Shown piece after piece: positions 1-64,000 of a stretch of DNA of 64,000 bases (position 1 is the stretch's first letter; each line of letters opens with the position of its first letter). Source of the DNA: Serpentinimonas raichei (GTDB lineage: Bacteria; Pseudomonadota; Gammaproteobacteria; Burkholderiales; Burkholderiaceae_C); contig NZ_AP014568.1 in the NCBI RefSeq assembly GCF_000828895.1, positions 875,858 through 939,857 of the forward strand, in the 5' to 3' direction. Below the pieces are notes generated by a model. The model searched no databases, was not told the origin of the DNA, and saw only the letters and a list, made by a program, of their open reading frames with translations. The position numbers were made by a program, and so were the translations under genes.

Positions 1-2420
1 ACGGCGCTGGTGTCTTGCGTGAGTTGCAGGCGCGAATAGACCCCGGCCTCATCGAGCCAGCCTTCTTCGCCACAGTAGCTGCCCGCCAGCCCCTGCACCC
101 CGAGCAGCACCGGGCCGCCCACCACTTTGGGCTCGGCCTCTTTGGACGAGAGCAGGCGCGGGGCCACCAGGCCCACATCGCTTTGCTGGGCGATGGCGAC
201 AAGGCGCTCCAGCCAGCCGGGGTGCAGCGGTTCGGTGTCGTCGTCGCAGACCAGCACGAATTCGCCGCTGGCGCGCGCGATGCCGGCGTTGAGCGCGGCG
301 GCATGGTTGTACTCGCCCTCGGGCAGCAGCACGATATGCACCGGCACATTCAAGATGTCGGCGCTGGCTAGTCGCACTTCATCGGCGTACTGCGGCTGGC
401 ACACCAGTATGGCTTCGGCCAGCGGCATGTCGTTGAGCTTGGCGGCTGCGAGCAAGAGGCTGCGCAGATAACCGGTCTGCAAGCCCGTGGGCACCACCAG
501 CGAGACTTGGGCTGGCCCCTGCAAGCGGTGCGGCACCAGCCAAGTGCCCAAGCGCGGCAGCGGCTGCAAGCGATCGGCCAAGCCTTGCTGCTGCAGCACT
601 TGCAGCGCAAAGTCGAACTCTTGCGCCTCGGAGGCACTGGCCATGCCGCTGCCGCCATGCACCAGCACGGTGTCGATATGCCCGAGCACGGGCCGGCCAT
701 AGCGGGCCAGCAGCGCCAGTGCGGCGGCGTAGAGCTCGGCCCCCGGCAGCGGCTGGCCGAGTTGCTGCCAGAGCGCGCCCTGCACCGCCACGGCTGGGCC
801 GAGGTAGTTCATGCAGCGCAGCAGCTCGACGTTGGCATCGGGCTTGAAGAAGGGGTAGCGCTCCTCGGAGTCGCCTTGGTGCAGGTCTTCGTCGGCGTAG
901 ATCAGGCGCGCCTGTGGGAATTCGGCCACCGCCAAGCCCCACTCCATGAGGGCGCGTGGGGCCAGTGCAGTACCGCTGGCCAGCAGCAACACCCAGTCTG
1001 TGGGCAGTGCCAAGGTAGGCAGCGCTTGCCCCGCAGCCACCTGGTGCCAGACGATGCCGGGTGCATCGGCCAAGCCCTCGGGCGCGCTGGTGTCGGCCAC
1101 GATCTGCACCTGCACCGCCTGCCCCAGGCACTGGGCCAGGCTGTCGAGCGTGTCGGCCAGGGCTTCGAGCGTGGCACCGCGCTGGTCTATGACTGCGGTG
1201 AGTGGCTCGACTCGGCCGGCTGCGAGGTGCTCGGCGTAGATGTCGGCGTCGATCTCGCGCAGGCTGCTGCGCTGGCGCCACTGGGTGTATTGCGGGTGCA
1301 AGCGGCGCCAGAGCTGGCGGTCGGCGCGCGCGGCTTTGTCGGCGGCGTTGGTGTAAATGCCGGGCATCTGGTCCAGCGCAGCTTGCGGCCAGGCTTGCTC
1401 AAAGGGCAGGGCAGTGGCGGCTTGCTGGGTTTGCTCGATGAAGCTTTGCAGTTGCTCGATCCAAGGCGCAAAGAGTTGCTCGAATTCCTGCGCCGCCAGG
1501 TGTACGGTGTCGAGGGCGCGCTGCACTTCGGCGGGGTCTTCGCCCCAGGCGATGCCGCTGAGTTGGTCCAGCTCCAGAACCTTGTCAAATTTTTTCAGCA
1601 ACAAGGGGTTGGGCAGAAACACCACCGCACAGCCGCTCAAAACGGCCTCGCCCACTATGGCGGAATTCTCGTAGGTGTAAAGTATTTTGGCCTGCTTCAA
1701 AATTTGCAGGGTTTCGCGGTGCGTGGCCGGGGTTTTGCTGGAAATCTCGATCGCATCGGGGCCAAAATCGCGCAGCACCCCACCCATGCTGCTGTAGCGG
1801 TTGTGGTAGTAAGCAATTTTGCTGCGCTGCGCTTGGGGCAGGCAGCCGTGAACGATCTCGCTCAAGTCCTGTATGGGCGGCCGCAGCACGGGTGCGGTGG
1901 CATGAAAAGCCCGGTGAAAAGTGTAAACCAGTTCGGTGCTGCCAAAGTCTTTATCGCCACCCAGGTGCCCTGGTACATTCAGCACCAAGCGCACCGGCTG
2001 GCCGAGTTGCCAGGGTGTGCCTTTGACCACCTCGGGGTAAATGACGATGGGTTTTTTGCCGGCTTTGTAGTGCGACAGCTTGACCGCATCGCTCAGGGGC
2101 GGAGTCCAGAGCTCCGGGCCAAGTATGTGGCTGCTTACATACGCCTCGTGCCCCATTTGGTTGAGCAGGCTGCAAAGCTGGTGCAGCAAGCGCACACCGG
2201 CCGAGCGGTGGTCGTAGGCTGGGGCTACGATGTAGTAGGGCTGCCCGCCCTGCTGGTACACGCTCGAACACGGCTTGAGGCCAGCGGGAAGCAGGCGTTG
2301 AATATCCAATTCTTGACTCCAGAGTCGATCAAGCCACGCCAGTGGACCACAGCAGCAATGCGCAGGTTCCGATCTGAGCAGCGCAACACCGTGCCGCCGA
2401 ACCCACAACGCGGTTTGCAA
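1..2420 (-). CDS. Large glycosyltransferase next to flagellin, 3' end cut by the window edge
   Basis: About 806 codons are open on the minus strand with no stop before the left edge, so the C-terminus is missing. The upstream part looks like a GT4-type fold (PYYIVAPAYDHRSAGVRLL near residues 55-75). The downstream part is a family 2 (GT-A) transferase with NAGIARASGEFVLVCDDDTE, whose CDDDTE is the nucleotide-sugar/metal DXD region. Long products of this kind encoded beside flagellin commonly glycosylate flagellin; that role is inferred from position only. The start is not settled: no ATG occurs in frame near the 5' end, and the reading frame is open back into the flagellin stop at 2429-2431. 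TTG codons at 2420 and 2408 are the best candidates. Expression is probably by read-through from the flagellin gene 9 bp upstream. Confidence 0.8.
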   Translation of the reverse strand, partial: MQTALWVRRHGVALLRSEPAHCCCGPLAWLDRLWSQELDIQRLLPAGLKPCSSVYQQGGQPYYIVAPAYDHRSAGVRLLHQLCSLLNQMGHEAYVSSHILGPELWTPPLSDAVKLSHYKAGKKPIVIYPEVVKGTPWQLGQPVRLVLNVPGHLGGDKDFGSTELVYTFHRAFHATAPVLRPPIQDLSEIVHGCLPQAQRSKIAYYHNRYSSMGGVLRDFGPDAIEISSKTPATHRETLQILKQAKILYTYENSAIVGEAVLSGCAVVFLPNPLLLKKFDKVLELDQLSGIAWGEDPAEVQRALDTVHLAAQEFEQLFAPWIEQLQSFIEQTQQAATALPFEQAWPQAALDQMPGIYTNAADKAARADRQLWRRLHPQYTQWRQRSSLREIDADIYAEHLAAGRVEPLTAVIDQRGATLEALADTLDSLAQCLGQAVQVQIVADTSAPEGLADAPGIVWHQVAAGQALPTLALPTDWVLLLASGTALAPRALMEWGLAVAEFPQARLIYADEDLHQGDSEERYPFFKPDANVELLRCMNYLGPAVAVQGALWQQLGQPLPGAELYAAALALLARYGRPVLGHIDTVLVHGGSGMASASEAQEFDFALQVLQQQGLADRLQPLPRLGTWLVPHRLQGPAQVSLVVPTGLQTGYLRSLLLAAAKLNDMPLAEAILVCQPQYADEVRLASADILNVPVHIVLLPEGEYNHAAALNAGIARASGEFVLVCDDDTEPLHPGWLERLVAIAQQSDVGLVAPRLLSSKEAEPKVVGGPVLLGVQGLAGSYCGEEGWLDEAGVYSRLQLTQDTSA

Positions 2421-2428
2421 GCGGTAGT

Positions 2429-3292
2429 TTAACCCTGCAACAGCCGCAACACGCCCTGCGGAATCTGGTTGGCCTGCGCGATCATGGCGGTGCCAGCCTG
2501 CTGCAGGATCTGGGCGCGGCTCAGGCTGGCGGTTTCGGCGGCAAAGTCGGCGTCCATGATGCGCCCGCGGGCGGCCGACTGGTTTTCTACCGAGGTGCGC
2601 AGGAAGTTGATGGTGTTCTCGAAGCGGCTCTGCACCGCACCCAGGGTGGCGCGGGTGGAGTTGACGGTGGCCAAGGCGGTGTCGAGTGCCACCAGCACGG
2701 CCGAGTTGGCGGCGTTCACGGTGGTGTTGAGGCCGGAGGCGCTGCCACCAGCTTGCGTCACACCCGACATGCCGCCGGCGGCGGCGTTGATGTTCATGGC
2801 AGCGCCGGCGATGGTGATGGTCTGGCCGCTGTTGGCCCCGACCTGGAAGTTAAAGTCGGTGGTGGTGGTAAAGAGATTGGTGCCGTTGAACTGCACCGCG
2901 CCGATGGTGCGGTTGACTTCGTCGCGCAACTGGGTGAATTCTTGGTTCAGGGCAGCGATGTCGCCCACTGCACCCGTGGTGTTGGTCGAGTTGATCGACT
3001 GCACGGCGAGCTCGCGCATGCGCTGCATCAGGTCGGTCATTACGGCCAAGCCGCCTTCAGCCACTTGAGCCAACGAGATGCCGTCGTTGGCGTTGCGGAT
3101 GGCCACATTCATGCCGCGCACTTGGGTGTTCATGCGCTCGGCAATCGCCAAGCCGGCGGCGTCGTCTTTGGCGCTGTTGACGCGCAGGCCCGAGGAGAGG
3201 CGCTGCAAGGTAACGGCCATCTGCCCTTGGGTTTGGGCCGTGTTGCGCTGCGCGTTGAGCGACATCACGTTGGTGTTGATGGTCAGGGCCAT
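2429..3292 (-). CDS. fliC: Flagellin (copy 1)
   Basis: 287-residue flagellin, the extracellular filament subunit exported by the flagellar type III system. The N-terminal D0/D1 helices (LTINTNVMSLNAQRN, LSSGLRVNSAKDDAAGLAIA) and the C-terminal D1/D0 helices (SRAQILQQAGTAMIAQANQ, ending VLRLLQG) are intact. The central variable domain is short and rich in T, G and A, giving a compact flagellin. The start is ATG at 3292, with a good ribosome site (AAGGAG) seven bases upstream. It is nearly identical to copy 2 at 5126-5977; differences cluster in a small indel around residues 106-113. No convincing sigma-28 promoter was found between it and fliD, unlike copy 2. A terminator precedes it, so it should need its own promoter. 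Confidence 0.96.
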   Translation of the reverse strand: MALTINTNVMSLNAQRNTAQTQGQMAVTLQRLSSGLRVNSAKDDAAGLAIAERMNTQVRGMNVAIRNANDGISLAQVAEGGLAVMTDLMQRMRELAVQSINSTNTTGAVGDIAALNQEFTQLRDEVNRTIGAVQFNGTNLFTTTTDFNFQVGANSGQTITIAGAAMNINAAAGGMSGVTQAGGSASGLNTTVNAANSAVLVALDTALATVNSTRATLGAVQSRFENTINFLRTSVENQSAARGRIMDADFAAETASLSRAQILQQAGTAMIAQANQIPQGVLRLLQG

Positions 3293-3410
3293 GGTGCAAT
3301 CTCCTTGAAGGATCGGTAGTTCAGATCAAATCACTCGGTTTGCGTTGTGGTCGCCAAGTTTGACCTGATGAACCGGGTGTTGGGGAGATTGTGAGATGGG
3401 TGCTGCAAGG

Positions 3411-3437
3411 ACAAAGCCCCGATAAACGGGGCTTTGT
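3411..3437 (-). terminator. Terminator hairpin after fliD
   Basis: Perfect 11-bp inverted repeat ACAAAGCCCCG / CGGGGCTTTGT with a 5-nt loop, lying 41 bp past the fliD stop and 119 bp ahead of flagellin copy 1. It has no long U-tract, so it is probably a moderate terminator separating the two transcripts. Confidence 0.65.
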
Positions 3438-3477
3438 GGGGGCATTAGCGGCCTTGACAGGCTTAAAGGAAGCGGGT

Positions 3478-4929
3478 CTAGTTGTTGCTGCGGTTCCACT
3501 GCGCCAGTTGCTGCGTCACGAAGCTGCCCAAGCCGTTTATGGCCCCCAGATTGGCATCTAGCCGGCTGTATTGGGCCAGCAGGCTGGCTTGGGTGCGCAC
3601 CAGCCGGTCTTCGAGCCGCTCGATGCGGTCGTTCTTGCGCTCGATGCTGGCTTGGATGGCGCTGTTGCGGCCGTTCACCGAGCCCTCGGTGCCGTTGGCG
3701 GCCAAGGCAAAGTCGCGCAAGCGCCGTGCGATGCCCACGTCGGCCCCGGCGCTGCCGGTGTGGGAGAGCAGGCGGCGCATGCCCTCTTGGTTGGCCATGG
3801 CGGCATCGAGCCGGGTGTTGTTGACGCCCAGTGAGCCGTCGCGCTGCACTTGCAGGCCCATGTCACTCAAGCGGCCCAAGGGCGAGCCGCTCGGGCCATC
3901 GCTCATCACCAACTGGCGCAGCGCCGTTTGCAGCCGCCGGGCGGTGCCGTCGGCCTGCAGCGGGCCGTCGGCGTTGCCGGCAGGGTCGGCGCGGGTGAGT
4001 TCCGACAAGGTGGCGTTGATGCGGTTGTAGGCAACCCGGAAGGCTTCGATGGCCTCGCGCACCACGGTGTTGTTTTGTTGCACCGACACCTGCACCGCCG
4101 TGGCTGGGCTGCCGGGCAGGGTGGCGGTGGTGCTTTGTTGCAAATTGAGTGTGAGGCCCGGCACCACGTTGGCCACGGTGTTGGTGGGCGATGTAAGGGC
4201 CACGCCATCGACGCTGAACTGCGCGTCCAGCGCGTCTTGGGTGCGCCCCATGCCGACCAAGGCGGTGCCGTTGTGGAAGTGGTTCAGGCTGCCCAAGGCG
4301 CTGGTGGAATCGGTGATGGGGGCACCGCCGCCGTCGAGCGCGCGCACCTCAAAGCCCGCCGCCGCGCCGGTGTTGCTGCCGCGCAACATAAGCTGCTCCT
4401 GCCCGCCGCTGCGCAGCACCAGCGCCGACACGCCGGCGTTGCTCTCGTTGATACGCGCCGCCAGCGTGCTCAAGGTGTCGTTTGCTTGCACTGCGACCGA
4501 AACCGGGGTGCCGCCGCCAAAGCTGTTGCCGCTCCAGGTGCCGACGCGAAACTCCAGCGTGCCTGCCGCCCCGATGGGGGCATCGACCGCGCGCCCGGTC
4601 GAAGCCGCCCCTTGCGACTGCGCCAGCCGTGCGATCTGCACCGAAAAGTTGCTGGTCAAGGCCGAACTGCCGGCGCTGCCTGTGAGGGCGGTGCTGTTGC
4701 TGGAGCTGAAGTTGCGGCTGCCCCACAGGCTGGGGTCGAGCAGGCGCGCGGCGGCGTCTTGCAGGCCGGCCAAGTCGGAGCGCACACGCGCAAAGGCCGA
4801 GAGCTGGGTGCGCAGGCTGCCGGCTTGGGATTCGAGTTGCTGGATCGGGCGCCGCTCAATGGCCACCAACTGGCGCACGATGGCGTTGACGTCGAGTCCG
4901 CTGCCGATGCCGGGTGATGAAATAGCCAT
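3478..4929 (-). CDS. fliD: Flagellar filament cap protein FliD (HAP2)
   Basis: 483 residues, normal for FliD. The N-terminal domain begins with the typical ISSPGIGSGLDVNAIVRQLV, followed by heptad-like helices. The middle carries the FliD/HAP2 N and C domains, and the C-terminus has the usual coiled-coil (IERKNDRIERLEDRLVRTQ) before a final helix ending WNRSNN. FliD forms the cap at the filament tip that folds incoming flagellin. The start is ATG 4929 with GCAGGAG just upstream. The gene sits between the two flagellin copies in the same orientation, rather than upstream of fliS/fliT; no fliS is seen in the window. Confidence 0.95.
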   Translation of the reverse strand: MAISSPGIGSGLDVNAIVRQLVAIERRPIQQLESQAGSLRTQLSAFARVRSDLAGLQDAAARLLDPSLWGSRNFSSSNSTALTGSAGSSALTSNFSVQIARLAQSQGAASTGRAVDAPIGAAGTLEFRVGTWSGNSFGGGTPVSVAVQANDTLSTLAARINESNAGVSALVLRSGGQEQLMLRGSNTGAAAGFEVRALDGGGAPITDSTSALGSLNHFHNGTALVGMGRTQDALDAQFSVDGVALTSPTNTVANVVPGLTLNLQQSTTATLPGSPATAVQVSVQQNNTVVREAIEAFRVAYNRINATLSELTRADPAGNADGPLQADGTARRLQTALRQLVMSDGPSGSPLGRLSDMGLQVQRDGSLGVNNTRLDAAMANQEGMRRLLSHTGSAGADVGIARRLRDFALAANGTEGSVNGRNSAIQASIERKNDRIERLEDRLVRTQASLLAQYSRLDANLGAINGLGSFVTQQLAQWNRSNN

Positions 4930-5060
4930 GATGCACTCCTGCGGTAAAAAGCGGATGCGCTGCCTGCGCGCTGCCAGTAAACCTTTTGTACTCTAGCAGC
5001 AACGGCGGTTTTTTGAAAGGCGGAAAAGCCAGAAAAACCCAAGCAGGCCCGAAACCACAA

Positions 5061-5092
5061 CGGCCGACCTTGGCAAAAACCAAGATCGGCCG
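5061..5092 (-). terminator. Terminator-like hairpin after flagellin copy 2
   Basis: 13-bp stem CGGCCGACCTTGG / CCAAGATCGGCCG with one wobble position and a 6-nt loop, located 34 bp past the flagellin stop and 132 bp before fliD. Loop and flanks are A/T rich, but no long U-run follows. It would insulate the very strong flagellin transcript from fliD. Confidence 0.6.
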
Positions 5093-5125
5093 ATAGGGAG
5101 CGCCGCTTGGGTCGCCCCTTTCAGA

Positions 5126-5977
5126 TCAGCGCAGCAGCGCCAGCACGCCTTGGGGCAACTGGTTGGCTTGCGCGATCATGGCGGTGCCAGCCTGTTGCAG
5201 GATTTGGCTGCGGCTTAGGTTGGCGGTTTCGGCAGCAAAGTCGGCGTCCATGATGCGCCCGCGGGCGGCGGACTGGTTTTCTACCGAGGTGCGCAAGAAG
5301 TTGACGGTGTTCTCGAAGCGGCTCTGCACCGCACCCAGGGTGGCGCGGGTGGAGTTGACGGTGGCCAAGGCGGTGTCGAGTGCCACCAGCACGGCCGAGT
5401 TGGCGGCGTTCACGGTGGTGTTGAGGCCGGAGGCGCCGCCACCAGCTTGCGTCACACCCGACATGCCGCCGACGGCGGCGTTGATGTTCATGGCAGCGCC
5501 GGCGATGGTGATGGTCTGGGCGCTGTTGGCCCCGACCTGGAAGTTGAAGTCGTTGGTGGTGGTAAAGAGATTGGTGCCGTTGAACTGCACCGCGCCGATG
5601 GTGCGGTTGACTTCGTCGCGCAACTGGGTGAATTCTTGGTTCAGGGCCGCGATGTCGGCCGGGGTGTTGGTCGAGTTGATCGACTGCACCGCCAGCTCGC
5701 GCATGCGCTGCATCATATCGCTCATCACCGACAGGCCGCCTTCGGCGGTCTGCGCCAAGGAGATGCCGTCGTTGGCGTTGCGGATGGCCACATTCATCCC
5801 GCGCACTTGGGTGTTCATGCGCTCGGCGATGGCCAAGCCGGCGGCGTCGTCTTTGGCGCTGTTGACGCGCAGGCCCGAAGACAGGCGCTGCAGCGAGACA
5901 GCCAGCGAGCTCTGGGTGGCGGCTGCGTTGCGCTGCGCGGTGAGCGAATTGACGTTGGTGTTGATCGACATGACCAT
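5126..5977 (-). CDS. fliC: Flagellin (copy 2)
   Basis: 283-residue flagellin, second filament subunit gene. Its conserved terminal domains are almost identical at DNA level to copy 1 (2429-3292); the C-terminus ends VLALLR rather than VLRLLQG, and the segment near residue 105 reads NSTNTPADIAALNQ, four residues shorter than in copy 1. The start was chosen at ATG 5977 because AAGGAG lies seven bases upstream; ATG 5971 (MSINTNVNSL) is the alternative that matches most flagellins. A sigma-28 promoter about 113 bp upstream makes this the likely main, late-class filament gene. Confidence 0.95.
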   Translation of the reverse strand: MVMSINTNVNSLTAQRNAAATQSSLAVSLQRLSSGLRVNSAKDDAAGLAIAERMNTQVRGMNVAIRNANDGISLAQTAEGGLSVMSDMMQRMRELAVQSINSTNTPADIAALNQEFTQLRDEVNRTIGAVQFNGTNLFTTTNDFNFQVGANSAQTITIAGAAMNINAAVGGMSGVTQAGGGASGLNTTVNAANSAVLVALDTALATVNSTRATLGAVQSRFENTVNFLRTSVENQSAARGRIMDADFAAETANLSRSQILQQAGTAMIAQANQLPQGVLALLR

Positions 5978-6089
5978 GATGAGGCTCCTTTGAAGCAAAC
6001 AAGTGCAAACAGCGCCGGCTTGGGCCGGGGGTCAAAACCAACCCCATGCTGGTTTGACGACGAACCCTTGTGCAAGTCCGTTATGTAGG

Positions 6090-6116
6090 TTTTCGGTTGT
6101 GCCCAGCAAAACTTTA
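6090..6116 (-). promoter_or_regulatory. Sigma-28 (FliA) promoter of flagellin copy 2
   Basis: On the minus strand TAAAGTTT, then exactly 11 bases, then ACCGAAAA. The FliA consensus is TAAAGTTT-N11-GCCGATAA, so the -35 is perfect and the -10 differs at two positions. It lies 113 bp upstream of the flagellin ATG at 5977, giving a roughly 100-nt leader. Confidence 0.85.
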
Positions 6117-6172
6117 GCCCGGCTTGGAGCGAATTTTGGATAAATGCCCGGCGAGGCTGGCATGATCGGGCC

Positions 6173-6904
6173 ATGGACAGCTTGCGTGTGGCGACTTACA
6201 ACATTCACAAAGGCGTGCAGGGCTTGGGGCCGGCGCGCCGGCTTGAAATCCACAACCTTGGGCATGCGGTGGAGCAGTTCGACGCCGACATCGTTTGCCT
6301 GCAAGAGGTGCGCGGCGTGAATCGCAAGATGCAGCGCGTGTTTTCCCATTGGCCCACGGGTGGGCAAGCCAATTTTCTGGCCCCCGAGGGCTACGAGGCG
6401 GTGTACCGCAGCAACGTGGTGACGCGCCACGGCGAGCACGGCAACGCCTTGCTCAGCCGCTGGCCGGTGCTCGAGCACCGCCACCACGACGTGACCGACC
6501 ACCGCTTCGAGCGCCGTGGTCTGCTGCATGCCACGGTGCAGGTGCAGCAGCGCACGGTGCACGTGGTGGTGCTGCACCTGAGCCTGATCCACGCCAGCCG
6601 CGCGCGCCAGGTGCAGGCGCTGGGGCGCTTCTTGCAGGCCCATGTGCCCGAGACCGAGCCGCTGGTGGTGGCGGGCGATTTCAACGACTGGGGGGTGCAG
6701 TTGCACCGGCCCATGAGCGAGTTCGGCCTGCGCACCTTTGAGGACCTGCGGCTGCCCACCTTCCCCTCGCGCTTGCCGCTGCTGCACCTGGACCGCGTGT
6801 ATGTGCGCGGCATGCAGCTGCTGCACGCACACGTGCCGCATGGCCTTGCGTGGCGGCGCATGTCGGACCACCTGCCGCTGATCGCGCACCTGGGGTGGAT
6901 TTGA
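6173..6904 (+). CDS. Endonuclease/exonuclease/phosphatase family protein
   Basis: 243 residues of the EEP (DNase I-like) fold. Visible motifs in order: RVATYNIHKGVQ (catalytic Asn near residue 9), IVCLQEVRG (metal-binding Glu), a central H-containing strand, VVAGDFNDWG (catalytic Asp/Asn) and the closing MSDHLPLIAHL (SDH catalytic His). No signal peptide is evident. The natural substrate of this subgroup is unknown; members act on phosphodiesters or phosphomonoesters such as DNA, inositol phosphates or lipid head groups. Its stop overlaps the start region of the phospholipase D-type gene downstream, a pairing that suggests a role in phospholipid metabolism; that link is inference. Confidence 0.9.
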   Translation: MDSLRVATYNIHKGVQGLGPARRLEIHNLGHAVEQFDADIVCLQEVRGVNRKMQRVFSHWPTGGQANFLAPEGYEAVYRSNVVTRHGEHGNALLSRWPVLEHRHHDVTDHRFERRGLLHATVQVQQRTVHVVVLHLSLIHASRARQVQALGRFLQAHVPETEPLVVAGDFNDWGVQLHRPMSEFGLRTFEDLRLPTFPSRLPLLHLDRVYVRGMQLLHAHVPHGLAWRRMSDHLPLIAHLGWI

Positions 6905-8136
6905 AACGGGCGCTGCAACCCGGCCACCGCCTGCGCCTGCTCGAAGGCGGGGCGGCGCTGTTTGCGGCCATGGTGCAGGCCATAGACCGCGCGCAGCACC
7001 TGGTGCACGTAGAAACCTATATTTTCGAGTTTGCCCACGACGCGCTGCAAGTGGCCGAGGCGCTTGAGCGAGCGGCCCAACGCGGGGTGCAGGTGCGGCT
7101 GGTGCTGGATGCCTTTGGGGTTCCAGACGTGCCGCCCGATTGGCGCGCCCGCTTTGCTGCCGCCGGGGTGCAGTGGCGCTTTTACCGGCCGCTGGGCCGG
7201 GTCGGGCTGCTGCTGCCGCGCAACTGGCGCCGCCTGCACCGCAAGTTGTGCGTGATCGATGGGCTGCTGGGCTTTTGCGGTGGCATCAACCTGATCGACG
7301 ACCGCGACGACGTGTTGCTCGGGCGCTTGGCGGCCCCGCGTCTGGATTACGCGCTGCAAGTGAGCGGGCCGCTGGTGCTCGAGATGCTCGAAGCCATGGA
7401 GCAGCTCTGGTGGCGCATGCTGGCGCTGCGGTCGGCGCGCCAGCGCGAATTTCGCGCCGCTTGGGCAGCGCTGCGCGCCGGTCTGCCACACCCCGAGCCG
7501 TGGCCGTGGTGGGAGCATGCCGTGCACCCGGGTCGGCCGCAATTGGAGCAGTCGGTGGCGGGTGCGCCAGCCGTGTTTTTGTTGCGCGACAACCTGCGCC
7601 ACCGGCACGAGATCGAGCGCGCCTACTTGGCCGCGATCGAACAGGCGCGCACCGAAATCGTGCTCGCCAACGCCTATTTCATCCCCGGGCGGCGCCTGCG
7701 CAGCGCGCTGGTGCGGGCGGCGCAGCGCGGGGTGCGGGTGCGGCTGTTGCTGCACGGCAAGTATGAGCGGTTTTTGCAATACCACGCCGCGCGCCCGGTG
7801 TATCACCAGTTGCTGGCCGCCGGGGTGCAAATCCACGAATACGCCCCCAGCTCGCTGCACGCCAAGGTGGCGGTGGTCGACGGGCGCTGGGCCACGGTGG
7901 GCTCGTGCAACCTCGACCCAGTCAGTCTGCTGCTCACCCGCGAGGCCAACGTGGTGACGACCGACCCCGCCTTTGCGCGCCTGCTGCGCAACCGCCTAGA
8001 CGAACTGCTGGGCAGTGCCGGTGAGCGCGTGGATGCCAAGCGACTCGCCAGCCGACCCTGGCACCAGCGCCTGCTGGATCGGCTGGCCTTTGGCATCATG
8101 CGTGCGATGCTCTACTTGGGTGGCTACCGCTACTGA
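6901..8136 (+). CDS. clsB: Cardiolipin synthase-like phospholipase D protein
   Basis: About 411 residues with two HKD motifs: HRKLCVIDGLLGFCGGINL in the N-terminal half and HAKVAVVDGRWATVGSCNLD in the C-terminal half. This is the two-catalytic-site arrangement of ClsB, which condenses phosphatidylglycerol with another phospholipid to make cardiolipin. The ClsB-like N-terminus (PGHRLRLLEGGAALFAAM) starts directly after TTG 6901, which overlaps the upstream stop as TTGA and follows a GGGGTGG stretch. A GTG at 6850 would add 17 residues lying entirely over the previous gene. I prefer TTG, implying translational coupling, but the start is not certain. No membrane span is apparent; association with the inner membrane is expected. 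Confidence 0.88.
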   Translation: MKRALQPGHRLRLLEGGAALFAAMVQAIDRAQHLVHVETYIFEFAHDALQVAEALERAAQRGVQVRLVLDAFGVPDVPPDWRARFAAAGVQWRFYRPLGRVGLLLPRNWRRLHRKLCVIDGLLGFCGGINLIDDRDDVLLGRLAAPRLDYALQVSGPLVLEMLEAMEQLWWRMLALRSARQREFRAAWAALRAGLPHPEPWPWWEHAVHPGRPQLEQSVAGAPAVFLLRDNLRHRHEIERAYLAAIEQARTEIVLANAYFIPGRRLRSALVRAAQRGVRVRLLLHGKYERFLQYHAARPVYHQLLAAGVQIHEYAPSSLHAKVAVVDGRWATVGSCNLDPVSLLLTREANVVTTDPAFARLLRNRLDELLGSAGERVDAKRLASRPWHQRLLDRLAFGIMRAMLYLGGYRY

Positions 8137-8245
8137 AATCGCCCCTGGGCGCTTGGCACAGGGCCGCACATAGCCCCAGCCCACGTGGGGCCGCCCACAG
8201 CCTGCGCGGCGCTGACGCCGCGCCGATGGTGATAGGATGCCTCCC

Positions 8246-8971
8246 ATGTTGATGCCAGCCCCCCACCTCGAGGCCGACCACGCCGCTCATGAAGGCGTGC
8301 CCATGTCGGTCGTCATACGCCAGCGCCTGCAGGCGGCCCGCAAGCGCTTTCATGCCAACGACAACATCGCCGACTTCGTGCAACCCGGTGAACTCGAAGC
8401 CCTGCTCGACGAAGTGACCGGTAAAATGCAGGGTGTGCTCGACAGCCTCGTGATCGACACCGTGCACGACCACAACACCGACCAAACGGCGCGCCGGGTG
8501 GCCAAAATGTACCTCAAAGAGGTGTTTGCGGGCCGCTACGTGAAAGCCCCGGCGATCACCGAGTTTCCCAATGCCGAGCACCTCAACGAGCTGATGATCG
8601 TGGGCCCCATCACGGTGCGCAGCGCGTGCAGCCACCACCTGTGCCCGGTGATCGGCCAAATCTGGATCGGGGTCTTGCCCAACGAGCACACCAACGTGAT
8701 TGGCCTGTCCAAATACGCCCGCTTGGCCGAATGGGTGATGGGGCGGCCGCAGATCCAGGAAGAGGCGGTGGTGCAACTGGCCGACCTGATCCAAGAAAAA
8801 ACCCAGCCCGACGGCTTGGCGCTGGTGATGGAAGCCAGCCACTACTGCATGGCTTGGCGTGGCGTCAAAGACATGGACAGCCGCATGATCAACTCAGTCA
8901 TGCGTGGCGTTTTTCTCAAAGACAGCAACTTGCGTCGCGAGTTTTTGTCGCTCATTTCAAGGGGCAAATAA
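8246..8971 (+). CDS. folE: GTP cyclohydrolase I
   Basis: 241 residues; converts GTP to 7,8-dihydroneopterin triphosphate, the first step of tetrahydrofolate synthesis. The family signature is clear: AITEFPNAEHLNELMIVGP, then the zinc and active-site region RSACSHHLCPVIGQIWIGVL, then IGLSKYARLAEW, and the late zinc cysteine in ASHYCMAWRG. ATG 8246 was chosen because AGGA sits nine bases upstream; ATG 8237 and ATG 8303 are in frame alternatives. The N-terminal 25 residues are weakly conserved. Its stop codon abuts the ATG of the BLUF gene with no spacer. Confidence 0.95.
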   Translation: MLMPAPHLEADHAAHEGVPMSVVIRQRLQAARKRFHANDNIADFVQPGELEALLDEVTGKMQGVLDSLVIDTVHDHNTDQTARRVAKMYLKEVFAGRYVKAPAITEFPNAEHLNELMIVGPITVRSACSHHLCPVIGQIWIGVLPNEHTNVIGLSKYARLAEWVMGRPQIQEEAVVQLADLIQEKTQPDGLALVMEASHYCMAWRGVKDMDSRMINSVMRGVFLKDSNLRREFLSLISRGK

Positions 8972-9397
8972 ATGCTGGTGCGCCTGCTCTACGTCAGCCG
9001 CGCCAGCGAGCGCGAACTCGAGGCCTCGATCGAGTCCATTATGGCCAGCGCGCGCCAGCACAATCTGCAAAACGGCATCACCGGCATCTTGTGCTACGGC
9101 GGCGGCATTTACGTGCAAGCCATCGAGGGCGGGCGGGTGGCGGTGAACCGCCTTTATCGCCAGATCGTGGCCGATGCGCGCCACAGCGATGTGGAGCTGC
9201 TGCACTACGAAGAAATCACCGAGCGCCGCTTTGGGGGCTGGACCATGGGGCAGGTGAACCTGAGCCGGCTCAACACCTCGGTGGTGCTCAAATACTGCGA
9301 AAAACCCGAGTTTGATCCGTATGGCATGTCGGGCCGGGTGTCGCTGGCGCTGCTCGAAGAGCTGATGGCCACGGCCTGCATCATTGGCCGGGCCTGA
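8972..9397 (+). CDS. Short BLUF-domain blue-light sensor
   Basis: 141 residues, almost all a single BLUF (sensors of blue light using FAD) domain. Residues needed for the flavin photocycle are present: Tyr7, Asn31, Gln49 (in VQAIEGG), Trp90 and Met92 (in WTMG). The sequence GITGILCYGGGIYVQAIEGG is typical. Stand-alone BLUF proteins relay light by protein-protein contact because they lack an output domain; the 40-residue tail here (about 100-141) would be the helical cap. The ATG directly follows the folE TAA, so the two genes are probably translationally coupled. The partner is unknown. Its 3' end overlaps the convergent moeB-like gene by 17 bp. Confidence 0.92.
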   Translation: MLVRLLYVSRASERELEASIESIMASARQHNLQNGITGILCYGGGIYVQAIEGGRVAVNRLYRQIVADARHSDVELLHYEEITERRFGGWTMGQVNLSRLNTSVVLKYCEKPEFDPYGMSGRVSLALLEELMATACIIGRA

Positions 9398-10187
9398 TCG
9401 GGCTGGGCTGGCTGTGGCCCGATGATTCCCCGCACACGCGGCAAGCCGGGTCGCGCGCCAGCCGCAGCGGCTGAAAATCGGTGCGCAGGGCGTCGAGCAG
9501 CAGCAGGCGCCCGACCATGCTCGAGCCCACGCCCGCCAGCAACTTGAGCGCCTCGGCCGCCTGCAGCGAGCCCACCAGCCCCACCAGCGGCGCCAGCACC
9601 CCCAGCGTGGCGCAGCGCACCTCTTCGGGGGCTTGGGCTTCGGGGAACACGCAGGCGTAGCAGGGTGAGCTGGGCTGGCGCGGGTCGAACACCGCCAACT
9701 GGCCATCGAAGCGAATCGCCGCCCCCGAGACCAGCGGCACCCGGTGCCGCACGCTGGCGCGGTTGAGGGCGTGGCGGGTGGCAAAGTTGTCGCTGCAATC
9801 GAGCAGCACGTCGGCACGGGGCAGCAAGCGGTCGAGCAAGGCGGCGTCGGCGCGCTGCGCCAGCGCCTCGATGCGCGGCTCGGGGTTGATCGCCTGCATG
9901 GCGGCTTGCGCCGAATGCACCTTGGGCTGGCCCACGCGCGCCAGCGTGTGTGCGATCTGGCGCTGCAAATTGGTGGCATCGACCGTGTCGTGATCGACTA
10001 AAGTGATGCGCCCAACCCCGGCTGCCGCCAGATACAGCAGCACCGGCGAGCCCAGCCCACCGGCCCCCACCACCACCGCGTGCGCCGCCAGCAGCCGCTG
10101 CTGCCCGACGATGCCGATTTCTTCGAGCAGGATGTGGCGCGAGTAGCGCAGCAGCTGCGCGTCGTCCAATTCAGGCAAGGCAGGCAC
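9381..10187 (-). CDS. moeB: MoeB/ThiF/HesA-family adenylyltransferase
   Basis: 268 residues. E1-like enzyme that adenylates the C-terminus of a small sulfur-carrier protein (MoaD or ThiS type), feeding molybdopterin or thiazole synthesis. Visible: the ATP-binding VVVGAGGLGSPVLLYLAAAG, the family opener DDAQLLRYSRHILLEEIG, Arg/Lys and Asp residues around LVDHDTVDATNLQRQ, VLLDCSDNFATR, and zinc-ligand cysteine pairs (CYAC near residue 176; CRVC near residue 250). Whether it is MoeB or ThiF cannot be decided from sequence and no moaD/thiS lies nearby. It is last in a gpmA - protease - moeB series on the minus strand. Confidence 0.88.
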   Translation of the reverse strand: MPALPELDDAQLLRYSRHILLEEIGIVGQQRLLAAHAVVVGAGGLGSPVLLYLAAAGVGRITLVDHDTVDATNLQRQIAHTLARVGQPKVHSAQAAMQAINPEPRIEALAQRADAALLDRLLPRADVLLDCSDNFATRHALNRASVRHRVPLVSGAAIRFDGQLAVFDPRQPSSPCYACVFPEAQAPEEVRCATLGVLAPLVGLVGSLQAAEALKLLAGVGSSMVGRLLLLDALRTDFQPLRLARDPACRVCGESSGHSQPSPIRPGQ

Positions 10188-10204
10188 GGCGGCGCAAGGG
10201 GCCT

Positions 10205-11671
10205 TTAGTTGCGGGTGCGCTCAGGCGGTGGGCGCTCGCGACCGGTCTGGCTCACTTGCACCGGCAAGTTTTGCAGGTGGTTGAGCGCCTGGCGCAGTTG
10301 GAAATCGTCGGCCGAGCCGAACTCGGGCAACAGGCGCTGGCCGGGGTTGAGGCGCTGCTGTTCCTCAAGGCGCTGGCGCGCCGCTTCGCGCTCTTGCTCG
10401 CGCTGGCGTTCGCGGGCGCGCTCTTCCTCGGTGAGTTCGCGCGCCGGGGCATCGCTGCGACCGGCGCTGATGTCGGCCTGGCGCGGGCGCAGCGCCGCCA
10501 GCACATCGCCAGCAGCGGTTTCGTCCAGCCACACATCGGGCAGTATGCCGCGGTCTTGAATCGCGCGCCCGCTGGGGCTGAAGTAGTGCGCGGTGGTGAG
10601 CTTGATGGCGGTCTCGGGGCCGAGCGGGCGCACCGTTTGCACCGAACCCTTGCCAAAGGTCTGGCTGCCCATGATGGTGGCGCGGCGGTGGTCTTGCAGC
10701 GCACCGGCGACGATCTCGCTCGCCGAGGCCGATCCTTCGTTGACCAGCACCACCAGCGGCACGGTGCGCAGCCGGCCTTGGGTGGCTTCGGTCAGGCGCT
10801 GGATGTGGTCGGTGCCGCTGCGCAAATAGTAGCGCGGCGCAGCGCGGAAGGTGGCGCGGCTTTCGGGCAACTGGCCGTTGGTGGTGACCACCACGACATT
10901 TTCGGGCAGAAAAGCGGCCGACATGGCCACGGCCGCGTCGAGCAGGCCGCCGGGGTCGTTGCGCAAATCAAGCACAAAGCCCTTGAGCTGCGGGTCTTGC
11001 TGGTACAGCGCCTGCACCTGGCGCGCAAAGTCTTCGATCGTGCGCTCTTGGAACTGCGACACCCGCACCCACGCAAAACCGGGCTCGACCATGCGGCTGC
11101 GCACGCTCTGGGTGCGAATTTCTTGGCGCGTGATGGTCACGCTGAAGCTGCGGTTTTCGCTGCGCCGCATGATCATCAGGCGCACCTGCGTGTTGGGTTC
11201 GCCGCGCATGCGCCGCACCGCCTCGCCGATGGTCATGCCGCGCACCGGCGCGTCGTCGATCTGGCTGATGAGGTCGTTGGCCATCAGGCCGGCGCGAAAG
11301 GCGGGCGAGCCTTCGATGGGCGAGACCACTTTGACGAGCCCGTCTTCCATCGAAATTTCGATGCCCACGCCCACGAAGCGGCCCGCCGTGCCTTCGCGGA
11401 ATTCGCGGAAGTGGCGCGGGTCGAGGAACTGCGAGTGCGGGTCCAGTCCCGAGACCATGCCCGCCATGGCGTCGTTGAGCAGCTCGGCGCTGTCAACTGG
11501 CTCGACGAAATCGCTTTTGATGATGCCGTAGACGGCGGCCAGTTGCTGCAACTGCTCCAGCGGCAGCGGCGTGACGGCACCGCGCGCCACCGCCTGCAAT
11601 TGCATGGTGGTCAGCGCTCCCGCCAAGGCCCCGATGGCGACCCAGCCCGCGACTTTCAATTTGTATCCCAT
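10205..11671 (-). CDS. ctpA: C-terminal processing peptidase (S41), CtpA type
   Basis: 488 residues. An N-terminal membrane anchor or signal (VAGWVAIGALAGALTTMQL) targets it to the periplasm. A PDZ domain follows (about residues 80-165, with VSPIEGSPAFRAGLMAND), then the S41 protease core with RNDPGGLLDAAV, the catalytic Ser in NEGSASASEIVAGAL and catalytic Lys in FGKGSVQTV. The C-terminal 80 residues are low-complexity and R/E/Q-rich. CtpA enzymes trim or degrade envelope proteins, including cell-wall hydrolases. It lies 17 bp upstream of the moeB-like gene and 130 bp after gpmA. Confidence 0.94.
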   Translation of the reverse strand: MGYKLKVAGWVAIGALAGALTTMQLQAVARGAVTPLPLEQLQQLAAVYGIIKSDFVEPVDSAELLNDAMAGMVSGLDPHSQFLDPRHFREFREGTAGRFVGVGIEISMEDGLVKVVSPIEGSPAFRAGLMANDLISQIDDAPVRGMTIGEAVRRMRGEPNTQVRLMIMRRSENRSFSVTITRQEIRTQSVRSRMVEPGFAWVRVSQFQERTIEDFARQVQALYQQDPQLKGFVLDLRNDPGGLLDAAVAMSAAFLPENVVVVTTNGQLPESRATFRAAPRYYLRSGTDHIQRLTEATQGRLRTVPLVVLVNEGSASASEIVAGALQDHRRATIMGSQTFGKGSVQTVRPLGPETAIKLTTAHYFSPSGRAIQDRGILPDVWLDETAAGDVLAALRPRQADISAGRSDAPARELTEEERARERQREQEREAARQRLEEQQRLNPGQRLLPEFGSADDFQLRQALNHLQNLPVQVSQTGRERPPPERTRN

Positions 11672-11801
11672 ATGCTCAACCTCTGCCCGCAGTGGACAAC
11701 TCGACCCGCACTATAGCGCTTGGAGGGTGGGACGCGCATTGCGTTCCCAATAAAACCGTGCAGGCCGCCAACGGGCAGGGTTTGACCATGCCATAAACGG
11801 T

Positions 11802-12545
11802 TCAGCCGCGGCTCTGGCGCGCCACAGCGGCGGCGGCCGCCTCGGCCGCAGCGGCATCGCCCAAGTAGTAGCGCCGCAGCGGCCGCAGGGCGGCGTCGAA
11901 CTCATAGACCAGCGGAATGCCGTTGGGGATGTTGAGCTGCACGATGTCGGAATCCGACACGCCATCGAGGTGCTTGATCAGGGCGCGGATGGAGTTGCCA
12001 TGCGCCGACACCAGCACCCGCTGCCCGCTGGCAATGGCTGGCGCCAGCGTCTGCTCCCAGTAGGGCACCATGCGCGCCACCGTGTCTTTGAGGCATTCGG
12101 TGAGCGGCACCTGGCTGGGCGCAAGGGCGGCGTAGCGCGGGTCGGCGCGTTCGCTGCGCTCGTCGTCAGCGGCCAGGGGCGGTGGCGGGGTGTCGTAGCT
12201 GCGCCGCCACAGCAGCACCTGCGCCTCGCCGTACTGGCGCGCGGTTTCGGCCTTGTTCAGCCCTTGCAGGGCGCCGTAGTGGCGCTCGTTGAGGCGCCAG
12301 TCTTTGAGCACCGGCAGCCAAGCGCAGTCCATGGCGTCGAGGCAGTGGTTGAGGGTGTGGATGGCGCGCTTGAGCACGCTGGTGTGGCAGCAATCGAAGG
12401 CCCAGCCTTCGGCTTTGAGCAACTGGCCGGCCGACAGCGCCTGCGCCACGCCGGTGGGGGTGAGGTCCACATCGGTCCAGCCGGTGAAGCGGTTTTCGAG
12501 GTTCCAAGTGGATTCGCCGTGGCGGATCAGGACAAGCTTGTGCAT
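11802..12545 (-). CDS. gpmA: 2,3-bisphosphoglycerate-dependent phosphoglycerate mutase
   Basis: 247 residues; interconverts 3- and 2-phosphoglycerate in glycolysis and gluconeogenesis. The N-terminal [20 protein letters not shown] holds the catalytic phosphohistidine (RHG). [19 protein letters not shown] carries substrate-binding Arg and Glu residues, and [19 protein letters not shown] holds the second catalytic His. The length matches the dPGM family. ATG 12545 is preceded by GGGG-rich sequence of only moderate ribosome-site quality. Divergent from the rhodanese gene across an 82-bp gap. Confidence 0.96.
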
Positions 12546-12627
12546 AGGGGGAAATTTCTGCGGTGTGGCCGGGGCGGGATAAGGTTGTGATTCTAAAATA
12601 CCGGCTGCTTATGTTTTGAGGACAGAC

Positions 12628-13053
12628 GTGGATTTCATCGTACAAAATTGGGTTCTGGTGCTGATTGCCGTGACGGCGCTGGCGCTGTTGCTGTGGCCTA
12701 TGGTCTCGGGCGGGGGCGGCGCGGGCAGCCTGACGCCGACCGAGGCGGTGCAGCTCATCAACCGCGAAAAGGCGGCGGTGATCGACATCTGCTCGGCCGA
12801 AGAATACGCCGCTGGGCACATCGGGCAGGCCAAACACGTGCCGATCGATGAGCTGGAGAAGCGTTTGGCGCAGGTGGTGAAAAACAAGGCCACGCCGCTG
12901 CTGATGGTGTGCGCCTCCGGCGTGCGCTCCAAGCGCGCCGTGGGCGTGGCCAAAAAGCTGGGCTACGAGAAGGTGCATTCGCTCGCCGGCGGCTTGGGTG
13001 CCTGGCGCGCCGCCGCCATGCCGGTGCAAAAAGGGCCACCAGGCAAGAACTGA
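12628..13053 (+). CDS. Membrane-anchored rhodanese-like protein
   Basis: 141 residues: one N-terminal transmembrane helix (WVLVLIAVTALALLLWPM) followed by a single rhodanese domain facing the cytoplasm or periplasm. The active-site loop LLMVCASGVRSKRAV contains the sulfur-accepting Cys. Resembles YibN, which sits ahead of grxC-secB-gpsA in many proteobacteria. GTG 12628 is the likely start, with GAGGACA eight bases upstream; an earlier TTG at 12616 would place the ribosome site inside the gene. First gene of the rhodanese-grxC-secB-gpsA group. Confidence 0.9.
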   Translation: MDFIVQNWVLVLIAVTALALLLWPMVSGGGGAGSLTPTEAVQLINREKAAVIDICSAEEYAAGHIGQAKHVPIDELEKRLAQVVKNKATPLLMVCASGVRSKRAVGVAKKLGYEKVHSLAGGLGAWRAAAMPVQKGPPGKN

Positions 13054-13077
13054 ACACCCCGTCGGGAGCTTTTGCAC

Positions 13078-13332
13078 ATGGCCCACATCACGATCTACAG
13101 CAGCGACTACTGCCCCTTCTGCCACCGTGCCAAGGCGCTGCTGCGCTCGCGCGGGGTGAGCGAGTGGGAGGAAATCGTGGTCGATGGCCGCTCGGATTTG
13201 CGCGCCGCCATGGCCGAGCGCGCCGGGCGCAGCAGCGTGCCGCAAATTTTTATCGCCGGCCAGCACATCGGCGGCTGCGACGACTTGCACGCGCTCGATG
13301 CGCGCGGGGGGCTGTTGCCCTTGCTGAGATAA
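13078..13332 (+). CDS. grxC: Glutaredoxin 3
   Basis: 84 residues, thioredoxin fold. Dithiol active site CPFC at residues 11-14; the glutathione-binding SSVPQIFIAGQHIGGCDDL (cis-Pro, then GGCDD) is intact. Reduces disulfides using glutathione. ATG 13078 is preceded by GGGAG; another ATG two codons earlier is out of good spacing. Lies 24 bp after the rhodanese gene and upstream of secB, the standard order in Gram-negatives. Confidence 0.95.
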   Translation: MAHITIYSSDYCPFCHRAKALLRSRGVSEWEEIVVDGRSDLRAAMAERAGRSSVPQIFIAGQHIGGCDDLHALDARGGLLPLLR

Positions 13333-13410
13333 TCTGGCGCTGCTGCGCACCCGGCGCGCGCTCGCTTGCTTGCCCTGAGTGGGTTTATTTTTGTCACCAA
13401 GAGATTCATC

Positions 13411-13878
13411 ATGACCGATACCTCCGCCGCCCCGGTGTTTCAAATCCAGCGCGTCTACCTCAAAGAGGCCTCGCTGGAGCAGCCCAATTCGCCCAACATC
13501 CTGTTGCAGCAAGAGCAACCCGCGCTGGACATTCAGCTCGGGGTGGCGGCCGAGCCGCTGGCCGAAGGGGTGTACGAAGTCACCGTGACCTGCACCGTGA
13601 CAACCAAAATCAAGGACAAAACCCTGTATCTGGTGGAGGCCAAGCAGGCCGGCATTTTTGAAGTGCGCAACCTGCCACAAGAGCAGCTCGGCCCGATTCT
13701 GGGCATCGCCTGCCCGCAGATCATCTACCCCTACCTGCGTGGCAACGTGGCCGACCTGATCCAGCGCGGCGGCTTCCCGCCGGTGCATCTGGCCGAAATC
13801 AACTTCCAAGGCATGTACGACCAGCAACTGCCGCGCGAAGGTGAGGCGGCCGCAGCACCCGCACCCACGGTGCAATGA
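13411..13878 (+). CDS. secB: Protein-export chaperone SecB
   Basis: 155 residues. Tetrameric cytosolic chaperone that holds preproteins unfolded and delivers them to SecA. Conserved strands are clear: [39 protein letters not shown] and the signature [20 protein letters not shown], then [16 protein letters not shown] 13411 follows AAGAGA. An upstream in-frame TTG (13366) adds residues with no resemblance to SecB. Confidence 0.96.
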
Positions 13879-13900
13879 CGCACGGCGCACCAGGCCGGGC

Positions 13901-14926
13901 ATGAAAATCACCCTGCTGGGAGCCGGGGCCTGGGGCACGGCGCTGGCGATTGCGGCGGCGCGCACCCCAGAAGTGGGTGCGGAGGCTGGGGCCACTGCGC
14001 GTCGCGTGCGCCTGTGGGCACGCGATCCGCTTCAAGTGGCCGCCATGCAGGCCGCGCGCTGCAACCCGCGCTACCTGCCGGGCAGCCTGTTCCCCGCTGC
14101 GCTCGAGCTGTTTGCGGCCGACGAGGCCGAGCTGGCGCAGCTTTGCGCCGGTGAAGATTTGGTCGTGCTGGGCACCCCGATGGCGGCGCTGCGCGGCTTG
14201 TTGCGCCGCTTGCGCGGGCTCCAAGTGCCCGTGGTCTGGTTGTGCAAGGGTTTTGAGCAGCACAGCGGCTTGCTCGGGCACGAGATTGCGCTGCAAGAGG
14301 CCCCGGCCTTGGCCGTGGGCGTGCTCAGCGGCCCCAGTTTTGCCAAAGAAGTGGCGGCCGCCGCCCCGACCGCGCTGGTGGCCGCCAGCGCGCACGCCCA
14401 CGTGAGCCAGCGCTTGGTGCAGGCTTTGCACAGCCGCACGCTGCGCGTGTATGCCAACGACGACGTGGTGGGGGTGGAAGTTGGCGGCGCGGTGAAAAAC
14501 GTGCTGGCCATTGCCACGGGCTTGTGCGACGGCCTGCAACTGGGGCACAACGCGCGCGCGGCCCTGATCACGCGCGGGCTGGCCGAAACCGTGCGCCTCG
14601 GGCTGGCGCTGGGCGCGCGCGCCGAAACCTTTATGGGCCTGAGCGGCTTGGGCGACTTGGTGCTCACGGCCACGGGTGATTTGAGCCGCAACCGCCAGGT
14701 TGGGCTGCGGCTGGCGCAGGGCCAGAGCCTGCAACAGGCGCTGGATTCGCTCGGCCACGTGGCCGAAGGGGTTTACAGCGCACGCACGGTGGCGCAACGC
14801 GCCCGCGCCTTGGGCGTGGAGATGCCGATCACGCAAGCCGTGGTGGCGCTGCTCGATGCCGAGCTCAGCCCGGCGCAGGCGGTGCAGCAGTTGATGGGCC
14901 GCGAGCCCACGCCCGAGCGGCCTTGA
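13901..14926 (+). CDS. gpsA: NAD(P)-dependent glycerol-3-phosphate dehydrogenase
   Basis: 341 residues; reduces dihydroxyacetone phosphate to sn-glycerol 3-phosphate for phospholipid synthesis. The N-terminal Rossmann motif is [16 protein letters not shown], the substrate region has [13 protein letters not shown], the catalytic Lys is in [15 protein letters not shown], and [20 protein letters not shown] closes the site. ATG 13901 starts 22 bp after secB. Last gene of the rhodanese-grxC-secB-gpsA operon, convergent with panC. Confidence 0.96.
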
Positions 14927-14951
14927 GAGCGGCGGTGGGCCGCTGCAAAAC

Positions 14952-15851
14952 TCAAAACACCCAGTTGTCGATCAGGCGCGTGCGCCCCAGCCGCGCAGCC
15001 CCGAGGGCCAGCAGTTGGCCGGCTTGGCTGTCTTGGCCTGTGCGGCAGCCCGCCAATTCCGTGGCTGCTGGCGGCTGCAAATCGCTGCAGCGGCGCACCG
15101 TGAGGTAATCGGTCTGCCAGCCGCGGGCGTTCAGTTGCGCCACGGCTTGCTGCTCCTGCGCGGCCAAATCACCCGCACCGCCCGCGCCATCCCATTTTTC
15201 GTCTGCTAGGGCCTGGGCCAAGCTGCGCAGCGCCCGGTTTAATTGCACCGCTTCGGCGCGCTCGGCCGCCGACAAATAGGCATTGCGCGAGCTTAAAGCC
15301 AGCCCGTCCGGGGCGCGCTCGGTGGGCGCGCCATGCACCGTGACTGGCAGCGCAAACTGTTGCACCATCTGGCGCAACACCAGCCACTGCTGGTAATCCT
15401 TTTGCCCAAACACGGCGTGTCCGCCGCCCTTGCTCTGCCCAAAAACGATCTGGAACAGCTTCATCACCACGGTGCAGACACCGGTGAAAAAACCAGGCCG
15501 AAACTGACCCTCCAGCATGTCGGCCAACTCCGCAGGGGGCTGCACCTTGTAGCGCTGCGGCTGCGGGTACAGCTCGGGCTCCGAGGGGGCAAACAGCACC
15601 TCGCAGCCAGCGGCTTCGAGCTGGGCGCAATCGGTCTCGAAGGTGCGCGGGTAGCTGTCGAAATCTTCGTGCGGCAAAAATTGCAAGCGGTTGACGAAGA
15701 TGCTGGCCACCGTTGTGTCGCCCAGCGGGCGGGCCTGCTGCACCAGCGCCAAATGGCCCGCGTGCAGGTTGCCCATGGTGGGCACGAAGGCGGGGCGGTC
15801 AAAGCGCGCCAGGTGTGCGCGCAGTTCGGGGATGCGGTGGAAGATGCGCAT
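14952..15851 (-). CDS. panC: Pantothenate synthetase
   Basis: 299 residues; ATP-dependent condensation of pantoate with beta-alanine. The HIGH-like motif is in [15 protein letters not shown], the pantoate/ATP loop in [16 protein letters not shown], and the KMSKS-equivalent in [13 protein letters not shown] low-complexity insert ([14 protein letters not shown], about residue 225) is longer than in E. coli PanC. It starts 10 bp after panB, so the two form an operon. Confidence 0.96.
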
Positions 15852-15861
15852 GGGCGGCTCC

Positions 15862-16737
15862 TCACCAGGCGTGCAGGGCCGGGTCGGGGAAGCTGCCGTC
15901 TTTTACGGCGCGCACGTAGGCCGCCATGGCATTTTGTACGCTGCTGTGCCCGTCCATGAAATTGCGCACAAACTTGGGCGCCTTGCCCAAGTTGACGCCC
16001 AGCATATCGTGCATCACCAGCACCTGGCCCGCGGTGCCGCTGCCCGAGCCGATGCCGATGCTGTGGCAGTGCGGCAACTGCGCCGTGATGGCGCTGGCCA
16101 GGCTGGCGGGCACCATTTCGAGCACCAGCATGGTGGCCCCGGCGTCTTGCAGTTCGCGCGCGTGGGCCTGCAGGCGCACGGCGTCGGCCTCGCTGCGCCC
16201 CTGCACCCGGTAGCCGCCCAGGGCGTGTACGGTTTGCGGCGTCAGCCCCAAGTGCGCGCAGACCGGGATGCCGCGCTCGACCAGAAAACGCACCACCTCG
16301 CTGGTCCAGCCGCCGCCTTCGAGCTTGACCATGTGCGCACCGGCGTGCATCAGGGCGATGGCGCTGCGCATGGCTTGCTCGCGCGACTCCTGGTAGCTGC
16401 CAAAGGGCAAGTCGCCAATCACCCACGCCGTGCCTTGCACCCGGCGCAGCCCGCGCGTCACGCTCTGGGTGTGGTAGCACATGGTTTCGAGCGTCACGCC
16501 CACGGTGCTGCTCAGGCCCTGGCAGACCATGCCGAGCGAGTCGCCCACCAGCAGGCACTCGACTCCGGCGTTGTCGGCCACCGCGGCAAAGGTGGCGTCG
16601 TAGGCGGTGAGCATGGTGATTTTTTCGCCGCGCTGGCGCAGCTCGTGCAGGCGCGGCAGGCTCACTGGCTTGCGCGGCGGCAACGGCGAGGCGGTGGGCA
16701 GGGTGCCGTAGGGGGTGCTGGCGGTGGCTTCGCTCAT
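15862..16737 (-). CDS. panB: 3-methyl-2-oxobutanoate hydroxymethyltransferase
   Basis: 291 residues; transfers a hydroxymethyl group from methylene-tetrahydrofolate to ketoisovalerate, the first committed step to pantothenate. [20 protein letters not shown] and [11 protein letters not shown] carry the metal-binding Asp residues; [27 protein letters not shown] and the catalytic Glu in MLVLEMVP follow. The reading frame is open far upstream, but ATG 16737 gives the family length and a normal N-terminus. Confidence 0.95.
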
Positions 16738-16971
16738 GGTGGGTGGTGCGGCTGAAGGCTGTGGTTGGGCGGCGGTAGGGGCGATGGCCCGGATTGTGAC
16801 GCAGGCGGGCTGGTGGCCCGGTGGCTGCGCTGGCGAGTTTAATCTGCGCCTGCGCGGCGTGCGCCCGCTGTGGGTTGCCGGTTGCGCAAGGGAGCCGGTT
16901 TGTGCAAGGATGAGCGGTTGGGCTACCCCAAGCGCACTCTGAGGGACAATCTGGGATAAATTTTGTGTACC

Positions 16972-17847
16972 ATGAGCCATCCAAACCCCGCTCCCGACCC
17001 CTTCACCCCCGCCGCCGTGGCCGAACTGGCGCGCGCCGACGTGGCCCGCGCCTTGGCCGAAGACCTCGGCCGCGGCGACTTGAGCGCGGCCCTGATCGCT
17101 CCCGAGCGCCGCGCCCGCGCGCACCTGCTGGCGCGCGAGGCCGCCGTGCTCTGCGGCGCGCCGTGGGTGCAGGCGGCGGTGCAGGCGCTCGACCCCGCCG
17201 CGCAGTTGCACTGGCTGGTGCCCGAAGGCCAGCGCTGCGCCGCCAACCAGGTGGTGTTGCGCATCGAAGGCCAGGCGCGTGCCCTGCTGAGTGCCGAGCG
17301 CACCGCGCTCAACTTTTTGCAGACCCTGAGCGCCGTCGCGACGCAGACCGCGCGCTACGTGGAGCGCGTGGCGGGCACGCGGGCGCAGATCGTTGACACC
17401 CGCAAAACCTTGCCCGGCTTGCGGCTGGCGCAAAAATACGCGGTGCGCGTGGGCGGCGGCAGCAACCACCGCCTGGGCCTGTACGACGCGGTGCTGATCA
17501 AAGAAAACCACATCGCCGCCGCCGGGGGCGTGACGCTGGCATTGCGCCAGGCGCAGCAGGCCGCAGCGCGCTTCGTGCAAATCGAGGTCGAAACGCTGGC
17601 CCAGCTCGACGAAGCGCTTGCTGCCGGCGCGCGCATGGTCTTGCTCGACAACATGGACTTGCCCACGCTGCATGAAGCCGTGCGCCGCAACGCCATCCAC
17701 CCCGGCGGGCCGGCGCTGCTCGAGATTTCGGGCGGGGTCAACCTCGACAGCGTACGCGCACTGGCCGAAACCGGGGTCGATCGCATCTCCATCGGGGCCT
17801 TGACCAAAGACATCAAGGCGGTGGATTTTTCGCTGCGTTTCGACTAG
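16972..17847 (+). CDS. nadC: Nicotinate-nucleotide pyrophosphorylase (carboxylating)
   Basis: 291 residues; makes nicotinate mononucleotide from quinolinate and PRPP in NAD synthesis. Signature segments: [30 protein letters not shown], the quinolinate-binding [40 protein letters not shown] and the C-terminal [19 protein letters not shown]. The ATG at 16972 is used; a GTG three codons upstream is possible. Divergent from panB across a 234-bp gap that holds nothing else recognisable. Confidence 0.95.
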
Positions 17848-17968
17848 TGAAGGGCTGCAAACCGCTCATCTTTGACGCCCCCGGGCGCTGGCGCCAATCG
17901 CCTTGAATCGTCTCGGCTTCGGGTTTCAAATCAAGGCGCTTCGCTTTTTGCAAGCGATAATGCCCTCC

Positions 17969-19885
17969 ATGCCCACCTACCGCTCCAAAACCTCCACCGC
18001 TGGCCGCAACATGGCGGGTGCGCGCGCGCTCTGGCGCGCCACCGGCATGAAAGACGGCGATTTCGATAAACCCATCATAGCCATTGCCAACAGCTTCACC
18101 CAGTTCGTCCCCGGCCACGTGCACCTCAAAGACCTGGGCCAACTGGTGGCGCGCGAAATCGAGGCCGCCGGAGGCGTGGCCAAAGAGTTTCACACCATCG
18201 CCGTCGATGACGGCATCGCCATGGGACACGACGGCATGTTGTACTCGCTGCCCAGCCGCGAGGTGATCGCCGACAGCGTCGAGTACATGGTCAACGCCCA
18301 CTGCGCCGACGCGCTGGTGTGCATCTCCAACTGCGACAAAATCACCCCCGGCATGCTGATGGCCGCCATGCGGCTCAACATCCCAGTGGTGTTCGTCTCG
18401 GGCGGGCCGATGGAGGCGGGCAAGGTGCAGCGCAGCGCCCCCGGCAGCCAGACCATCGAATTCAAAAAGCTCGATCTGGTCGATGCCATGGTGATGGCCG
18501 CCGACGACCAGGTGTCGGACGCCGAACTGGCCGAAGTCGAGCGCAACGCCTGCCCCACCTGCGGCTCCTGCTCCGGCATGTTCACCGCCAACTCGATGAA
18601 CTGCCTGACCGAAGCGCTGGGCCTGAGCCTGCCCGGCAACGGCACCGTGCTGGCCACCCACTCCGACCGCGAGCAGTTGTTCCGCCGCGCCGGGCGCCTG
18701 ATCGTCGAGCTGGCGCGGCGCCACTACGAGGGCGACGACGCCTCGGTGCTGCCACGCTCCATCGCCAGCTTCGAGGCCTTCGAGAACGCGGTGACGCTCG
18801 ACATCGCCATGGGCGGCTCGACCAACACCGTGCTGCACCTGCTGGCGACCGCGCGCGAGGCCGAGGTGCACTTCACCATGGCCGACATCGACCGCCTGTC
18901 GCGCCGCGTGCCCACGCTGTGCAAGGTCGCACCCAACACCGACCGCTACCACATCGAAGACGTGCACCGCGCCGGCGGCATCATGGCCATTTTGGGCGAA
19001 CTGGATCGCGCCGGGCTGCTGCACGCTGGCTGTGGCACCGTGCACAGCCCCACGCTGGCGGCGGCGCTGGCGCAGTGGGACATCGCCCGCGCCCCCGCCC
19101 CCGCGCCCGAGGTGCAGACCTTCTACCGCGCCGCCCCCGGCGGCGTGCCCACCCAGGTGGCCTTCAGCCAGAGCCAGCGCTGGCCCAGCCTGGATACCGA
19201 CCGCGCCAATGGCTGCATCCGCAACCTCGAGCACGCCTACTCGCGCGACGGCGGGCTGGCGGTGCTGTACGGCAACCTGGCGCTCGATGGCTGCATCGTC
19301 AAGACCGCCGGGGTCGATCAGAGCATGTTCGAGGCCGAGCAGTTGCGCTACACCACCAGCGTCCCGACCTCGACCCTGCGCGCCTTCGAAGGCCCGGCGC
19401 GCGTCTTCGAGAGCCAGGACGCGGCGGTGGAGGCGATTTTGGGCGACCGCATCGTCCCCGGCGACGTGGTGGTGATCCGCTACGAAGGCCCGCGCGGCGG
19501 ACCCGGCATGCAAGAAATGCTCTACCCCACCTCCTACCTCAAGTCCAAGGGCTTGGGCAAGGTTTGCGCGCTGCTCACCGACGGGCGCTTCTCGGGCGGC
19601 ACCTCGGGCCTGTCGATCGGCCATGCCTCGCCGGAAGCGGCCGCGGGTGGCACCATCGGGCTGGTGCGCGAAGGCGACCGCATCCGCATCGACATCGCGC
19701 AGCGCCGCATCGAGCTGCTGGTGTCCGAGGATGAACTGGCGCAGCGCCGCCTGCAACAAGACGCGCTGGGCTGGAAGCCGGCCGCGCCGCGCCCGCGCAA
19801 GGTCTCGGCGGCACTCAAGGTCTATGCCAAATTCGTGCTCTCGGCCGACAAGGGCGCGGTGCGCGACCTGTCGCAGCTCGACTGA
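17969..19885 (+). CDS. ilvD: Dihydroxy-acid dehydratase
   Basis: 638 residues; Fe-S dehydratase of valine, leucine and isoleucine synthesis. The N-terminus [20 protein letters not shown] matches the family closely, which fixes the start at ATG 17969 rather than 17960. Cluster-ligand cysteines lie in [12 protein letters not shown] and [19 protein letters not shown]. The C-terminal [20 protein letters not shown] and [16 protein letters not shown] are intact. It lies 121 bp after nadC; the intervening sequence holds no further gene. Confidence 0.97.
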
Positions 19886-19894
19886 TCAACCACC

Positions 19895-20698
19895 ATGCTG
19901 ATCCACCCGCAAATCGACCCGGTTGCCTTGCAACTGGGGCCGCTGTCCATCCACTGGTACGGCCTGACCTACCTGGTCGCCTTCGCGTTGTTTTTTTTGC
20001 TGGCGCTGCGCCGCCTCAAGCACCCCACCTATGCCAACTTGGGCTGGGGCCGGCGCGACATCGAAGACCTGCTGTTTTTTGGGGTGCTGGGAATCATCAT
20101 CGGCGGCCGGCTCGGCTATGTGCTGTTTTACCGGCCCATGGAGTTTCTGGCCGAGCCGCTGCGCATCGTGGCGGTCTGGGAAGGGGGCCTGAGCTTTCAC
20201 GGCGGCTTCATCGGCATCCTGCTGGCCATGGCTTGGTTTGCCTACCGTCGGCGCGTCAACTGGCTGCGCGTGACCGATTTCATCGCCCCCTGCATACCCA
20301 TTGGGCTGGCCAGCGGGCGCATCGGCAACTTCATCAACGGCGAACTCTGGGGCCGGGTGGCCGACCCGGCGCTGCCTTGGGGCATGGTGTTTCGTGGCGC
20401 CGGTGATTTGCCGCGCCACCCCTCACAGCTCTACCAGGCTTTGCTGGAAGGGCTGCTGCTGTTCGTGCTGCTGTGGCTGTACGCACGCGGGCCGCGCCGT
20501 TTGGGCGAGGTGTCGGCGGCGTTTTTGATCGGTTACGGCACCTTTCGCTTCATCGCCGAATTTTTCCGCGAGCCCGACGCGCACCTCGGCCTGCTCGGGC
20601 TGGGCCTGAGCCTGGGCCAATGGCTGAGCCTGCCGATGGTGCTGGCCGGGGCCGCCCTGTGGGGCTGGGCGCACCGGCAACCGCGCAGCGCCGTCTGA
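19895..20698 (+). CDS. lgt: Prolipoprotein diacylglyceryl transferase
   Basis: 267-residue inner-membrane enzyme with about seven hydrophobic segments; transfers diacylglycerol from phosphatidylglycerol to the lipobox Cys of prelipoproteins. Diagnostic segments: [13 protein letters not shown] (essential His/Tyr), [15 protein letters not shown] and the Lgt signature [16 protein letters not shown]. Starts 9 bp after ilvD and ends 1 bp before the convergent universal stress gene. Confidence 0.96.
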
Positions 20699-20699
20699 A

Positions 20700-21143
20700 T
20701 TAGCGCAGCACCAGCACCGGCGTGTGCGAGTGCGTCAGCACCTGCTGGGTTTCGCTGCCCAGCAGCAGCCGCTTGAGCCCGCGCCGCCCGTGCGAGGCCA
20801 TGACGATCAAATCGGCCTTGTACTGCTGCGCGGCAGCGATGATGGCTTCGGCGATCAGGTCCGACTTGATCGCCACCGGGCGCACCTTGACATCGAGCTT
20901 CTGGCCTTGGTCTTGAATGGTGTGCAGGCTGCCCATGGCTTCCTCGTGCCACTGCTGCTCGATGCGAGCAATTTCTTCTTCGCTCAAGGCCACACCGCCT
21001 TCAAAGTAGGTTTTGGGGTAGGGCGGCACCACCCGCAGCGCGATCAATTCGGCACAGGTGATATTGGCCAACTGTAGGGCGTGCGCCACGGCTTGATCCG
21101 ATAGCTCTGATCCGTCGGTGGTGACGAGTATGCGTTGGTACAT
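20700..21143 (-). CDS. Universal stress protein, UspA family
   Basis: 147 residues with one Usp domain. The N-terminal strand YQRILVTTDGSELSDQAV and the C-terminal ATP-binding loop ASHGRRGLKRLLLGSETQQV (G-2x-G-9x-G-S/T type) are both present, so it probably binds ATP. A 25-residue insert around residues 55-80 is usual for this subgroup. The FNR box at 21238-21251 lies 95 bp upstream of its ATG and could serve this gene as well as the divergent ccoI. Confidence 0.93.
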   Translation of the reverse strand: MYQRILVTTDGSELSDQAVAHALQLANITCAELIALRVVPPYPKTYFEGGVALSEEEIARIEQQWHEEAMGSLHTIQDQGQKLDVKVRPVAIKSDLIAEAIIAAAQQYKADLIVMASHGRRGLKRLLLGSETQQVLTHSHTPVLVLR

Positions 21144-21237
21144 GGTGCAGTTTCTCCTTTAAGTGCAAGCCATGCGCCCATTGTGCCTGCATTGGAGGTG
21201 GAGTTGAAGCGCTGCCGCGTTCAAAAACCCCCTTGCT

Positions 21238-21251
21238 TTGATATGAATCAA
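21238..21251. promoter_or_regulatory. FNR box, ccoI / universal stress gene intergenic region
   Basis: TTGAT-ATGA-ATCAA, a perfect match to the FNR consensus TTGAT-N4-ATCAA. If it acts in the usual position centred about 41.5 bp upstream, transcription of ccoI would begin near 21286. That is almost on the ATG at 21288 and argues for a start codon at or after that point, or for a different promoter geometry. Confidence 0.9.
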
Positions 21252-21275
21252 GCGTGCAGAGCGCAGGGCAATGTT

Positions 21276-23738
21276 ATGCTCGACCGCATGGCAAATTCCA
21301 CTGTCGTTGGTCAGGCTGCGCTGGTGCAGCCGGGCCCACTCATGCCCGAGCCGCCAGACGGTTTGGCCGGCCTGCTGGGCCAGCACCGGGGTCCGCTCAC
21401 GGTCGATGACGATTTTTTGGTGCTCGACGACCCGCTCGAGCAGGAAGACTTCAGCCATGCGCTCGAGGTCGATGGCCGGACGCTGCAAGAGTCGATCCTG
21501 ATGGTGCAGGGCATGTACTGCCCGGCTTGCACCGAAACCGTGGAGGCTGCTCTGGCGGGCCGCAAAGGGGTGGTGTCCGTCTTGGTGCATGCGGCCACGC
21601 GCCGCGTCACGCTGCGCTGGGATCCGGCGCAAACCCTGCTATCAGAACTGGCGCGCGATGTGGGGCAAACCGGCTACCGCCTGCTGCCCATGCGCCAAGC
21701 CTTGAGTGTGGAGCACCGGCTGGCTGAAACGCGGCTGCTGATGTGGCGCTTGTTCGTGGCCGCTTTTTGCACCATGCAGGTCATGATGTATTCGTGGCCT
21801 TTCTACATCACCGAACCGGGCGAGATCGATCCAGTTTACGACCAGTTGCTGCGCATGGCCAACTGGATGCTGAGCGTGCCGGTGGTGATGTTTTCCAGCA
21901 TGCCTTTTTTCCAGAGCGCGTGGCGCGACCTCAAGCTCGGGCGCATCGGCATGGATATGCCGGTTTCGGTCGGTATTTTGGTCACCTTCATTGCCAGCAC
22001 CGGCGCCACTTTCGACCCGACCGGCGTTTGGGGGCACGAAATCTGGTTTGACTCGCTCACCATGTTCGTGTTCTTCCTGCTCGGTGGGCGCTACCTGCAA
22101 TCGCGGCTGCGCGACCGCACCGCCGGCTCGCTCGATGCGCTCATGAACCGCCTGCCCGAGCAGTGCGAGCGCCAAATGGCCGATGGCGCTTTCGAAATCG
22201 TCTCGCTCAAGCGGCTGCGCGTGGGCGATGTGCTGCGGGTGCAGGCCGGTCAGGCCTTCCCCGGCGATGCCACCGTGCTGGGCGACAGCGCCACCGTCGA
22301 TGAGGCGCTGCTCACCGGAGAGTCGCAGCCTGTCACGCGCCTGCGTGGCCAAAGCGTGGTGGCGGGCAGTTACAACTTGGCCGGTTCGGCCTTGGTGCGC
22401 ATCGACAAAATCGGGCGCGACACCCGCTTTGGCCAGATCGTCTCGCTCATGGAGCAGGCCTCGACCGAAAAGCCCGATCTGGTCAAGCTGGCCGATCGCA
22501 TCGCGGGCCCGTTCTTGATCTTGGTGCTGTTGAGTGCCGGATTTGGGGCTTGGTACTGGTGGCAGATCGACCCGGCGCTGGCGGTGCCCATCGCCGTGGC
22601 CGTGCTGGTGGCCACCTGCCCCTGCGCCTTGGCGCTCTCTACCCCATCGGCCATGTTGGCCTCGGCCGGGGCGCTGGCGCAGCGCGGCATTCTGGTGCGA
22701 CGCCTGCTCGCCTTCGAGGCGCTTTGCAAGATCGACACCGTGGTGTTCGACAAAACCGGCACCCTAACGCAAGACCGGGTGGTGCTGCGCGAAGTGATCG
22801 TGCGCCCCGGATTGGAGCGCGAGCAGGCGCTGCGCATGGCGTGGCCGCTGGCCTCGGCCTCGTTGCATCCGGTTTCACGCGCCATAGCGGTGCAGGCGCA
22901 GCCCTTGGCCAGCAACGCGCCCAATCCCAGCGATCCAGGTTCAGCGCCGGTTGCGGAACCAGTCGATCTGGTGCAAGAACGGCCTGGGTCTGGGCTGGTG
23001 CTGGAGCGCGCGGGCGGGGGGCAGTGGCGGCTCGGCTCGGCGGACCTGTGCGAACTCGACGAGGCACACCTGCTGGAGCAGGGGCGCAGCGTGGCCGATG
23101 CGCCCTGCGCCTTCCTATGCGACGAGCACGGTTGGGCGGCCACCTTCGTCATGGACGAAGGCGTGCGCGCCGACGCCCCGGCTGCGGTGGCAGAGCTGCG
23201 CGAAATGGGTTTTGCGGTGCACTTGCTCTCGGGCGACCGGCTCGGGGCGGTGCAGCGGGTGGCGCAGCAGCTCGGCATTGATCAGGTGGTGGCCGGTGCC
23301 AGCCCCGAGCGCAAGCTCGAAGTGGTGGCCGCCTTGCAGCAGCAGGGCGCGCAAATCGCCATGGTCGGCGACGGCATGAACGACGGCCCGGTGCTGGCAC
23401 GCGCCCAAGTTTCCTTTGCGCTCGGCCACGGAGCGCCGCTGACGCAATCGCAGTCCGACTTCGTGGTGCAGAGCGGTCGGTTGTCCGAATTGGTGCAAAC
23501 CGTGCGCCAAGCGCGCCGCACATTGCGCATCCTCAAGCAGAATTTGTGCTGGGCTGGCGGATACAATGCCAGCATGGTGCCGCTGGCGATCGCGGGTTAC
23601 GTGCCACCTTGGTTGGCTGGCTTGGGCATGGCCCTGAGTTCCTTTTTGGTCATTGGCAATGCCATGCGTTTGTCCCGCTTGCCGGGCATGCCTGTGCCCG
23701 AGCCAGCCGCTGCGGCTGCGGCCCTTTCTGTGAGGTAA
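21276..23738 (+). CDS. ccoI: Copper-translocating P-type ATPase of cbb3 oxidase assembly (CcoI/FixI)
   Basis: About 820 residues. An N-terminal heavy-metal domain has GMYCPAC (Cys82, Cys85), followed by eight expected membrane spans, the actuator TGES, the membrane CPC metal site (Cys448-Pro-Cys450), the phosphorylation motif DKTGTLT (Asp492), the SLHPVSRA His-Pro loop and GDGMNDGPVLA. CcoI supplies copper for CuB of cytochrome cbb3; the location directly upstream of ccoS and ccoN supports this over general copper efflux. The start is uncertain between ATG 21276, 21288 and 21342 because of the FNR box. The 5'-proximal 50 residues are poorly conserved. Confidence 0.94.
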   Translation: MLDRMANSTVVGQAALVQPGPLMPEPPDGLAGLLGQHRGPLTVDDDFLVLDDPLEQEDFSHALEVDGRTLQESILMVQGMYCPACTETVEAALAGRKGVVSVLVHAATRRVTLRWDPAQTLLSELARDVGQTGYRLLPMRQALSVEHRLAETRLLMWRLFVAAFCTMQVMMYSWPFYITEPGEIDPVYDQLLRMANWMLSVPVVMFSSMPFFQSAWRDLKLGRIGMDMPVSVGILVTFIASTGATFDPTGVWGHEIWFDSLTMFVFFLLGGRYLQSRLRDRTAGSLDALMNRLPEQCERQMADGAFEIVSLKRLRVGDVLRVQAGQAFPGDATVLGDSATVDEALLTGESQPVTRLRGQSVVAGSYNLAGSALVRIDKIGRDTRFGQIVSLMEQASTEKPDLVKLADRIAGPFLILVLLSAGFGAWYWWQIDPALAVPIAVAVLVATCPCALALSTPSAMLASAGALAQRGILVRRLLAFEALCKIDTVVFDKTGTLTQDRVVLREVIVRPGLEREQALRMAWPLASASLHPVSRAIAVQAQPLASNAPNPSDPGSAPVAEPVDLVQERPGSGLVLERAGGGQWRLGSADLCELDEAHLLEQGRSVADAPCAFLCDEHGWAATFVMDEGVRADAPAAVAELREMGFAVHLLSGDRLGAVQRVAQQLGIDQVVAGASPERKLEVVAALQQQGAQIAMVGDGMNDGPVLARAQVSFALGHGAPLTQSQSDFVVQSGRLSELVQTVRQARRTLRILKQNLCWAGGYNASMVPLAIAGYVPPWLAGLGMALSSFLVIGNAMRLSRLPGMPVPEPAAAAAALSVR

Positions 23739-23742
23739 AGCC

Positions 23743-23880
23743 ATGGAATCCTTGTTTTTGCTCATCCCTTTGTCGGTGTTGCTGGTGCTGGCCATCATGG
23801 CCGTGTTCTGGTGGGCGCTCTACAACGGGCAATACGACAACATCGAGCGCGAGGGCGAGCGGATTTTGAAAGACGATTGA
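23743..23880 (+). CDS. ccoS: Cbb3 oxidase maturation protein CcoS
   Basis: 45 residues: a single transmembrane helix (LFLLIPLSVLLVLAIMAVFW) followed by the conserved short tail WALYNGQYDNIEREGERIL. This Asp/Glu-rich tail is characteristic of CcoS, which is needed to insert heme and CuB into the oxidase. Starts 4 bp after ccoI; its stop codon overlaps the FNR box of ccoN. Confidence 0.95.
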   Translation: MESLFLLIPLSVLLVLAIMAVFWWALYNGQYDNIEREGERILKDD

Positions 23881-23890
23881 TCTAAGTCAA
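23877..23890 (+). promoter_or_regulatory. FNR box upstream of ccoN
   Basis: TTGAT-CTAA-GTCAA, one base from the symmetric consensus. Its centre is about 70 bp before the ccoN ATG, placing a transcription start near 23925 if activation is from -41.5. The first half overlaps the ccoS stop codon. Confidence 0.85.
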
Positions 23891-23952
23891 ACGGCAACGT
23901 CACCCCAGCGATGACACTTACCCAATGTGTTTTTTAGAGTAGAGGAGTAACC

Positions 23953-25443
23953 ATGAGTTCAATAACGGCAGATGCCTTGTCTAGGGCCCAACCGGATGTC
24001 CAGACCGGCATCTACAACGACAAGGTCGTCAGACAGTTTTCCGTGATGGCGGTGGTCTGGGGTGTGGTGGGCATGTTGGTCGGCGTGATCATCGCCGCCC
24101 AGATGATTTGGCCTGCACTCAACCTAGGCCAGTTTGGCCTAGAGTGGTTCTCCTTTGGTCGTTTGCGACCTTTGCACACCAACGCGGTGATCTTTGCCTT
24201 CGGCGGCTGTGTCCTGTTTGCCACCAGCTACTACGTGGTGCAGCGCACCTGCCAGACCCGGCTCTTTATGGGGCCGCTGGCAGCCTTCACCTTCTGGGGT
24301 TGGCAACTCGTCATCGTGCTGGCTGCCATCACACTGCCGCTGGGCTTGACCACTGGCAAAGAATACGCAGAGTTGATTTGGCCCATCGATGTGCTCATCA
24401 CCATCGTCTGGGTCTCCTATGCGGTGGTGTTCTTTGGTACCTTGGCCACGCGCAAGATCAAGCACATCTACGTCGCCAACTGGTTCTTCGGCGCCTTCAT
24501 TCTGGCGGTGGCGCTGCTGCACGTGGTCAACAGCGCGGCTGTCCCGACCAGCTTATGGCACGCCTACTCGGCCTACGCGGGGGTGCAGTCGGCCATGATT
24601 CAGTGGTGGTACGGCCACAACGCGGTGGGCTTTTTCCTCACCGCGGGCTTCTTGGGCATCATGTACTACTTCATTCCGAAGCAGGCTGAGCGCCCGATCT
24701 ACAGCTACCGGCTTTCGATCGTCCACTTCTGGGCCCTGATCTTCACCTACATGTGGGCCGGTCCGCACCACCTGCACTACACCGCGCTGCCCGACTGGAC
24801 ACAATCCATCGGCATGGTGTTCTCGCTCATCCTGCTGGCGCCTTCATGGGGCGGCATGATCAACGGCATCATGACGCTCTCGGGCGCTTGGCACAAGCTG
24901 CGCGACGACCCGATCCTGCGCTTCCTGATCGTTTCGCTGTCTTTCTACGGCATGTCCACCTTCGAAGGGCCGATGATGTCGATCAAGACCGTCAACGCCC
25001 TGAGCCACTACACCGACTGGACCATCGGCCACGTGCACTCCGGCGCGCTGGGCTGGGTGGGCCTGATCTCCATGGGTGCGCTGTACTTCCTCATTCCGCG
25101 CCTGTTTGGCCAGAAAAAGATGTACTCGGTGCCTGCCATCGAACTGCACTTCTGGATTGCCTGTGTGGGCATCGTGTTCTACATCGCCGCGATGTGGATT
25201 GCCGGTGTGACCCAAGGCCTGATGTGGCGTGCGCTGGCTGATGACGGCACCTTGGCTTATACCTTCAGCGAGTCGGTGCGTGCCACTTACCCCTTCTATG
25301 CCATTCGTCTGGTGGGCGGCACCATGTACTTTGCCGGCATGTGCATCATGGCTTGGAACGTCTGGATGACGGTGCGCATGGGCCTCCAAGCCGGTCCGGT
25401 GCCACAGATTCGCATCCCCGCCGTCAACCCGGCTCATGCTTGA
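23953..25443 (+). CDS. ccoN: Cytochrome c oxidase cbb3-type subunit I
   Basis: 496 residues, the catalytic subunit of the high-affinity oxidase, with 12 or so membrane spans. Heme and CuB ligands are visible as [31 protein letters not shown], the [11 protein letters not shown] segment (two His) and the low-spin/high-spin heme pair region [19 protein letters not shown] 23953 is preceded by GAGGAG. The core of ccoNOQP, induced at low oxygen through the FNR box upstream. Confidence 0.97.
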
Positions 25444-25456
25444 GAAGCAGCACAAA

Positions 25457-26113
25457 ATGGCAAACAACAACCATTCCAACCCGCAAGCGACTGATTCCCG
25501 TGGCCGCCTCGCGCGCTCACACGAGAAGGTCGAGACCAACAGCTTCCTGATGATCGTGCTCATCTTGGCGGTGATCTCGGTCGCCGGTCTGGTCGAGATC
25601 GTCCCGCTGTTCTTCAAGAAGTCGCTCACGCAACCGGTGGAGGGGCTCAAGCCCTACACCGCACTGCAGTTGGCCGGGCGCGACATTTACATCCGCGAGG
25701 GCTGCTTCACCTGCCACTCGCAGATGATTCGCCCTTTCCACGCCGAAACCATGCGCTACGGGCATTTTTCTCTGGCGGGCGAGTTCGTCTACGACCGGCC
25801 GTTTCAGTGGGGTTCCAAGCGCACCGGCCCCGATCTGCACCGCATCGGTGGCCGCTACTCGGATGAATGGCACCGCCAGCACCTGAAAGATCCCCGCTCG
25901 CTGCGCCCGTACTCCAACATGCCGGCCTATCCATGGTTGGCCGACCGGATGGTGGATGCGGAAACAATGCCTCGTCGTTTGCGCGTGCTGCAGATACTCG
26001 GGCACCCTTATACGGACGAAGAGGTGGCGGGTGCGGCGCAAGCAGTCGAAGGCAAAACCGAGATGGACGCCCTGATTGCCTACCTGCAAATTCTGGGTAC
26101 AGCAGTTCGCTGA
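25457..26113 (+). CDS. ccoO: Cytochrome c oxidase cbb3-type subunit II
   Basis: 218 residues: N-terminal membrane anchor ([20 protein letters not shown]) and a periplasmic mono-heme cytochrome c domain with [13 protein letters not shown] (Cys83, Cys86, His87). [22 protein letters not shown] and [10 protein letters not shown] are typical of CcoO; the axial Met is expected in the NMPAYPW segment. ATG 25457 is used. An ATG at 25436 overlapping the ccoN stop is possible and would couple the two genes. Confidence 0.96.
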
Positions 26114-26134
26114 TTGAATGGAAGGGCGATCAAC

Positions 26135-26272
26135 ATGGACGTAAACGACTACCGCAGCATTGTGACCGTGGTCAGCTTTGTGCTGTTTCTGGGCATCATT
26201 TGGTGGGCTTGGTCCAAGCGCAACAAAGCGCAGTTCGATGAAGCCGCCCAACTGCCCTTCAAGGAAGATTGA
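26135..26272 (+). CDS. ccoQ: Cbb3 oxidase subunit CcoQ
   Basis: 45 residues with one membrane helix (IVTVVSFVLFLGIIWWAW) followed by a charged tail (SKRNKAQFDEAAQLPF). CcoQ stabilises the oxidase and has no cofactor. Located between ccoO and ccoP with 21- and 29-bp spacers, the usual place. Confidence 0.95.
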   Translation: MDVNDYRSIVTVVSFVLFLGIIWWAWSKRNKAQFDEAAQLPFKED

Positions 26273-26301
26273 GCCGCGACCTCACTAACTAGAGAATCAT
26301 C

Positions 26302-27210
26302 ATGAGCGACTTCACAAGCGAATTCTGGCATTATTGGATAGCCGGTGTCACATTGATCAGCATCTTGGCGTGTATTGCCTTGTTGTGGTACAGCACCAAG
26401 GTCAAGGTCGCGCCAAGCCAAGACAAATCCACCGGCCATGTGTGGGATGAGGACTTGGTCGAGCTCGACAATCCACTGCCCAAGTGGTGGGTCTACCTGT
26501 TTGTTATCACCATCATTTTTGCGCTGATCTACGGCGTGTTGTACCCCATGTTCGGCAAGTTTCCGGGCCTGCTGGGCTGGACTTCAGCGGGGCAGTACCA
26601 AGCCGAGAAGGATGCCAACTTGGCTGAGGTTGCGCCCAAGTTTGAAGCTTTTGCGCAAAAATCGGTGCAAGAACTCGCGGCCAACCCAATGGCCATGCAA
26701 ATTGGTGAAAGTCTGTTCATGAACAACTGCGCCGTTTGCCATGCCGTCGATGCGCGCGGCAGTTTGACCTTCCCCAACCTCACCGACAAAGACTGGATCT
26801 GGGGCGGCGAACCCGAAGCCATCAACGCCTCCATCACCCAAGGCCGCGTGGCCGTGATGCCACCCATGGCCGCAGCAGTGGGCACGCCCGAGGATGTCAC
26901 CAACGTGGCGCATTACGTGTTGAGCTTGTCAGGCGCTCCGCACGACAGCGTGCGCGCAGCGGCTGGAAAGGCCAACTTTGCCTCCTGCATCGCCTGCCAT
27001 GGCGCCGAAGGCAAGGGCAACACGGCCATGGGTGCCCCCAACCTCACCGACGACATCTGGTTGCACGGGTTTGGTGTCGATGTGATCGTTCGCCAGATCA
27101 ACGAGGGCATTGTCAACATCATGCCACCGCAAAACGTGTTGTTGTCGGAGCAGCAGATCCACGTGCTCACGGCTTACGTCTGGGGCATGTCGAACCAACC
27201 CGCCAACTAA
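26302..27210 (+). CDS. ccoP: Cytochrome c oxidase cbb3-type subunit III (di-heme)
   Basis: 302 residues: two N-terminal hydrophobic segments (one near residues 10-30, one after VWDEDLVELDNPLPKWW) and two cytochrome c domains with NCAVCHAVD (Cys143, Cys146, His147) and SCIACHGAEG (Cys229, Cys232, His233). Electrons from soluble cytochrome c pass through CcoP and CcoO to CcoN. ATG 26302; SD-like AGAGAATC upstream is weak. Confidence 0.96.
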   Translation: MSDFTSEFWHYWIAGVTLISILACIALLWYSTKVKVAPSQDKSTGHVWDEDLVELDNPLPKWWVYLFVITIIFALIYGVLYPMFGKFPGLLGWTSAGQYQAEKDANLAEVAPKFEAFAQKSVQELAANPMAMQIGESLFMNNCAVCHAVDARGSLTFPNLTDKDWIWGGEPEAINASITQGRVAVMPPMAAAVGTPEDVTNVAHYVLSLSGAPHDSVRAAAGKANFASCIACHGAEGKGNTAMGAPNLTDDIWLHGFGVDVIVRQINEGIVNIMPPQNVLLSEQQIHVLTAYVWGMSNQPAN

Positions 27211-27233
27211 AGCCCTAGAAGCGCAGGTTAGAT

Positions 27234-28670
27234 TTGTCTGATACGAGCAACAAACCCAGCGGCCGCCCAGCGGCTGCCGCTGGTGTCAAGCCGGTAGTGA
27301 TACCGGTTTATTTAGAGCAAGAGAAGATCCATCCGCGCTCTGTCAGCGGATTCTTTAGCAGTTGGCGCTGGATCACGGTCTGGATCACCCAGATCATTTT
27401 TTATGGTCTGCCTTGGCTGAACTGGAACGACCGCCAAGCCGTCTTGTTCGACCTCGAGGCGCGAACCTTTTACCTTTTTAACTTGGTGCTGTTTCCACAC
27501 GACCTGATTTACCTCACGGGTCTGCTGGTGATCTCGGCACTGGGCTTGTTTTTGTTCACGGCGGTGGCGGGGCGCCTCTGGTGCGGTTTTGCCTGTCCGC
27601 AGACGGTCTATACCGAGATCTATATCTGGATGGAAAAGCTGGTCGAAGGCGACCGCTCGGCCCGAATGCGGCTGGACCAATCGGGACGATCATTTGCAAA
27701 GTTTGGCAAAAAAACCCTCAAACACACGCTCTGGTTGGCTTTTGCTCTCTGGACTGGATTCACGTTCGTCGGTTATTTCACCCCGATCGACCAGTTGGGG
27801 CAGGCGGTGTGGCAGGCGACGCTCGGGCCTTGGCAAACCTTCTGGGTTCTGTTCTACGGTTTTGCCACATATGGCAATGCGGGTTTTCTGCGTGAGAAAA
27901 TTTGCAAATTCATGTGCCCCTATGCGCGCTTTCAAAGCGCGATGTTCGACAAAGACACCCTGATCGTTACCTACGACGCCCAGCGCGGCGAGCCCCGCGG
28001 TTCCCGCTCGCGCACCGCCGATTTGGCTGCACTCAACTTGGGCTCCTGTGTCGATTGCACCCTGTGCGTGCAGGTCTGCCCCACGGGTATAGACATTCGC
28101 AATGGCCTGCAGTATGAGTGCATAGGCTGCGGCGCCTGCGCCGATGTCTGCGACGAAGTGATGGACAAGGTTGGCTACCCCAAGGGTCTGGTGCGCTTTA
28201 CCACGCAGAACGGCCTTGAGCAGGGTTGGAGCGCAGCCCAGATGTGGCGCCGGGTGATGCGGCCGCGGGTGTTGATCTACAGCGCCATTTTGCTGCTCAT
28301 TACACTGGCCTTGTTCACCAGCCTGTATTTGCGCACCCCTCTAAAAATCGATGTGACCCGAGATTCCAGCGTCATGTCGCGCGTGGTGGGGCAGGGTTAC
28401 ATCGAAAATGTGTATCGCTTGCGTGTGCTCAATGCCACCGAGCAGGTGCAGCACTACCGCATCTCGGTGCAGGGTCTGCCCGGTTTGCTGATCGACTCCG
28501 AGTCCCGCTTCAGCCTAGAGCCCACTGGTGCACGCGCCATGGCGCTGACGCTGCGCTTGCCGCCAGGCAGCAGCCCAGCCGGGGCGCATCCGATTCGCAT
28601 CGAGGTGCAGGCCGAGGGCAACCCAGACTTGCGCGTCGGCACGGATTCGATCTTCATGGTGCCGCGCTGA
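27234..28670 (+). CDS. ccoG: Cbb3 oxidase accessory polyferredoxin CcoG (RdxA/FixG)
   Basis: About 478 residues, membrane-bound. Several N-terminal spans are followed by two [4Fe-4S] clusters (CVDCTLCVQVCPTGIDI and CIGCGACADVC), a further span (IYSAILLLITLALFTSLYL) and a C-terminal immunoglobulin-like FixG domain. It acts in copper reduction or cofactor delivery during oxidase assembly. The only suitable start is TTG 27234 (MSDTSNKP), 23 bp after ccoP with a weak AGG-type ribosome site, suggesting low translation relative to the oxidase subunits. Confidence 0.94.
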   Translation: MSDTSNKPSGRPAAAAGVKPVVIPVYLEQEKIHPRSVSGFFSSWRWITVWITQIIFYGLPWLNWNDRQAVLFDLEARTFYLFNLVLFPHDLIYLTGLLVISALGLFLFTAVAGRLWCGFACPQTVYTEIYIWMEKLVEGDRSARMRLDQSGRSFAKFGKKTLKHTLWLAFALWTGFTFVGYFTPIDQLGQAVWQATLGPWQTFWVLFYGFATYGNAGFLREKICKFMCPYARFQSAMFDKDTLIVTYDAQRGEPRGSRSRTADLAALNLGSCVDCTLCVQVCPTGIDIRNGLQYECIGCGACADVCDEVMDKVGYPKGLVRFTTQNGLEQGWSAAQMWRRVMRPRVLIYSAILLLITLALFTSLYLRTPLKIDVTRDSSVMSRVVGQGYIENVYRLRVLNATEQVQHYRISVQGLPGLLIDSESRFSLEPTGARAMALTLRLPPGSSPAGAHPIRIEVQAEGNPDLRVGTDSIFMVPR

Positions 28671-28737
28671 ATGGCCTAGTGTGGCGATCGCCCATCGCTT
28701 GTGCCAGCTTGCATTTTTCACTACACTGTCCCCTATC

Positions 28738-29040
28738 ATGACTCAAGCCACCCTCCCAGCAGCCGCCAAGCCAAAACGCCCTTGGTACCGCGAACCCTTC
28801 TGCTGGCTGGTCTTCGGGCTTCCTGCTACCTCGGTGGTCACTTCTTTGACCATGGTTAGCATTGCAGTCAACGACCGCGACCCGGTGCTGGATCGAAATG
28901 TGCCAATGGTGCGCATCGATCCGCAGAGGGTGCAACACCTCACGCCGGAGCAGCGGGCCATTTACGAAGCCAGCTTGCGCCCGGCGCGCGAGGCGCGCAA
29001 CCACGCGGCCAGCCCAGAAATGCCGCCGCCGCGCCCCTGA
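28738..29040 (+). CDS. ccoH: FixH/CcoH-like small membrane protein
   Basis: 100 residues. RPWYREPFCWLVFGLPATSV plus one transmembrane helix (VVTSLTMVSIAV) match the N-terminal part of FixH/CcoH. The usual C-terminal periplasmic domain is replaced by a short segment (about residues 50-100) lacking the YYKEG-type motif. It follows ccoG, the standard FixH position, so a role in cbb3 assembly is likely, but it is either a short variant or a truncated form. It converges with fnr, 9 bp away. Confidence 0.7.
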   Translation: MTQATLPAAAKPKRPWYREPFCWLVFGLPATSVVTSLTMVSIAVNDRDPVLDRNVPMVRIDPQRVQHLTPEQRAIYEASLRPAREARNHAASPEMPPPRP

Positions 29041-29049
29041 CAAGGGGAT

Positions 29050-29805
29050 TCAGGAGGCTGAAATATTTCTCTCAGCCTTTGCATTGCCAGCGGCCGCATG
29101 CGGGTTGGCCAGCGCTTCCAAACCCTGAGTGTCTTTGATCAACACATAGCGCTGCTTGACTTCGATGATGTCGTCGTCCATGAAGCGCGAGAAGGTGCGG
29201 CTGACCGTCTCGAGCTTCATGCCCAGGTAGCTGCCGATTTCTTCGCGCGTCATGCGCAAAACCAGTTCGGATTGCGAGAAACCGCGCGCGTGCAGGCGCT
29301 GCACCAGGTTGAGCAAAAAGGCCGCCAGCCGCTCCTCGGCGCGCATGGTGCCCAGCAGCAGCATCACGCTCTGGTCGCGCACAATCTCGCGGCTCATGAT
29401 CTTGTGCACGTGGTGCTGCAAGGCGCTGAACTCGCGCGAGAGCTGCTCGATTTTGTCAAAGGGCAGCACGCAGACTTCGGCGTCTTCGAGCGCCACCGCG
29501 TCGCAGGCGTGTTGGTCGTGCACGATACCGTCCATGCCGATGATCTCACCCATCATCTGAAAACCGGTGACCTGATCGCGCCCATCGATGCTGGTGACGC
29601 AGGTCTTGAAAAAGCCCGAGCGCACCGCATACAGGGCCGTAAACGGTTCGCCGATAGTAAACAGGGCGGCGCCCCGCTTGACGCGGCGTCGGTTCGACAC
29701 CACGTCTTCAAGGCGCACCATCTCGGGCGCGCTCAAGCCCATCGGCAGGCACAGCTCGCGCAGGTTGCAACTGGAGCAGGCAACTTTGAGGCTCTGAATA
29801 TCCAT
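29050..29805 (-). CDS. fnr: FNR-type oxygen-sensing transcription regulator
   Basis: 251 residues. N-terminal Fe-S cysteines ACSSCNLRELC (Cys at about 11, 14 and 20) plus the fourth in HDQHACDAV near residue 107; cyclic-nucleotide-like domain; C-terminal Crp helix-turn-helix with the FNR recognition helix region GSYLGMKLETVSRTFSRF (ETVSR contacts TTGAT half-sites). This pairs it with the TTGAT-type boxes at three places in the window. ATG 29805 gives the normal N-terminus; a TTG at 29823 adds six residues. Confidence 0.95.
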   Translation of the reverse strand: MDIQSLKVACSSCNLRELCLPMGLSAPEMVRLEDVVSNRRRVKRGAALFTIGEPFTALYAVRSGFFKTCVTSIDGRDQVTGFQMMGEIIGMDGIVHDQHACDAVALEDAEVCVLPFDKIEQLSREFSALQHHVHKIMSREIVRDQSVMLLLGTMRAEERLAAFLLNLVQRLHARGFSQSELVLRMTREEIGSYLGMKLETVSRTFSRFMDDDIIEVKQRYVLIKDTQGLEALANPHAAAGNAKAERNISAS

Positions 29806-29891
29806 AGAAACGCAGCTAGACAAGCCTTGAGCTTAACCTAAGTGAGGCGGTGGACTGGCGTGCTTGGAAAAGGCGGAAAAATGCCCCTGCT

Positions 29892-29905
29892 TTGACTCAT
29901 GTCAA
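29892..29905. promoter_or_regulatory. FNR box between fnr and hemN
   Basis: TTGAC-TCAT-GTCAA, a fully symmetric FNR site. Its centre lies 57 bp before the hemN ATG (29956), so the -41.5 position predicts a start near 29940 and a short leader. The site is 94 bp from fnr and may also give autoregulation. Confidence 0.88.
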
Positions 29906-29955
29906 GGGTATTTGGCGCGCGCTGGTGCATAGTTCACCCTTAGGAGAGCCATTTT

Positions 29956-31338
29956 GTGAAACATGTGATCGACGACGGGTTGCTGCGGCGCTTTGATGTG
30001 CCCGGCCCCCGGTACACCTCATATCCCACCGCCGATCGCTTTGTCGAGGCTTTTGGCGAGGCGGATTACGCCTTGGCGCTGCAACAGCGTCGATCTGGCG
30101 GCTCCTTGGCCTTGCCGCTGTCGATCTATGTCCACATTCCCTTTTGCGAGTCGCTGTGCTACTACTGCGCCTGCAACAAGGTCATCACCAAGCACCACAG
30201 CAAGTCGGCCGAGTACCTGCGTTACCTCACGCGCGAGCTCGAAATGCAGGCCCAGCATCTGGGGCAGGGGCACGCCGTGTCGCAGATGCACCTGGGCGGC
30301 GGCACCCCGACCTTTATGAACGACGAGGAACTGGCCGACCTGATGGCCATGGTGCAGCGACACTTCACGCTGGTGCCGGGGGGCGAATACTCGATCGAGG
30401 TCGATCCGCGCACCGTCACGCCGCAGCGGCTGGAGCATTTGCACCGACTGGGATTCAACCGCCTGAGCTTTGGGGTGCAGGATTTCGACCCCACCGTGCA
30501 AAAGGCGGTGCACCGCATCCAGCCCGCCGAGCAGGTGTTCGAGCTGGTGGCGGCGGCGCGGCGCATCGGTTTCGAGTCGGTCAACGTCGATCTGATCTAC
30601 GGGCTGCCGCAGCAAACGCCCGAGTCTTTCCGCCACACGCTGGAGCGCGTGCGCGAGCTGCGCCCGGATCGCATCGCGCTCTACGCCTACGCGCACTTGC
30701 CGGCGCGCTTCAAGCCGCAGCGGCGCATCGTCACCGCCGAACTGCCGCCCGCAGCCGACAAGCTGGCCATGCTCTCGATCTCGCTCGATGTATTCAACCA
30801 GGCAGGTTATGTGTATGTGGGGATGGACCACTTCGCGCTGCCCGACGACGCGCTGGCGGTGGCCAAGCGCCAAGGGCGGCTGCATCGCAACTTCCAAGGC
30901 TACAGCACCCAGCCGGATTGCGACCTGATCGCCCTCGGGGTGTCGGCCATCGGCCGCATCGGGGCCACCTACAGCCAAAACGCCAAGACCCTAGAGGAGT
31001 ACTACGATAGCCTCAACCAAGGGCGGCTGCCGATCGTGCGCGGGCTGGCCCTGAACCGCGACGACCTGCTGCGCCGCGCCGTCATCATGGCCCTGATGTG
31101 CCAAGGGCGGCTCGATTTCGAGTCCGTCGGGCTGGCACACCTGATCGATTTCAGGTCGTATTTTGCGCGCGAGTTGGAGCGCTTGCACGAGTTCGAGGCC
31201 ATGGGCTTGCTGCGCCTGAGCCCGGGTAGCATCGAAATCAGCGACAGCGGCTGGTACTTGGTGCGCGCCATCGCCATGGTGTTTGACAAGTACTTGCAGC
31301 TAGACCGGGACCGGGCGCGCTTTTCCAAGATCATTTGA
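29956..31338 (+). CDS. hemN: Oxygen-independent coproporphyrinogen III oxidase
   Basis: 460 residues, radical-SAM enzyme that decarboxylates coproporphyrinogen III for heme synthesis without oxygen. The N-terminal RFDVPGPRYTSYPTADRF, the Fe-S motif in CESLCYYCACNK, LGGGTPTFMND and VNVDLIYGLPQQTPESF are all conserved. The C-terminal HemN domain (GRLDFESVGLAHLIDF) is complete. Placement beside fnr with an FNR box fits induction under low oxygen, when cbb3 also needs heme. Confidence 0.96.
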   Translation: MKHVIDDGLLRRFDVPGPRYTSYPTADRFVEAFGEADYALALQQRRSGGSLALPLSIYVHIPFCESLCYYCACNKVITKHHSKSAEYLRYLTRELEMQAQHLGQGHAVSQMHLGGGTPTFMNDEELADLMAMVQRHFTLVPGGEYSIEVDPRTVTPQRLEHLHRLGFNRLSFGVQDFDPTVQKAVHRIQPAEQVFELVAAARRIGFESVNVDLIYGLPQQTPESFRHTLERVRELRPDRIALYAYAHLPARFKPQRRIVTAELPPAADKLAMLSISLDVFNQAGYVYVGMDHFALPDDALAVAKRQGRLHRNFQGYSTQPDCDLIALGVSAIGRIGATYSQNAKTLEEYYDSLNQGRLPIVRGLALNRDDLLRRAVIMALMCQGRLDFESVGLAHLIDFRSYFARELERLHEFEAMGLLRLSPGSIEISDSGWYLVRAIAMVFDKYLQLDRDRARFSKII

Positions 31339-31362
31339 GCTTGGTGTTAGAGTCCAAGGTCT

Positions 31363-32073
31363 ATGTTTGAGTCCATGTTGCTCTCGGCCCTGTTGATGGG
31401 GCTGGTGGGTGGCCCGCACTGCATCGCCATGTGCGGCGCCGCTTGCGCCGGCATTGCCCACGCGGGGGAACCGCGGCGCGTGCGCGCCTTGCTCACTTTT
31501 CAATTTAGCCGTTTGATCGGTTACTCGCTGCTGGGCGCCGTGGCGGCAGGCACCGTGCAGGGTTTGGCCTTGCTGGGGCAGCACACCGCCATCATCCGCC
31601 CGCTCTGGACCCTGATGCACGTGGCGGCCCTGTTTTTGGGCCTGCTGCTGTTGCTGCAAGCGCGCCAGCCGGCCTTCATCGATGGCTGGGCCCAAGGGGT
31701 GTGGCGGCGCGCGCGCCCGGTGCTCAACAAGCTCGGCCCCAAGGCCCCGGCGGTGCTCGGGCTGGGCTGGGCGTTCATGCCCTGCGGCTTGCTTTATTCG
31801 GCGCTGCTGGTGGCCTCGCTGTCGGCCAATGTGTTCAACGGGGCGGCCGTCATGGCCGCGTTTGCGCTGGGCACCATGGTCTCGCTCACGGCAGCACCGT
31901 GGCTGCTGCTCAAGCTCAAAGACGCGCGCAGCGGCGGCTGGGGCATTCGGCTGGCCGGGCTGGCGCTGATGCTGGTCTCGGGCGTGGCGCTGTGGATGGG
32001 CATTGCGCACCCGACGGGTTTGTGGTGCGCCGAGCCGGTGGCTTTTTTGCATGCCGGCTGTGTTGTTTCATGA
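31363..32073 (+). CDS. TauE/SafE-like membrane protein of the cbb3 region
   Basis: 236 residues with about six hydrophobic segments. GPHCIAMCGAACAGIAH near the N-terminus and FMPCGLLYSALLVASLSANV in the middle match the COG2836-type sulfite-exporter/UreH-like family that accompanies cbb3 oxidase clusters. The paired Cys/His residues in membrane segments suggest metal (copper) handling rather than sulfite export, but no substrate can be assigned. It lies 24 bp after hemN and is probably cotranscribed. Confidence 0.8.
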   Translation: MFESMLLSALLMGLVGGPHCIAMCGAACAGIAHAGEPRRVRALLTFQFSRLIGYSLLGAVAAGTVQGLALLGQHTAIIRPLWTLMHVAALFLGLLLLLQARQPAFIDGWAQGVWRRARPVLNKLGPKAPAVLGLGWAFMPCGLLYSALLVASLSANVFNGAAVMAAFALGTMVSLTAAPWLLLKLKDARSGGWGIRLAGLALMLVSGVALWMGIAHPTGLWCAEPVAFLHAGCVVS

Positions 32074-32144
32074 TATGAAAAGCAGTCTTGTTGCGCTGCA
32101 ATAAATTTTTTCATATCAAAAACACTGTTTCACAATATAAAATA
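32066..32144. promoter_or_regulatory. Repeated TTTCA...ATATnAAA elements upstream of aceA
   Basis: AT-rich stretch unlike the surrounding GC-rich DNA. It contains TTTCAT-GAT-ATGAAA (32066-32080), TTTCATATCAAAA (near 32110-32123) and TTTCACAATATAAAA (near 32129-32143), spaced about 40 and 20 bp apart. The first is a perfect inverted repeat of the type bound by IclR-family regulators. It overlaps the end of the TauE/SafE-like gene. Confidence 0.5.
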
Positions 32145-32181
32145 AGAGTGTCAAGCTATTGATTTTTGTTGGAATTATTTT

Positions 32182-32197
32182 TGTCTTATATAAGACA
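32182..32197. promoter_or_regulatory. 16-bp perfect palindrome in the aceA control region
   Basis: TGTCTTATATAAGACA, perfectly symmetric, 135 bp before the aceA start codon. Symmetry and AT-rich centre fit a GntR-type operator. The cognate regulator is not encoded in the window. Confidence 0.55.
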
Positions 32198-32331
32198 TAA
32201 GATTGATGGCTGCCGTTTCTCGGGTTTACACTAAGGCTCAAGAGTGAGCGGCCGAGTCCCATGGGTCCCCAGTGGCCCCTTGGCAGCCCGGTTGCACCTC
32301 GCCCCCCTTTTTTTAACCTTCAGGAGTGAGC

Positions 32332-33663
32332 ATGACCTCTGCCATCAACAAGCAACTCAGCCGCCAGCAACAAATCGAGGCGCTGGAACTCGACTGGGCG
32401 CAAAACCCGCGCTGGAAAAGCGTCAAGCGCGGCTACTCCGCCGCCGACGTGGTGCGCCTGCGCGGCAGCGTGCAGCCCGATTACACCTACGCCCAAAACG
32501 GTGCCCGCACCCTGTGGGACAAGGTCAATGGCGGCGCCAAAAAGGGCTACGTGAACGCCTTTGGTGCCATCACCGCCGGGCAGGCGATGCAGCAGGCCAA
32601 GGCCGGGTTAGAAGCCGTGTACCTGTCGGGCTGGCAAGTGGCCGCCGACGGCAACACCAGCGAAACCATGTACCCGGACCAGTCGCTCTACGCCTACGAT
32701 TCGGTGCCGACCATGGTGCGCCGCATCAACAACACCTTCAAGCGCGCCGATGAAATCCAGTGGAGCCGCGGCATCGAGCCCGGTTCGCCCGAATTCATCG
32801 ACTACTTCCTGCCCATCGTGGCCGACGCCGAAGCCGGTTTTGGCGGCGTCCTCAACGCCTTTGAGCTGATGAAGAACATGATCGCCGCCGGTGCCGCCGG
32901 CGTGCACTTCGAAGACCAGTTGGCGGCCGTGAAAAAATGCGGCCACATGGGCGGCAAGGTGCTGGTGCCCACGCAAGAGGCGATCGAAAAACTGCTGGCA
33001 GCGCGTTTTGCCGCCGACACCATGGGCGTGCCCACCCTCATCCTGGCCCGCACCGACGCCGAAGCCGCGAACCTGATCACCAGCAACCACGACGCCAACG
33101 ACCAGCCCTTCCTCACCGGCGAGCGCACCCAGGAGGGCTTCTACCGCGTCAAGAACGGCCTCGAGCAAGCCATCAGCCGCGGTGTGGCCTACGCCCCCTA
33201 CGCCGACCTGGTGTGGTGCGAAACCGGCACCCCCGACCTCGGCTTTGCGCGCGAGTTCGCCCAGGCCGTACACGCCGCCTGCCCCGGCAAGCTGCTGTCG
33301 TACAACTGCTCGCCCTCGTTCAACTGGAAGAAAAACCTGGACGACAAGACCATCGCCGTGTTCCAGGAAGAACTCTCGGCGCTGGGCTACAAGTACCAGT
33401 TCATCACGCTGGCCGGCATCCACATCAACTGGTTCAACACCTTCCAGTTCGCCCACGCCTACGCGCGCGGCGAGGGCATGAAGCACTACGTCAACATGGT
33501 GCAAGAGCCCGAGTTCGCGGCGCGCCAGCAGGGCTACACCTTTGTGTCGCACCAGCAGGAAGTGGGCGCAGGCTACTTCGACGACGTGACCACCGTGATC
33601 CAAGGCGGCTCCTCCAGCGTCAAGGCCCTCACCGGCTCCACCGAAGAAGAGCAGTTCCACTGA
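32332..33663 (+). CDS. aceA: Isocitrate lyase
   Basis: 443 residues; splits isocitrate into glyoxylate and succinate, the entry to the glyoxylate shunt for growth on acetate or fatty acids. The catalytic loop KKCGHMGGK is present (Cys203), with SGWQVAADGN, IVADAEAGFGG, ILARTDAEAANLIT and LLSYNCSPSFNW. ATG 32332 has AGGAG six bases upstream. Single gene: preceded by a 258-bp AT-rich regulatory region and followed by a strong terminator; aceB is not adjacent. Confidence 0.97.
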   Translation: MTSAINKQLSRQQQIEALELDWAQNPRWKSVKRGYSAADVVRLRGSVQPDYTYAQNGARTLWDKVNGGAKKGYVNAFGAITAGQAMQQAKAGLEAVYLSGWQVAADGNTSETMYPDQSLYAYDSVPTMVRRINNTFKRADEIQWSRGIEPGSPEFIDYFLPIVADAEAGFGGVLNAFELMKNMIAAGAAGVHFEDQLAAVKKCGHMGGKVLVPTQEAIEKLLAARFAADTMGVPTLILARTDAEAANLITSNHDANDQPFLTGERTQEGFYRVKNGLEQAISRGVAYAPYADLVWCETGTPDLGFAREFAQAVHAACPGKLLSYNCSPSFNWKKNLDDKTIAVFQEELSALGYKYQFITLAGIHINWFNTFQFAHAYARGEGMKHYVNMVQEPEFAARQQGYTFVSHQQEVGAGYFDDVTTVIQGGSSSVKALTGSTEEEQFH

Positions 33664-33697
33664 TCTGAACTGAACCAAAAGCAGGCAGGGGAGAGCC

Positions 33698-33730
33698 AAA
33701 GCCCAGGGCAGCCGCCTTGGGCTTTTTTTG
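33698..33730 (+). terminator. Rho-independent terminator of aceA
   Basis: Stem AAAGCCCAGGG / CCTTGGGCTTT (11 bp, one wobble), 6-nt loop, then TTTT. Begins 35 bp after the aceA stop. Confidence 0.9.
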
Positions 33731-33862
33731 TGGGAAAATCGAACCCAAGATTCATTGGCAAGAACGGGAAAGGCAGCTTGGTTATGACACCGCGAACTCG
33801 CACGGAGCACCCACCGGCCCTTTAAAGGGGCGGCAGTTCGCGCCTGCACTTTTCTTTTTTTG

Positions 33863-34041
33863 CGCGGCTCTGGTGCCTACTTGCACAAGTCTTGCTGCAT
33901 TCGATCGAGCTGGCCTCCCCGGGCGCGGCGTTGCAAATCCTCGCGATGCCACGGGGCATCGCTGCGGTTAGCGCCTTGCGCGCGGGGTACCAGTTCAATC
34001 TCTGTGCTGACGCAGACTTATGCAAGTAGGCACTGGCCGCG
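33863..34041. repeat. 179-bp element bounded by long inverted repeats, upstream of thrS
   Basis: Arms GTGCCTACTTGCACAAGTCT (33873-33892) and AGACTTATGCAAGTAGGCAC (34014-34033) are inverted repeats matching at 19 of 20 positions. Outside them CGCGGC (33863-33868) pairs with GCCGCG (34036-34041). Inside is a smaller hairpin, GCGATGCC-ACG-GGGCATCGC (about 33946-33964). No credible ORF lies within. It fills most of the 335-bp gap between the aceA terminator and thrS. It could be a non-autonomous mobile element or a structured leader of thrS. Confidence 0.7.
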
Positions 34042-34065
34042 TTTTTATTTACCAATCGCCTCATC

Positions 34066-35973
34066 ATGTTGACCCTCACCCTCCCCGACGGCTCGCAGCG
34101 CCAGTTCCCCGGCCCGCTCACCGTGGCCGACGTGGCCGCCTCCATCGGCAGCGGGCTGGCCAAGGCCGCCTTGGGCGGCAAGGTCAATGGCGAACTGGTT
34201 GACACCGCGTTCCTGATCGAGCAAGATGCCCAACTGGCCATCGTCACCGCCAAAGACCCCGACGGACTGGAGCTGATCCGCCACTCCAGCGCGCACCTGC
34301 TGGCCTACGCCGTCAAAACCCTGTTCCCCGACGCGCAAGTGACCATCGGCCCGGTGATCGAGCACGGTTTTTATTACGACTTTGCCTACAAGCGCCCGTT
34401 CACGCCCGAAGACCTGGAAGCGATCGAGAAAAAAATGCTCGAACTCGCCGCCAAAGATGAAAAGATCGAGCGCCGCCTGCTCGGCCGAGACGAGGCCGTG
34501 GCGCACTTCAAGGGCATGGGCGAGCACTACAAGGCCGAGATCATCGCCGGCATCCCGAGCGGGCAGAGCCTGAGCCTGTACCGCGAGGGCGCTTTTGAGG
34601 ACCTGTGCCGCGGCCCGCACGTGCCCAGCACCGGGCGCCTCAAGCACTTCAAGCTCATGAAAGTGGCCGGGGCTTACTGGCGCGGCGACCACCGCAACGA
34701 GATGCTGCAACGCATCTACGGCACCGCCTGGGCCAGCAAGGAAGACTTGCAAGCCTACCTCAAGCGGCTCGAAGAAGCCGAGCGGCGCGACCACCGGCGC
34801 TTGGGGCGCGAGCTGGATTTGTTCCACATCGACGAACACGCGCCCGGGCTGGTGTTCTGGCACCCGCTGGGCTGGGCCCTGTGGCAGCAAGTGGAGCAGT
34901 ACATGCGCCGCATCTACCGCCAGCACGGCTACCACGAGGTGAAGGCGCCGCAGATTCTGGAGCAGACCCTGTGGGAGAAAACCGGCCACTGGGACAAGTA
35001 CCGCGACAACATGTTCATCACCGAGAGCGAAAAGCGCGACTACGCCTTGAAGCCGATGAACTGCCCCGGCCACATCCTGATCTACAAACAGGGCCTCAAG
35101 AGCTACCGCGACCTGCCGCTGCGCTACGGCGAGTTTGGTCAGTGCCACCGCAACGAGCCCTCGGGCGGCCTGCACGGCATCATGCGCGTGCGCGGCTTCA
35201 CCCAAGACGACGGCCACATCTTTTGCACCGAAGAGCAGATTTTGGCCGAGTGCGACACCTTCACCCAGGTGCTGCGCCACGTCTATGCCGATTTCGGTTT
35301 TCACGACATTTTGTACAAGGTCTCGACGCGTCCGGCGGCGCGCATCGGCTCCGACGCACAGTGGGACAAGGCCGAGCAGGCGCTGATCGACAGCCTGCGC
35401 CACGCCGGTTGCGAGTTCCAAATCTCGCCCGGCGAGGGGGCTTTTTACGGCCCCAAGATCGAGTACACCCTCAAAGACGCGATCGGGCGCGAGTGGCAGT
35501 GCGGCACCATCCAAGTCGATTTCAACCTGGCCGAACGGCTGGATGCCGAGTACGTGGCCGAAGACGGCAGCCGCCGCGCGCCGGTGATTTTGCACCGCGC
35601 CATCGTGGGCAGCCTGGAGCGCTTCATCGGCATCTTGATCGAGCAACACGCCGGTGCGCTGCCGCTGTGGCTGGCCCCGCGCCAGGTGGCGGTGCTCAAC
35701 ATCACCGACGCGCAGGCCGATACCTGTCGCGAAATTGCCAAAAAACTCGAGCACTTGGGCTTTAGAGTGGCGCTGGATTTGCGCAACGAGAAAATCACGT
35801 ATAAAATCCGAGAGTTTTCCTTGCAAAAGCTGCCCTACCTGATCGTTGTGGGCGACAAAGAGAAGGCCGCCGGGACGGTTGCTGTGCGAGCGCGTGGCAA
35901 CCAAGACCTAGGCGTCATGGCCTTCGATGATTTCGCCTTGCGTTTGCAGCACGAGCTCGATGCCAAGACTTGA
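34066..35973 (+). CDS. thrS: Threonyl-tRNA synthetase
   Basis: 635 residues, full length: N-terminal TGS domain (residues 1-62), the editing domain with [12 protein letters not shown] (zinc-like HxxxH), class II catalytic core with [10 protein letters not shown] (zinc Cys), [19 protein letters not shown] (motif 2) and motif 3 near the end of the core, then the anticodon-binding domain ([12 protein letters not shown]...). First gene of the thrS-infC-rpmI-rplT-pheST-ihfA cluster. An unusual inverted repeat ends 25 bp before its ATG. Confidence 0.97.
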
Positions 35974-36047
35974 GTCCTAGGCTTTGCCTAGGCGGGTAAG
36001 CCCAAGCTTTTGCAAGCCTCCATTCGTTTGAACCAAAGGATTTCACC

Positions 36048-36656
36048 ATCGCTACGACTGCTCCGAACTTTCGCGATCGCCGCCACCGCGAAGAACGCGC
36101 CCACCGCCTGAACCGCGAGATTCTGGTTCCAGAAGTGCGCCTGACGGGCCCCGAAGGCGAGGCTATCGGCGTCGTCAGCATCCAAGAGGCGCTGCGCATG
36201 GCTGGTGAAATGGATGTCGATCTGGTTGAGATCGCTGCCGTGGCCAAGCCGCCGGTGTGCCGCCTGATCGATTACGGCAAGTTCAAGTACGCCGAGCAGA
36301 AGAAGGCCGCTGAAGCCAAGTCCAAGCAAAAAGTCATCGAAGTCAAGGAAATCAAGTTCCGCCCTGGCACCGACGACGGCGACTACCACATCAAAATGCG
36401 CAACATTCGCCGCTTCCTCGAAGAAGGCGACAAGTGCAAGGTGACGCTGCGTTTCCGGGGCCGTGAGATCACGCACCAGGAAATCGGGCTGGCGCTGTTG
36501 CAGCGCATCCGCGAGGAGCTCGGTGACCTGATCGTGGTGGAGCAGTTCCCCAAGCTCGAAGGGCGCCAGATGATCATGATGATTGCCCCCGGCCGCAAAA
36601 AGGCTGGGGCTGCCAAACCGGCGCCGGAAACGGCTGCCGTCGCCCAATCGGCTTAA
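36048..36656 (+). CDS. infC: Translation initiation factor IF-3, ATC start codon
   Basis: 202 residues; binds the 30S subunit, rejects wrong start codons and non-initiator tRNA. The N-domain ([40 protein letters not shown]) needs sequence upstream of the first in-frame ATG (36183), and no ATG, GTG or TTG fits. ATC at 36048 is in frame ([20 protein letters not shown]), with AAAGGA 8 bases upstream. Near-cognate AUU/AUC/AUA starts are the known feedback device of infC: IF-3 discriminates against its own start codon. The C-domain ([20 protein letters not shown]) is complete. Confidence 0.93.
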
Positions 36657-36679
36657 ACGCCGCGTTGGGTGCAAAAACG

Positions 36680-36708
36680 GTGTGGGTGGGTCGCCCGCAC
36701 GGTTTTAT
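36680..36708 (+). terminator. Possible attenuator between infC and rpmI
   Basis: GTGTGGG / CCCGCAC 7-bp stem (36680-36686 with 36694-36700) followed by GGTTTTATT. Short and not certainly functional; it lies in the 126-bp leader of rpmI-rplT, where L20 control occurs in other bacteria. Confidence 0.35.
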
Positions 36709-36782
36709 TCGTGGCTCGGGGCCAGCAAGTTCGCGGTGGGTATCGCGGCGCCTCACGAGCACAATTCAAGAAGGAGCACACC

Positions 36783-36986
36783 ATGCCCAAAATGAAGACC
36801 AAGAGCAGTGCGAAAAAGCGTTTTCGCGTTCGTCCGGGTGGCACCGTCAAGCGCGGTCAAGCCTTCAAGCGTCACATCCTGACCAAGAAGAGCACCAAAA
36901 ACAAGCGCCAGTTGCGCGGTGCGGTGAATGTGCATGAGACCAATATGGGTCACATGGCGCAGATGCTGCCCTACGCTGGCCTGTAA
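36783..36986 (+). CDS. rpmI: 50S ribosomal protein L35
   Basis: 67 residues, basic, beginning [19 protein letters not shown] and carrying [16 protein letters not shown], diagnostic of bL35. AAGGAG six bases before ATG 36783. Preceded by a 126-nt leader and followed by rplT after 27 bp. Confidence 0.97.
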
Positions 36987-37013
36987 TTCAACCCGACGAA
37001 CAAGGAATCAACC

Positions 37014-37394
37014 ATGCCTCGCGTTAAACGTGGTGTAACGGCACGTGCCCGTCATAAAAAAGTGTTGGCTTTGGCCAAAGGTTTCCGCGGCCGCCGCGGC
37101 AATGTCTATCGCATCGCCAAACAGGCGGTGATGAAGGCCGGCCAGTACGCCTACCGCGACCGCCGCGCCCGCAAACGGGTGTTCCGCCAGCTCTGGATTG
37201 CGCGCATCAACGCCGGCTCGCGCGAGCTGGGCCTGAGCTACAGCCAGTTTGCCAACGGCCTGAAAAAAGCCAATATCGCCATCGACCGCAAGGTGCTGGC
37301 CGATCTGGCCGTGAACGACAAGGCCGCCTTTGCCCGCATCGTCGAGCAGGCGCGCGCGCATCTGGGCGCGGCTGCTGCCCCGGTGGCGGCCTGA
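37014..37394 (+). CDS. rplT: 50S ribosomal protein L20
   Basis: 126 residues. [20 protein letters not shown] and [20 protein letters not shown] are the conserved 23S-binding N-terminus; [16 protein letters not shown] is the usual C-terminus, a little longer than E. coli L20 (118). L20 is an early assembly protein and often represses its own operon by binding the leader mRNA. Confidence 0.97.
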
Positions 37395-37457
37395 TCTCGC
37401 CGAGGGTTTGAGTGGCGGGTGGAGCGCTTAGGCTTCCAACCAGCCCCTTGCCCCTGA

Positions 37458-37492
37458 GGGCCAGCGCTGCACGGCACTGGCCCTTTTATTTT
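37458..37492 (+). terminator. Terminator/attenuator between rplT and pheS
   Basis: GGGCCAG-N12-CTGGCCC stem followed by TTTTATTTT, 64 bp after the rplT stop and about 57 bp before pheS. In enteric bacteria pheST is controlled by an attenuator here; whether a leader peptide exists in this genome is not clear. Confidence 0.7.
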
Positions 37493-37548
37493 GCTTCGCC
37501 CCTTTGCACTCCACAGCCCGCCCCGCGCACCTCGGAACGGATACTTCG

Positions 37549-38619
37549 ATGAACGAACTCGATGCCCTTGAGCAGTCGGCGCGCGCGCAGTTTGCGCAGG
37601 CGCACAGCCCCGCCGAGCTGGAAAACGCCAAGGCCCAGTACCTGGGCAAAAACGGCAGCCTGACCGAGCTGATGAAGGGCTTGGCGCGCCTGAGCGTGGA
37701 TGAGAAAAAAACCCGTGGCGCGGCCATCAACGTGGCCAAGCAGGCGGTGGAGGCGGCGCTAAACCAGCGCCGCGCCGAGCTGGCCGAGGCCGAGTTGCAG
37801 CGCCAGTTGCAGGCCGAGGCGCTGGACGTGACGCTGCCCGGGCGCCACAGCGGCGGCGGCGGACTGCACCCGGTGAGCCTGACCCTCGAGCGCATCGAGG
37901 CGATTTTTGGTTCCATGGGCTTTGAGGTGGCCGACGGCCCCGAGATCGAGTCCGACTGGTTCAACTTCACCGCCCTGAACACGCCCGCCGACCATCCGGC
38001 GCGCTCCATGCACGACACCTTTTACGTGCGCGCCGGCGCGCAGCCCGAGCCCTATCTGCTGCGCACCCACACCAGCCCGATGCAAATCCGGCACGCGCTG
38101 CAACACGTGCAGCGCCACAAGCAGCAGGCGGGAGCGAGCGCTGCGGCGCTGTTTGATGGCGCCATGCCCGAAATTCGCGTGATTGCCCCCGGGCGCACCT
38201 ACCGGGTGGACAGCGACGCCACGCACTCGCCCATGTTTCACCAGTGCGAGGGGCTGTGGATCGGCGAGAACGTGAGCTTCAAAGACCTGAAGTTCGTTTT
38301 CACCGATTTTTGCCGCACCTTCTTTGAGTCAGACGATCTGGTGTTGCGCTTTCGCCCCAGCTTCTTTCCCTTCACCGAGCCCAGCGCCGAGATCGACATC
38401 CAGTTTCAGTCCGGCCCGCTGGCCGGGCGCTGGCTCGAAGTGGCGGGCTCCGGGCAGGTACACCCCAACGTGCTGCGCCACATGGGCCTGTGCCCCGAGC
38501 GCTACCTCGGCTTTGCCTTTGGCATGGGGCCAGACCGGCTCACCATGCTGCGCTACGGCGTCAACGACCTGCGCCTGTTTTTCGACGGCGACCTGCGCTT
38601 TTTGAGCCAGTTCCAGTGA
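37549..38619 (+). CDS. pheS: Phenylalanyl-tRNA synthetase alpha subunit
   Basis: 356 residues. N-terminal coiled-coil that grips tRNA (about residues 1-90), then the class II core: [53 protein letters not shown], motif 2/3 segments [16 protein letters not shown] and [23 protein letters not shown] 37549 gives the standard N-terminus [12 protein letters not shown] 12-residue insert ([13 protein letters not shown], about residues 191-203) is common in Burkholderiales. Confidence 0.97.
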
Positions 38620-38676
38620 GCCCGCAGCAGCCCCTTCTTCGTTGACCCCTGCCACGCCTACGCACGAGAGCACACG

Positions 38677-41106
38677 ATGCAATTTCCCGAATCCTGGTTG
38701 CGTGAGTTTTGCAACCCGCCGCTGAGCAGCCAGCAACTGGCCGACACCCTGACCATGGCCGGGCTGGAGGTGGAAGAACGCCGCCCCGCCGCGCCCCCGT
38801 TTACCGGGGTGGTGGTGGCGCGCATCGAGCACGTCGCGCCGCACCCGCAGGCCGAGCGCCTGCGCGTTTGCCAGGTCGATGTGGGTGCTGGCGAGCGGCT
38901 GCAAATCGTTTGCGGAGCGCCCAATGCGCGCGTCGGCTTGGTGGCCCCTTGCGCCCTCGTGGGAGCGGTGCTGCCCCCCGGTGCCGACGGCCAGCCGTTG
39001 CAGATCGGACTCGGGCAGTTGCGCGGAGTGCCCAGCCACGGCATGTTGTGCTCGGCGCAAGAGCTGGGCATTGCCGACGACGCCGCCGGCCTGCTGGAGC
39101 TGCCCGCCGAGGCCCCCGTGGGGCAAGATTTGCGCGCCTATCTGCAACTCGATGACACCATTTTCACCCTCAAGCTCACGACCAACCTGGCGCATTGCCT
39201 GAGCGTCTATGGCGTGGCGCGCGAGCTGGCCGCGCTCACCGGGGCGGCGCTGCACACCCCGCCCTGGCCGCAGGTGGCGCCTACCCACACCGAGGTGCTG
39301 CCGGTGCAGGTGCAGGCACCCGATCTGTGTGGGCGCTTCAGCGGCCGCATCGTGCGCGGCATCGACCCGCAGGCGCGCACCCCAGGCTGGATGGTGCAGC
39401 GGTTGGCACGCTGCGGCCAGCGCAGCGTCTCGGCGCTGGTGGACATCTCCAATTACGTGATGTTCGAGTTTGGCCGCCCCTCGCACATCTTCGATCTGGC
39501 GCAGATCGAGGGTGGCTTGCAGGTGCGCTGGGGCCGCGCGGGCGAGACGCTGCCACTGCTCAACGGCCAGACCGTGGCGGTCGATGAGCAGGTGGGCGTG
39601 ATCGCCGACGCGCAGGCGCTGGAGTCGCTGGCCGGCATCATGGGCGGCGCGGCGACGGCGGTGGGCGCGGCCACGCGCGATGTGTTCGTCGAGGCCGCCT
39701 TCTGGTGGCCCCAAGCCATCGCCGGGCGCTCGCGCCGCTACCACTTCAGCACCGACGCCGGGCACCGCTTCGAGCGCGGCGTCGACCCCGCCACCACGGT
39801 CGAGCACCTAGAGCGCATCACCGAGCTGATCCTGCAAATCTGCGGCGGCCAGCCCGGCCCGATCGCCGACCAGATCATCAACTTGCCGCAGCCGCAAGCG
39901 GTGGCGCTGCGGGTGGCGCGCGCGGCCAAGGTGATCGGCATGCCGCTCACGCAGGAGCAATGCGCGCAGGCGCTGCGCCGCTTGGGGCTGGAGGTGAAGG
40001 AAGGGCAGGGCATTTTGAGCGTGACCCCGCCTTCGCACCGCTTCGATTTGCAGATCGAAGAAGACCTGATCGAAGAAGTGGCGCGCCTGATCGGTTACCA
40101 GAACCTGCCGCACACCCCGCCGCAGGCCCCGGTGACGGCGCTGCCGCGCCCGGAGCGCCGCCGTGGGCTGTACGCGCTGCGGCGCCAACTGGCGCAACGC
40201 GGCTATCAAGAAACCATCAACTTCAGCTTCGTGCAAGAGCGCTGGGAGCGCGACTGGGCCGGCAACGCCGAGCCGATTGCCCTGCTCAACCCCATCGCCA
40301 GCCAGATGAGCGTGATGCGCTCCTCGCTCATGGGCAGCTTGCTGGCGGTGCTCAAGTTCAACACCGACCGCAAGGCCGAGCGCGTGCGCGTGTTCGAGCT
40401 CGGGCGCGTGTTTGCCCACGACGCCACGGTGCCCGACGGCCCCTACAGCGTGGCCGGTGTGGCGCAGCCGCTGCGCGTGGCGGCGCTGGCTTGGGGTGAG
40501 GCCCAGCCGCAGCAGTGGGGCGTGGCGGCGCGCAGCGTCGATTTTTACGACCTAAAAGGCGATTTGCAGGCCCTGCTGGCCCCGCGCCAGCCCCGCTTCG
40601 AACCAGCGGCGCACCCGGCGCTGCACCCGGGGCGCTGCGCCCAGGTCTGGCTAGCCGGGCAGGCCATCGGTTACATCGGCGAGCTGCACCCGCGCTGGCG
40701 CCAGCAAGAAGGCTGGCAGCAGGCCCCGGTGTTGTTCGAGCTGGAACTGGCACCGCTGTTGCAGCGCGAGCTGGTGCAGGCGCAGCCGGTGCCACGGCAC
40801 CAGCCGGTGCAGCGCGACCTCGCCGTGCTGCTGCCCGAGCGCGTGACGCACGACGCGTTGCTGGCCGTGGTGCGCGCTGCCGACGGCTCGGGTTGGCTCA
40901 AAGACGTGTGCCTGTTCGACATTTACCGCCCCAAGCTGGGGCACAATGCGGGTGCAGGCGGCGTGGCCGAAGGCGATAAAAGCTGCGCCTTGCGCCTGAC
41001 GCTGGAGCGCGACGACGCCAACCTCACCGATGCGCAGATCGAGTCGGTGGTGCAGTCGGTGCTGGCCGCCTTGTCGGCGCAACTGCAAGCGCGCTTGCGC
41101 GCCTGA
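38677..41106 (+). CDS. pheT: Phenylalanyl-tRNA synthetase beta subunit
   Basis: 809 residues, full length. N-terminal tRNA-binding/OB domain (VVVARIEHVAPHPQAERLRV), B3/B4 editing domain with SALVDISNYVMFEFGRPSHI, B5 domains (RFDLQIEEDLIEEVARLIGY), the catalytic-like core and the C-terminal ferredoxin-fold anticodon-binding domain (QRDLAVLLPERVTHDALLAV to the end). Follows pheS by 57 bp and precedes ihfA by 28 bp. Confidence 0.97.
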   Translation: MQFPESWLREFCNPPLSSQQLADTLTMAGLEVEERRPAAPPFTGVVVARIEHVAPHPQAERLRVCQVDVGAGERLQIVCGAPNARVGLVAPCALVGAVLPPGADGQPLQIGLGQLRGVPSHGMLCSAQELGIADDAAGLLELPAEAPVGQDLRAYLQLDDTIFTLKLTTNLAHCLSVYGVARELAALTGAALHTPPWPQVAPTHTEVLPVQVQAPDLCGRFSGRIVRGIDPQARTPGWMVQRLARCGQRSVSALVDISNYVMFEFGRPSHIFDLAQIEGGLQVRWGRAGETLPLLNGQTVAVDEQVGVIADAQALESLAGIMGGAATAVGAATRDVFVEAAFWWPQAIAGRSRRYHFSTDAGHRFERGVDPATTVEHLERITELILQICGGQPGPIADQIINLPQPQAVALRVARAAKVIGMPLTQEQCAQALRRLGLEVKEGQGILSVTPPSHRFDLQIEEDLIEEVARLIGYQNLPHTPPQAPVTALPRPERRRGLYALRRQLAQRGYQETINFSFVQERWERDWAGNAEPIALLNPIASQMSVMRSSLMGSLLAVLKFNTDRKAERVRVFELGRVFAHDATVPDGPYSVAGVAQPLRVAALAWGEAQPQQWGVAARSVDFYDLKGDLQALLAPRQPRFEPAAHPALHPGRCAQVWLAGQAIGYIGELHPRWRQQEGWQQAPVLFELELAPLLQRELVQAQPVPRHQPVQRDLAVLLPERVTHDALLAVVRAADGSGWLKDVCLFDIYRPKLGHNAGAGGVAEGDKSCALRLTLERDDANLTDAQIESVVQSVLAALSAQLQARLRA

Positions 41107-41134
41107 TACCCCCACCCTGTTGGAGACCTTCGCT

Positions 41135-41515
41135 GTGAGCCCAAGCAACCCCCTGCCCGACACCGATCTGAGCGAGTCTGCGCCAGACGCCGACACCCTG
41201 ACCAAAGCCCAACTGGCCGAGTTGCTGTACCAACAAATAGGCTTCAACAAGCGCGAGTCCAAAGACTTGGTGGATGCTTTTTTCGATCAGATCGCGGAGC
41301 GCCTGATTCAGGGCGACGACGTGAAGCTGTCGGGTTTTGGCAATTTTCAGGTGCGCACCAAAGCCCCCCGGCCCGGTCGCAACCCGCGCACCGGCGAAGC
41401 GGTGGCCATTGCGGCGCGGCGCGTGGTGACCTTCCACGCCAGCCCCAAGCTCAAGGAGGCGGTGCAGTCGGGGCGGGCGTTGGACGAGGAGCCCGACGCT
41501 GCGGGTGCGCCCTAG
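41135..41515 (+). CDS. ihfA: Integration host factor alpha subunit
   Basis: 126 residues. DNA-bending histone-like protein; core LTKAQLAELLYQQIGFNKRE, DAFFDQIAERLIQGDDVKLS, GFGNFQVRTKAPRPGRNPRT with the intercalating Pro in the PGRNPRTGE arm. The N-terminus is extended by about 25 acidic residues and the C-terminus by about 15 relative to E. coli. GTG 41135 is chosen, with TTGGAGA seven to ten bases upstream. Position after pheT is standard. Confidence 0.94.
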   Translation: MSPSNPLPDTDLSESAPDADTLTKAQLAELLYQQIGFNKRESKDLVDAFFDQIAERLIQGDDVKLSGFGNFQVRTKAPRPGRNPRTGEAVAIAARRVVTFHASPKLKEAVQSGRALDEEPDAAGAP

Positions 41516-41540
41516 TCCCTTTTGAGGGGGGGGGGGCTGC

Positions 41541-42029
41541 TCAGGCCGCCGCCCAGCGCGCTTCCAAGTCCAATAAAGCCTGCTTGCGTGCCAGCCCGCC
41601 GGTGTAGCCGGTGAGCTGGCCTTTGCGGCCCAGCACGCGGTGGCAGGGCAGCACGATGCCGAGGGGGTTGCGCCCCAGCGCGCCGCCCACGGCACGCGCC
41701 GCCTGCGGTCGCCCAATGGCGATGGCGATGTCCTGATAGCTGCACGTTTGGCCCGGCGCGATGCCCGCCAAGGCGCCCCAGACCGCTTGTTCAAAGGCGC
41801 TGCCCCGGCTCCAGTCGAGCGCCAGCTCGAAGCGCTGGCGTGCGCCGGCAAAGTATTCGTCGAGTTGGGTCGCGGCTTGCCGCAGCAGCGGGTGTGCGGG
41901 CTTGGGCGTTGCACCCGTGGCCCAAGCCGGAATGGCGAGCTGGTCGGCAAACCACAAGCCCAGCAAGCGGTCGGCGCGCGCGACCAGAAGCAATTCGCCC
42001 AACGGGCTGTTCAAACGGCTTTGGTGCAT
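41541..42029 (-). CDS. ogt: Methylated-DNA--protein-cysteine S-methyltransferase
   Basis: 162 residues; suicide repair of O6-methylguanine. Active-site VLPCHRVLGRKGQLTGYTGG with Cys129 and the helix-turn-helix arginine finger region PQAARAVGGALGRNPLGIVL. ATG 42029 (MHQSRLNSPLGELLLVA) matches Ogt; the frame is open 18 codons further, into the tRNA-Gly region. Convergent with ihfA, 25 bp apart. Confidence 0.95.
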   Translation of the reverse strand: MHQSRLNSPLGELLLVARADRLLGLWFADQLAIPAWATGATPKPAHPLLRQAATQLDEYFAGARQRFELALDWSRGSAFEQAVWGALAGIAPGQTCSYQDIAIAIGRPQAARAVGGALGRNPLGIVLPCHRVLGRKGQLTGYTGGLARKQALLDLEARWAAA

Positions 42030-42084
42030 GGCGGCTTGGCAGCAAGGCAAGGAGCAACAGGGCACGCAGGCCACTGTGCGCAAC

Positions 42085-42158
42085 TGGAGCGGGCGATGGG
42101 AATCGAACCCACATCTTGAGCTTGGGAAGCTCAGGTCCTGCCATTGAACGACGCCCGC
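42085..42158 (-). tRNA. tRNA-Gly (anticodon CCC)
   Basis: 74 nt including encoded CCA. Acceptor GCGGGCG / CGCCCGC, D-arm GTTC..GGAC, anticodon stem TGAGC/GCTCA with loop TTCCCAA (CCC), T-arm GTGGG-TTCGATT-CCCAT. Decodes GGG. It is immediately downstream of the LysR C-terminal fragment in the same orientation. Confidence 0.96.
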
Positions 42159-42889
42159 GTGGCTCGCATTCTATTCGATGTGGCGCAATGGGAGGTCAGC
42201 GCGGGTACGCCAGCAGGCAGGCTCATTCGGTCAACAACTCTGCCACCAGCTTGCGCACGATGGATAACCCAGGCACCTCGGTTCGCTGGGCCAGGGTCAC
42301 AAAACCGAAACGCGCCGTGGCCTTGAGCGGCGGGTGGGTGTCTAGCTGCACCAGGCCGCGCCCGGCGGCATTGATGGTTAGCACCACCGCGTCGCTTTGG
42401 CGTGCCACTTCCACCAGGGTGGGCGTGTCGTCGCAGCGCAGCGTGACCATGTCGTCGGGGTTGGCGGCGGCACCGTAGCGTTCGGTGAGGATGCGCGCCA
42501 CCTCGTCGCTCAAGGGGGTGGATGCGATTGGGTAGGCCAGCACATCGTTGAACGGCAGCGGGCCGGATCGGCTGCACAGGGGGTGACCCGGGCGGCACAT
42601 GAAACTGGCCGCCATTTCTACTTGGTGGCTGATGCACAGGTCGATGGCGGGCCGCAGCGCGCGTATGTCCACCACGGCGGCGTCCAACCGGCGCTCGCGC
42701 AGGGCGTGGATGAGCAGAGCGGTGTTGCCACGCGACACCTCCAAATGCAGCTGCGGGTGGTGCCGCGACATGTGCAGGAGCAGGGGCACCGACAACACAG
42801 CCCCCGGCCCCGAACTCAGCCCTAACTCTCATGAATCCTGCGCGACACCCCGGACGATGGAAGACACTGAGGGGGTGTGCGGGCGAGCT

Positions 42890-43070
42890 TGGGTAGAGGT
42901 CGGTCAAACCTTTGATGGCACATTGACCGCGATTCCTAACTTGACCCGCCGCCGACCACTCGTACCCTGGATTGCCTGCGGGCGCTGCCCTGACCCAGTC
43001 GGATCAGTGCATGCCTGACAGCCCACATTAAATGGAGCCGCCGGGCTTGCCCGGCAGGCCGTTGGTCTGC
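42890..43070 (+). ncRNA. Candidate bridge RNA of the IS110 element
   Basis: Non-coding segment between the left end and the recombinase. A stem GGTCGG (42898-42903) / CCGACC (42952-42957) encloses CCTAACTT (42935-42942), identical to eight bases spanning the reconstructed LysR target (CCTAACT^T). Downstream, GCCTG (43013-43017) / CAGGC (43055-43059) encloses CCACATTAA (43023-43031), identical to the right end of the element (44440-44448), next to a perfect 7-bp hairpin (43040-43055). These are what left-target and left-donor guides of an IS110 bridge RNA should match. The right-hand guides were not identified. Boundaries are approximate. Confidence 0.6.
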
Positions 43071-43129
43071 GGCACCCATGCTTGCCCTGCACGCTTGTGA
43101 TTATCGTTCAAGCTGCTAGGAGAGATGCA

Positions 43130-44362
43130 ATGGATTTGACCCCGATGCACAAGCGCGTGCTCGCGCTCGATGTTCACCAAGCCAAGATCACCGCGTGTGC
43201 CGTCGTCGAGCACGATGACGGCCGCGTGCAGGTGACCAAGCGCGACTTTGGTGCCTTCAAGCGTGATCGGCGCGCCTTGGCGCAGTGGGCGCTGCAAATC
43301 GCACCCGAGGTAGTGGTCATGGAGAGCACGGGCGTGTACTGGAAGAGCCCGTTTGCGGCACTGGAGGCGGTGGGCATCATCGCTTGGGTGGTCAACGCAA
43401 GGCACGTCAAGGCCGTGCCCGGTCGCAAGACCGACATGGCCGATGCGCAGTGGCTGGCCACGCTGGCGCGTGCGGGGCTGCTGCGCGCCTCGTTCATCCC
43501 TCCCCAGCTCATGCGCCAACTGCGCTTGGTTGCACGCCAGCGGCAAAAGCTGGTGGGCATGTGCAGCGCCGAGAAGAACCGGCTGCACAAGGTGCTGGTG
43601 GATGCGGGCATTCGCCTCAACGTGCTGGTCTCCGACATCCACGGCAGCAGTGCGCGTGCGATGATCAAGGCGCTGATTGTCGGCCAGCCCATGCACGAGG
43701 TGCTCGATCACAAGGGGCGGCTGCGTGCCAGCCGAGACGAGTTGTTCGAGGCCCTATGCACCGAGCAGTTCAGCGCCGCGCACCGCTTCGTAGCCGATGA
43801 GATCATGCAGCACATCGAGTCTCTGGAGCGGCGCATAGCGGGCTTTGATCGGTACTTGCTCGAAGGTCTGCGGCCCTGGCGGGCGCAACTGACGCTGCTG
43901 CAAACCATTCCCGGCATCGACGAGCAGGGCGCGGCCATGCTGCTGGTAGAGATTGGCGCAGACATGAGCGTCTTTGGCAGCGCTGAGCGCCTGGCTAGCT
44001 GGGTCGGCATTTGCCCGGGCAACAACGAGAGCGCGGGCAAGCGCAAGTGCGGGCGCATCCGCAAGGGCAACGCTTGGGTGCGAAGGCTGTTGTGCGAGTT
44101 TTCCCAAGCTGCGGCTCGAACGCGCTGTGCGCTCAAGGCCAAGTTCGATGCGCTGACTATCCGCAAGGGGCGCAAGAAGTCCATCATCGCGCTGGCGCAC
44201 AAGATGCTGCGCACCATCTACGCCATGCTCACCCATGGCACCCACTACCGGGACAAGGAGGTTGATTATGAGGCGCTCAACGTCGAGCGCAACGCCCCAC
44301 GCTGGATGAAGATGCTGCTCAAACACGGCTTCATCACCAATCCCGCAGCCGCAGCCGCCTGA
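43130..44362 (+). CDS. IS110-family transposase (DEDD recombinase)
   Basis: 410 residues. The RuvC-like N-domain has the catalytic tetrad in LALDVHQAKITA (Asp14), VVMESTGVYWK (Glu65) and RKTDMADAQWLA (Asp102, Asp105). The C-terminal Transposase_20 domain carries TIPGIDEQGAAMLLVEIGAD and SWVGICPGNNESAGKRKCGR with the expected catalytic Ser (Ser301). Both catalytic parts are intact, so the protein should be active with its guide RNA. ATG 43130 has AGGAGA six bases upstream; an earlier TTG at 43082 would read through the ribosome site. Confidence 0.95.
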   Translation: MDLTPMHKRVLALDVHQAKITACAVVEHDDGRVQVTKRDFGAFKRDRRALAQWALQIAPEVVVMESTGVYWKSPFAALEAVGIIAWVVNARHVKAVPGRKTDMADAQWLATLARAGLLRASFIPPQLMRQLRLVARQRQKLVGMCSAEKNRLHKVLVDAGIRLNVLVSDIHGSSARAMIKALIVGQPMHEVLDHKGRLRASRDELFEALCTEQFSAAHRFVADEIMQHIESLERRIAGFDRYLLEGLRPWRAQLTLLQTIPGIDEQGAAMLLVEIGADMSVFGSAERLASWVGICPGNNESAGKRKCGRIRKGNAWVRRLLCEFSQAAARTRCALKAKFDALTIRKGRKKSIIALAHKMLRTIYAMLTHGTHYRDKEVDYEALNVERNAPRWMKMLLKHGFITNPAAAAA

Positions 44363-44871
44363 GGCTGACCTACCCGCTGATCTCGCGGCCCCGGCCAGCC
44401 TGAGGTCAGGATGAGTCTCGGCTGCTGGTGGGGTGTCTTCCACATTAAGTTCATGTGGCCCGTGACGCCGGCCTGCATGCGTTTGCCCAGGGTTTTCAGG
44501 GCCTCGGCCTCCTGCGTCAGGATTTTGGCCCGTGGCAGCAGCTCCAGCCCCATCGCTGTCAATTCGATGCGCCGGCCCACCCGGTCAAACAGCGCTTGCG
44601 CCAGCTCGGCTTCCAGCGCCTGAATGCTGCGCGATAGGGCTGGTTGGGTCAAAAACAACGCTTTCGACGCCCGGGCGAACGAGCCCAGTTCTGCCAGAGC
44701 AATAAAGTGCCGGAGTTGAACCAAGGTCATGGCAGTTTCATGAGTTGAAGTTATTGAATAGCATACAACAATGCATTGGACTTTGTGTATCGGGGCATCT
44801 AATATGCACTTAAATGCATGCATCCAGATGGATCGCGTGCACTAAACATCACAAATTGCAGGAGCGCTTTT

Positions 44872-46083
44872 ATGTCACTCTCATCCCCAGCCACCGAAGC
44901 AGCGCGCACCCCGGTGGCCTTGGCCCCGGCCCTGGTGGACGAATTCATTGCGGTGCGGCATGACATTCACCGCCACCCCGAAATGGCGTTTGACGAACAC
45001 CGCACCGCCCAGTTGGTGGCCGAGCAATTGCGCAGCTGGGGCTACCGGGTGACCACCGGACTGGGTGGAACCGGTGTGGTGGGGCAGCTGGTGCGTGGGC
45101 ACAGCGGCAAACGCTTAGGCTTGCGCGCCGACATGGACGCCTTGCCCATCGTCGAAGAAACCGGCCTGCCTTGGAGCAGTTGCCACCACGGCGTCATGCA
45201 CGCCTGCGGCCACGATGGCCATACCGCCATGCTGCTGGCTGCGGCCAAGCACCTGGCCCAGCACGGCGCTTTCGAGGGTACGCTCAACCTCATTTTCCAG
45301 CCGGCGGAAGAGGGCGCTGGGGGCGCCTTGAAGATGATGGAGGACGGCCTGTTTGAGCGCTTTCCCTGCGACGCGATTTTTGCCATGCACAACATGCCGG
45401 GTTATCCGCAAGGGCGGCTGGTGTTTCGCAGCGGGCCCACCATGGCCTCGTCGGACTACGTGACCGTGACCGTGCGCGGGCGCGGTGGCCACGGAGGCAT
45501 GCCGCACCGCGCCGACGACCCGTTGGTGGCGGCGTCGTCCATCGTCATGGCTCTGCAAACCATTGTCTCGCGCAACACCGACCCGCTTCAGCCCGTGGTG
45601 ATCACCGTGGGCGCCTTTAACGCCGGCCACGCCAACAACGTGATTCCCGACACCGCCAAGCTCGAAATTGGCGTGCGCGCGCTGGACCCGGCCGTGCGCC
45701 GCGCCACCGAAGCGCGCATCAAGGCCTTGGTGCATGCCCAGGCCGAAAGCTTCGGCGTGCAAGCCGACATCGACTGGCGGCCCGGCTACTCGGTGCTCGT
45801 CAATAGCGAGGCCGAAACCCGCTTTGCCTTGAACGTGGCCCTACGGCATTTTGGCGCCGAGCGCGTCAACCCCAACGGCGCCATGCTGACCGGCAGTGAA
45901 GACTTTGCCTTCATGCTCGAGCGGGTGCCCGGTTGCTACCTGTTCATCGGCAATGGCGCCGATGGCGAGCCGGGTGCCTGCATGGTGCACAACCCGGCTT
46001 ATGACTTCAATGACCGCAACATCGGAATCGGCGCAGCCTACTGGGTGGCGCTGACGCAGGATTACCTTTTCCCCGCCCCCTGA
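44872..46083 (+). CDS. M20-family amidohydrolase (hippurate hydrolase/aminoacylase-like)
   Basis: 403 residues. Zinc-dependent peptidase M20D: HDIHRHPEMAFDEHRTA, RADMDALPIVEETGLPW, MHACGHDGHTAMLLAAAKHL, FQPAEEGAGGALKMMEDGL (catalytic Glu pair), dimerisation domain with GRGGHGGMPHRADDP, and the C-terminal metal ligand region GSEDFAFMLERVPG. It removes acyl groups from amino acids or indole conjugates; the substrate is unknown. ATG 44872 has AGGAG upstream. It was divergent from the now-broken LysR gene, and a TctC-type binding protein follows after 32 bp. Confidence 0.92.
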   Translation: MSLSSPATEAARTPVALAPALVDEFIAVRHDIHRHPEMAFDEHRTAQLVAEQLRSWGYRVTTGLGGTGVVGQLVRGHSGKRLGLRADMDALPIVEETGLPWSSCHHGVMHACGHDGHTAMLLAAAKHLAQHGAFEGTLNLIFQPAEEGAGGALKMMEDGLFERFPCDAIFAMHNMPGYPQGRLVFRSGPTMASSDYVTVTVRGRGGHGGMPHRADDPLVAASSIVMALQTIVSRNTDPLQPVVITVGAFNAGHANNVIPDTAKLEIGVRALDPAVRRATEARIKALVHAQAESFGVQADIDWRPGYSVLVNSEAETRFALNVALRHFGAERVNPNGAMLTGSEDFAFMLERVPGCYLFIGNGADGEPGACMVHNPAYDFNDRNIGIGAAYWVALTQDYLFPAP

Positions 46084-46115
46084 ACCTCAACCCACCACCC
46101 GCAAGGAGACTAAAA

Positions 46116-47120
46116 ATGACCCCACGCATCCGCATTCGTGCCTTGGGCGCCACCCTCGCCGCCAGCGTCCTTCTGTCCACGACCGGTTTCGCAAAGGCCC
46201 AGGCCTTCCCCAGGAGGCCCATCACCATGGTCATTCCGTATCCGGCGGGCGGCCCTTCTGACCACATTGGCCGACAGGTGCAGCCGCTGGCCAGCCAAAA
46301 CCTGGGTCAGAACATCATAGTGCAAAACATCGGTGGTGCCAGCGGCACCATCGGCATCGCCCGGGCCTTGTCCGCGCCCGCCGATGGCCAAACCGTGATC
46401 CTCGGCTCGCCGATGGAGCTGATCATGGCGCCGCTGGCCTTGCAGGGTGTTGCTTACAATTCTGAAGACATGAAACTGGTGGCCTACTTGGTATCTACCA
46501 GCACCATTTTGGCGGTACGCAGCAACTTGGGCGTCAACAACGTGAACCAACTGATTGCCCTAGCGAGAAACTCTGCCAACAGGCCCCTGACCTATGGCAG
46601 CGTGGGCTACGGTTCGCTCTATCACCTGATTGGCGAAAAGTTCTCGCAAGATGCTCGCATCCCGCTCACTCACGTGCCCTACCGCGGCATCGCTCCCCTC
46701 ATGACCGACCTCATGGGAGGGCAGATCGACATGGCGTTTTTGCCCATGGCCGGCACCATCATGCAGGCTGTCAGTGCAGGCCGGATGATAGGCTTGGGCG
46801 TGACGGCCAAGACGCCGCATCCGCTGTTCAACCGATACCCGGCGCTGGCAGCCATGCCAGGTCTGGAAGCCTTGGAATTCGAGGTGTGGGCCGGCATACT
46901 GGTGCACAAGGACACGCCCGTCGCCGTTTCCGAGCGCCTCAGCCGGGCTTTCTACACCGCTTTGCAGAACACCGAGGTGCGCAACTCGCTCGAAGCAACG
47001 GGCAACAATGTCATGAGCCCGCGCAGCCTGACCGAACTGGCTGCCTTCTATCGGCAAGAGACGGAGCGCTACCGCACGATTGCCAGGAGCATGAACCTCC
47101 AACCCCGGATGGCACAATAA
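46116..47120 (+). CDS. Tripartite tricarboxylate transporter substrate-binding protein (Bug/TctC family)
   Basis: 334 residues with a Sec signal peptide (ALGATLAASVLLSTTGFAKAQA, cleaved near residue 29). Family marks: RPITMVIPYPAGGPSDHIGR, NIGGASGTIGIARALSAPADG, PYRGIAPLMTDLMGGQIDMA. Bug proteins bind small carboxylates in the periplasm, and many are orphans without TctA/B, as here. Coexpression with the M20 enzyme suggests capture of the acyl-amino acid or its product. Confidence 0.92.
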   Translation: MTPRIRIRALGATLAASVLLSTTGFAKAQAFPRRPITMVIPYPAGGPSDHIGRQVQPLASQNLGQNIIVQNIGGASGTIGIARALSAPADGQTVILGSPMELIMAPLALQGVAYNSEDMKLVAYLVSTSTILAVRSNLGVNNVNQLIALARNSANRPLTYGSVGYGSLYHLIGEKFSQDARIPLTHVPYRGIAPLMTDLMGGQIDMAFLPMAGTIMQAVSAGRMIGLGVTAKTPHPLFNRYPALAAMPGLEALEFEVWAGILVHKDTPVAVSERLSRAFYTALQNTEVRNSLEATGNNVMSPRSLTELAAFYRQETERYRTIARSMNLQPRMAQ

Positions 47121-47362
47121 GCTCGTTTTGCCTTCTGCCGCTTTCCATGGCCCTGTCTATCAGCTCCTTGGACGCCGCACGGGTCCGTCACAAGCGAGGC
47201 GGTGTCATGCCGGCGGGAGGTCATGCAGGCCCGCCTAGAGCGGGGGATGCCGACCTGCTTCGATGGACCGCCGCACATAAATGCCAGATGCTTGGCTGGC
47301 TGGAAAACAAACCGCCTGACTGGGCTTGAGAAAGTGAGCCAAAAGCGCTAACATCAGCCGAT

Positions 47363-47555
47363 ACACGCGTCGGGAGAGACTCGGTTGATTGCAGCCGGGC
47401 GCCGAAGGTGCAACCGCCCCGGAAACTCTCAGGCAAAAGGACCGGCGTGTGTGAGGTATTTTTCTGAAAAGTGGCCGTCTTAGTCAGTCGGCCCACCGCA
47501 GGAGCAAGTGGTCTGTATCGGGCCATGAATCTCTCAGGTTCCAAACAGAGGGGCG
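47363..47555 (+). ncRNA. Tandem glycine riboswitch
   Basis: Aptamer 1 (about 47363-47451) has the conserved cores CGGGAGAGACTC, GCGCCGAAGGTGCAA and GGAAACTCTCAGGCAAAAGG, closed by ACACGC/GCGTGT. Aptamer 2 (about 47457-47555) is more diverged, with CCGCAGGAGCAAG and TGAATCTCTCAGG, ending CAGAGGGG. The double arrangement is typical. It ends about 55 nt before the DadA-like start; glycine binding usually turns expression on, here for amino-acid oxidation. Confidence 0.9.
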
Positions 47556-47608
47556 CGTCTCACGCATCCGGCGTTGGCGCTTCCCTTTCCGACGTTTTGG
47601 AGCCTTTC

Positions 47609-48853
47609 ATGAAATCGATCGCAGTCATTGGTGGTGGCATCACCGGGGTCACTACCGCCTATGCCTTGGCTAAAAGGGGCTTTGACGTCACCTTGTTCGA
47701 GCAAAACCGGTACGCCGCGATGGAAACTTCGTTCGCTAACGGGGGTCAACTGTCTGCCTCCAACGCCGAGGTATGGACGCACTGGTCCACAATCCTCAAG
47801 GGCTTGAAGTGGATGCTCAAGAGCGATGCGCCGCTGCTGGTCAACCCCAAGCCCAGCTGGCACAAGGTGTCGTGGTTTCTGGAGTTCATGGCGAACATTC
47901 CACACTACGAACGCAACACCACCGAAACCGCCAAGCTGGCCATTGCCGCCCGCCAGCATTTTTTTGCTTGGGCCGATGCCGAGGGTCTAGACTTCAACAG
48001 CGAAAAACGCGGGATTCTGCACATATACCGCGACAAGCAGGGCTTTGACCACGCCGGGCGCGTGAGCCAGTTGCTGGCGGCGGGTGGCTTGCCGCGCCAA
48101 CCCGTGACGCCTGACGAAATCCGCGCCATCGAGCCCACGCTGGCCGGCCAGTATTACGGCGGTTACTACACCGAAAGCGACTCCACCGGTGACATCCACA
48201 AATACACCGTCGGCTTGGCTGCGGCGGCCGAGCGTCTGGGCGCGACAATCCGCTACGGACAGCAGGTGCGCCGCCTGCGCAGCGATGGACAGGTCGCTTG
48301 GGTGACGGCCCAAGACGACGCCACCGTGGCCACCCACTGCTTTGACGGCTTGGTGGTGTGTGCCGGCGTGGCCAGCCGCGACTTGGCCGCCCAGCTCGGC
48401 GACCGCGTCAACATCTACCCGGTCAAAGGATATTCCATCACAGTAAATCTGCTGGATGAACAAAGCCAGCAAGCTGCGCCGTGGGTCAGCCTGCTGGATG
48501 ACGAAACCAAACTGGTGACCAGCCGTCTGGGTAAGGACCGTTTCCGGGTGGCTGGCACGGCCGAATTTAACGGCGTGAACAAAGACATCCGGGCCGACCG
48601 CATCAAGCCACTGATCGACTGGGTGAACCAGTGCTTCCCAGGGGTGAACACCCGTCAGGTGGTGCCGTGGGCCGGCTTGCGCCCGATGATGCCCGACATG
48701 ATGCCCCGCGTGGGCCGAGGCAAAAAGTCCAACGTGTACTACAACACCGGCCACGGCCACCTAGGCTGGACTCTGTCAGCCGGCACCGCCGACTGGGTGG
48801 CGAGCTTGGTGAGCTGCGCCAGCACCCCCGCTGTGCATGCGGTGGCGGCATGA
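47609..48853 (+). CDS. dadA: D-amino-acid dehydrogenase-like FAD oxidoreductase
   Basis: 414 residues of the DAO family. N-terminal FAD-binding IAVIGGGITGVTTAYALAKR, ETSFANGGQLSASNAEVW, central SDSTGDIHKYTVGLAAAAER and the C-terminal FAD loop TGHGHLGWTLSAGTADW. Family members oxidise D-alanine or glycine to keto acids, passing electrons to the respiratory chain. The glycine riboswitch in its leader suggests glycine, or an amino acid made from it, as the physiological substrate here; that is inference. ATG 47609 was chosen because the open frame upstream runs through the riboswitch. Confidence 0.9.
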   Translation: MKSIAVIGGGITGVTTAYALAKRGFDVTLFEQNRYAAMETSFANGGQLSASNAEVWTHWSTILKGLKWMLKSDAPLLVNPKPSWHKVSWFLEFMANIPHYERNTTETAKLAIAARQHFFAWADAEGLDFNSEKRGILHIYRDKQGFDHAGRVSQLLAAGGLPRQPVTPDEIRAIEPTLAGQYYGGYYTESDSTGDIHKYTVGLAAAAERLGATIRYGQQVRRLRSDGQVAWVTAQDDATVATHCFDGLVVCAGVASRDLAAQLGDRVNIYPVKGYSITVNLLDEQSQQAAPWVSLLDDETKLVTSRLGKDRFRVAGTAEFNGVNKDIRADRIKPLIDWVNQCFPGVNTRQVVPWAGLRPMMPDMMPRVGRGKKSNVYYNTGHGHLGWTLSAGTADWVASLVSCASTPAVHAVAA

Positions 48854-48945
48854 TTCAGGCGACAACTATCTTGACATGCGCCGAGGGGATGAACCGCAAC
48901 CGATAGCAGCCGGGTGGATCGGGAGCCTTTTGGCCGTGTGTGGCT

Positions 48946-50493
48946 TCAGACCTCGCGCCGACGTGCCAGTGGCGGATTGCCCTCGAAATAGGCCACGATG
49001 CCGCGCAGCATGGCGTCGGCCATGTGGTTCTGAAAGCGCGGGTCGCGCAGGCGGCGTTCTTCTTCTGGGTTGCTGATGAAGGTGGTTTCGATCAGCAGGC
49101 TGGGGATGTCGGGCGCGCGCAGCACGGCAAAGCCGGCTTGTTCGACGCGCGGCTTGTGCAGTCGCCCGACGCGGCCGATCTCGCGCAGCATCACGTCGCC
49201 CACGCGCAGGCTGTCGTTGATCTGCGCCGTCGTGCTCATATCAAGCAAGGTGCGCTGCAGCACGCTTTCTTGTTCGCGCAGGTTGACGCCACCCACCTGG
49301 TCGGCAGCGTTTTCGCGGTCGGCCATCCATTGGGCCGCGGCACTGGTGGCGCCGCGTTCGCTCAGCACAAAAACGCTGGAGCCTCGGGGCCTGGGGGTGA
49401 AAAACGCATCTGCGTGCACGCTCACAAACAGATCGGCCTGCACCCGGCGCGCCTTTTGCACCCGCACCCGCAGCGGCACGAAGTAGTCGCCGTCGCGCGT
49501 CATGAAGGCGCGCAGGGTGTGGCCATTGACTTGGGTGCGGTTGACGCGATCGCGCAACAAGCGGGAAATGCTCAGCACCACGTCCTTCTCGCGTGTGCCG
49601 CCAGGGCCGATGGCCCCCGGGTCTTCGCCGCCGTGGCCGGGGTCGATGGCGATAACGAGCAAGCGATCGCTGCGGCCGCCGGTGCTGCCGTGGGTGACGC
49701 GGGGCCGTGCCGGTGCCGCTGCGGTCGCTGGCACAGGCTGAACGGGTGGGGTGATCGCCGGCCTCTGGGTCAAGACCGGGGCAGCTGTGGGTGCAGCCGG
49801 TGGGGCCGGACGCGCGGTGGCGGTGGCGGCGTTTGCCGCAGGAGGGGGCGGCAGCCGGATGGTGCCCAAGCCCGCCGTGACTGGGCTGCCCTCGGCGGGC
49901 AAGCGGGCAATCAGTTCGCCCAGCGGGTCAGGTGCTCGGGTAGGGGGGGTGACACCTTCTGCGGCGCTGCCTTTAAAGCCCGCGTTGCCTGTGCTGGCCG
50001 AGGCCGGTTCCGGATTGGGTGCCGCGTCGAGCTCGCGCAGCCGTTGCGCGATCAGTTCATCCAAGGGGTCGCGGGCCTGAGCGGGGAACAGGTCGAGCAC
50101 GAGGCGGTGCTGGAAGGCCGCCACCGGGCTGAGTTGGAACACCTGCGGGTTGATCGGGCGCTTCAAATCCACCACCACCCGCACCACCCGGGCGGCGTGT
50201 TGCCCAACGCGAATCGCGGCCACGTTGGGGTCGTCGGGGCGCACCTTGCCCGTCAACTGCTGCAACATCGGCGCCAGCTCGATGCCCTCCAAGTCCAGCG
50301 CCACGCGCGGTGGGTCGGCCAGGAAATGGGGCGTGGCTTGCAGGGCGGCGTCGGACTCGATGGTGATGCGGGTGTAGTCGGGCGCGGGCCACAAGCGCAC
50401 CGCCACGATGCCGGCACCCCAGGCCAGTTGGTGCGGGCCGAGCGTAAGCACGAGGCTCGAACCCAGCCACTGCAGGGCGCTGCGGCGTCTCAT
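48946..50493 (-). CDS. amiC: N-acetylmuramoyl-L-alanine amidase (AmiC type)
   Basis: 515 residues. Signal region RRRSALQWLGSSLVLTLGPHQLAWGA has a twin-arginine look, as in AmiC. An AMIN domain (about residues 30-130, VRLWPAPDYTRITIESD) is followed by a Pro/Ala-rich linker and the zinc amidase_3 domain: VIAIDPGHGGEDPGAIGPGG, SVHADAFFTPRPRGSSVFVL, PSLLIETTFISNPEEERRL. It splits septal peptidoglycan in daughter-cell separation. Its ATG overlaps the tsaE stop as ATGA. Confidence 0.95.
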   Translation of the reverse strand: MRRRSALQWLGSSLVLTLGPHQLAWGAGIVAVRLWPAPDYTRITIESDAALQATPHFLADPPRVALDLEGIELAPMLQQLTGKVRPDDPNVAAIRVGQHAARVVRVVVDLKRPINPQVFQLSPVAAFQHRLVLDLFPAQARDPLDELIAQRLRELDAAPNPEPASASTGNAGFKGSAAEGVTPPTRAPDPLGELIARLPAEGSPVTAGLGTIRLPPPPAANAATATARPAPPAAPTAAPVLTQRPAITPPVQPVPATAAAPARPRVTHGSTGGRSDRLLVIAIDPGHGGEDPGAIGPGGTREKDVVLSISRLLRDRVNRTQVNGHTLRAFMTRDGDYFVPLRVRVQKARRVQADLFVSVHADAFFTPRPRGSSVFVLSERGATSAAAQWMADRENAADQVGGVNLREQESVLQRTLLDMSTTAQINDSLRVGDVMLREIGRVGRLHKPRVEQAGFAVLRAPDIPSLLIETTFISNPEEERRLRDPRFQNHMADAMLRGIVAYFEGNPPLARRREV

Positions 50494-50969
50494 GCCTGCA
50501 AAGCCTTCAGCAGGCGCAAACCCAGAGCGCTGCGCGCGCACAGCCGCAGCCGGCGCCGTTCGTCGGCCAGGGTTTCGAGGTGCAGGTCGAGGTCGGGCAT
50601 GGGCAGCAATCCAGCGGCTTTTTCGGGCCACTCCACCAACTTGAGGCCGGGTTCGGCAAAAAGTTCACGCAGTCCCGCATCTTCCCACTCTTGAGGGTTG
50701 ATAAATCGGTAAAAATCCGCATGAACGGCATCCATGCCAGTGCCCCGGCGGGGGTCTGCATCGAGGCGGTAGGTCTCGACGATGGCGTAACTCGGGCTTT
50801 TGATGCGGCCCGTCACGCCCAAGGCGCGCAACAAATGGCGCACAAAAGTGGTTTTGCCGCTGCCCAAATCGCCCCGCCAGTGCAAGTGGGCGTGGTCGAT
50901 CTGGGCGCAGTCGGCCAGCCGGGCGGCGAGGGCGGCGGTGGCGCTTTCGTCGGCCAGCAGCAGGGTCAC
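50490..50969 (-). CDS. tsaE: tRNA threonylcarbamoyladenosine biosynthesis ATPase TsaE
   Basis: 159 residues. Walker A in HWRGDLGSGKTTFVRHLL, then IKSPSYAIVETYRLDA and the conserved HADFYRFINPQEWEDAGL, LVEWPEKAAGLLP. Works with TsaB/C/D to make t6A37 in tRNA. No ATG fits; GTG 50969 is used (MTLLLADESATAAL), and it is the only start giving a standard N-terminus. Divergent from queG over 51 bp and coupled to amiC, the common tsaE-amiC pairing. Confidence 0.94.
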   Translation of the reverse strand: MTLLLADESATAALAARLADCAQIDHAHLHWRGDLGSGKTTFVRHLLRALGVTGRIKSPSYAIVETYRLDADPRRGTGMDAVHADFYRFINPQEWEDAGLRELFAEPGLKLVEWPEKAAGLLPMPDLDLHLETLADERRRLRLCARSALGLRLLKALQA

Positions 50970-51020
50970 GCAAGCCAGCGGCGGCGGCGTGGCGGCTTGG
51001 CTTCCTACAATCGGTGGGGT

Positions 51021-52187
51021 ATGTTCGATGCGGCTCAATTCGTTACACAGGTTCAAGGCTGGGGCCGGGAATTGGGATTCTCGCAAATCGGCGTGGCCGG
51101 TGTCGATTTGCGCCACGCCGAAGCCGGGTTGTTGCAGTGGTTGCAGGCCGGGTTTCATGGACAGATGCACTACATGGCCGCGCACGGCCTCAAGCGCGCG
51201 CGCCCGGCCGAGCTGGTTCCGGGCACCTTGAGCGTAATCACCGCCCGCATGGATTATCTGCCCGCCAGCGGCAATCCCGGCTGGCGCGAGCAGGAATGGA
51301 AGACTCTGCAGCAGCCCCTGCAAGCCAACGTGGCCTTGTACGCCCGGGGGCGCGACTACCACAAGGTGCTGCGCCAGCGGCTGCGGCGGCTGGCCGAGCG
51401 CATCGAGCAATCCTTGCGGGAGCAGGGGGGGCCTTGCGAGTCGATGTTCAAGGCCGCAGGCCAGGCCGCGCAGCAAGCCCCGAGCTGGCGCGTCTTTACC
51501 GACTCGGCCCCGGTGCTGGAGGTCGAGCTGGCACAGCGCAGCGGCCTGGGCTGGCGCGGCAAACACACGCTGGCCTTGAGCCGCGAGGCCGGTTCGATGT
51601 TTTTTTTGGGCGAGATTTTTCTCAATTTTGAGCTGCCGCCCACGGCGCCGACCAGCGCCCACTGCGGCCAATGCCAAGCCTGCCTCGAGGTCTGCCCAAC
51701 GCAGGCCATCGTGGCCCCATACCGGCTCGATGCGCGCCGCTGCATCGCCTACCTGACCATCGAGCACACCGGGCCGATTGCGCCCGAGCTGCGGCCCCTG
51801 ATCGGCAACCGCATCTACGGCTGCGACGACTGCCAATTGGTCTGCCCGTGGAACAAGTACGCCCAGCGCACCTCTGTGCCCGATTTCGAGCCGCGCGCCG
51901 CCTTGCAGGCCCCCGAGCTGCTGCGTGTTTGGGCCTGGAGCCGGGCCGAGTTTGAGCGCCACACCGAAGGCAGCCCGATCCGGCGCATCGGCCACGAGCG
52001 CTGGCTGCGCAACGTGGCGGTGGCCTTGGGCAATGCGTTGGCCAGCGACGGCTTGGAGCCACAGCAGGCGGCTGCCATCCAAGCGGCATTGCATGCCCGG
52101 ATCGAAGACACCAGCCCGTTGGTGCGCGAGCATGTGCGCTGGGCGCTGGCGCAACACCCTGCAAATCCTGTGGAGCAAGACCCATAA
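51021..52187 (+). CDS. queG: Epoxyqueuosine reductase
   Basis: 388 residues; last step of queuosine synthesis, using cobalamin and two [4Fe-4S] clusters. GFSQIGVAGVDLRHAEAGLL, catalytic Asp in VFTDSAPVLEVELAQRSGLG, WRGKHTLALSREAGSMFFLG, cluster ligands CGQCQACLEVCPTQAIV and CDDCQLVCPWNKYAQ, and a C-terminal HEAT-like tail (RNVAVALGNALAS...). ATG 51021, GGTGGGGT upstream. Confidence 0.95.
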   Translation: MFDAAQFVTQVQGWGRELGFSQIGVAGVDLRHAEAGLLQWLQAGFHGQMHYMAAHGLKRARPAELVPGTLSVITARMDYLPASGNPGWREQEWKTLQQPLQANVALYARGRDYHKVLRQRLRRLAERIEQSLREQGGPCESMFKAAGQAAQQAPSWRVFTDSAPVLEVELAQRSGLGWRGKHTLALSREAGSMFFLGEIFLNFELPPTAPTSAHCGQCQACLEVCPTQAIVAPYRLDARRCIAYLTIEHTGPIAPELRPLIGNRIYGCDDCQLVCPWNKYAQRTSVPDFEPRAALQAPELLRVWAWSRAEFERHTEGSPIRRIGHERWLRNVAVALGNALASDGLEPQQAAAIQAALHARIEDTSPLVREHVRWALAQHPANPVEQDP

Positions 52188-52210
52188 GCCCGCGCAGCCC
52201 ATGTGCCTGC

Positions 52211-52300
52211 TGGCGGAAGCGGTGAGATTCGAACTCACGAACGGGGTTACCCGTTGCCGGTTTTCAAGACCGGTGCAATCGACCACTCTGCCACGCTTCC
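52211..52300 (-). tRNA. tRNA-Ser (anticodon TGA)
   Basis: 90 nt including encoded CCA. Acceptor GGAAGCG / CGCTTCC, anticodon arm CCGGT-CTTGAAA-ACCGG (TGA), long class II variable arm AACGGGTAACCCCGTT, T-arm GTGAG-TTCGAAT-CTCAC. Decodes UCA and related serine codons. Confidence 0.97.
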
Positions 52301-52530
52301 CGATACCCAACGCACGAGCACCGATTGTAAGCGGCAAGGGACACAAGGAGGACAGCGCGGGGAGGAGCGCGCAGATAGGGTGTGCCAGTAGGAGGCAGGC
52401 AGGGATGGGTCTGTCAGGGATTTTCTGACTGCATCTCCAGTCATTTTCCGACTCATGGCGTTGCGCGGGCGGCCTACAGTCAACACCAAGCTGGGCGCAC
52501 GGTGCACCCGCAAACGCTGGAGATCATGAT

Positions 52531-53241
52531 ATGGTGACGAACAGCGACGCCTTGGGCGTCAGTGCCAATGCGCTAAATCGGCCACGGCCGGTTCCTGTGG
52601 GTATCAAAAAGTCGGTCAATCGAACCGAATACTGGCCGTTTACGCTGCGACTGGCCAGCGGTGCGCAGGATATGGCCAAGGTGCTGGAGATTCGGCACAG
52701 CGCCTACGCCCGCCATTTGCCAGAGGCCTTGAGCGCTTCGCTGCGCCAACCCGAGGCGATGGACAGCGCAGCAGGGGTGGTGATGCTGCTGGCCGAGTCA
52801 AAACTAGACGGTTCGCCCATGGGAACCATGCGCATTCAGACCAACCGCGCGCAAGCGCTGGCACTGGAGCAGTCGGTGCAATTGCCGCAGTGGATGCAGG
52901 GCTTGCCGCTGGCCGAAGCCACGCGCCTAGGCGTGAGCCTAGAGGGCTCGGCGCGCTTGGTCAAAGTGGCCCTGTTCAAGGCCTATTACCTGTATTGTTT
53001 GCAAGCCGGCATCCGCTACATGGTCATCACCGCTCGAGCACCGTTGGACCGTCAGTACGAACGCATGCTGTTCCAAGACGTGTATCCGCATCTGGGCTAC
53101 ATCCCGCTCTCGCATGTGTTCAATTTGCCGCATCGGGTTTTGTATTTGGATGTGCAAAACGTGCGTGAACAGTGGGAGGAGGTGGGACACCCGATGCTGG
53201 ATTTTATGTGCAACACGAGGCACCCCGATCTGCAACTCTGA
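52531..53241 (+). CDS. FeeM/LuxI-like N-acyltransferase (acyl amino acid or signal synthase type)
   Basis: 236 residues. Segments resemble the FeeM/autoinducer-synthase acyltransferase fold: an N-terminal IRHSAYARHLPEAL helix, GTMRIQTNRAQAL strand with the conserved Arg, the EATRLGVSLEGSARLVKVAL region corresponding to the E-x-R-L-x-V motif, then LQAGIRYMVITARAPLDRQY and PLSHVFNLPHRVLYLDVQNV. These enzymes load a long-chain acyl group from acyl carrier protein onto an amino group. The product is unknown. ATG 52531 lies downstream of GGAGATC. It is convergent with a membrane c-di-GMP enzyme 15 bp away. A 230-bp gap after the tRNA-Ser holds its promoter but no recognisable box. Confidence 0.75.
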   Translation: MVTNSDALGVSANALNRPRPVPVGIKKSVNRTEYWPFTLRLASGAQDMAKVLEIRHSAYARHLPEALSASLRQPEAMDSAAGVVMLLAESKLDGSPMGTMRIQTNRAQALALEQSVQLPQWMQGLPLAEATRLGVSLEGSARLVKVALFKAYYLYCLQAGIRYMVITARAPLDRQYERMLFQDVYPHLGYIPLSHVFNLPHRVLYLDVQNVREQWEEVGHPMLDFMCNTRHPDLQL

Positions 53242-53256
53242 AGTTGCCAGAGACTT

Positions 53257-56238
53257 TCAGGTGCGCGGTGTGGGTGCGGCCTGCGGTGGGTCAGCTCCCA
53301 GCACCAGATCGACGTGGTCGAGCTCATCCGGCTTGAGGGTGCTGAGGTAGGCCATGAGCTGCGCATCGGCTATGAAATCGGCGCCGCTTTGGGCCTGCAA
53401 AATCGCATCGGGTAGCTGCGGCCGAGCCACCACGAAACCTTGCACGTAGTCCACCCCAATTTCGGCCAGCGTTTCCACCGTTGCAAAATCCTCGGCCCAC
53501 TCGGCGATGGTTTTCATGCCTAGGTTTTGCGCCAAGCTGACGATCGCCTCGACGATGGCTATGTTGGCGGGGTGCTGGTTCATGTTGACGATGAAGCTGC
53601 CGTCAATCTTCAGTAAATCGGCTGGCAATTCCTTGAGATAGGAAAACGAGGTGTAGCCCGCACCAAAATCGTCCAGCGCCACTTTGGCGCCCACTGCACG
53701 CACCCGGTCGATGAAGCGGCGGGTGTTTTCCATATCGTGCAAGGCCACACTCTCGGTGATTTCGAGGCAGATTCGCTGCGCCACGCTGCGGTGGCGTTCG
53801 AGCATGATGAACACATCGTCTATGAAGCGTTCATCATTGAGCGAAGCGCCACTAAAATTGATGCAGACAAAGCGGTTGAGCGACAGCTGTTCCTGATGCT
53901 GTTCCAGCCAGTTCAAGGTCTTTGATAAAACCCATCGATCAATCATGCCCATGCGGCCGGCAATTTCGGCGGCATGAATCAGGCGTGCAGTGGGAATGAG
54001 CGCACCATGGGCGTCCTGCATGCGCAGCAAGACCTCAAAATTGAGCGATTCATACGGGCTGCGCAGCGACATGATGGGCTGCATTTCCAGAAACAGTCCG
54101 GCTATGGATGACTGACTGGCCAGCTGCTCGACCAAGAGCAGTTCGGTCTCGTGGTCTGTAAAAACATTCGAGTTGCGGTCGAACACCACCAGCGCGTTGC
54201 CTTGGCCTTTTTTGGCCATGCGGCAGGCATGATCAGAGGTCGAGACCACATCTTTGGCCAGGCTTCCCGCCGCCACTTCAATCAAACCGATGGAGCTGCG
54301 CACCTGAAAAGCGCGTTCGCCGACTTGGCAGGGGTTGCCGCCGATCTGCTGTAGGATTTCACGGCACGTGGCTTCGGCAACTGCCAGCGGGGTATTGGGC
54401 ATCACAAATAGAAATTCATCTCCACCCACGCGGCCCAAGTGCATCTCTGGCCCCAGCGGAATTTGGGCGCGTTGGCAAACGGTCTGCAGCACCGCGTCCC
54501 CAGCCGCGTGACCGTAGAGGTCGTTGATGAGCTTGAATCGGTCCAGATCGAGGTAGGCGACAGCCAATGGTTTGCCAAGCCCAATGTCCGAGATGCTGGA
54601 ATTGAGAATCTGCTCGATGCCGTGCCGGTTGAGGACCTTGGTTAGGGTGTCGTGATGGGCCAAGAACTTCAGGTTTTCGGTGGCTAGGGATTTTTCAGTG
54701 ATGTCTTGGAAGGTGCCTTCAATTTTGTCGCCAGCCCGGGTGGCGCGCACCTGGAAGCGCCGCGGCGTTTGATCGGGGTGCTCAATTATCACCTCCAGTT
54801 CGGCGGTCGAGCAGGTTTGTGTTTGCTCGAGCAGGGCTTGCCAGTGCGCAGAACCAAAGCGTTGCGGCCAGGTTTGTTTGCGCAATGCCGGATCGCTGGT
54901 CTGGAGCATGTTCAGCAAGGCCGGATTGGCGCTGCTTAGGCTTCCGTCCAAATCAAGGGTGAACAGACCGATGGGTATCACTTCATAGGTGTGTTGCAGC
55001 TCGGCCTGCGCAGCCAGTTTTTGTAGCTGGGCTTGCCGCATCTGTTCAGCAATGGCCAGCGAAGCGAGCAAGCTTGATGCCAAGGCGGCGGTGAGGCTGT
55101 TGAAGCTGCCGATCCAGCCTTTAAGTCCTAATGCGGCTGCCGCAACTTCATAAAGGCTTGCAAAAAGGGCGATGCCAATTGATGCTGCGTACCACAAGGC
55201 TACTCGAGATTGGGTGCGAAGCAATATTCGGGTGAGCATGAATAGCAAAATAGCCACACCCAAACCAGTAAAGACCCATATTAATGGTAAAAAATGCGCA
55301 TAGGGTAGGGTGAGCGCCAGCAGCAGCAAGGGTGGGCAAGACCATTTGGCGACATTGATCAATATTTTATATCCAACTCCACTGAGTTCTTCCTTAAATA
55401 GAGAAATAAACAATGTAAATGTAACCACGTAATACAAAGCCAGCGTCAACGGTCGCATGGTTTGCTGCCATGCAAACGGGATGGTATGCCCCAGCCATTG
55501 CTGATCCCAGCCCATCGAGAGCGCGGCCATGCGCAGGTTCACCACCAGCCAGGCGGCAAACAGGATGTAGGTGCGGTTGCGGTTGATGAAGCCGGCAATC
55601 AGGGTAAAGAGCGCCAGCACCAGAATGCCGCCATCGAGCAGCCCCGAGCCGCGGTGGAATTGCAATTCGCGCGAGGACAGTTCGGCCGCGGCCCACTGCA
55701 GGGCGCTGATGCGCCCCGGGCCCACCAGCACGGTGCGACACAGCAGGGCTTGGGCACCGCTGGGGTCGAGGGCAAAGCCGGCGCGGACCGGCAGGATGGA
55801 ACCTTGTGGCGGCGTAGTCCGCGAAGCTGCGCCCAGGATTTGCAGGGTGCTGGCGTTCCAGCAACTCAGGCTGTAGGTGTGGCGTGAGGGGAATTCGATC
55901 CGAATGGCTTGGGTCGCGGGCAAGGGTTGCAGCAACAGCCAAAAGGGTGACTCTTGCAATTCGGTGTCTTGCTGTGGAACGGGGGCTGGTGCGGCTTGCC
56001 TCAGTTGCTGCAGCGCATCGGAGGCTTGCCAATTTCCTTGCGTGTCTTGCAGCACCTGAAAATTCAAGGCCTTGCCTTGAGCGGCCGTGTAGGGGCTGTG
56101 CCAGTTCCAGAGCGCCCACAGGGTCAGCAGGCCGAACAAAACAGGAAGCCAAAAAACCGAAAGCCCCAGCAGCAAACGATCCAAGCCCTGATTGAGGCGA
56201 GGCAGCCGAACCGATGGCGGGAGCGAAAGTGGAGGCAT
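53257..56238 (-). CDS. 7TM-PAS-GGDEF-EAL protein (c-di-GMP turnover)
   Basis: 993 residues. An N-terminal helix is followed by a periplasmic 7TMR-DISM-like ligand domain (about 55-190) and seven membrane spans (about 195-385). Next come a PAS domain (about 405-515), a GGDEF domain with RVGGDEFLFV intact (605-609) and an EAL domain (about 715-965). The EAL motif is written EVL (Glu735), but catalytic partners are present: INFSGASL, LEITESV, DDFGAGYTSFSYLKE, LLKIDGSF, TIAEWAED, VQGFVVARP. Both synthesis and hydrolysis are therefore possible, with a periplasmic small molecule as likely input. Confidence 0.93.
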   Translation of the reverse strand: MPPLSLPPSVRLPRLNQGLDRLLLGLSVFWLPVLFGLLTLWALWNWHSPYTAAQGKALNFQVLQDTQGNWQASDALQQLRQAAPAPVPQQDTELQESPFWLLLQPLPATQAIRIEFPSRHTYSLSCWNASTLQILGAASRTTPPQGSILPVRAGFALDPSGAQALLCRTVLVGPGRISALQWAAAELSSRELQFHRGSGLLDGGILVLALFTLIAGFINRNRTYILFAAWLVVNLRMAALSMGWDQQWLGHTIPFAWQQTMRPLTLALYYVVTFTLFISLFKEELSGVGYKILINVAKWSCPPLLLLALTLPYAHFLPLIWVFTGLGVAILLFMLTRILLRTQSRVALWYAASIGIALFASLYEVAAAALGLKGWIGSFNSLTAALASSLLASLAIAEQMRQAQLQKLAAQAELQHTYEVIPIGLFTLDLDGSLSSANPALLNMLQTSDPALRKQTWPQRFGSAHWQALLEQTQTCSTAELEVIIEHPDQTPRRFQVRATRAGDKIEGTFQDITEKSLATENLKFLAHHDTLTKVLNRHGIEQILNSSISDIGLGKPLAVAYLDLDRFKLINDLYGHAAGDAVLQTVCQRAQIPLGPEMHLGRVGGDEFLFVMPNTPLAVAEATCREILQQIGGNPCQVGERAFQVRSSIGLIEVAAGSLAKDVVSTSDHACRMAKKGQGNALVVFDRNSNVFTDHETELLLVEQLASQSSIAGLFLEMQPIMSLRSPYESLNFEVLLRMQDAHGALIPTARLIHAAEIAGRMGMIDRWVLSKTLNWLEQHQEQLSLNRFVCINFSGASLNDERFIDDVFIMLERHRSVAQRICLEITESVALHDMENTRRFIDRVRAVGAKVALDDFGAGYTSFSYLKELPADLLKIDGSFIVNMNQHPANIAIVEAIVSLAQNLGMKTIAEWAEDFATVETLAEIGVDYVQGFVVARPQLPDAILQAQSGADFIADAQLMAYLSTLKPDELDHVDLVLGADPPQAAPTPRT

Positions 56239-56340
56239 AAACTGGGCTTGACCCGGTGTGATGGTTTCTCCCTTTCGACAGCAGCCGGATTATGCGTCCA
56301 AAATCGCCCGATTCCGCACTTGTGCCACACTCTGGCGCTT

Positions 56341-58608
56341 ATGGACAAACCCGAACTGGCGCGCCATGCGCTGGCCAGCTACGACCGGCTGCTGCAACTC
56401 GACCCTGGGTTGCGACCGCGGCCGGGGCAGCGCCTGATGGCGGAACAAGTGGCGCAGACCTTTAGCCTTGCCGATCTGGGGCCGACGGCGGCCTCGCCGG
56501 CGCTGCCCGGGGTCAAGCCAGAGCGTGCGGTGGCGGTCATTCAGGCCGGTACCGGGGTGGGGAAGTCGCTCGCCTACTGCGCGCCGGCCCTTGCCATGGC
56601 GCTCCAGCGCAACACGCGCTTGCTCATCAGCACCGCCACGGTGGCCCTGCAAGAGCAACTGGTGCACAAGGATTTGCCCGCTTTGGCGGCGCAGTCGGAG
56701 CAGCCCTTTCGGTTTGCCCTGGCCAAGGGGCGCGGGCGCTACGTGTGCAAGCTCAAGCTGGAGCGCCAGTTGTCCCGTTTGGGAGGGGCGCGCACCAGTG
56801 ACGGCGCCGCCGAGGAGGATGTGCACGAAGACGATTGGTTTCTCGAGGCCCAGCCGGCCCCGCAGGGTCAATCCGATGACCTAGCCGTTTTATCGGCCCT
56901 GCAAACCGAATTGGCCAGTGGTCGCTGGGGGGGCGATCTGGACACCTTGAGCCAAGCCCCGGATGGCCGTGTCTGGCAGTCGGTGGCGGTGCAAGCCAGT
57001 TCTTGTGCGGCGCGCCATTGTCCGGTCTACCACCAGTGCAGCTATTTTCAGCAGCGCAAGGAGCTGGTGGGGGCGCAGGTGATTGTGGTCAACCACGACT
57101 TGCTGCTCAGCACCTTGGGCTCGCGCACCTTGCCCGAGCTGGACAATTGCCTGCTGGTGATCGACGAGGCGCACCACCTGCCGGCCGTCGCATTGGAGCA
57201 GTTTGCCAGCCGCATGGACTTGAGCCGCTTGGGCTGGATCGAGCGGCTGGCTCAGCGCGCCCTGCGCACCGGCGCCTCCTTGGGGCTGGACGAGTTGGCC
57301 GCCGTTCCCGGCCACGCGGCGGCGCTGCGCTCGGCGATGCAAGAGCTGGCGCGCTTGGTGGTGCTTCAGTTTGGTACCGAACTGGGTGGCGTGCCGCTTT
57401 CACAAAGTGCCTCGGCCACTGCGGGTGCTCGCCAAGCCGCCTTGGCTGCCTCGGGGGCGGCAGGCACGGGGTTTGCCACCGAGCGCGTGGCCCGCCTTGG
57501 TGCAGGCCAAACGCCGCCCGCGCTGCTCGAGCCCCTGAACGCTTTGTTGCGCAGCGCGGGCGCTTTTATCGATTTGCTGCGGCTGCTGGCCAAGGCCTTG
57601 CGCGCCGAAATGCGCGATCAGCCCCAGCAGTCGCGCCAACTGGCCACCCAGTACGCCCAGTTGGGCAGCTTGACGCCGCGCCTAGAGGCCGCGCACGAGA
57701 CCGCGCGCCTGCTGTTGCAACAACCCACCGAGGGCGCCGAGCCGGTGGCCAAATGGTTTGGCTGGCAGTCGGCGGGAGCGGATGCGGCGCTGATGGCGCA
57801 CGCCAGCCCCACTTTGCCTGGCAGCACCCTGCGCCAGCACCTGTGGGGCTCGGTGCGCACGGCGGTGCTGACTTCGGCCACCTTGAGCAGCGGCGGCCGC
57901 TTTGATTATTTTTTGCGCGAATCCGGCCTCGATCACGACCCCGACGTCTGCGCCCTCGAGGTGCCCAGCCCCTTCGATTTCAGCCGCCAAGGGCGCATCG
58001 TGCTGGCCAGCACACGCGCCGATCCCAAAGACGCGAGCGCCTTCAATGCCGAGCTGGTATGCAGCCTGATGCAGGATTTGGCTTGCGTGCGCCACGGGGC
58101 GCTGGTGCTGTTCACCTCGCGCCTGCAGCTGCGGCTGGCTTGCGAGGCGCTGCCGCCGGCATTGCGACCGCTGGTGCTGGTGCAAAACGAGTTGCCGCGC
58201 CAGCGCCTGCTGCGCCTGCACACCGAACGGGTGGCGACCGGGCAGCCCTCGATCATCTTTGGCATGCAGACTTTTGGCGAGGGGCTGGACTTGCCGGGCC
58301 GGCTGTGTGAGGATTTGTTCATCACCAAGCTCCCCTTCGCCCCGCCCGACGACCCGGTGGGTCAGGCGCGCGCCGAGTGGCTGCGCGCTGCCGGGCGGGA
58401 TCCGTTTCAGGAGCTGGTGCTGCCCGCCGCTGCGATCCGGCTGGCGCAGTGGGTGGGGCGCGCCATACGCACCGAAGACGACCGGGCGCAGGTCTATTGC
58501 TACGACCGGCGCCTGCACCAGAGCCGCTTTGGCCAGCAGTTGCTGGCCGGGCTACCGCCTTTTGAGCGGGTGCTGCGCCCGCTCCAGTCTGCATTCGCCC
58601 CGCTTTGA
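56341..58608 (+). CDS. dinG: DinG/YoaA-type ATP-dependent helicase with Fe-S cluster
   Basis: 755 residues, XPD-like superfamily 2. Motif I VIQAGTGVGKSLAYCAPA, motif II VIDEAHHLPA, motif VI QWVGRAIRTEDDRAQV. Putative Fe-S cysteines: YVCKLK and ASSCAARHCPVYHQCSYF, the four-Cys set of DinG. ATP-dependent 5'-3' unwinding of D-loops, R-loops or G-quadruplexes is expected. The start is ATG 56341; the frame is open far upstream but that part is antisense to the GGDEF-EAL gene. Confidence 0.92.
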   Translation: MDKPELARHALASYDRLLQLDPGLRPRPGQRLMAEQVAQTFSLADLGPTAASPALPGVKPERAVAVIQAGTGVGKSLAYCAPALAMALQRNTRLLISTATVALQEQLVHKDLPALAAQSEQPFRFALAKGRGRYVCKLKLERQLSRLGGARTSDGAAEEDVHEDDWFLEAQPAPQGQSDDLAVLSALQTELASGRWGGDLDTLSQAPDGRVWQSVAVQASSCAARHCPVYHQCSYFQQRKELVGAQVIVVNHDLLLSTLGSRTLPELDNCLLVIDEAHHLPAVALEQFASRMDLSRLGWIERLAQRALRTGASLGLDELAAVPGHAAALRSAMQELARLVVLQFGTELGGVPLSQSASATAGARQAALAASGAAGTGFATERVARLGAGQTPPALLEPLNALLRSAGAFIDLLRLLAKALRAEMRDQPQQSRQLATQYAQLGSLTPRLEAAHETARLLLQQPTEGAEPVAKWFGWQSAGADAALMAHASPTLPGSTLRQHLWGSVRTAVLTSATLSSGGRFDYFLRESGLDHDPDVCALEVPSPFDFSRQGRIVLASTRADPKDASAFNAELVCSLMQDLACVRHGALVLFTSRLQLRLACEALPPALRPLVLVQNELPRQRLLRLHTERVATGQPSIIFGMQTFGEGLDLPGRLCEDLFITKLPFAPPDDPVGQARAEWLRAAGRDPFQELVLPAAAIRLAQWVGRAIRTEDDRAQVYCYDRRLHQSRFGQQLLAGLPPFERVLRPLQSAFAPL

Positions 58609-58645
58609 ACAAGACTTGGGCAGACCGGGCAAGCAGTCCGGGGTT

Positions 58646-59077
58646 TCAGGCCCCAGCTGGAGGAAACTTCTTGTACCAAGCCCCATAGGCCCAGCAAGCG
58701 GCGCAAAACGAGAACGCCCATTCCAGCGTGGCAAAAATCACCAGCATGGTAGCCGGCACCATCCACAGGTTGCTGCCCGAGAGGAACAGCGCCAGCGACA
58801 CGCTGCTGGCAATGAACAGCACCTTGTTGGCAAACATTTTGGCGCCCGCGTCTTCGAGCTTGCCGGCGCAGTTCAGGCGCAGCATGAGCGCTTTCCATGC
58901 GTAGTGCGAGGGGCAGCGGTGGTGCCCGACAAAGCCGCGCACCAACCCGAGCGCGACCAGCAGCGCCATCAGCCACGGTAGGTTGAGCGCCAGCGCCAGC
59001 GCGGCCACGGCGGCAGTGAGAAAGGCTTCAAGGCGGATCACGTTGGACCAGACCTGGGGGACGTCGAAACGCAGCAT
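58646..59077 (-). CDS. DUF4395 membrane protein
   Basis: 143 residues with about four hydrophobic segments. LRFDVPQVWSNVIRLEAFLT at the start and several conserved Cys residues (HHRCPSHYAWK, LNCAGKLEDAGAKMFANKVL, FSFCAACWAYGAW) fit DUF4395. The function is unknown; the paired cysteines suggest redox or thiol chemistry. ATG 59077 is preceded by CAGGAGTC. Convergent with the helicase gene and divergent from dcd (96 bp). Confidence 0.82.
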   Translation of the reverse strand: MLRFDVPQVWSNVIRLEAFLTAAVAALALALNLPWLMALLVALGLVRGFVGHHRCPSHYAWKALMLRLNCAGKLEDAGAKMFANKVLFIASSVSLALFLSGSNLWMVPATMLVIFATLEWAFSFCAACWAYGAWYKKFPPAGA

Positions 59078-59173
59078 ATGAGACTCCTGAAAAACGGGTA
59101 GGGGTATTGTAGCGTGTTCTTGGGAAGCGTGCACTGTGCCGACCCTACAATCGAAGGCTAACGGAGTGCAGCT

Positions 59174-59740
59174 ATGAGCATCAAGAGCGACAAATGGATC
59201 CGCCGCATGGCCGAGCAGCACGGCATGATCGAGCCCTTCGAGCCGGGGCAGGTGCGGCAGGCGGATGGGCAAAAAATCATCAGCTACGGCACCAGCAGCT
59301 ACGGTTACGACATCCGTTGCGCAGGCGAGTTCAAGGTCTTCACCAACATCCACAGCACGGTGGTGGACCCGAAAAACTTCGACGCCAAGAGCTTTGTGGA
59401 CTTTGAAGGCCCGCACTGCATCATTCCGCCCAATAGCTTTGCGCTGGCGCGCACGGTGGAGTATTTCCGCATCCCGCGCAATGTGCTCACCATCTGCCTA
59501 GGCAAGAGCACCTATGCGCGCTGCGGCATCATCGTCAACGTCACACCCTTCGAGCCCGAGTGGGAGGGCTATGTGACGCTGGAATTTAGCAACACCACGC
59601 CGCTGCCGGCCAAAATCTACGCCGGCGAGGGCTGCGCCCAGGTGCTGTTTTTCGAGAGCGACGAGGTGTGCGAGGTATCCTACAAAGACCGGGGCGGCAA
59701 ATACCAAGGTCAGCAGGGCGTGACGCTGCCGCGCGCCTGA
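59174..59740 (+). CDS. dcd: dCTP deaminase
   Basis: 188 residues; converts dCTP to dUTP for thymidylate synthesis. [60 protein letters not shown], and the catalytic Glu in [20 protein letters not shown]. All functional regions intact, family length. SD-like ACGGAGTGC lies upstream of ATG 59174. Confidence 0.96.
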
Positions 59741-59796
59741 GCCACCGTTGCCGTCGCAGATTTCAAACCAGCCCACCTCGGCCAATCCTTCGCGCC

Positions 59797-60168
59797 ATGT
59801 CCGACCTCGATTTGTTTGGCTTCGGCCCGCAGCCCAGCGGCGAGCCCGAGCGCTCCTACCCGCGCCGCGACCGCATCATCAAAGGGCGGCCGCTGCGCCA
59901 GACTTGGGACTTGCTCGATGCGTCTTTGCAAGGTGCGCGCGTGCTCAGCAGCGGCCTGTGGCGCTGCGAGGTGGGTGAATGGGCGATCGCTTTCGGCCCG
60001 ACCGAGCGCGAGGTATTTACGGTGCTCGAGGGGCGCTGTCGCATCCGGCGCGACGACGGCAGCCACGAGGAAGCCGGCCCGGGCCAGACGCTGCACATCC
60101 CGCCCGGCTTCACGGGTTCATTTCAGGTGTTGGAGCCGGTGCTCAAGGTCTATGTGATCGTGGAGTAG
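59797..60168 (+). CDS. Cupin-domain protein
   Basis: 123 residues with one small cupin barrel (about 50-120): FGPTEREVFTVLEGRCRIRR is the first cupin motif and LHIPPGFTGSFQVLEPVLKV the second. The usual metal-binding His residues are mostly replaced (Glu and Thr), as in DUF861/EutQ-like cupins. The ligand is unknown. Start 59797. The 3' end overlaps the tctE-like gene by 19 bp on the opposite strand. Confidence 0.8.
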   Translation: MSDLDLFGFGPQPSGEPERSYPRRDRIIKGRPLRQTWDLLDASLQGARVLSSGLWRCEVGEWAIAFGPTEREVFTVLEGRCRIRRDDGSHEEAGPGQTLHIPPGFTGSFQVLEPVLKVYVIVE

Positions 60169-61601
60169 GGCGGCTCCACCAAGGGCAGCCGCACGCACGC
60201 GCGCAGCCCAAGGGGGTGACCGCGCTCGTCGAGACGGTTTTGCAAGTCGATCTGGCCGCCCAGCGTTTGCACGATGCCGTGGCAAATGGCCAGCCCAAGG
60301 CCCGAGCCATGCGGGGCGTGGGCGGCACTGTGGAAGGGCTGAAAGGGGTTGTCGAGCAGTTCCTGTGGCAGGCCGCCGCCGCTGTCTTCGATGGTGAGCT
60401 GGCCACACCCAGTGCCGGGCTGGGTGTGCAGTTCGATGCGCAGCGCACCGCCCGGCGCCGAGTGGCGTATGGCGTTGTGCAGCAGGTTGCGCGCCAGCTC
60501 TTTGAGCGACCACTCGTGTGCCCGCACGCGCATGGTTGCGGCTGCGGGGTCGAGCCTCCACTCGAAATCCAGCTGCTTGTCGGCCACCAGCGCGGCCACA
60601 TCCAGTGCCACCGTGCGCAGCGCCTCGGCCCAGACGACCACCGGCACGTCGGACTGAATGCGCAACTGCTCGATCTTGGCCAGCGCAAGCATCTGGTTGG
60701 CCAGTTCGGTGGCGCCATCGACGGTTTGCATCATTTCGCGCAGCGCCAACTGGGTCTCGACGTCGCCGCGCAGGGCCGATTGCAGTTGGGTGCGCAACAC
60801 CGCCAGCGGTGTCTTGATCTGGTGCGAGGTGTCGCGGATGAAGCGCTTTTGATGCTGCAACAGCTCACTCAAGCGGGCCATGTGTTGGTTGGTGGCTTGC
60901 ACCAAGGGCAGCAGCTCGGTTGGGGCGGCGGTGCTGTCGAGCGGGCTGAGGTCGTTTTCAGGACGTTCGGCCAAGGCGGCGCTGAGTCGGCGCACCGGCA
61001 AGGTGGCGCGCTGCACCGCCACGTACACCACCAAGCCGATCAGGGCGATCAAGAGGCTCTGGCGCCACACCATGTCGAGCAAGATCTGGCGCGCCAGGGT
61101 TTGACGCAGCTCCAGCGTTTCGGCCACTTGGATGGTGGCCATGCCCAGTCCATGCACCCCGGCCACGGGTTGCAGCAACACCGCCACGCGCACCGGCACG
61201 CCTTGGTAGTGGTCGTCGTAGAAGTGCACCAGCGCGGCGTACAGGGTGCGCTGGGGCAGCGTGCCATCCCAAGGCGGCAGATCGGCAAAGCCCGACACCA
61301 GCTCGCCCGAGAAGCCGGTGACGCGGTAGTACAGGCGGCTGCGGTTGTCGGCCTCGAAGGCTTCCAGCGCGGCGTAGGTCAGGGAGCCCAGCAGCCGGTG
61401 GCCAAGTTTGGCATCGGGCACCACCTCGAGCTGTTCCCCGATCGCCTTCGCGCTGGCCAGCAGGGTGCGGTCGTAGGCGGTGTCGGCCGCACTCAGGGCC
61501 TGCTGGTACAGCACATAGGTGTTGAGCACCAGAAAAGCCAGCACCGGCAGCAAAATGCCCAACAGCAACTGGTTGCGCAGCGAGCTTGGGGTTAGGTTCA
61601 T
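60150..61601 (-). CDS. tctE: Sensor histidine kinase, TctE type
   Basis: 483 residues. Two membrane helices (LGILLPVLAFLVLNTYVLY and QSLLIALIGLVVYVAV) bracket a periplasmic domain of about 135 residues. HAMP-like linker, H-box RDTSHQIKTPLAVLRTQ, N-box LARNLLHNAIRHS and G-boxes EDSGGGLP and GSGLGLAICHGIV. Expected to sense a tricarboxylate. Its start overlaps the tctD stop by ATGA. Confidence 0.93.
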   Translation of the reverse strand: MNLTPSSLRNQLLLGILLPVLAFLVLNTYVLYQQALSAADTAYDRTLLASAKAIGEQLEVVPDAKLGHRLLGSLTYAALEAFEADNRSRLYYRVTGFSGELVSGFADLPPWDGTLPQRTLYAALVHFYDDHYQGVPVRVAVLLQPVAGVHGLGMATIQVAETLELRQTLARQILLDMVWRQSLLIALIGLVVYVAVQRATLPVRRLSAALAERPENDLSPLDSTAAPTELLPLVQATNQHMARLSELLQHQKRFIRDTSHQIKTPLAVLRTQLQSALRGDVETQLALREMMQTVDGATELANQMLALAKIEQLRIQSDVPVVVWAEALRTVALDVAALVADKQLDFEWRLDPAAATMRVRAHEWSLKELARNLLHNAIRHSAPGGALRIELHTQPGTGCGQLTIEDSGGGLPQELLDNPFQPFHSAAHAPHGSGLGLAICHGIVQTLGGQIDLQNRLDERGHPLGLRACVRLPLVEPPYSTIT

Positions 61602-62293
61602 TCTAGGCTTTTGAGCAAATAGCCCAAGCCGCGCAAGGTCACGAGTTCGACGCCGAGGTGGGCGATTTTCTTGCGCAGCCTGTACACCACCACCTCGACC
61701 GCATCGGGCTGGATTTCATCGGCGTGGGGAAACACCCGCTCCAGCAATTGCTCCTTGGCGATGGCCCGCCCCGGGCGCTCCAGCAGGGCGCGCAGCAGCG
61801 CCGCTTCGCGCGGTGCCAGATCGAGCGCCCGGCCCTCGAAATACACCGCGCCACTGTCGGGGTCGGCGCGCAGGCCGCCAAACGCGGGCAGTGTGCCAAC
61901 GCCGGCTGCGCTGCCGGGCGTGGCGGCACCGCTCTGGCTGCGCCGGTGCAGGGCGCGCACGCGGGCCTCGAGTTCGTCGAGGTCAAAGGGCTTGGGCAGG
62001 TAGTCGTCGGCCCCAGTCTTGAGGCCGAGCACGCGGTCGCCCACGGTGCCGCGGGCGGTGAGGATGATGACCGGGGCGGCAAAGCCGGCTTGGCGCGCTT
62101 TCTGCAACACCTGCAAACCGTCTAGCCCGGGCAGGGTCAGGTCGAGCAGCACCACGTCGGGGGCGCTGGCGGCCCATGCATCGAGGGCTTGGCGGCCGTC
62201 GCCACACAAGGCCACTGCGATGCCGCGCCGCTGCAAGGAACGCTGCAGGCTGGCCTGCATGGCGAGGTTGTCTTCGATCAGCAGCAGCTTCAT
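61598..62293 (-). CDS. tctD: OmpR-family response regulator, TctD type
   Basis: 231 residues. Receiver domain with acidic pocket at Asp8, phospho-acceptor Asp51 (VVLLDLTLPGLDGLQVL) and Lys in DDYLPKPFDL; C-terminal winged helix (APREAALLRALLERPGRAIA, VVVYRLRKKI). Partner of the kinase encoded immediately downstream. The divergent tctCB genes are its likely target through the repeat at 62383-62402. ATG 62293. Confidence 0.93.
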   Translation of the reverse strand: MKLLLIEDNLAMQASLQRSLQRRGIAVALCGDGRQALDAWAASAPDVVLLDLTLPGLDGLQVLQKARQAGFAAPVIILTARGTVGDRVLGLKTGADDYLPKPFDLDELEARVRALHRRSQSGAATPGSAAGVGTLPAFGGLRADPDSGAVYFEGRALDLAPREAALLRALLERPGRAIAKEQLLERVFPHADEIQPDAVEVVVYRLRKKIAHLGVELVTLRGLGYLLKSLE

Positions 62294-62310
62294 GGTGTCG
62301 GGAGAATTAT

Positions 62311-62324
62311 CGTTCGATCGAACG
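62311..62324. promoter_or_regulatory. 14-bp palindrome in the tctD-tctC intergenic region
   Basis: CGTTCGATCGAACG, perfectly symmetric, 18 bp upstream of the tctD ATG. May be an operator for an unlinked regulator or a chance palindrome. Confidence 0.35.
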
Positions 62325-62382
62325 CCTGCTGGTGTGGGCCGGGGTTTGCCAGGGCAGCGGTATGCGGGTAAATCCCGATCTG

Positions 62383-62402
62383 TTTGACAGCGCTTTGACA
62401 GC
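62383..62402 (+). promoter_or_regulatory. Direct repeat, candidate TctD-binding site
   Basis: TTTGACAGC-GC-TTTGACAGC: two identical 9-mers with an 11-bp repeat, the usual one-turn spacing of OmpR-family dimers. It lies 46 bp upstream of the tctC ATG, where it could activate transcription. Confidence 0.7.
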
Positions 62403-62447
62403 CTGAGGGCGCAACATCGCGGCATTCCAAAACCTAGGAGATCCACC

Positions 62448-63413
62448 ATGCGCCGCGACACCTTTCTCAAATCCCTGACGGCACTGGCGGCGGTCAGCGC
62501 CACCGGCTTGCCCCTGACGGCGTGGGCGCAGACTGCGCTGCGCCTGATGATCCCGGCCAATCCGGGCGGCGGCTGGGACCTGACCGGGCGCGCCCTCGGC
62601 CAAGCCCTGCAGGATGCCGGGCAGGCGCGGTCGGTGACCTTCGAAAACCGCGGCGGGGCTGCGGGTACGATCGGGCTGGCGCAGTTTTACAACGCACGCC
62701 GCGCCGACCCGGACGCCTTGTTGGTGATGGGGGCGGTGATGCTGGGCGGCATCATCACCGGACGGCCGCCGGTGAGCATCACCCAGCTCACGCCGATTGC
62801 GCGCCTGACGACCGAGTTCAACGTGTTCGTGCTGCCGGCCGATTCGCCGCTGCGCACCATGCGCGATGTGGTCGAGCAGTTGCGGCGCGACCCCGGCAGC
62901 GTGAAATGGGGCGGCGGTTCGCGCGGCTCCACCGAACACGTGGCGGCGGCCCTGATCGCCCGTGCGGCGGGCGTCGACGCCGGGCGCATCAATTACGTGC
63001 CGTTTCGTGGCGGCGGCGAGGCGGTGGCGGCCATTCTGGGCGGCAACGTGACGGTCGGCGGCAGCGGCCTGAGCGAGTTCCTGCCCCACATTCAGGCCGG
63101 GCGCATGCGCGCCATTGCCGTCACCTCCGAGCAGCGCCTGCCCGGGCACAACATCCCGACCCTGCGCGAGCAAGGCATCGACGTGGTGATCGGCAACTGG
63201 CGCGGCGTCTATGGCGCGGCGGGCATCACGCCAGCGCAACGTGCCGCGCTGACCGAGCGGGTGCAGCGCGCCACCGAAAGCCAAACCTGGCGCACGGCCT
63301 TGCAAACCAATGGCTGGACGCCGGCGTTCTTGTCCGGGCCGGCTTTTGACCAGTTCGTCGAGCGCGACTTTGCCCGTCTGCGCGCCGTCATGGCGATGTC
63401 GGGCATGATCTGA
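62448..63413 (+). CDS. tctC: Tricarboxylate-binding protein TctC
   Basis: 321 residues with a signal peptide (LTALAAVSATGLPLTAWAQT, Ala-x-Ala near residue 25; Arg-Arg-Asp at the start is Tat-like but likely Sec). TLRLMIPANPGGGWDLTGRA, NRGGAAGTIGLAQFYNARRA and VPFRGGGEAVAAILGGNVTV are TctC marks. Periplasmic partner of TctB/TctA. AGGAG upstream of ATG 62448. Confidence 0.94.
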   Translation: MRRDTFLKSLTALAAVSATGLPLTAWAQTALRLMIPANPGGGWDLTGRALGQALQDAGQARSVTFENRGGAAGTIGLAQFYNARRADPDALLVMGAVMLGGIITGRPPVSITQLTPIARLTTEFNVFVLPADSPLRTMRDVVEQLRRDPGSVKWGGGSRGSTEHVAAALIARAAGVDAGRINYVPFRGGGEAVAAILGGNVTVGGSGLSEFLPHIQAGRMRAIAVTSEQRLPGHNIPTLREQGIDVVIGNWRGVYGAAGITPAQRAALTERVQRATESQTWRTALQTNGWTPAFLSGPAFDQFVERDFARLRAVMAMSGMI

Positions 63414-63435
63414 GCCGCGCCGACGGAGCAAGGCC

Positions 63436-63993
63436 ATGACGCAACCCACCGAATCGCCGCAGGTGCCACAACCCGCGCACTCCGCGCACTCCTCGCACTC
63501 GGTCACGCTGCAGGTGCTGCTCTCGCTGGGGGTGATCGGGGTGGCGGCGCTGCTGGCTTACGGCGCGACGCAGATTCCCTCCGAGGCCGGGTATGCGGGC
63601 ATCGGGCCCAACTTTTTGCCTTGGGTGGTGGCGGCGGCCCTGCTGTTGTGCGGGGGCTTGCTGTTGCGCCAGGCCCTCACGGGCGGCTTCCAGGACCTCG
63701 ACGAGGCATCGGGGGCGGCGCGCGCCGACTGGCATGCTTGGGCTTGGGTCTCGGCTGGGGTGCTGGCCAACGCGGCATTGATCGAGCACATCGGTTTCGT
63801 GCTCAGTTGCGCCCTCTGCTTCATGCTGGCTGTGCGTGGCCTGCGCCTGGCCGCAGGCAAGCCCGGTGGTGGGCTGATGGGGCTGCTGCGCGACGCGGCC
63901 ATCGGCTTGCTGCTGGCGGCCCCGGTGTACTGGCTGTTTGCCCAACTGCTGGCGGTTAACCTGCCCGGCCTGACCGATACCGGTTGGATCTGA
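63436..63993 (+). CDS. tctB: Small membrane subunit TctB of the tripartite tricarboxylate transporter
   Basis: 185 residues with four hydrophobic segments (LGVIGVAALLAYGATQIPS, PNFLPWVVAAALLLCGGLLL, GFVLSCALCFMLAVRGL, AAIGLLLAAPVYWLFAQLLA). GYAGIGPNFLPWVV is typical. The N-terminus has an unusual H/S/A-rich stretch (PQPAHSAHSSHSVT). tctA would be expected directly beyond the right edge. Confidence 0.93.
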   Translation: MTQPTESPQVPQPAHSAHSSHSVTLQVLLSLGVIGVAALLAYGATQIPSEAGYAGIGPNFLPWVVAAALLLCGGLLLRQALTGGFQDLDEASGAARADWHAWAWVSAGVLANAALIEHIGFVLSCALCFMLAVRGLRLAAGKPGGGLMGLLRDAAIGLLLAAPVYWLFAQLLAVNLPGLTDTGWI

Positions 63994-64000
63994 GCCTACC

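Follow-up and report, generated by a model that had tools for sequence, protein, structure and literature searches.

The window, by which we mean the whole stretch of 64,000 nucleotides that was analysed, contains an IS110-family element that is present in six copies in the genome (2.57 Mb, one contig). The copies are identical over 42822-44448 (1627 bp) and have different flanks, and it is these six identical copies that made the proposal of a bridge RNA in the left end of the element, put forward in a preliminary description of this DNA, testable. At this locus the element splits a LysR-type regulator gene on the minus strand, with halves at about 42223-42822 and 44449-44823. An Rfam scan of the window at gathering thresholds returned a glycine riboswitch aptamer (47361-47454, 69.3 bits) and two tRNAs only, with no match to a bridge-RNA family.

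The element encodes a recombinase with a DEDD RuvC-like domain (PF01548, 96.1 bits, cut-off 29) and a Tnp domain (PF02371, 79.2 bits, cut-off 21.3), which also matches the NCBIfam model NF033542, ‘IS110 family RNA-guided transposase’, with 290.5 bits (cut-off 140). It matched two solved sequences, ISCro4 (E 1.9e-12) and IS621 (E 3.1e-11). Residues D14, E65, D102 and D105 and the serine S301 are invariant in a comparison with five relatives (37-67% identity), S301 being, from its place, the presumptive catalytic serine. With both domains and a conserved serine, the protein belongs to the IS110-family RNA-guided recombinases. Among 7999 candidates scored, 3599 proteins are related to it at E <= 1e-100; a search of plasmids at E <= 1e-80 gave one Comamonas record with a relative, and none was found among viral contigs. 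Only 86 nt follow the stop codon of the recombinase gene, and the guides sit in the left end. The features are as follows, with the left target (LT), left donor (LD) and right donor (RD) numbered from the core, helices named P2, P4 and P6, and A3 and A4 denoting alignments of relatives.

42819-42822, plus strand: LT -4 to -1, host-derived, with the C at 42822 common to six sites (copy comparison; empty site of another copy)
42823-44448, plus strand: IS110-family element, including the core TAA at either end (copy comparison)
42823-42825, plus strand: left core TAA (TAA at the left and right ends of six copies)
42826-42827, plus strand: first two donor bases, RD +1 and +2, CT, repeated in the target guide
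42845-42878, plus strand: putative 5' stem-loop ACACCCC/GGGGTGT, its loop holding the left subterminal inverted repeat (sequence; seen by eye in relatives)
42858-42867, plus strand: left subterminal inverted repeat TGGAAGACAC (sequence)
42898-42946, plus strand: predicted target-binding hairpin, closed by P2 (42898-42903 with 42941-42946; cells paired 90.5% in A3, 94.3% in A4)
42933-42941, plus strand: predicted target guide, TTCC (LT -4 to -1), TAA (core) and CT (RD +1, +2), from covariation; in this clade only CCTAA is seen to act on target choice
42948-43073, plus strand: predicted donor-binding region, a multiloop closed by P4 (42948-42958 with 43063-43073; 96.8% paired, both bases varying in 7 of its 11 pairs)
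43025-43031, plus strand: predicted donor guide, ACAT (LD -4 to -1) and TAA (core), from exact agreement of the LD trinucleotide across elements
43037-43059, plus strand: hairpin P6, 3' of the donor guide (97.5% paired, both bases varying in 3 of its 9 pairs)
43130-44362, plus strand: recombinase gene, 410 aa (PF01548, PF02371, NF033542, alignments)
44433-44442, plus strand: right subterminal inverted repeat GTGTCTTCCA (sequence; perfect over 10 bp with 42858-42867)
44442-44448, plus strand: right end, LD ACAT and core TAA, the donor site that 43025-43031 would read (copy comparison, right-end matching)

Ends, core and insertion sites of the element

Across the six copies the right end is the same up to TTAA and is then followed by different bases, and the left end is the same from CTAACTCTCATG onward. 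The six insertion sites, with left and right flanks separated by a slash, are GCCCTAA/GTTC, CCCCTAA/GCTC, CATCTAA/GTTG, CCCCTAA/CGCA, GGCCTAA/CGGG and TGACTAA/AAGG; CTAA is the sole sequence common to all six, and CCTAA occurs in four. This comparison gives CCCTAA followed by GTTCATGTGG as the pre-insertion site at the present locus. The preliminary description had written it as CCCTAACTTCATGTGG, one base of which is wrong because part of that sequence is the element's own end, its CT coming from the element.

Joining the flanks at one TAA restores an uninterrupted reading frame for the LysR-type regulator. Empty sites were sought for copies L001, L004 and L005, and for L004 an orthologous empty site in a same-genus genome aligned without gaps (GGGATAACCCCTA[A/G]CGCAAGG). 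The restored frame and the gapless empty site together make CTAA part of the target. For L005 two same-genus orthologues aligned with gaps at the site and were uninformative, and for L001 no same-genus match was found at the DNA level. The empty site of L004 (L128) has TAG where the target has TAA.

The left end of the element reads TAA-CTCTCATG and the right end CCACAT-TAA, and the presence of TAA at both ends makes it a shared core. Among relatives, the two ends disagree in their first core base in six elements (L141, L151, L161, L175, L186 and L201), so that the true core may consist of its second and third bases (c2-c3) only. The second base is A in every element scored for the left junction (30) and for the right end (40).

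Covariation of two left-end segments with the junctions

Two segments of the non-coding left end, at 42933-42941 (guide 1) and 43025-43031 (guide 2), match the left junction and the right end, respectively. The single copy was assessed with 5000 dinucleotide-preserving shuffles. The preliminary description had correctly placed CCTAACTT at 42935-42942; its position for CCACATTAA, 43023-43031, is right as well, as is the identity of this segment to the right end at 44440-44448. It had also held that both matches are unlikely to arise by chance, which is true of the right end, where a match of 9 was reached in 7 of 5000 shuffles, and not of the true target, whose best match of 6 is ordinary (1846/5000); the match of 8 to the target as then written was reached in 82/5000. 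The match of 7 to the left junction was reached in 453/5000, and the left and right matches jointly in 0/5000. In a single copy the donor match alone is impressive, and the target match is convincing only via relatives.

These relatives comprised 71 loci from named genomes and loci from further genomes. We scanned the RNA columns of an alignment of 27 left ends (A1) against the end and flank columns in both senses. The top score joined LD -1 to 43028 (100% identity), and the other expected diagonals scored as well (LD -2 with 43027, 100%; RD +1 with 42940, 100%; RD +2 with 42941, 95%; LT -2 with 42935, 66%). Many off-diagonal scores, mostly of RD +2 and RD +9, contained no run, and we ascribe them to shared ancestry. 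Across 25 families, the same-sense signals reached z values of 10.7 and 10.6.

In 30 selected elements, guide 1 agreed with the left junction in 4/29 at -5, 21/29 at -4, 23/30 at -3, 27/30 at -2 and 28/30 at -1, and in 30/30 at each of the three core bases, counts that are inflated from -4 through the core because single-copy left junctions were placed partly by the match itself. Beyond the core it agreed in 29/30 at +1, 27/30 at +2 and 4/30 at +3. The elements were chosen: L144, L187 and L212, in which no guide was clear by eye, and the partial or ambiguous junctions of L177, L178/L179, L181 and L190 were left out. Matching is limited to nine positions from -4 to +2 (four target, three core and two donor bases) and is at background outside them. 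Both +1 and +2 were matched in 26 of the 30 elements, by dinucleotides of eight kinds (GC, CT, CG, GT, GA, TG, AC and TT), GC accounting for 10 of these 26, in elements related by descent; the exceptions are L066, L210 and L211, with a mismatch at +2, and L164, with one at +1. In a test restricted to the nine multi-copy families, which is free of the inflation, the longest left match was 8.1, versus 5.6 with the RNAs of other families (0/20,000 permutations).

The same restricted test gave 7.8 versus 4.9 for the right end (0/20,000 permutations). Here the set comprised 40 elements, that is 42 minus L066 and L070, for which no right end was found, with the right ends of L178, L179 and L190 included. 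Guide 2 agreed with the right end in 8/40 at -6, 30/40 at -5 (where the end base is always C), 39/40 at -4, 40/40 at -3, and 39/40 at both -2 and -1; its core bases agreed in 39/40, 40/40 and 38/40, and the right flank in 13/40 at +1 and 7/39 at +2. The LD trinucleotide was exact in 38 of the 40 elements, with 14 kinds represented (permuted mean 5.1, maximum 14). The donor-guide cores of L040 and L070 are altered. A right donor guide was found neither in the A1 scan, nor in an unanchored search of 25 families, nor in a 26-family test; one may nevertheless be present, as the contiguous method used did not detect the discontiguous one of IS621.

Guide 1 also tracks host bases. In 49 TAA-core insertions the base at -1 is always C, and the base at -2 equals the guide base in 33, versus 13.8 expected with guides shuffled (0/5000 permutations), while guide positions -3 (16/48) and -4 (7/48) showed no significant specificity in this clade. 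In Aromatoleum anaerobium the guide reads GCTAA and so do eight of eight sites. Distant relatives (about 37-40% protein identity) have unrelated guides, each matching its own junctions: most Ktedonobacter robiniae sites read TTTGCCC-GAA and the guide GCCC-GAA-GC, and the five sites in genome G282 are all GTAT-CAG, with GTAT-CAG-TT as the guide. Among the exceptions within the scored sets, L089, which is degraded, has CCAA. The possibility that the guide is templated by each new target was ruled out, since the six copies have different targets and identical RNAs.

Two further observations concern the surroundings of relatives. Each of five copies of the G282 relative (L142, L150, L155, L158 and L160) lies directly after a repeat that by eye resembles an integron attC-type site, which fits repeat targeting. 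In Candidatus Accumulibacter phosphatis (L023:2745-5896) two related elements adjoin, and both their target and their donor guides are different.

The target guide proposed in the preliminary description is supported by covariation, but it acts in this clade on about five bases and not eight. Of the eight bases assigned to the target, only CCTAA (42935-42939) can be target; CT (42940-42941), with which the guide ends, corresponds to the first two post-core bases of the element and thus agrees with the donor, and the last T lies in a stem. That description had named, as an observation that would speak against a guide, the same segment being kept at different targets. Taken literally this is the case, with six identical RNAs at six sites; yet all six share CTAA, and in relatives the variable guide base tracks the target, which argues for a guide of limited length and not against a guide.

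Structure of the left end and the right side of the target

Over P2, P4 and P6, 95.5% of cells are paired in A3 (14 relatives) and 11 of 26 pairs have changed on both sides, with 0/500 shuffles as high. In A4 (10 relatives; L029, misaligned at its 3' end, was kept) 93.6% of cells are paired, and the set is weak as regards pairs changed on both sides (3/25), 28/500 shuffles being as high. The clearest example is P4, where GACCA/TGGTC in one group corresponds to ATTCA/TGAAT in another. RNAalifold applied to all 27 rows gave almost no structure, whereas clade-wise folding gave consistent helices, which were afterwards counted on the separate alignments A3 and A4; we think that the former failed because the donor arms are misaligned between clades. 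The covarying helices indicate that the long left non-coding end probably encodes a structured RNA. The GGTCGG/CCGACC stem proposed earlier did not survive this comparison: 75.0% of its cells are paired in the 14 relatives, versus 75.4% in shuffles, and it is not conserved. The partner of GGTCGG is instead TTGACC (42941-42946), and CCGACC is part of another helix, formed with 43063-43073.

A segment of the left end at 42846-42854 (CACCCCGGA) resembles one in the donor multiloop at 42963-42975 (TACCCTGGATTGC), and by eye each is well conserved in relatives. In a search for a promoter at the circle junction, no sigma70-like site stood out (430/500 shuffles as good).

In the unanchored search of 25 families, complementary matches to the left and right target and to the left and right donor did not rise above permutation. 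This search was too blunt and missed a right-target guide, which was revealed when only the part of the target loop on its 5' side was searched. Across 11 families of ktedonobacterial relatives, with 23 insertions, this guide matched at 6.16 of 8 positions, versus 4.56 permuted (0/1000). Individual matches are 8/8 in L151, L161 and L213 and 7/8 in L175, starting 28-30 nt (34 in L151) before the core of guide 1, and 6/8 in L176, L191, L204 and L205, all of them at nearly one place in the RNA. Within the same set, matches are weak for Kte (4.5), L174, L186 and L201 (5 each) and L140 (5.25). For 17 TAA-core families (38 insertions) the value was 4.44 of 8 versus 4.49 permuted (606/1000 as high), and for the four CAG/TAG families taken by themselves 322/1000 permutations were as high. 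The idea that the whole subfamily has no right-target guide was therefore ruled out by the positional test of the ktedonobacterial sets, and stands only for the TAA-core clade and, on four families, the CAG/TAG group. In the same way, the earlier failure to find right-side guides holds for the window's clade and not for its relatives, which carry a right-target guide. As this guide lies on the 5' side in those relatives, the suspicion that the loop layout might differ from that of IS621 proved well founded.

In the sets of the window's clade, Ktedonobacter robiniae and G282, right-flank conservation does not rise above background even at the first base, while the left flank is conserved beside the core. 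The first right-flank bases of our own six copies are G, G, G, C, C and A. In this comparison one of the 7 Acc copies is without a right end, and the Ktedonobacter right flanks of L049 and L069 are identical, so that these copies are not all independent. Some ktedonobacterial copies (L204, L205 and L173; L202 and L203) have right-flank bases in common (GTGA and GAATCAGGG), partly as longer flanks; those common to L204/L205 and L202/L203 may come from insertion into repeats.

A predicted bridge RNA and its place among IS110 elements

By covariation, the left end is predicted to be a bridge RNA with the target guide before the donor guide, as the preliminary description had proposed, and the covarying helices support this as well. 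We consider it highly probable that the segment at about 42845-43080 serves the element's own DEDD/serine recombinase, with an IS1111-like order, one-sided reading of the target in this clade and a handshake-like dinucleotide. In such an RNA, the 9-nt guide (42933-42941) would sit in the loop of the target-binding hairpin, towards its 3' side, and the 7-nt guide (43025-43031) in the donor multiloop. The donor guide would hold the right end of the excised circle (ACAT-TAA) and the target guide the left side of the genomic site (N-C-TAA in this clade). Strands would be exchanged at the shared core, after which the last two guide bases would pair with the element's incoming first two bases, as the handshake guides do in IS621. 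Ktedonobacterial relatives would, in addition, use the 5' side of the loop to read the target's right side, on the top strand. The undetectable right-target guide of the window's clade would result in insertion at short, common CTAA sites. For transcription, pairing in the complex, the exchange step and the order of strand cleavage, this is what we infer.

The target loop of IS621, according to the literature consulted, pairs by its 5' side with the bottom strand and by its 3' side with the top strand (PMC11208160, PMC11208158). The guide on the 3' side is bound to target positions 10-14 and, once the top strands have been exchanged, to the incoming core (8-9) and to donor positions 6-7, by means of two handshake bases (PMC11208158). 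The element resembles IS621 and ISCro4, as described there, in its left-end RNA, the target loop before the donor loop, left-target and left-donor guides, a DEDD and serine recombinase and the idea of a 2-nt handshake (PMC11208160, PMC11208158). Indeed, the left target guide covaries with the target and the left donor guide with the element's right end, as in IS621-type elements. It differs from the IS621 of these accounts in the core, which there is CT with a near-invariant T and here is TAA in the window's clade and GAA, CAA, AAA, GAG, CAG or TAG in relatives; in its recombinase, of 410 versus 328 aa; in the reading of the target, on both sides in IS621 and over about five bases on one side in the window's clade; and in having a donor region that forms a multiloop and subterminal inverted repeats of 10 bp (PMC11208160, PMC11208158). 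Furthermore, the bottom-strand guide is 5' and the top-strand guide 3' in the IS621 so described, and this order is reversed in the relatives of the window element (PMC11208160, PMC11208158). Our contiguous method detected the left guides and the right target guide with handshake bases in the controls, IS621 and an ISCro4-like element; in the window's clade no IS621-type right target guide was found, and in ktedonobacterial relatives it lies 5' instead of 3'. TAA would fit a CT core only on the other strand. With neither a right target guide nor a CT core found when tested, the element is not of the standard IS621 type.

A donor-binding multiloop is reported, in the consulted part of PMC11208160, for many IS1111 elements and not for IS621, and IS1111 seekRNAs are described with the top-strand complement 5' and the bottom-strand match 3' (PMC11187229). 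The element shares with IS1111, as presented in these sources, long subterminal inverted repeats (7-17 bp there, 10 bp and perfect here) and donor bases in a multiloop (PMC11187229, PMC11208160). The IS1111 order given there, top-strand complement 5' of bottom-strand match, occurs in the ktedonobacterial relatives, and no 5' top-strand guide is seen in the window's clade (PMC11187229). IS1111 elements are described as usually having their RNA in the right end and recombinases of 330-350 aa, whereas here the RNA is in the left end and the recombinase has 410 aa (PMC11187229); on account of its left-end RNA it is not an IS1111 element. The seekRNA of ISEc21, also of the IS110 family, lies upstream as here, and in the account given it is recombinase-bound and reprogrammable, binding being predicted in our case; unlike the window element, ISEc21 is described with the IS621 guide order, a longer specific target and a need for target bases on both sides (PMC11187229). 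In the literature ‘IS110 family’ was not found together with ‘CTAA’, and, among the papers listed, titles and abstract openings described no such RNA. An earlier description is possible: PMC11208160 gives predicted guides for six diverse elements in its figures and supplements, and four of the six drawn there, sought by name, were found in the literature in that paper only.

We think that, in comparison with IS621, the element belongs to a branch of mirrored site polarity, and that in the window's clade a working right-target guide has been lost. The mirroring is suggested by the guide order, by c2=A, which reads as T9 of IS621 on the other strand, and by a c3 that is less conserved, like C8. 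On balance we favour, with some reservation, an IS110 branch whose recombinases have about 400 aa, extending from Burkholderiales to Ktedonobacteria, that would have a left-end bridge RNA with a mirrored IS1111-type order. Its 3' guide would comprise five target, two core and two donor bases, fitting over its full length only the recombined left junction and not the empty target, and the TAA-core clade would have lost or silenced the other target guide, making insertion one-sided and semi-promiscuous. Alternatively, the guides could be direct homologues of the IS621 left guides, with the same side and polarity, a new core and no mirroring. Both guides are in the same sense as LT and LD, like the IS621 left guides, and a counter-point to mirroring is that the IS621 left guide, too, is followed by two bases, TG, equal to its own first two donor bases. 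We nevertheless regard this homology as improbable: the relatives' right-target guide lies 5' of the left-target guide, the reverse of IS621; if the core is c2-c3, the windows of 5+2+2 and 5+2 bases have the layout of IS621 right guides plus handshake bases; and the invariant c2=A corresponds to T9, nearly invariant in IS621, only if the other strand is read.

A right-target guide might have stayed in use in the window's clade and gone unseen because it is too short or tolerates too many mismatches, but this appears rather unlikely. Relatives have such a guide, single TAA-clade insertions reach 6/8 (L010, L023), our own copy L003 has a 7-nt complement, at another position, and Aromatoleum right flanks start with A in 5 of 8. 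Against this stand the 17 TAA-clade families, which do not exceed permutation, and right flanks that vary among copies with one RNA (six of our own, eight Aro, six Acc with a right end and four G598). By far the least probable reading is a structured leader that regulates the transposase, the end matches reflecting DNA constraints such as recombinase binding sites. The RNA does lie directly upstream of the gene, and the support for a guide role is computational; the matches, however, track 14 right-end trinucleotides and eight left dinucleotides element by element, plus the host base at -2, and a protein site would not copy host bases.

We believe that, if the mirrored, one-sided bridge RNA is real, a clade that reads its target by a single short guide, with two donor bases in that guide, would reveal which parts of bridge RNAs are dispensable and would offer a natural test of the handshake step proposed from the IS621 structures. 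Bridge recombinases are under development for large DNA edits. The simple rule of 9-nt and 7-nt windows can serve for guide annotation in many relatives, the 3599 proteins at E <= 1e-100. Such a branch would, furthermore, link the IS110 and IS1111 groups and would account for the spread of an RNA-guided element to many sites.
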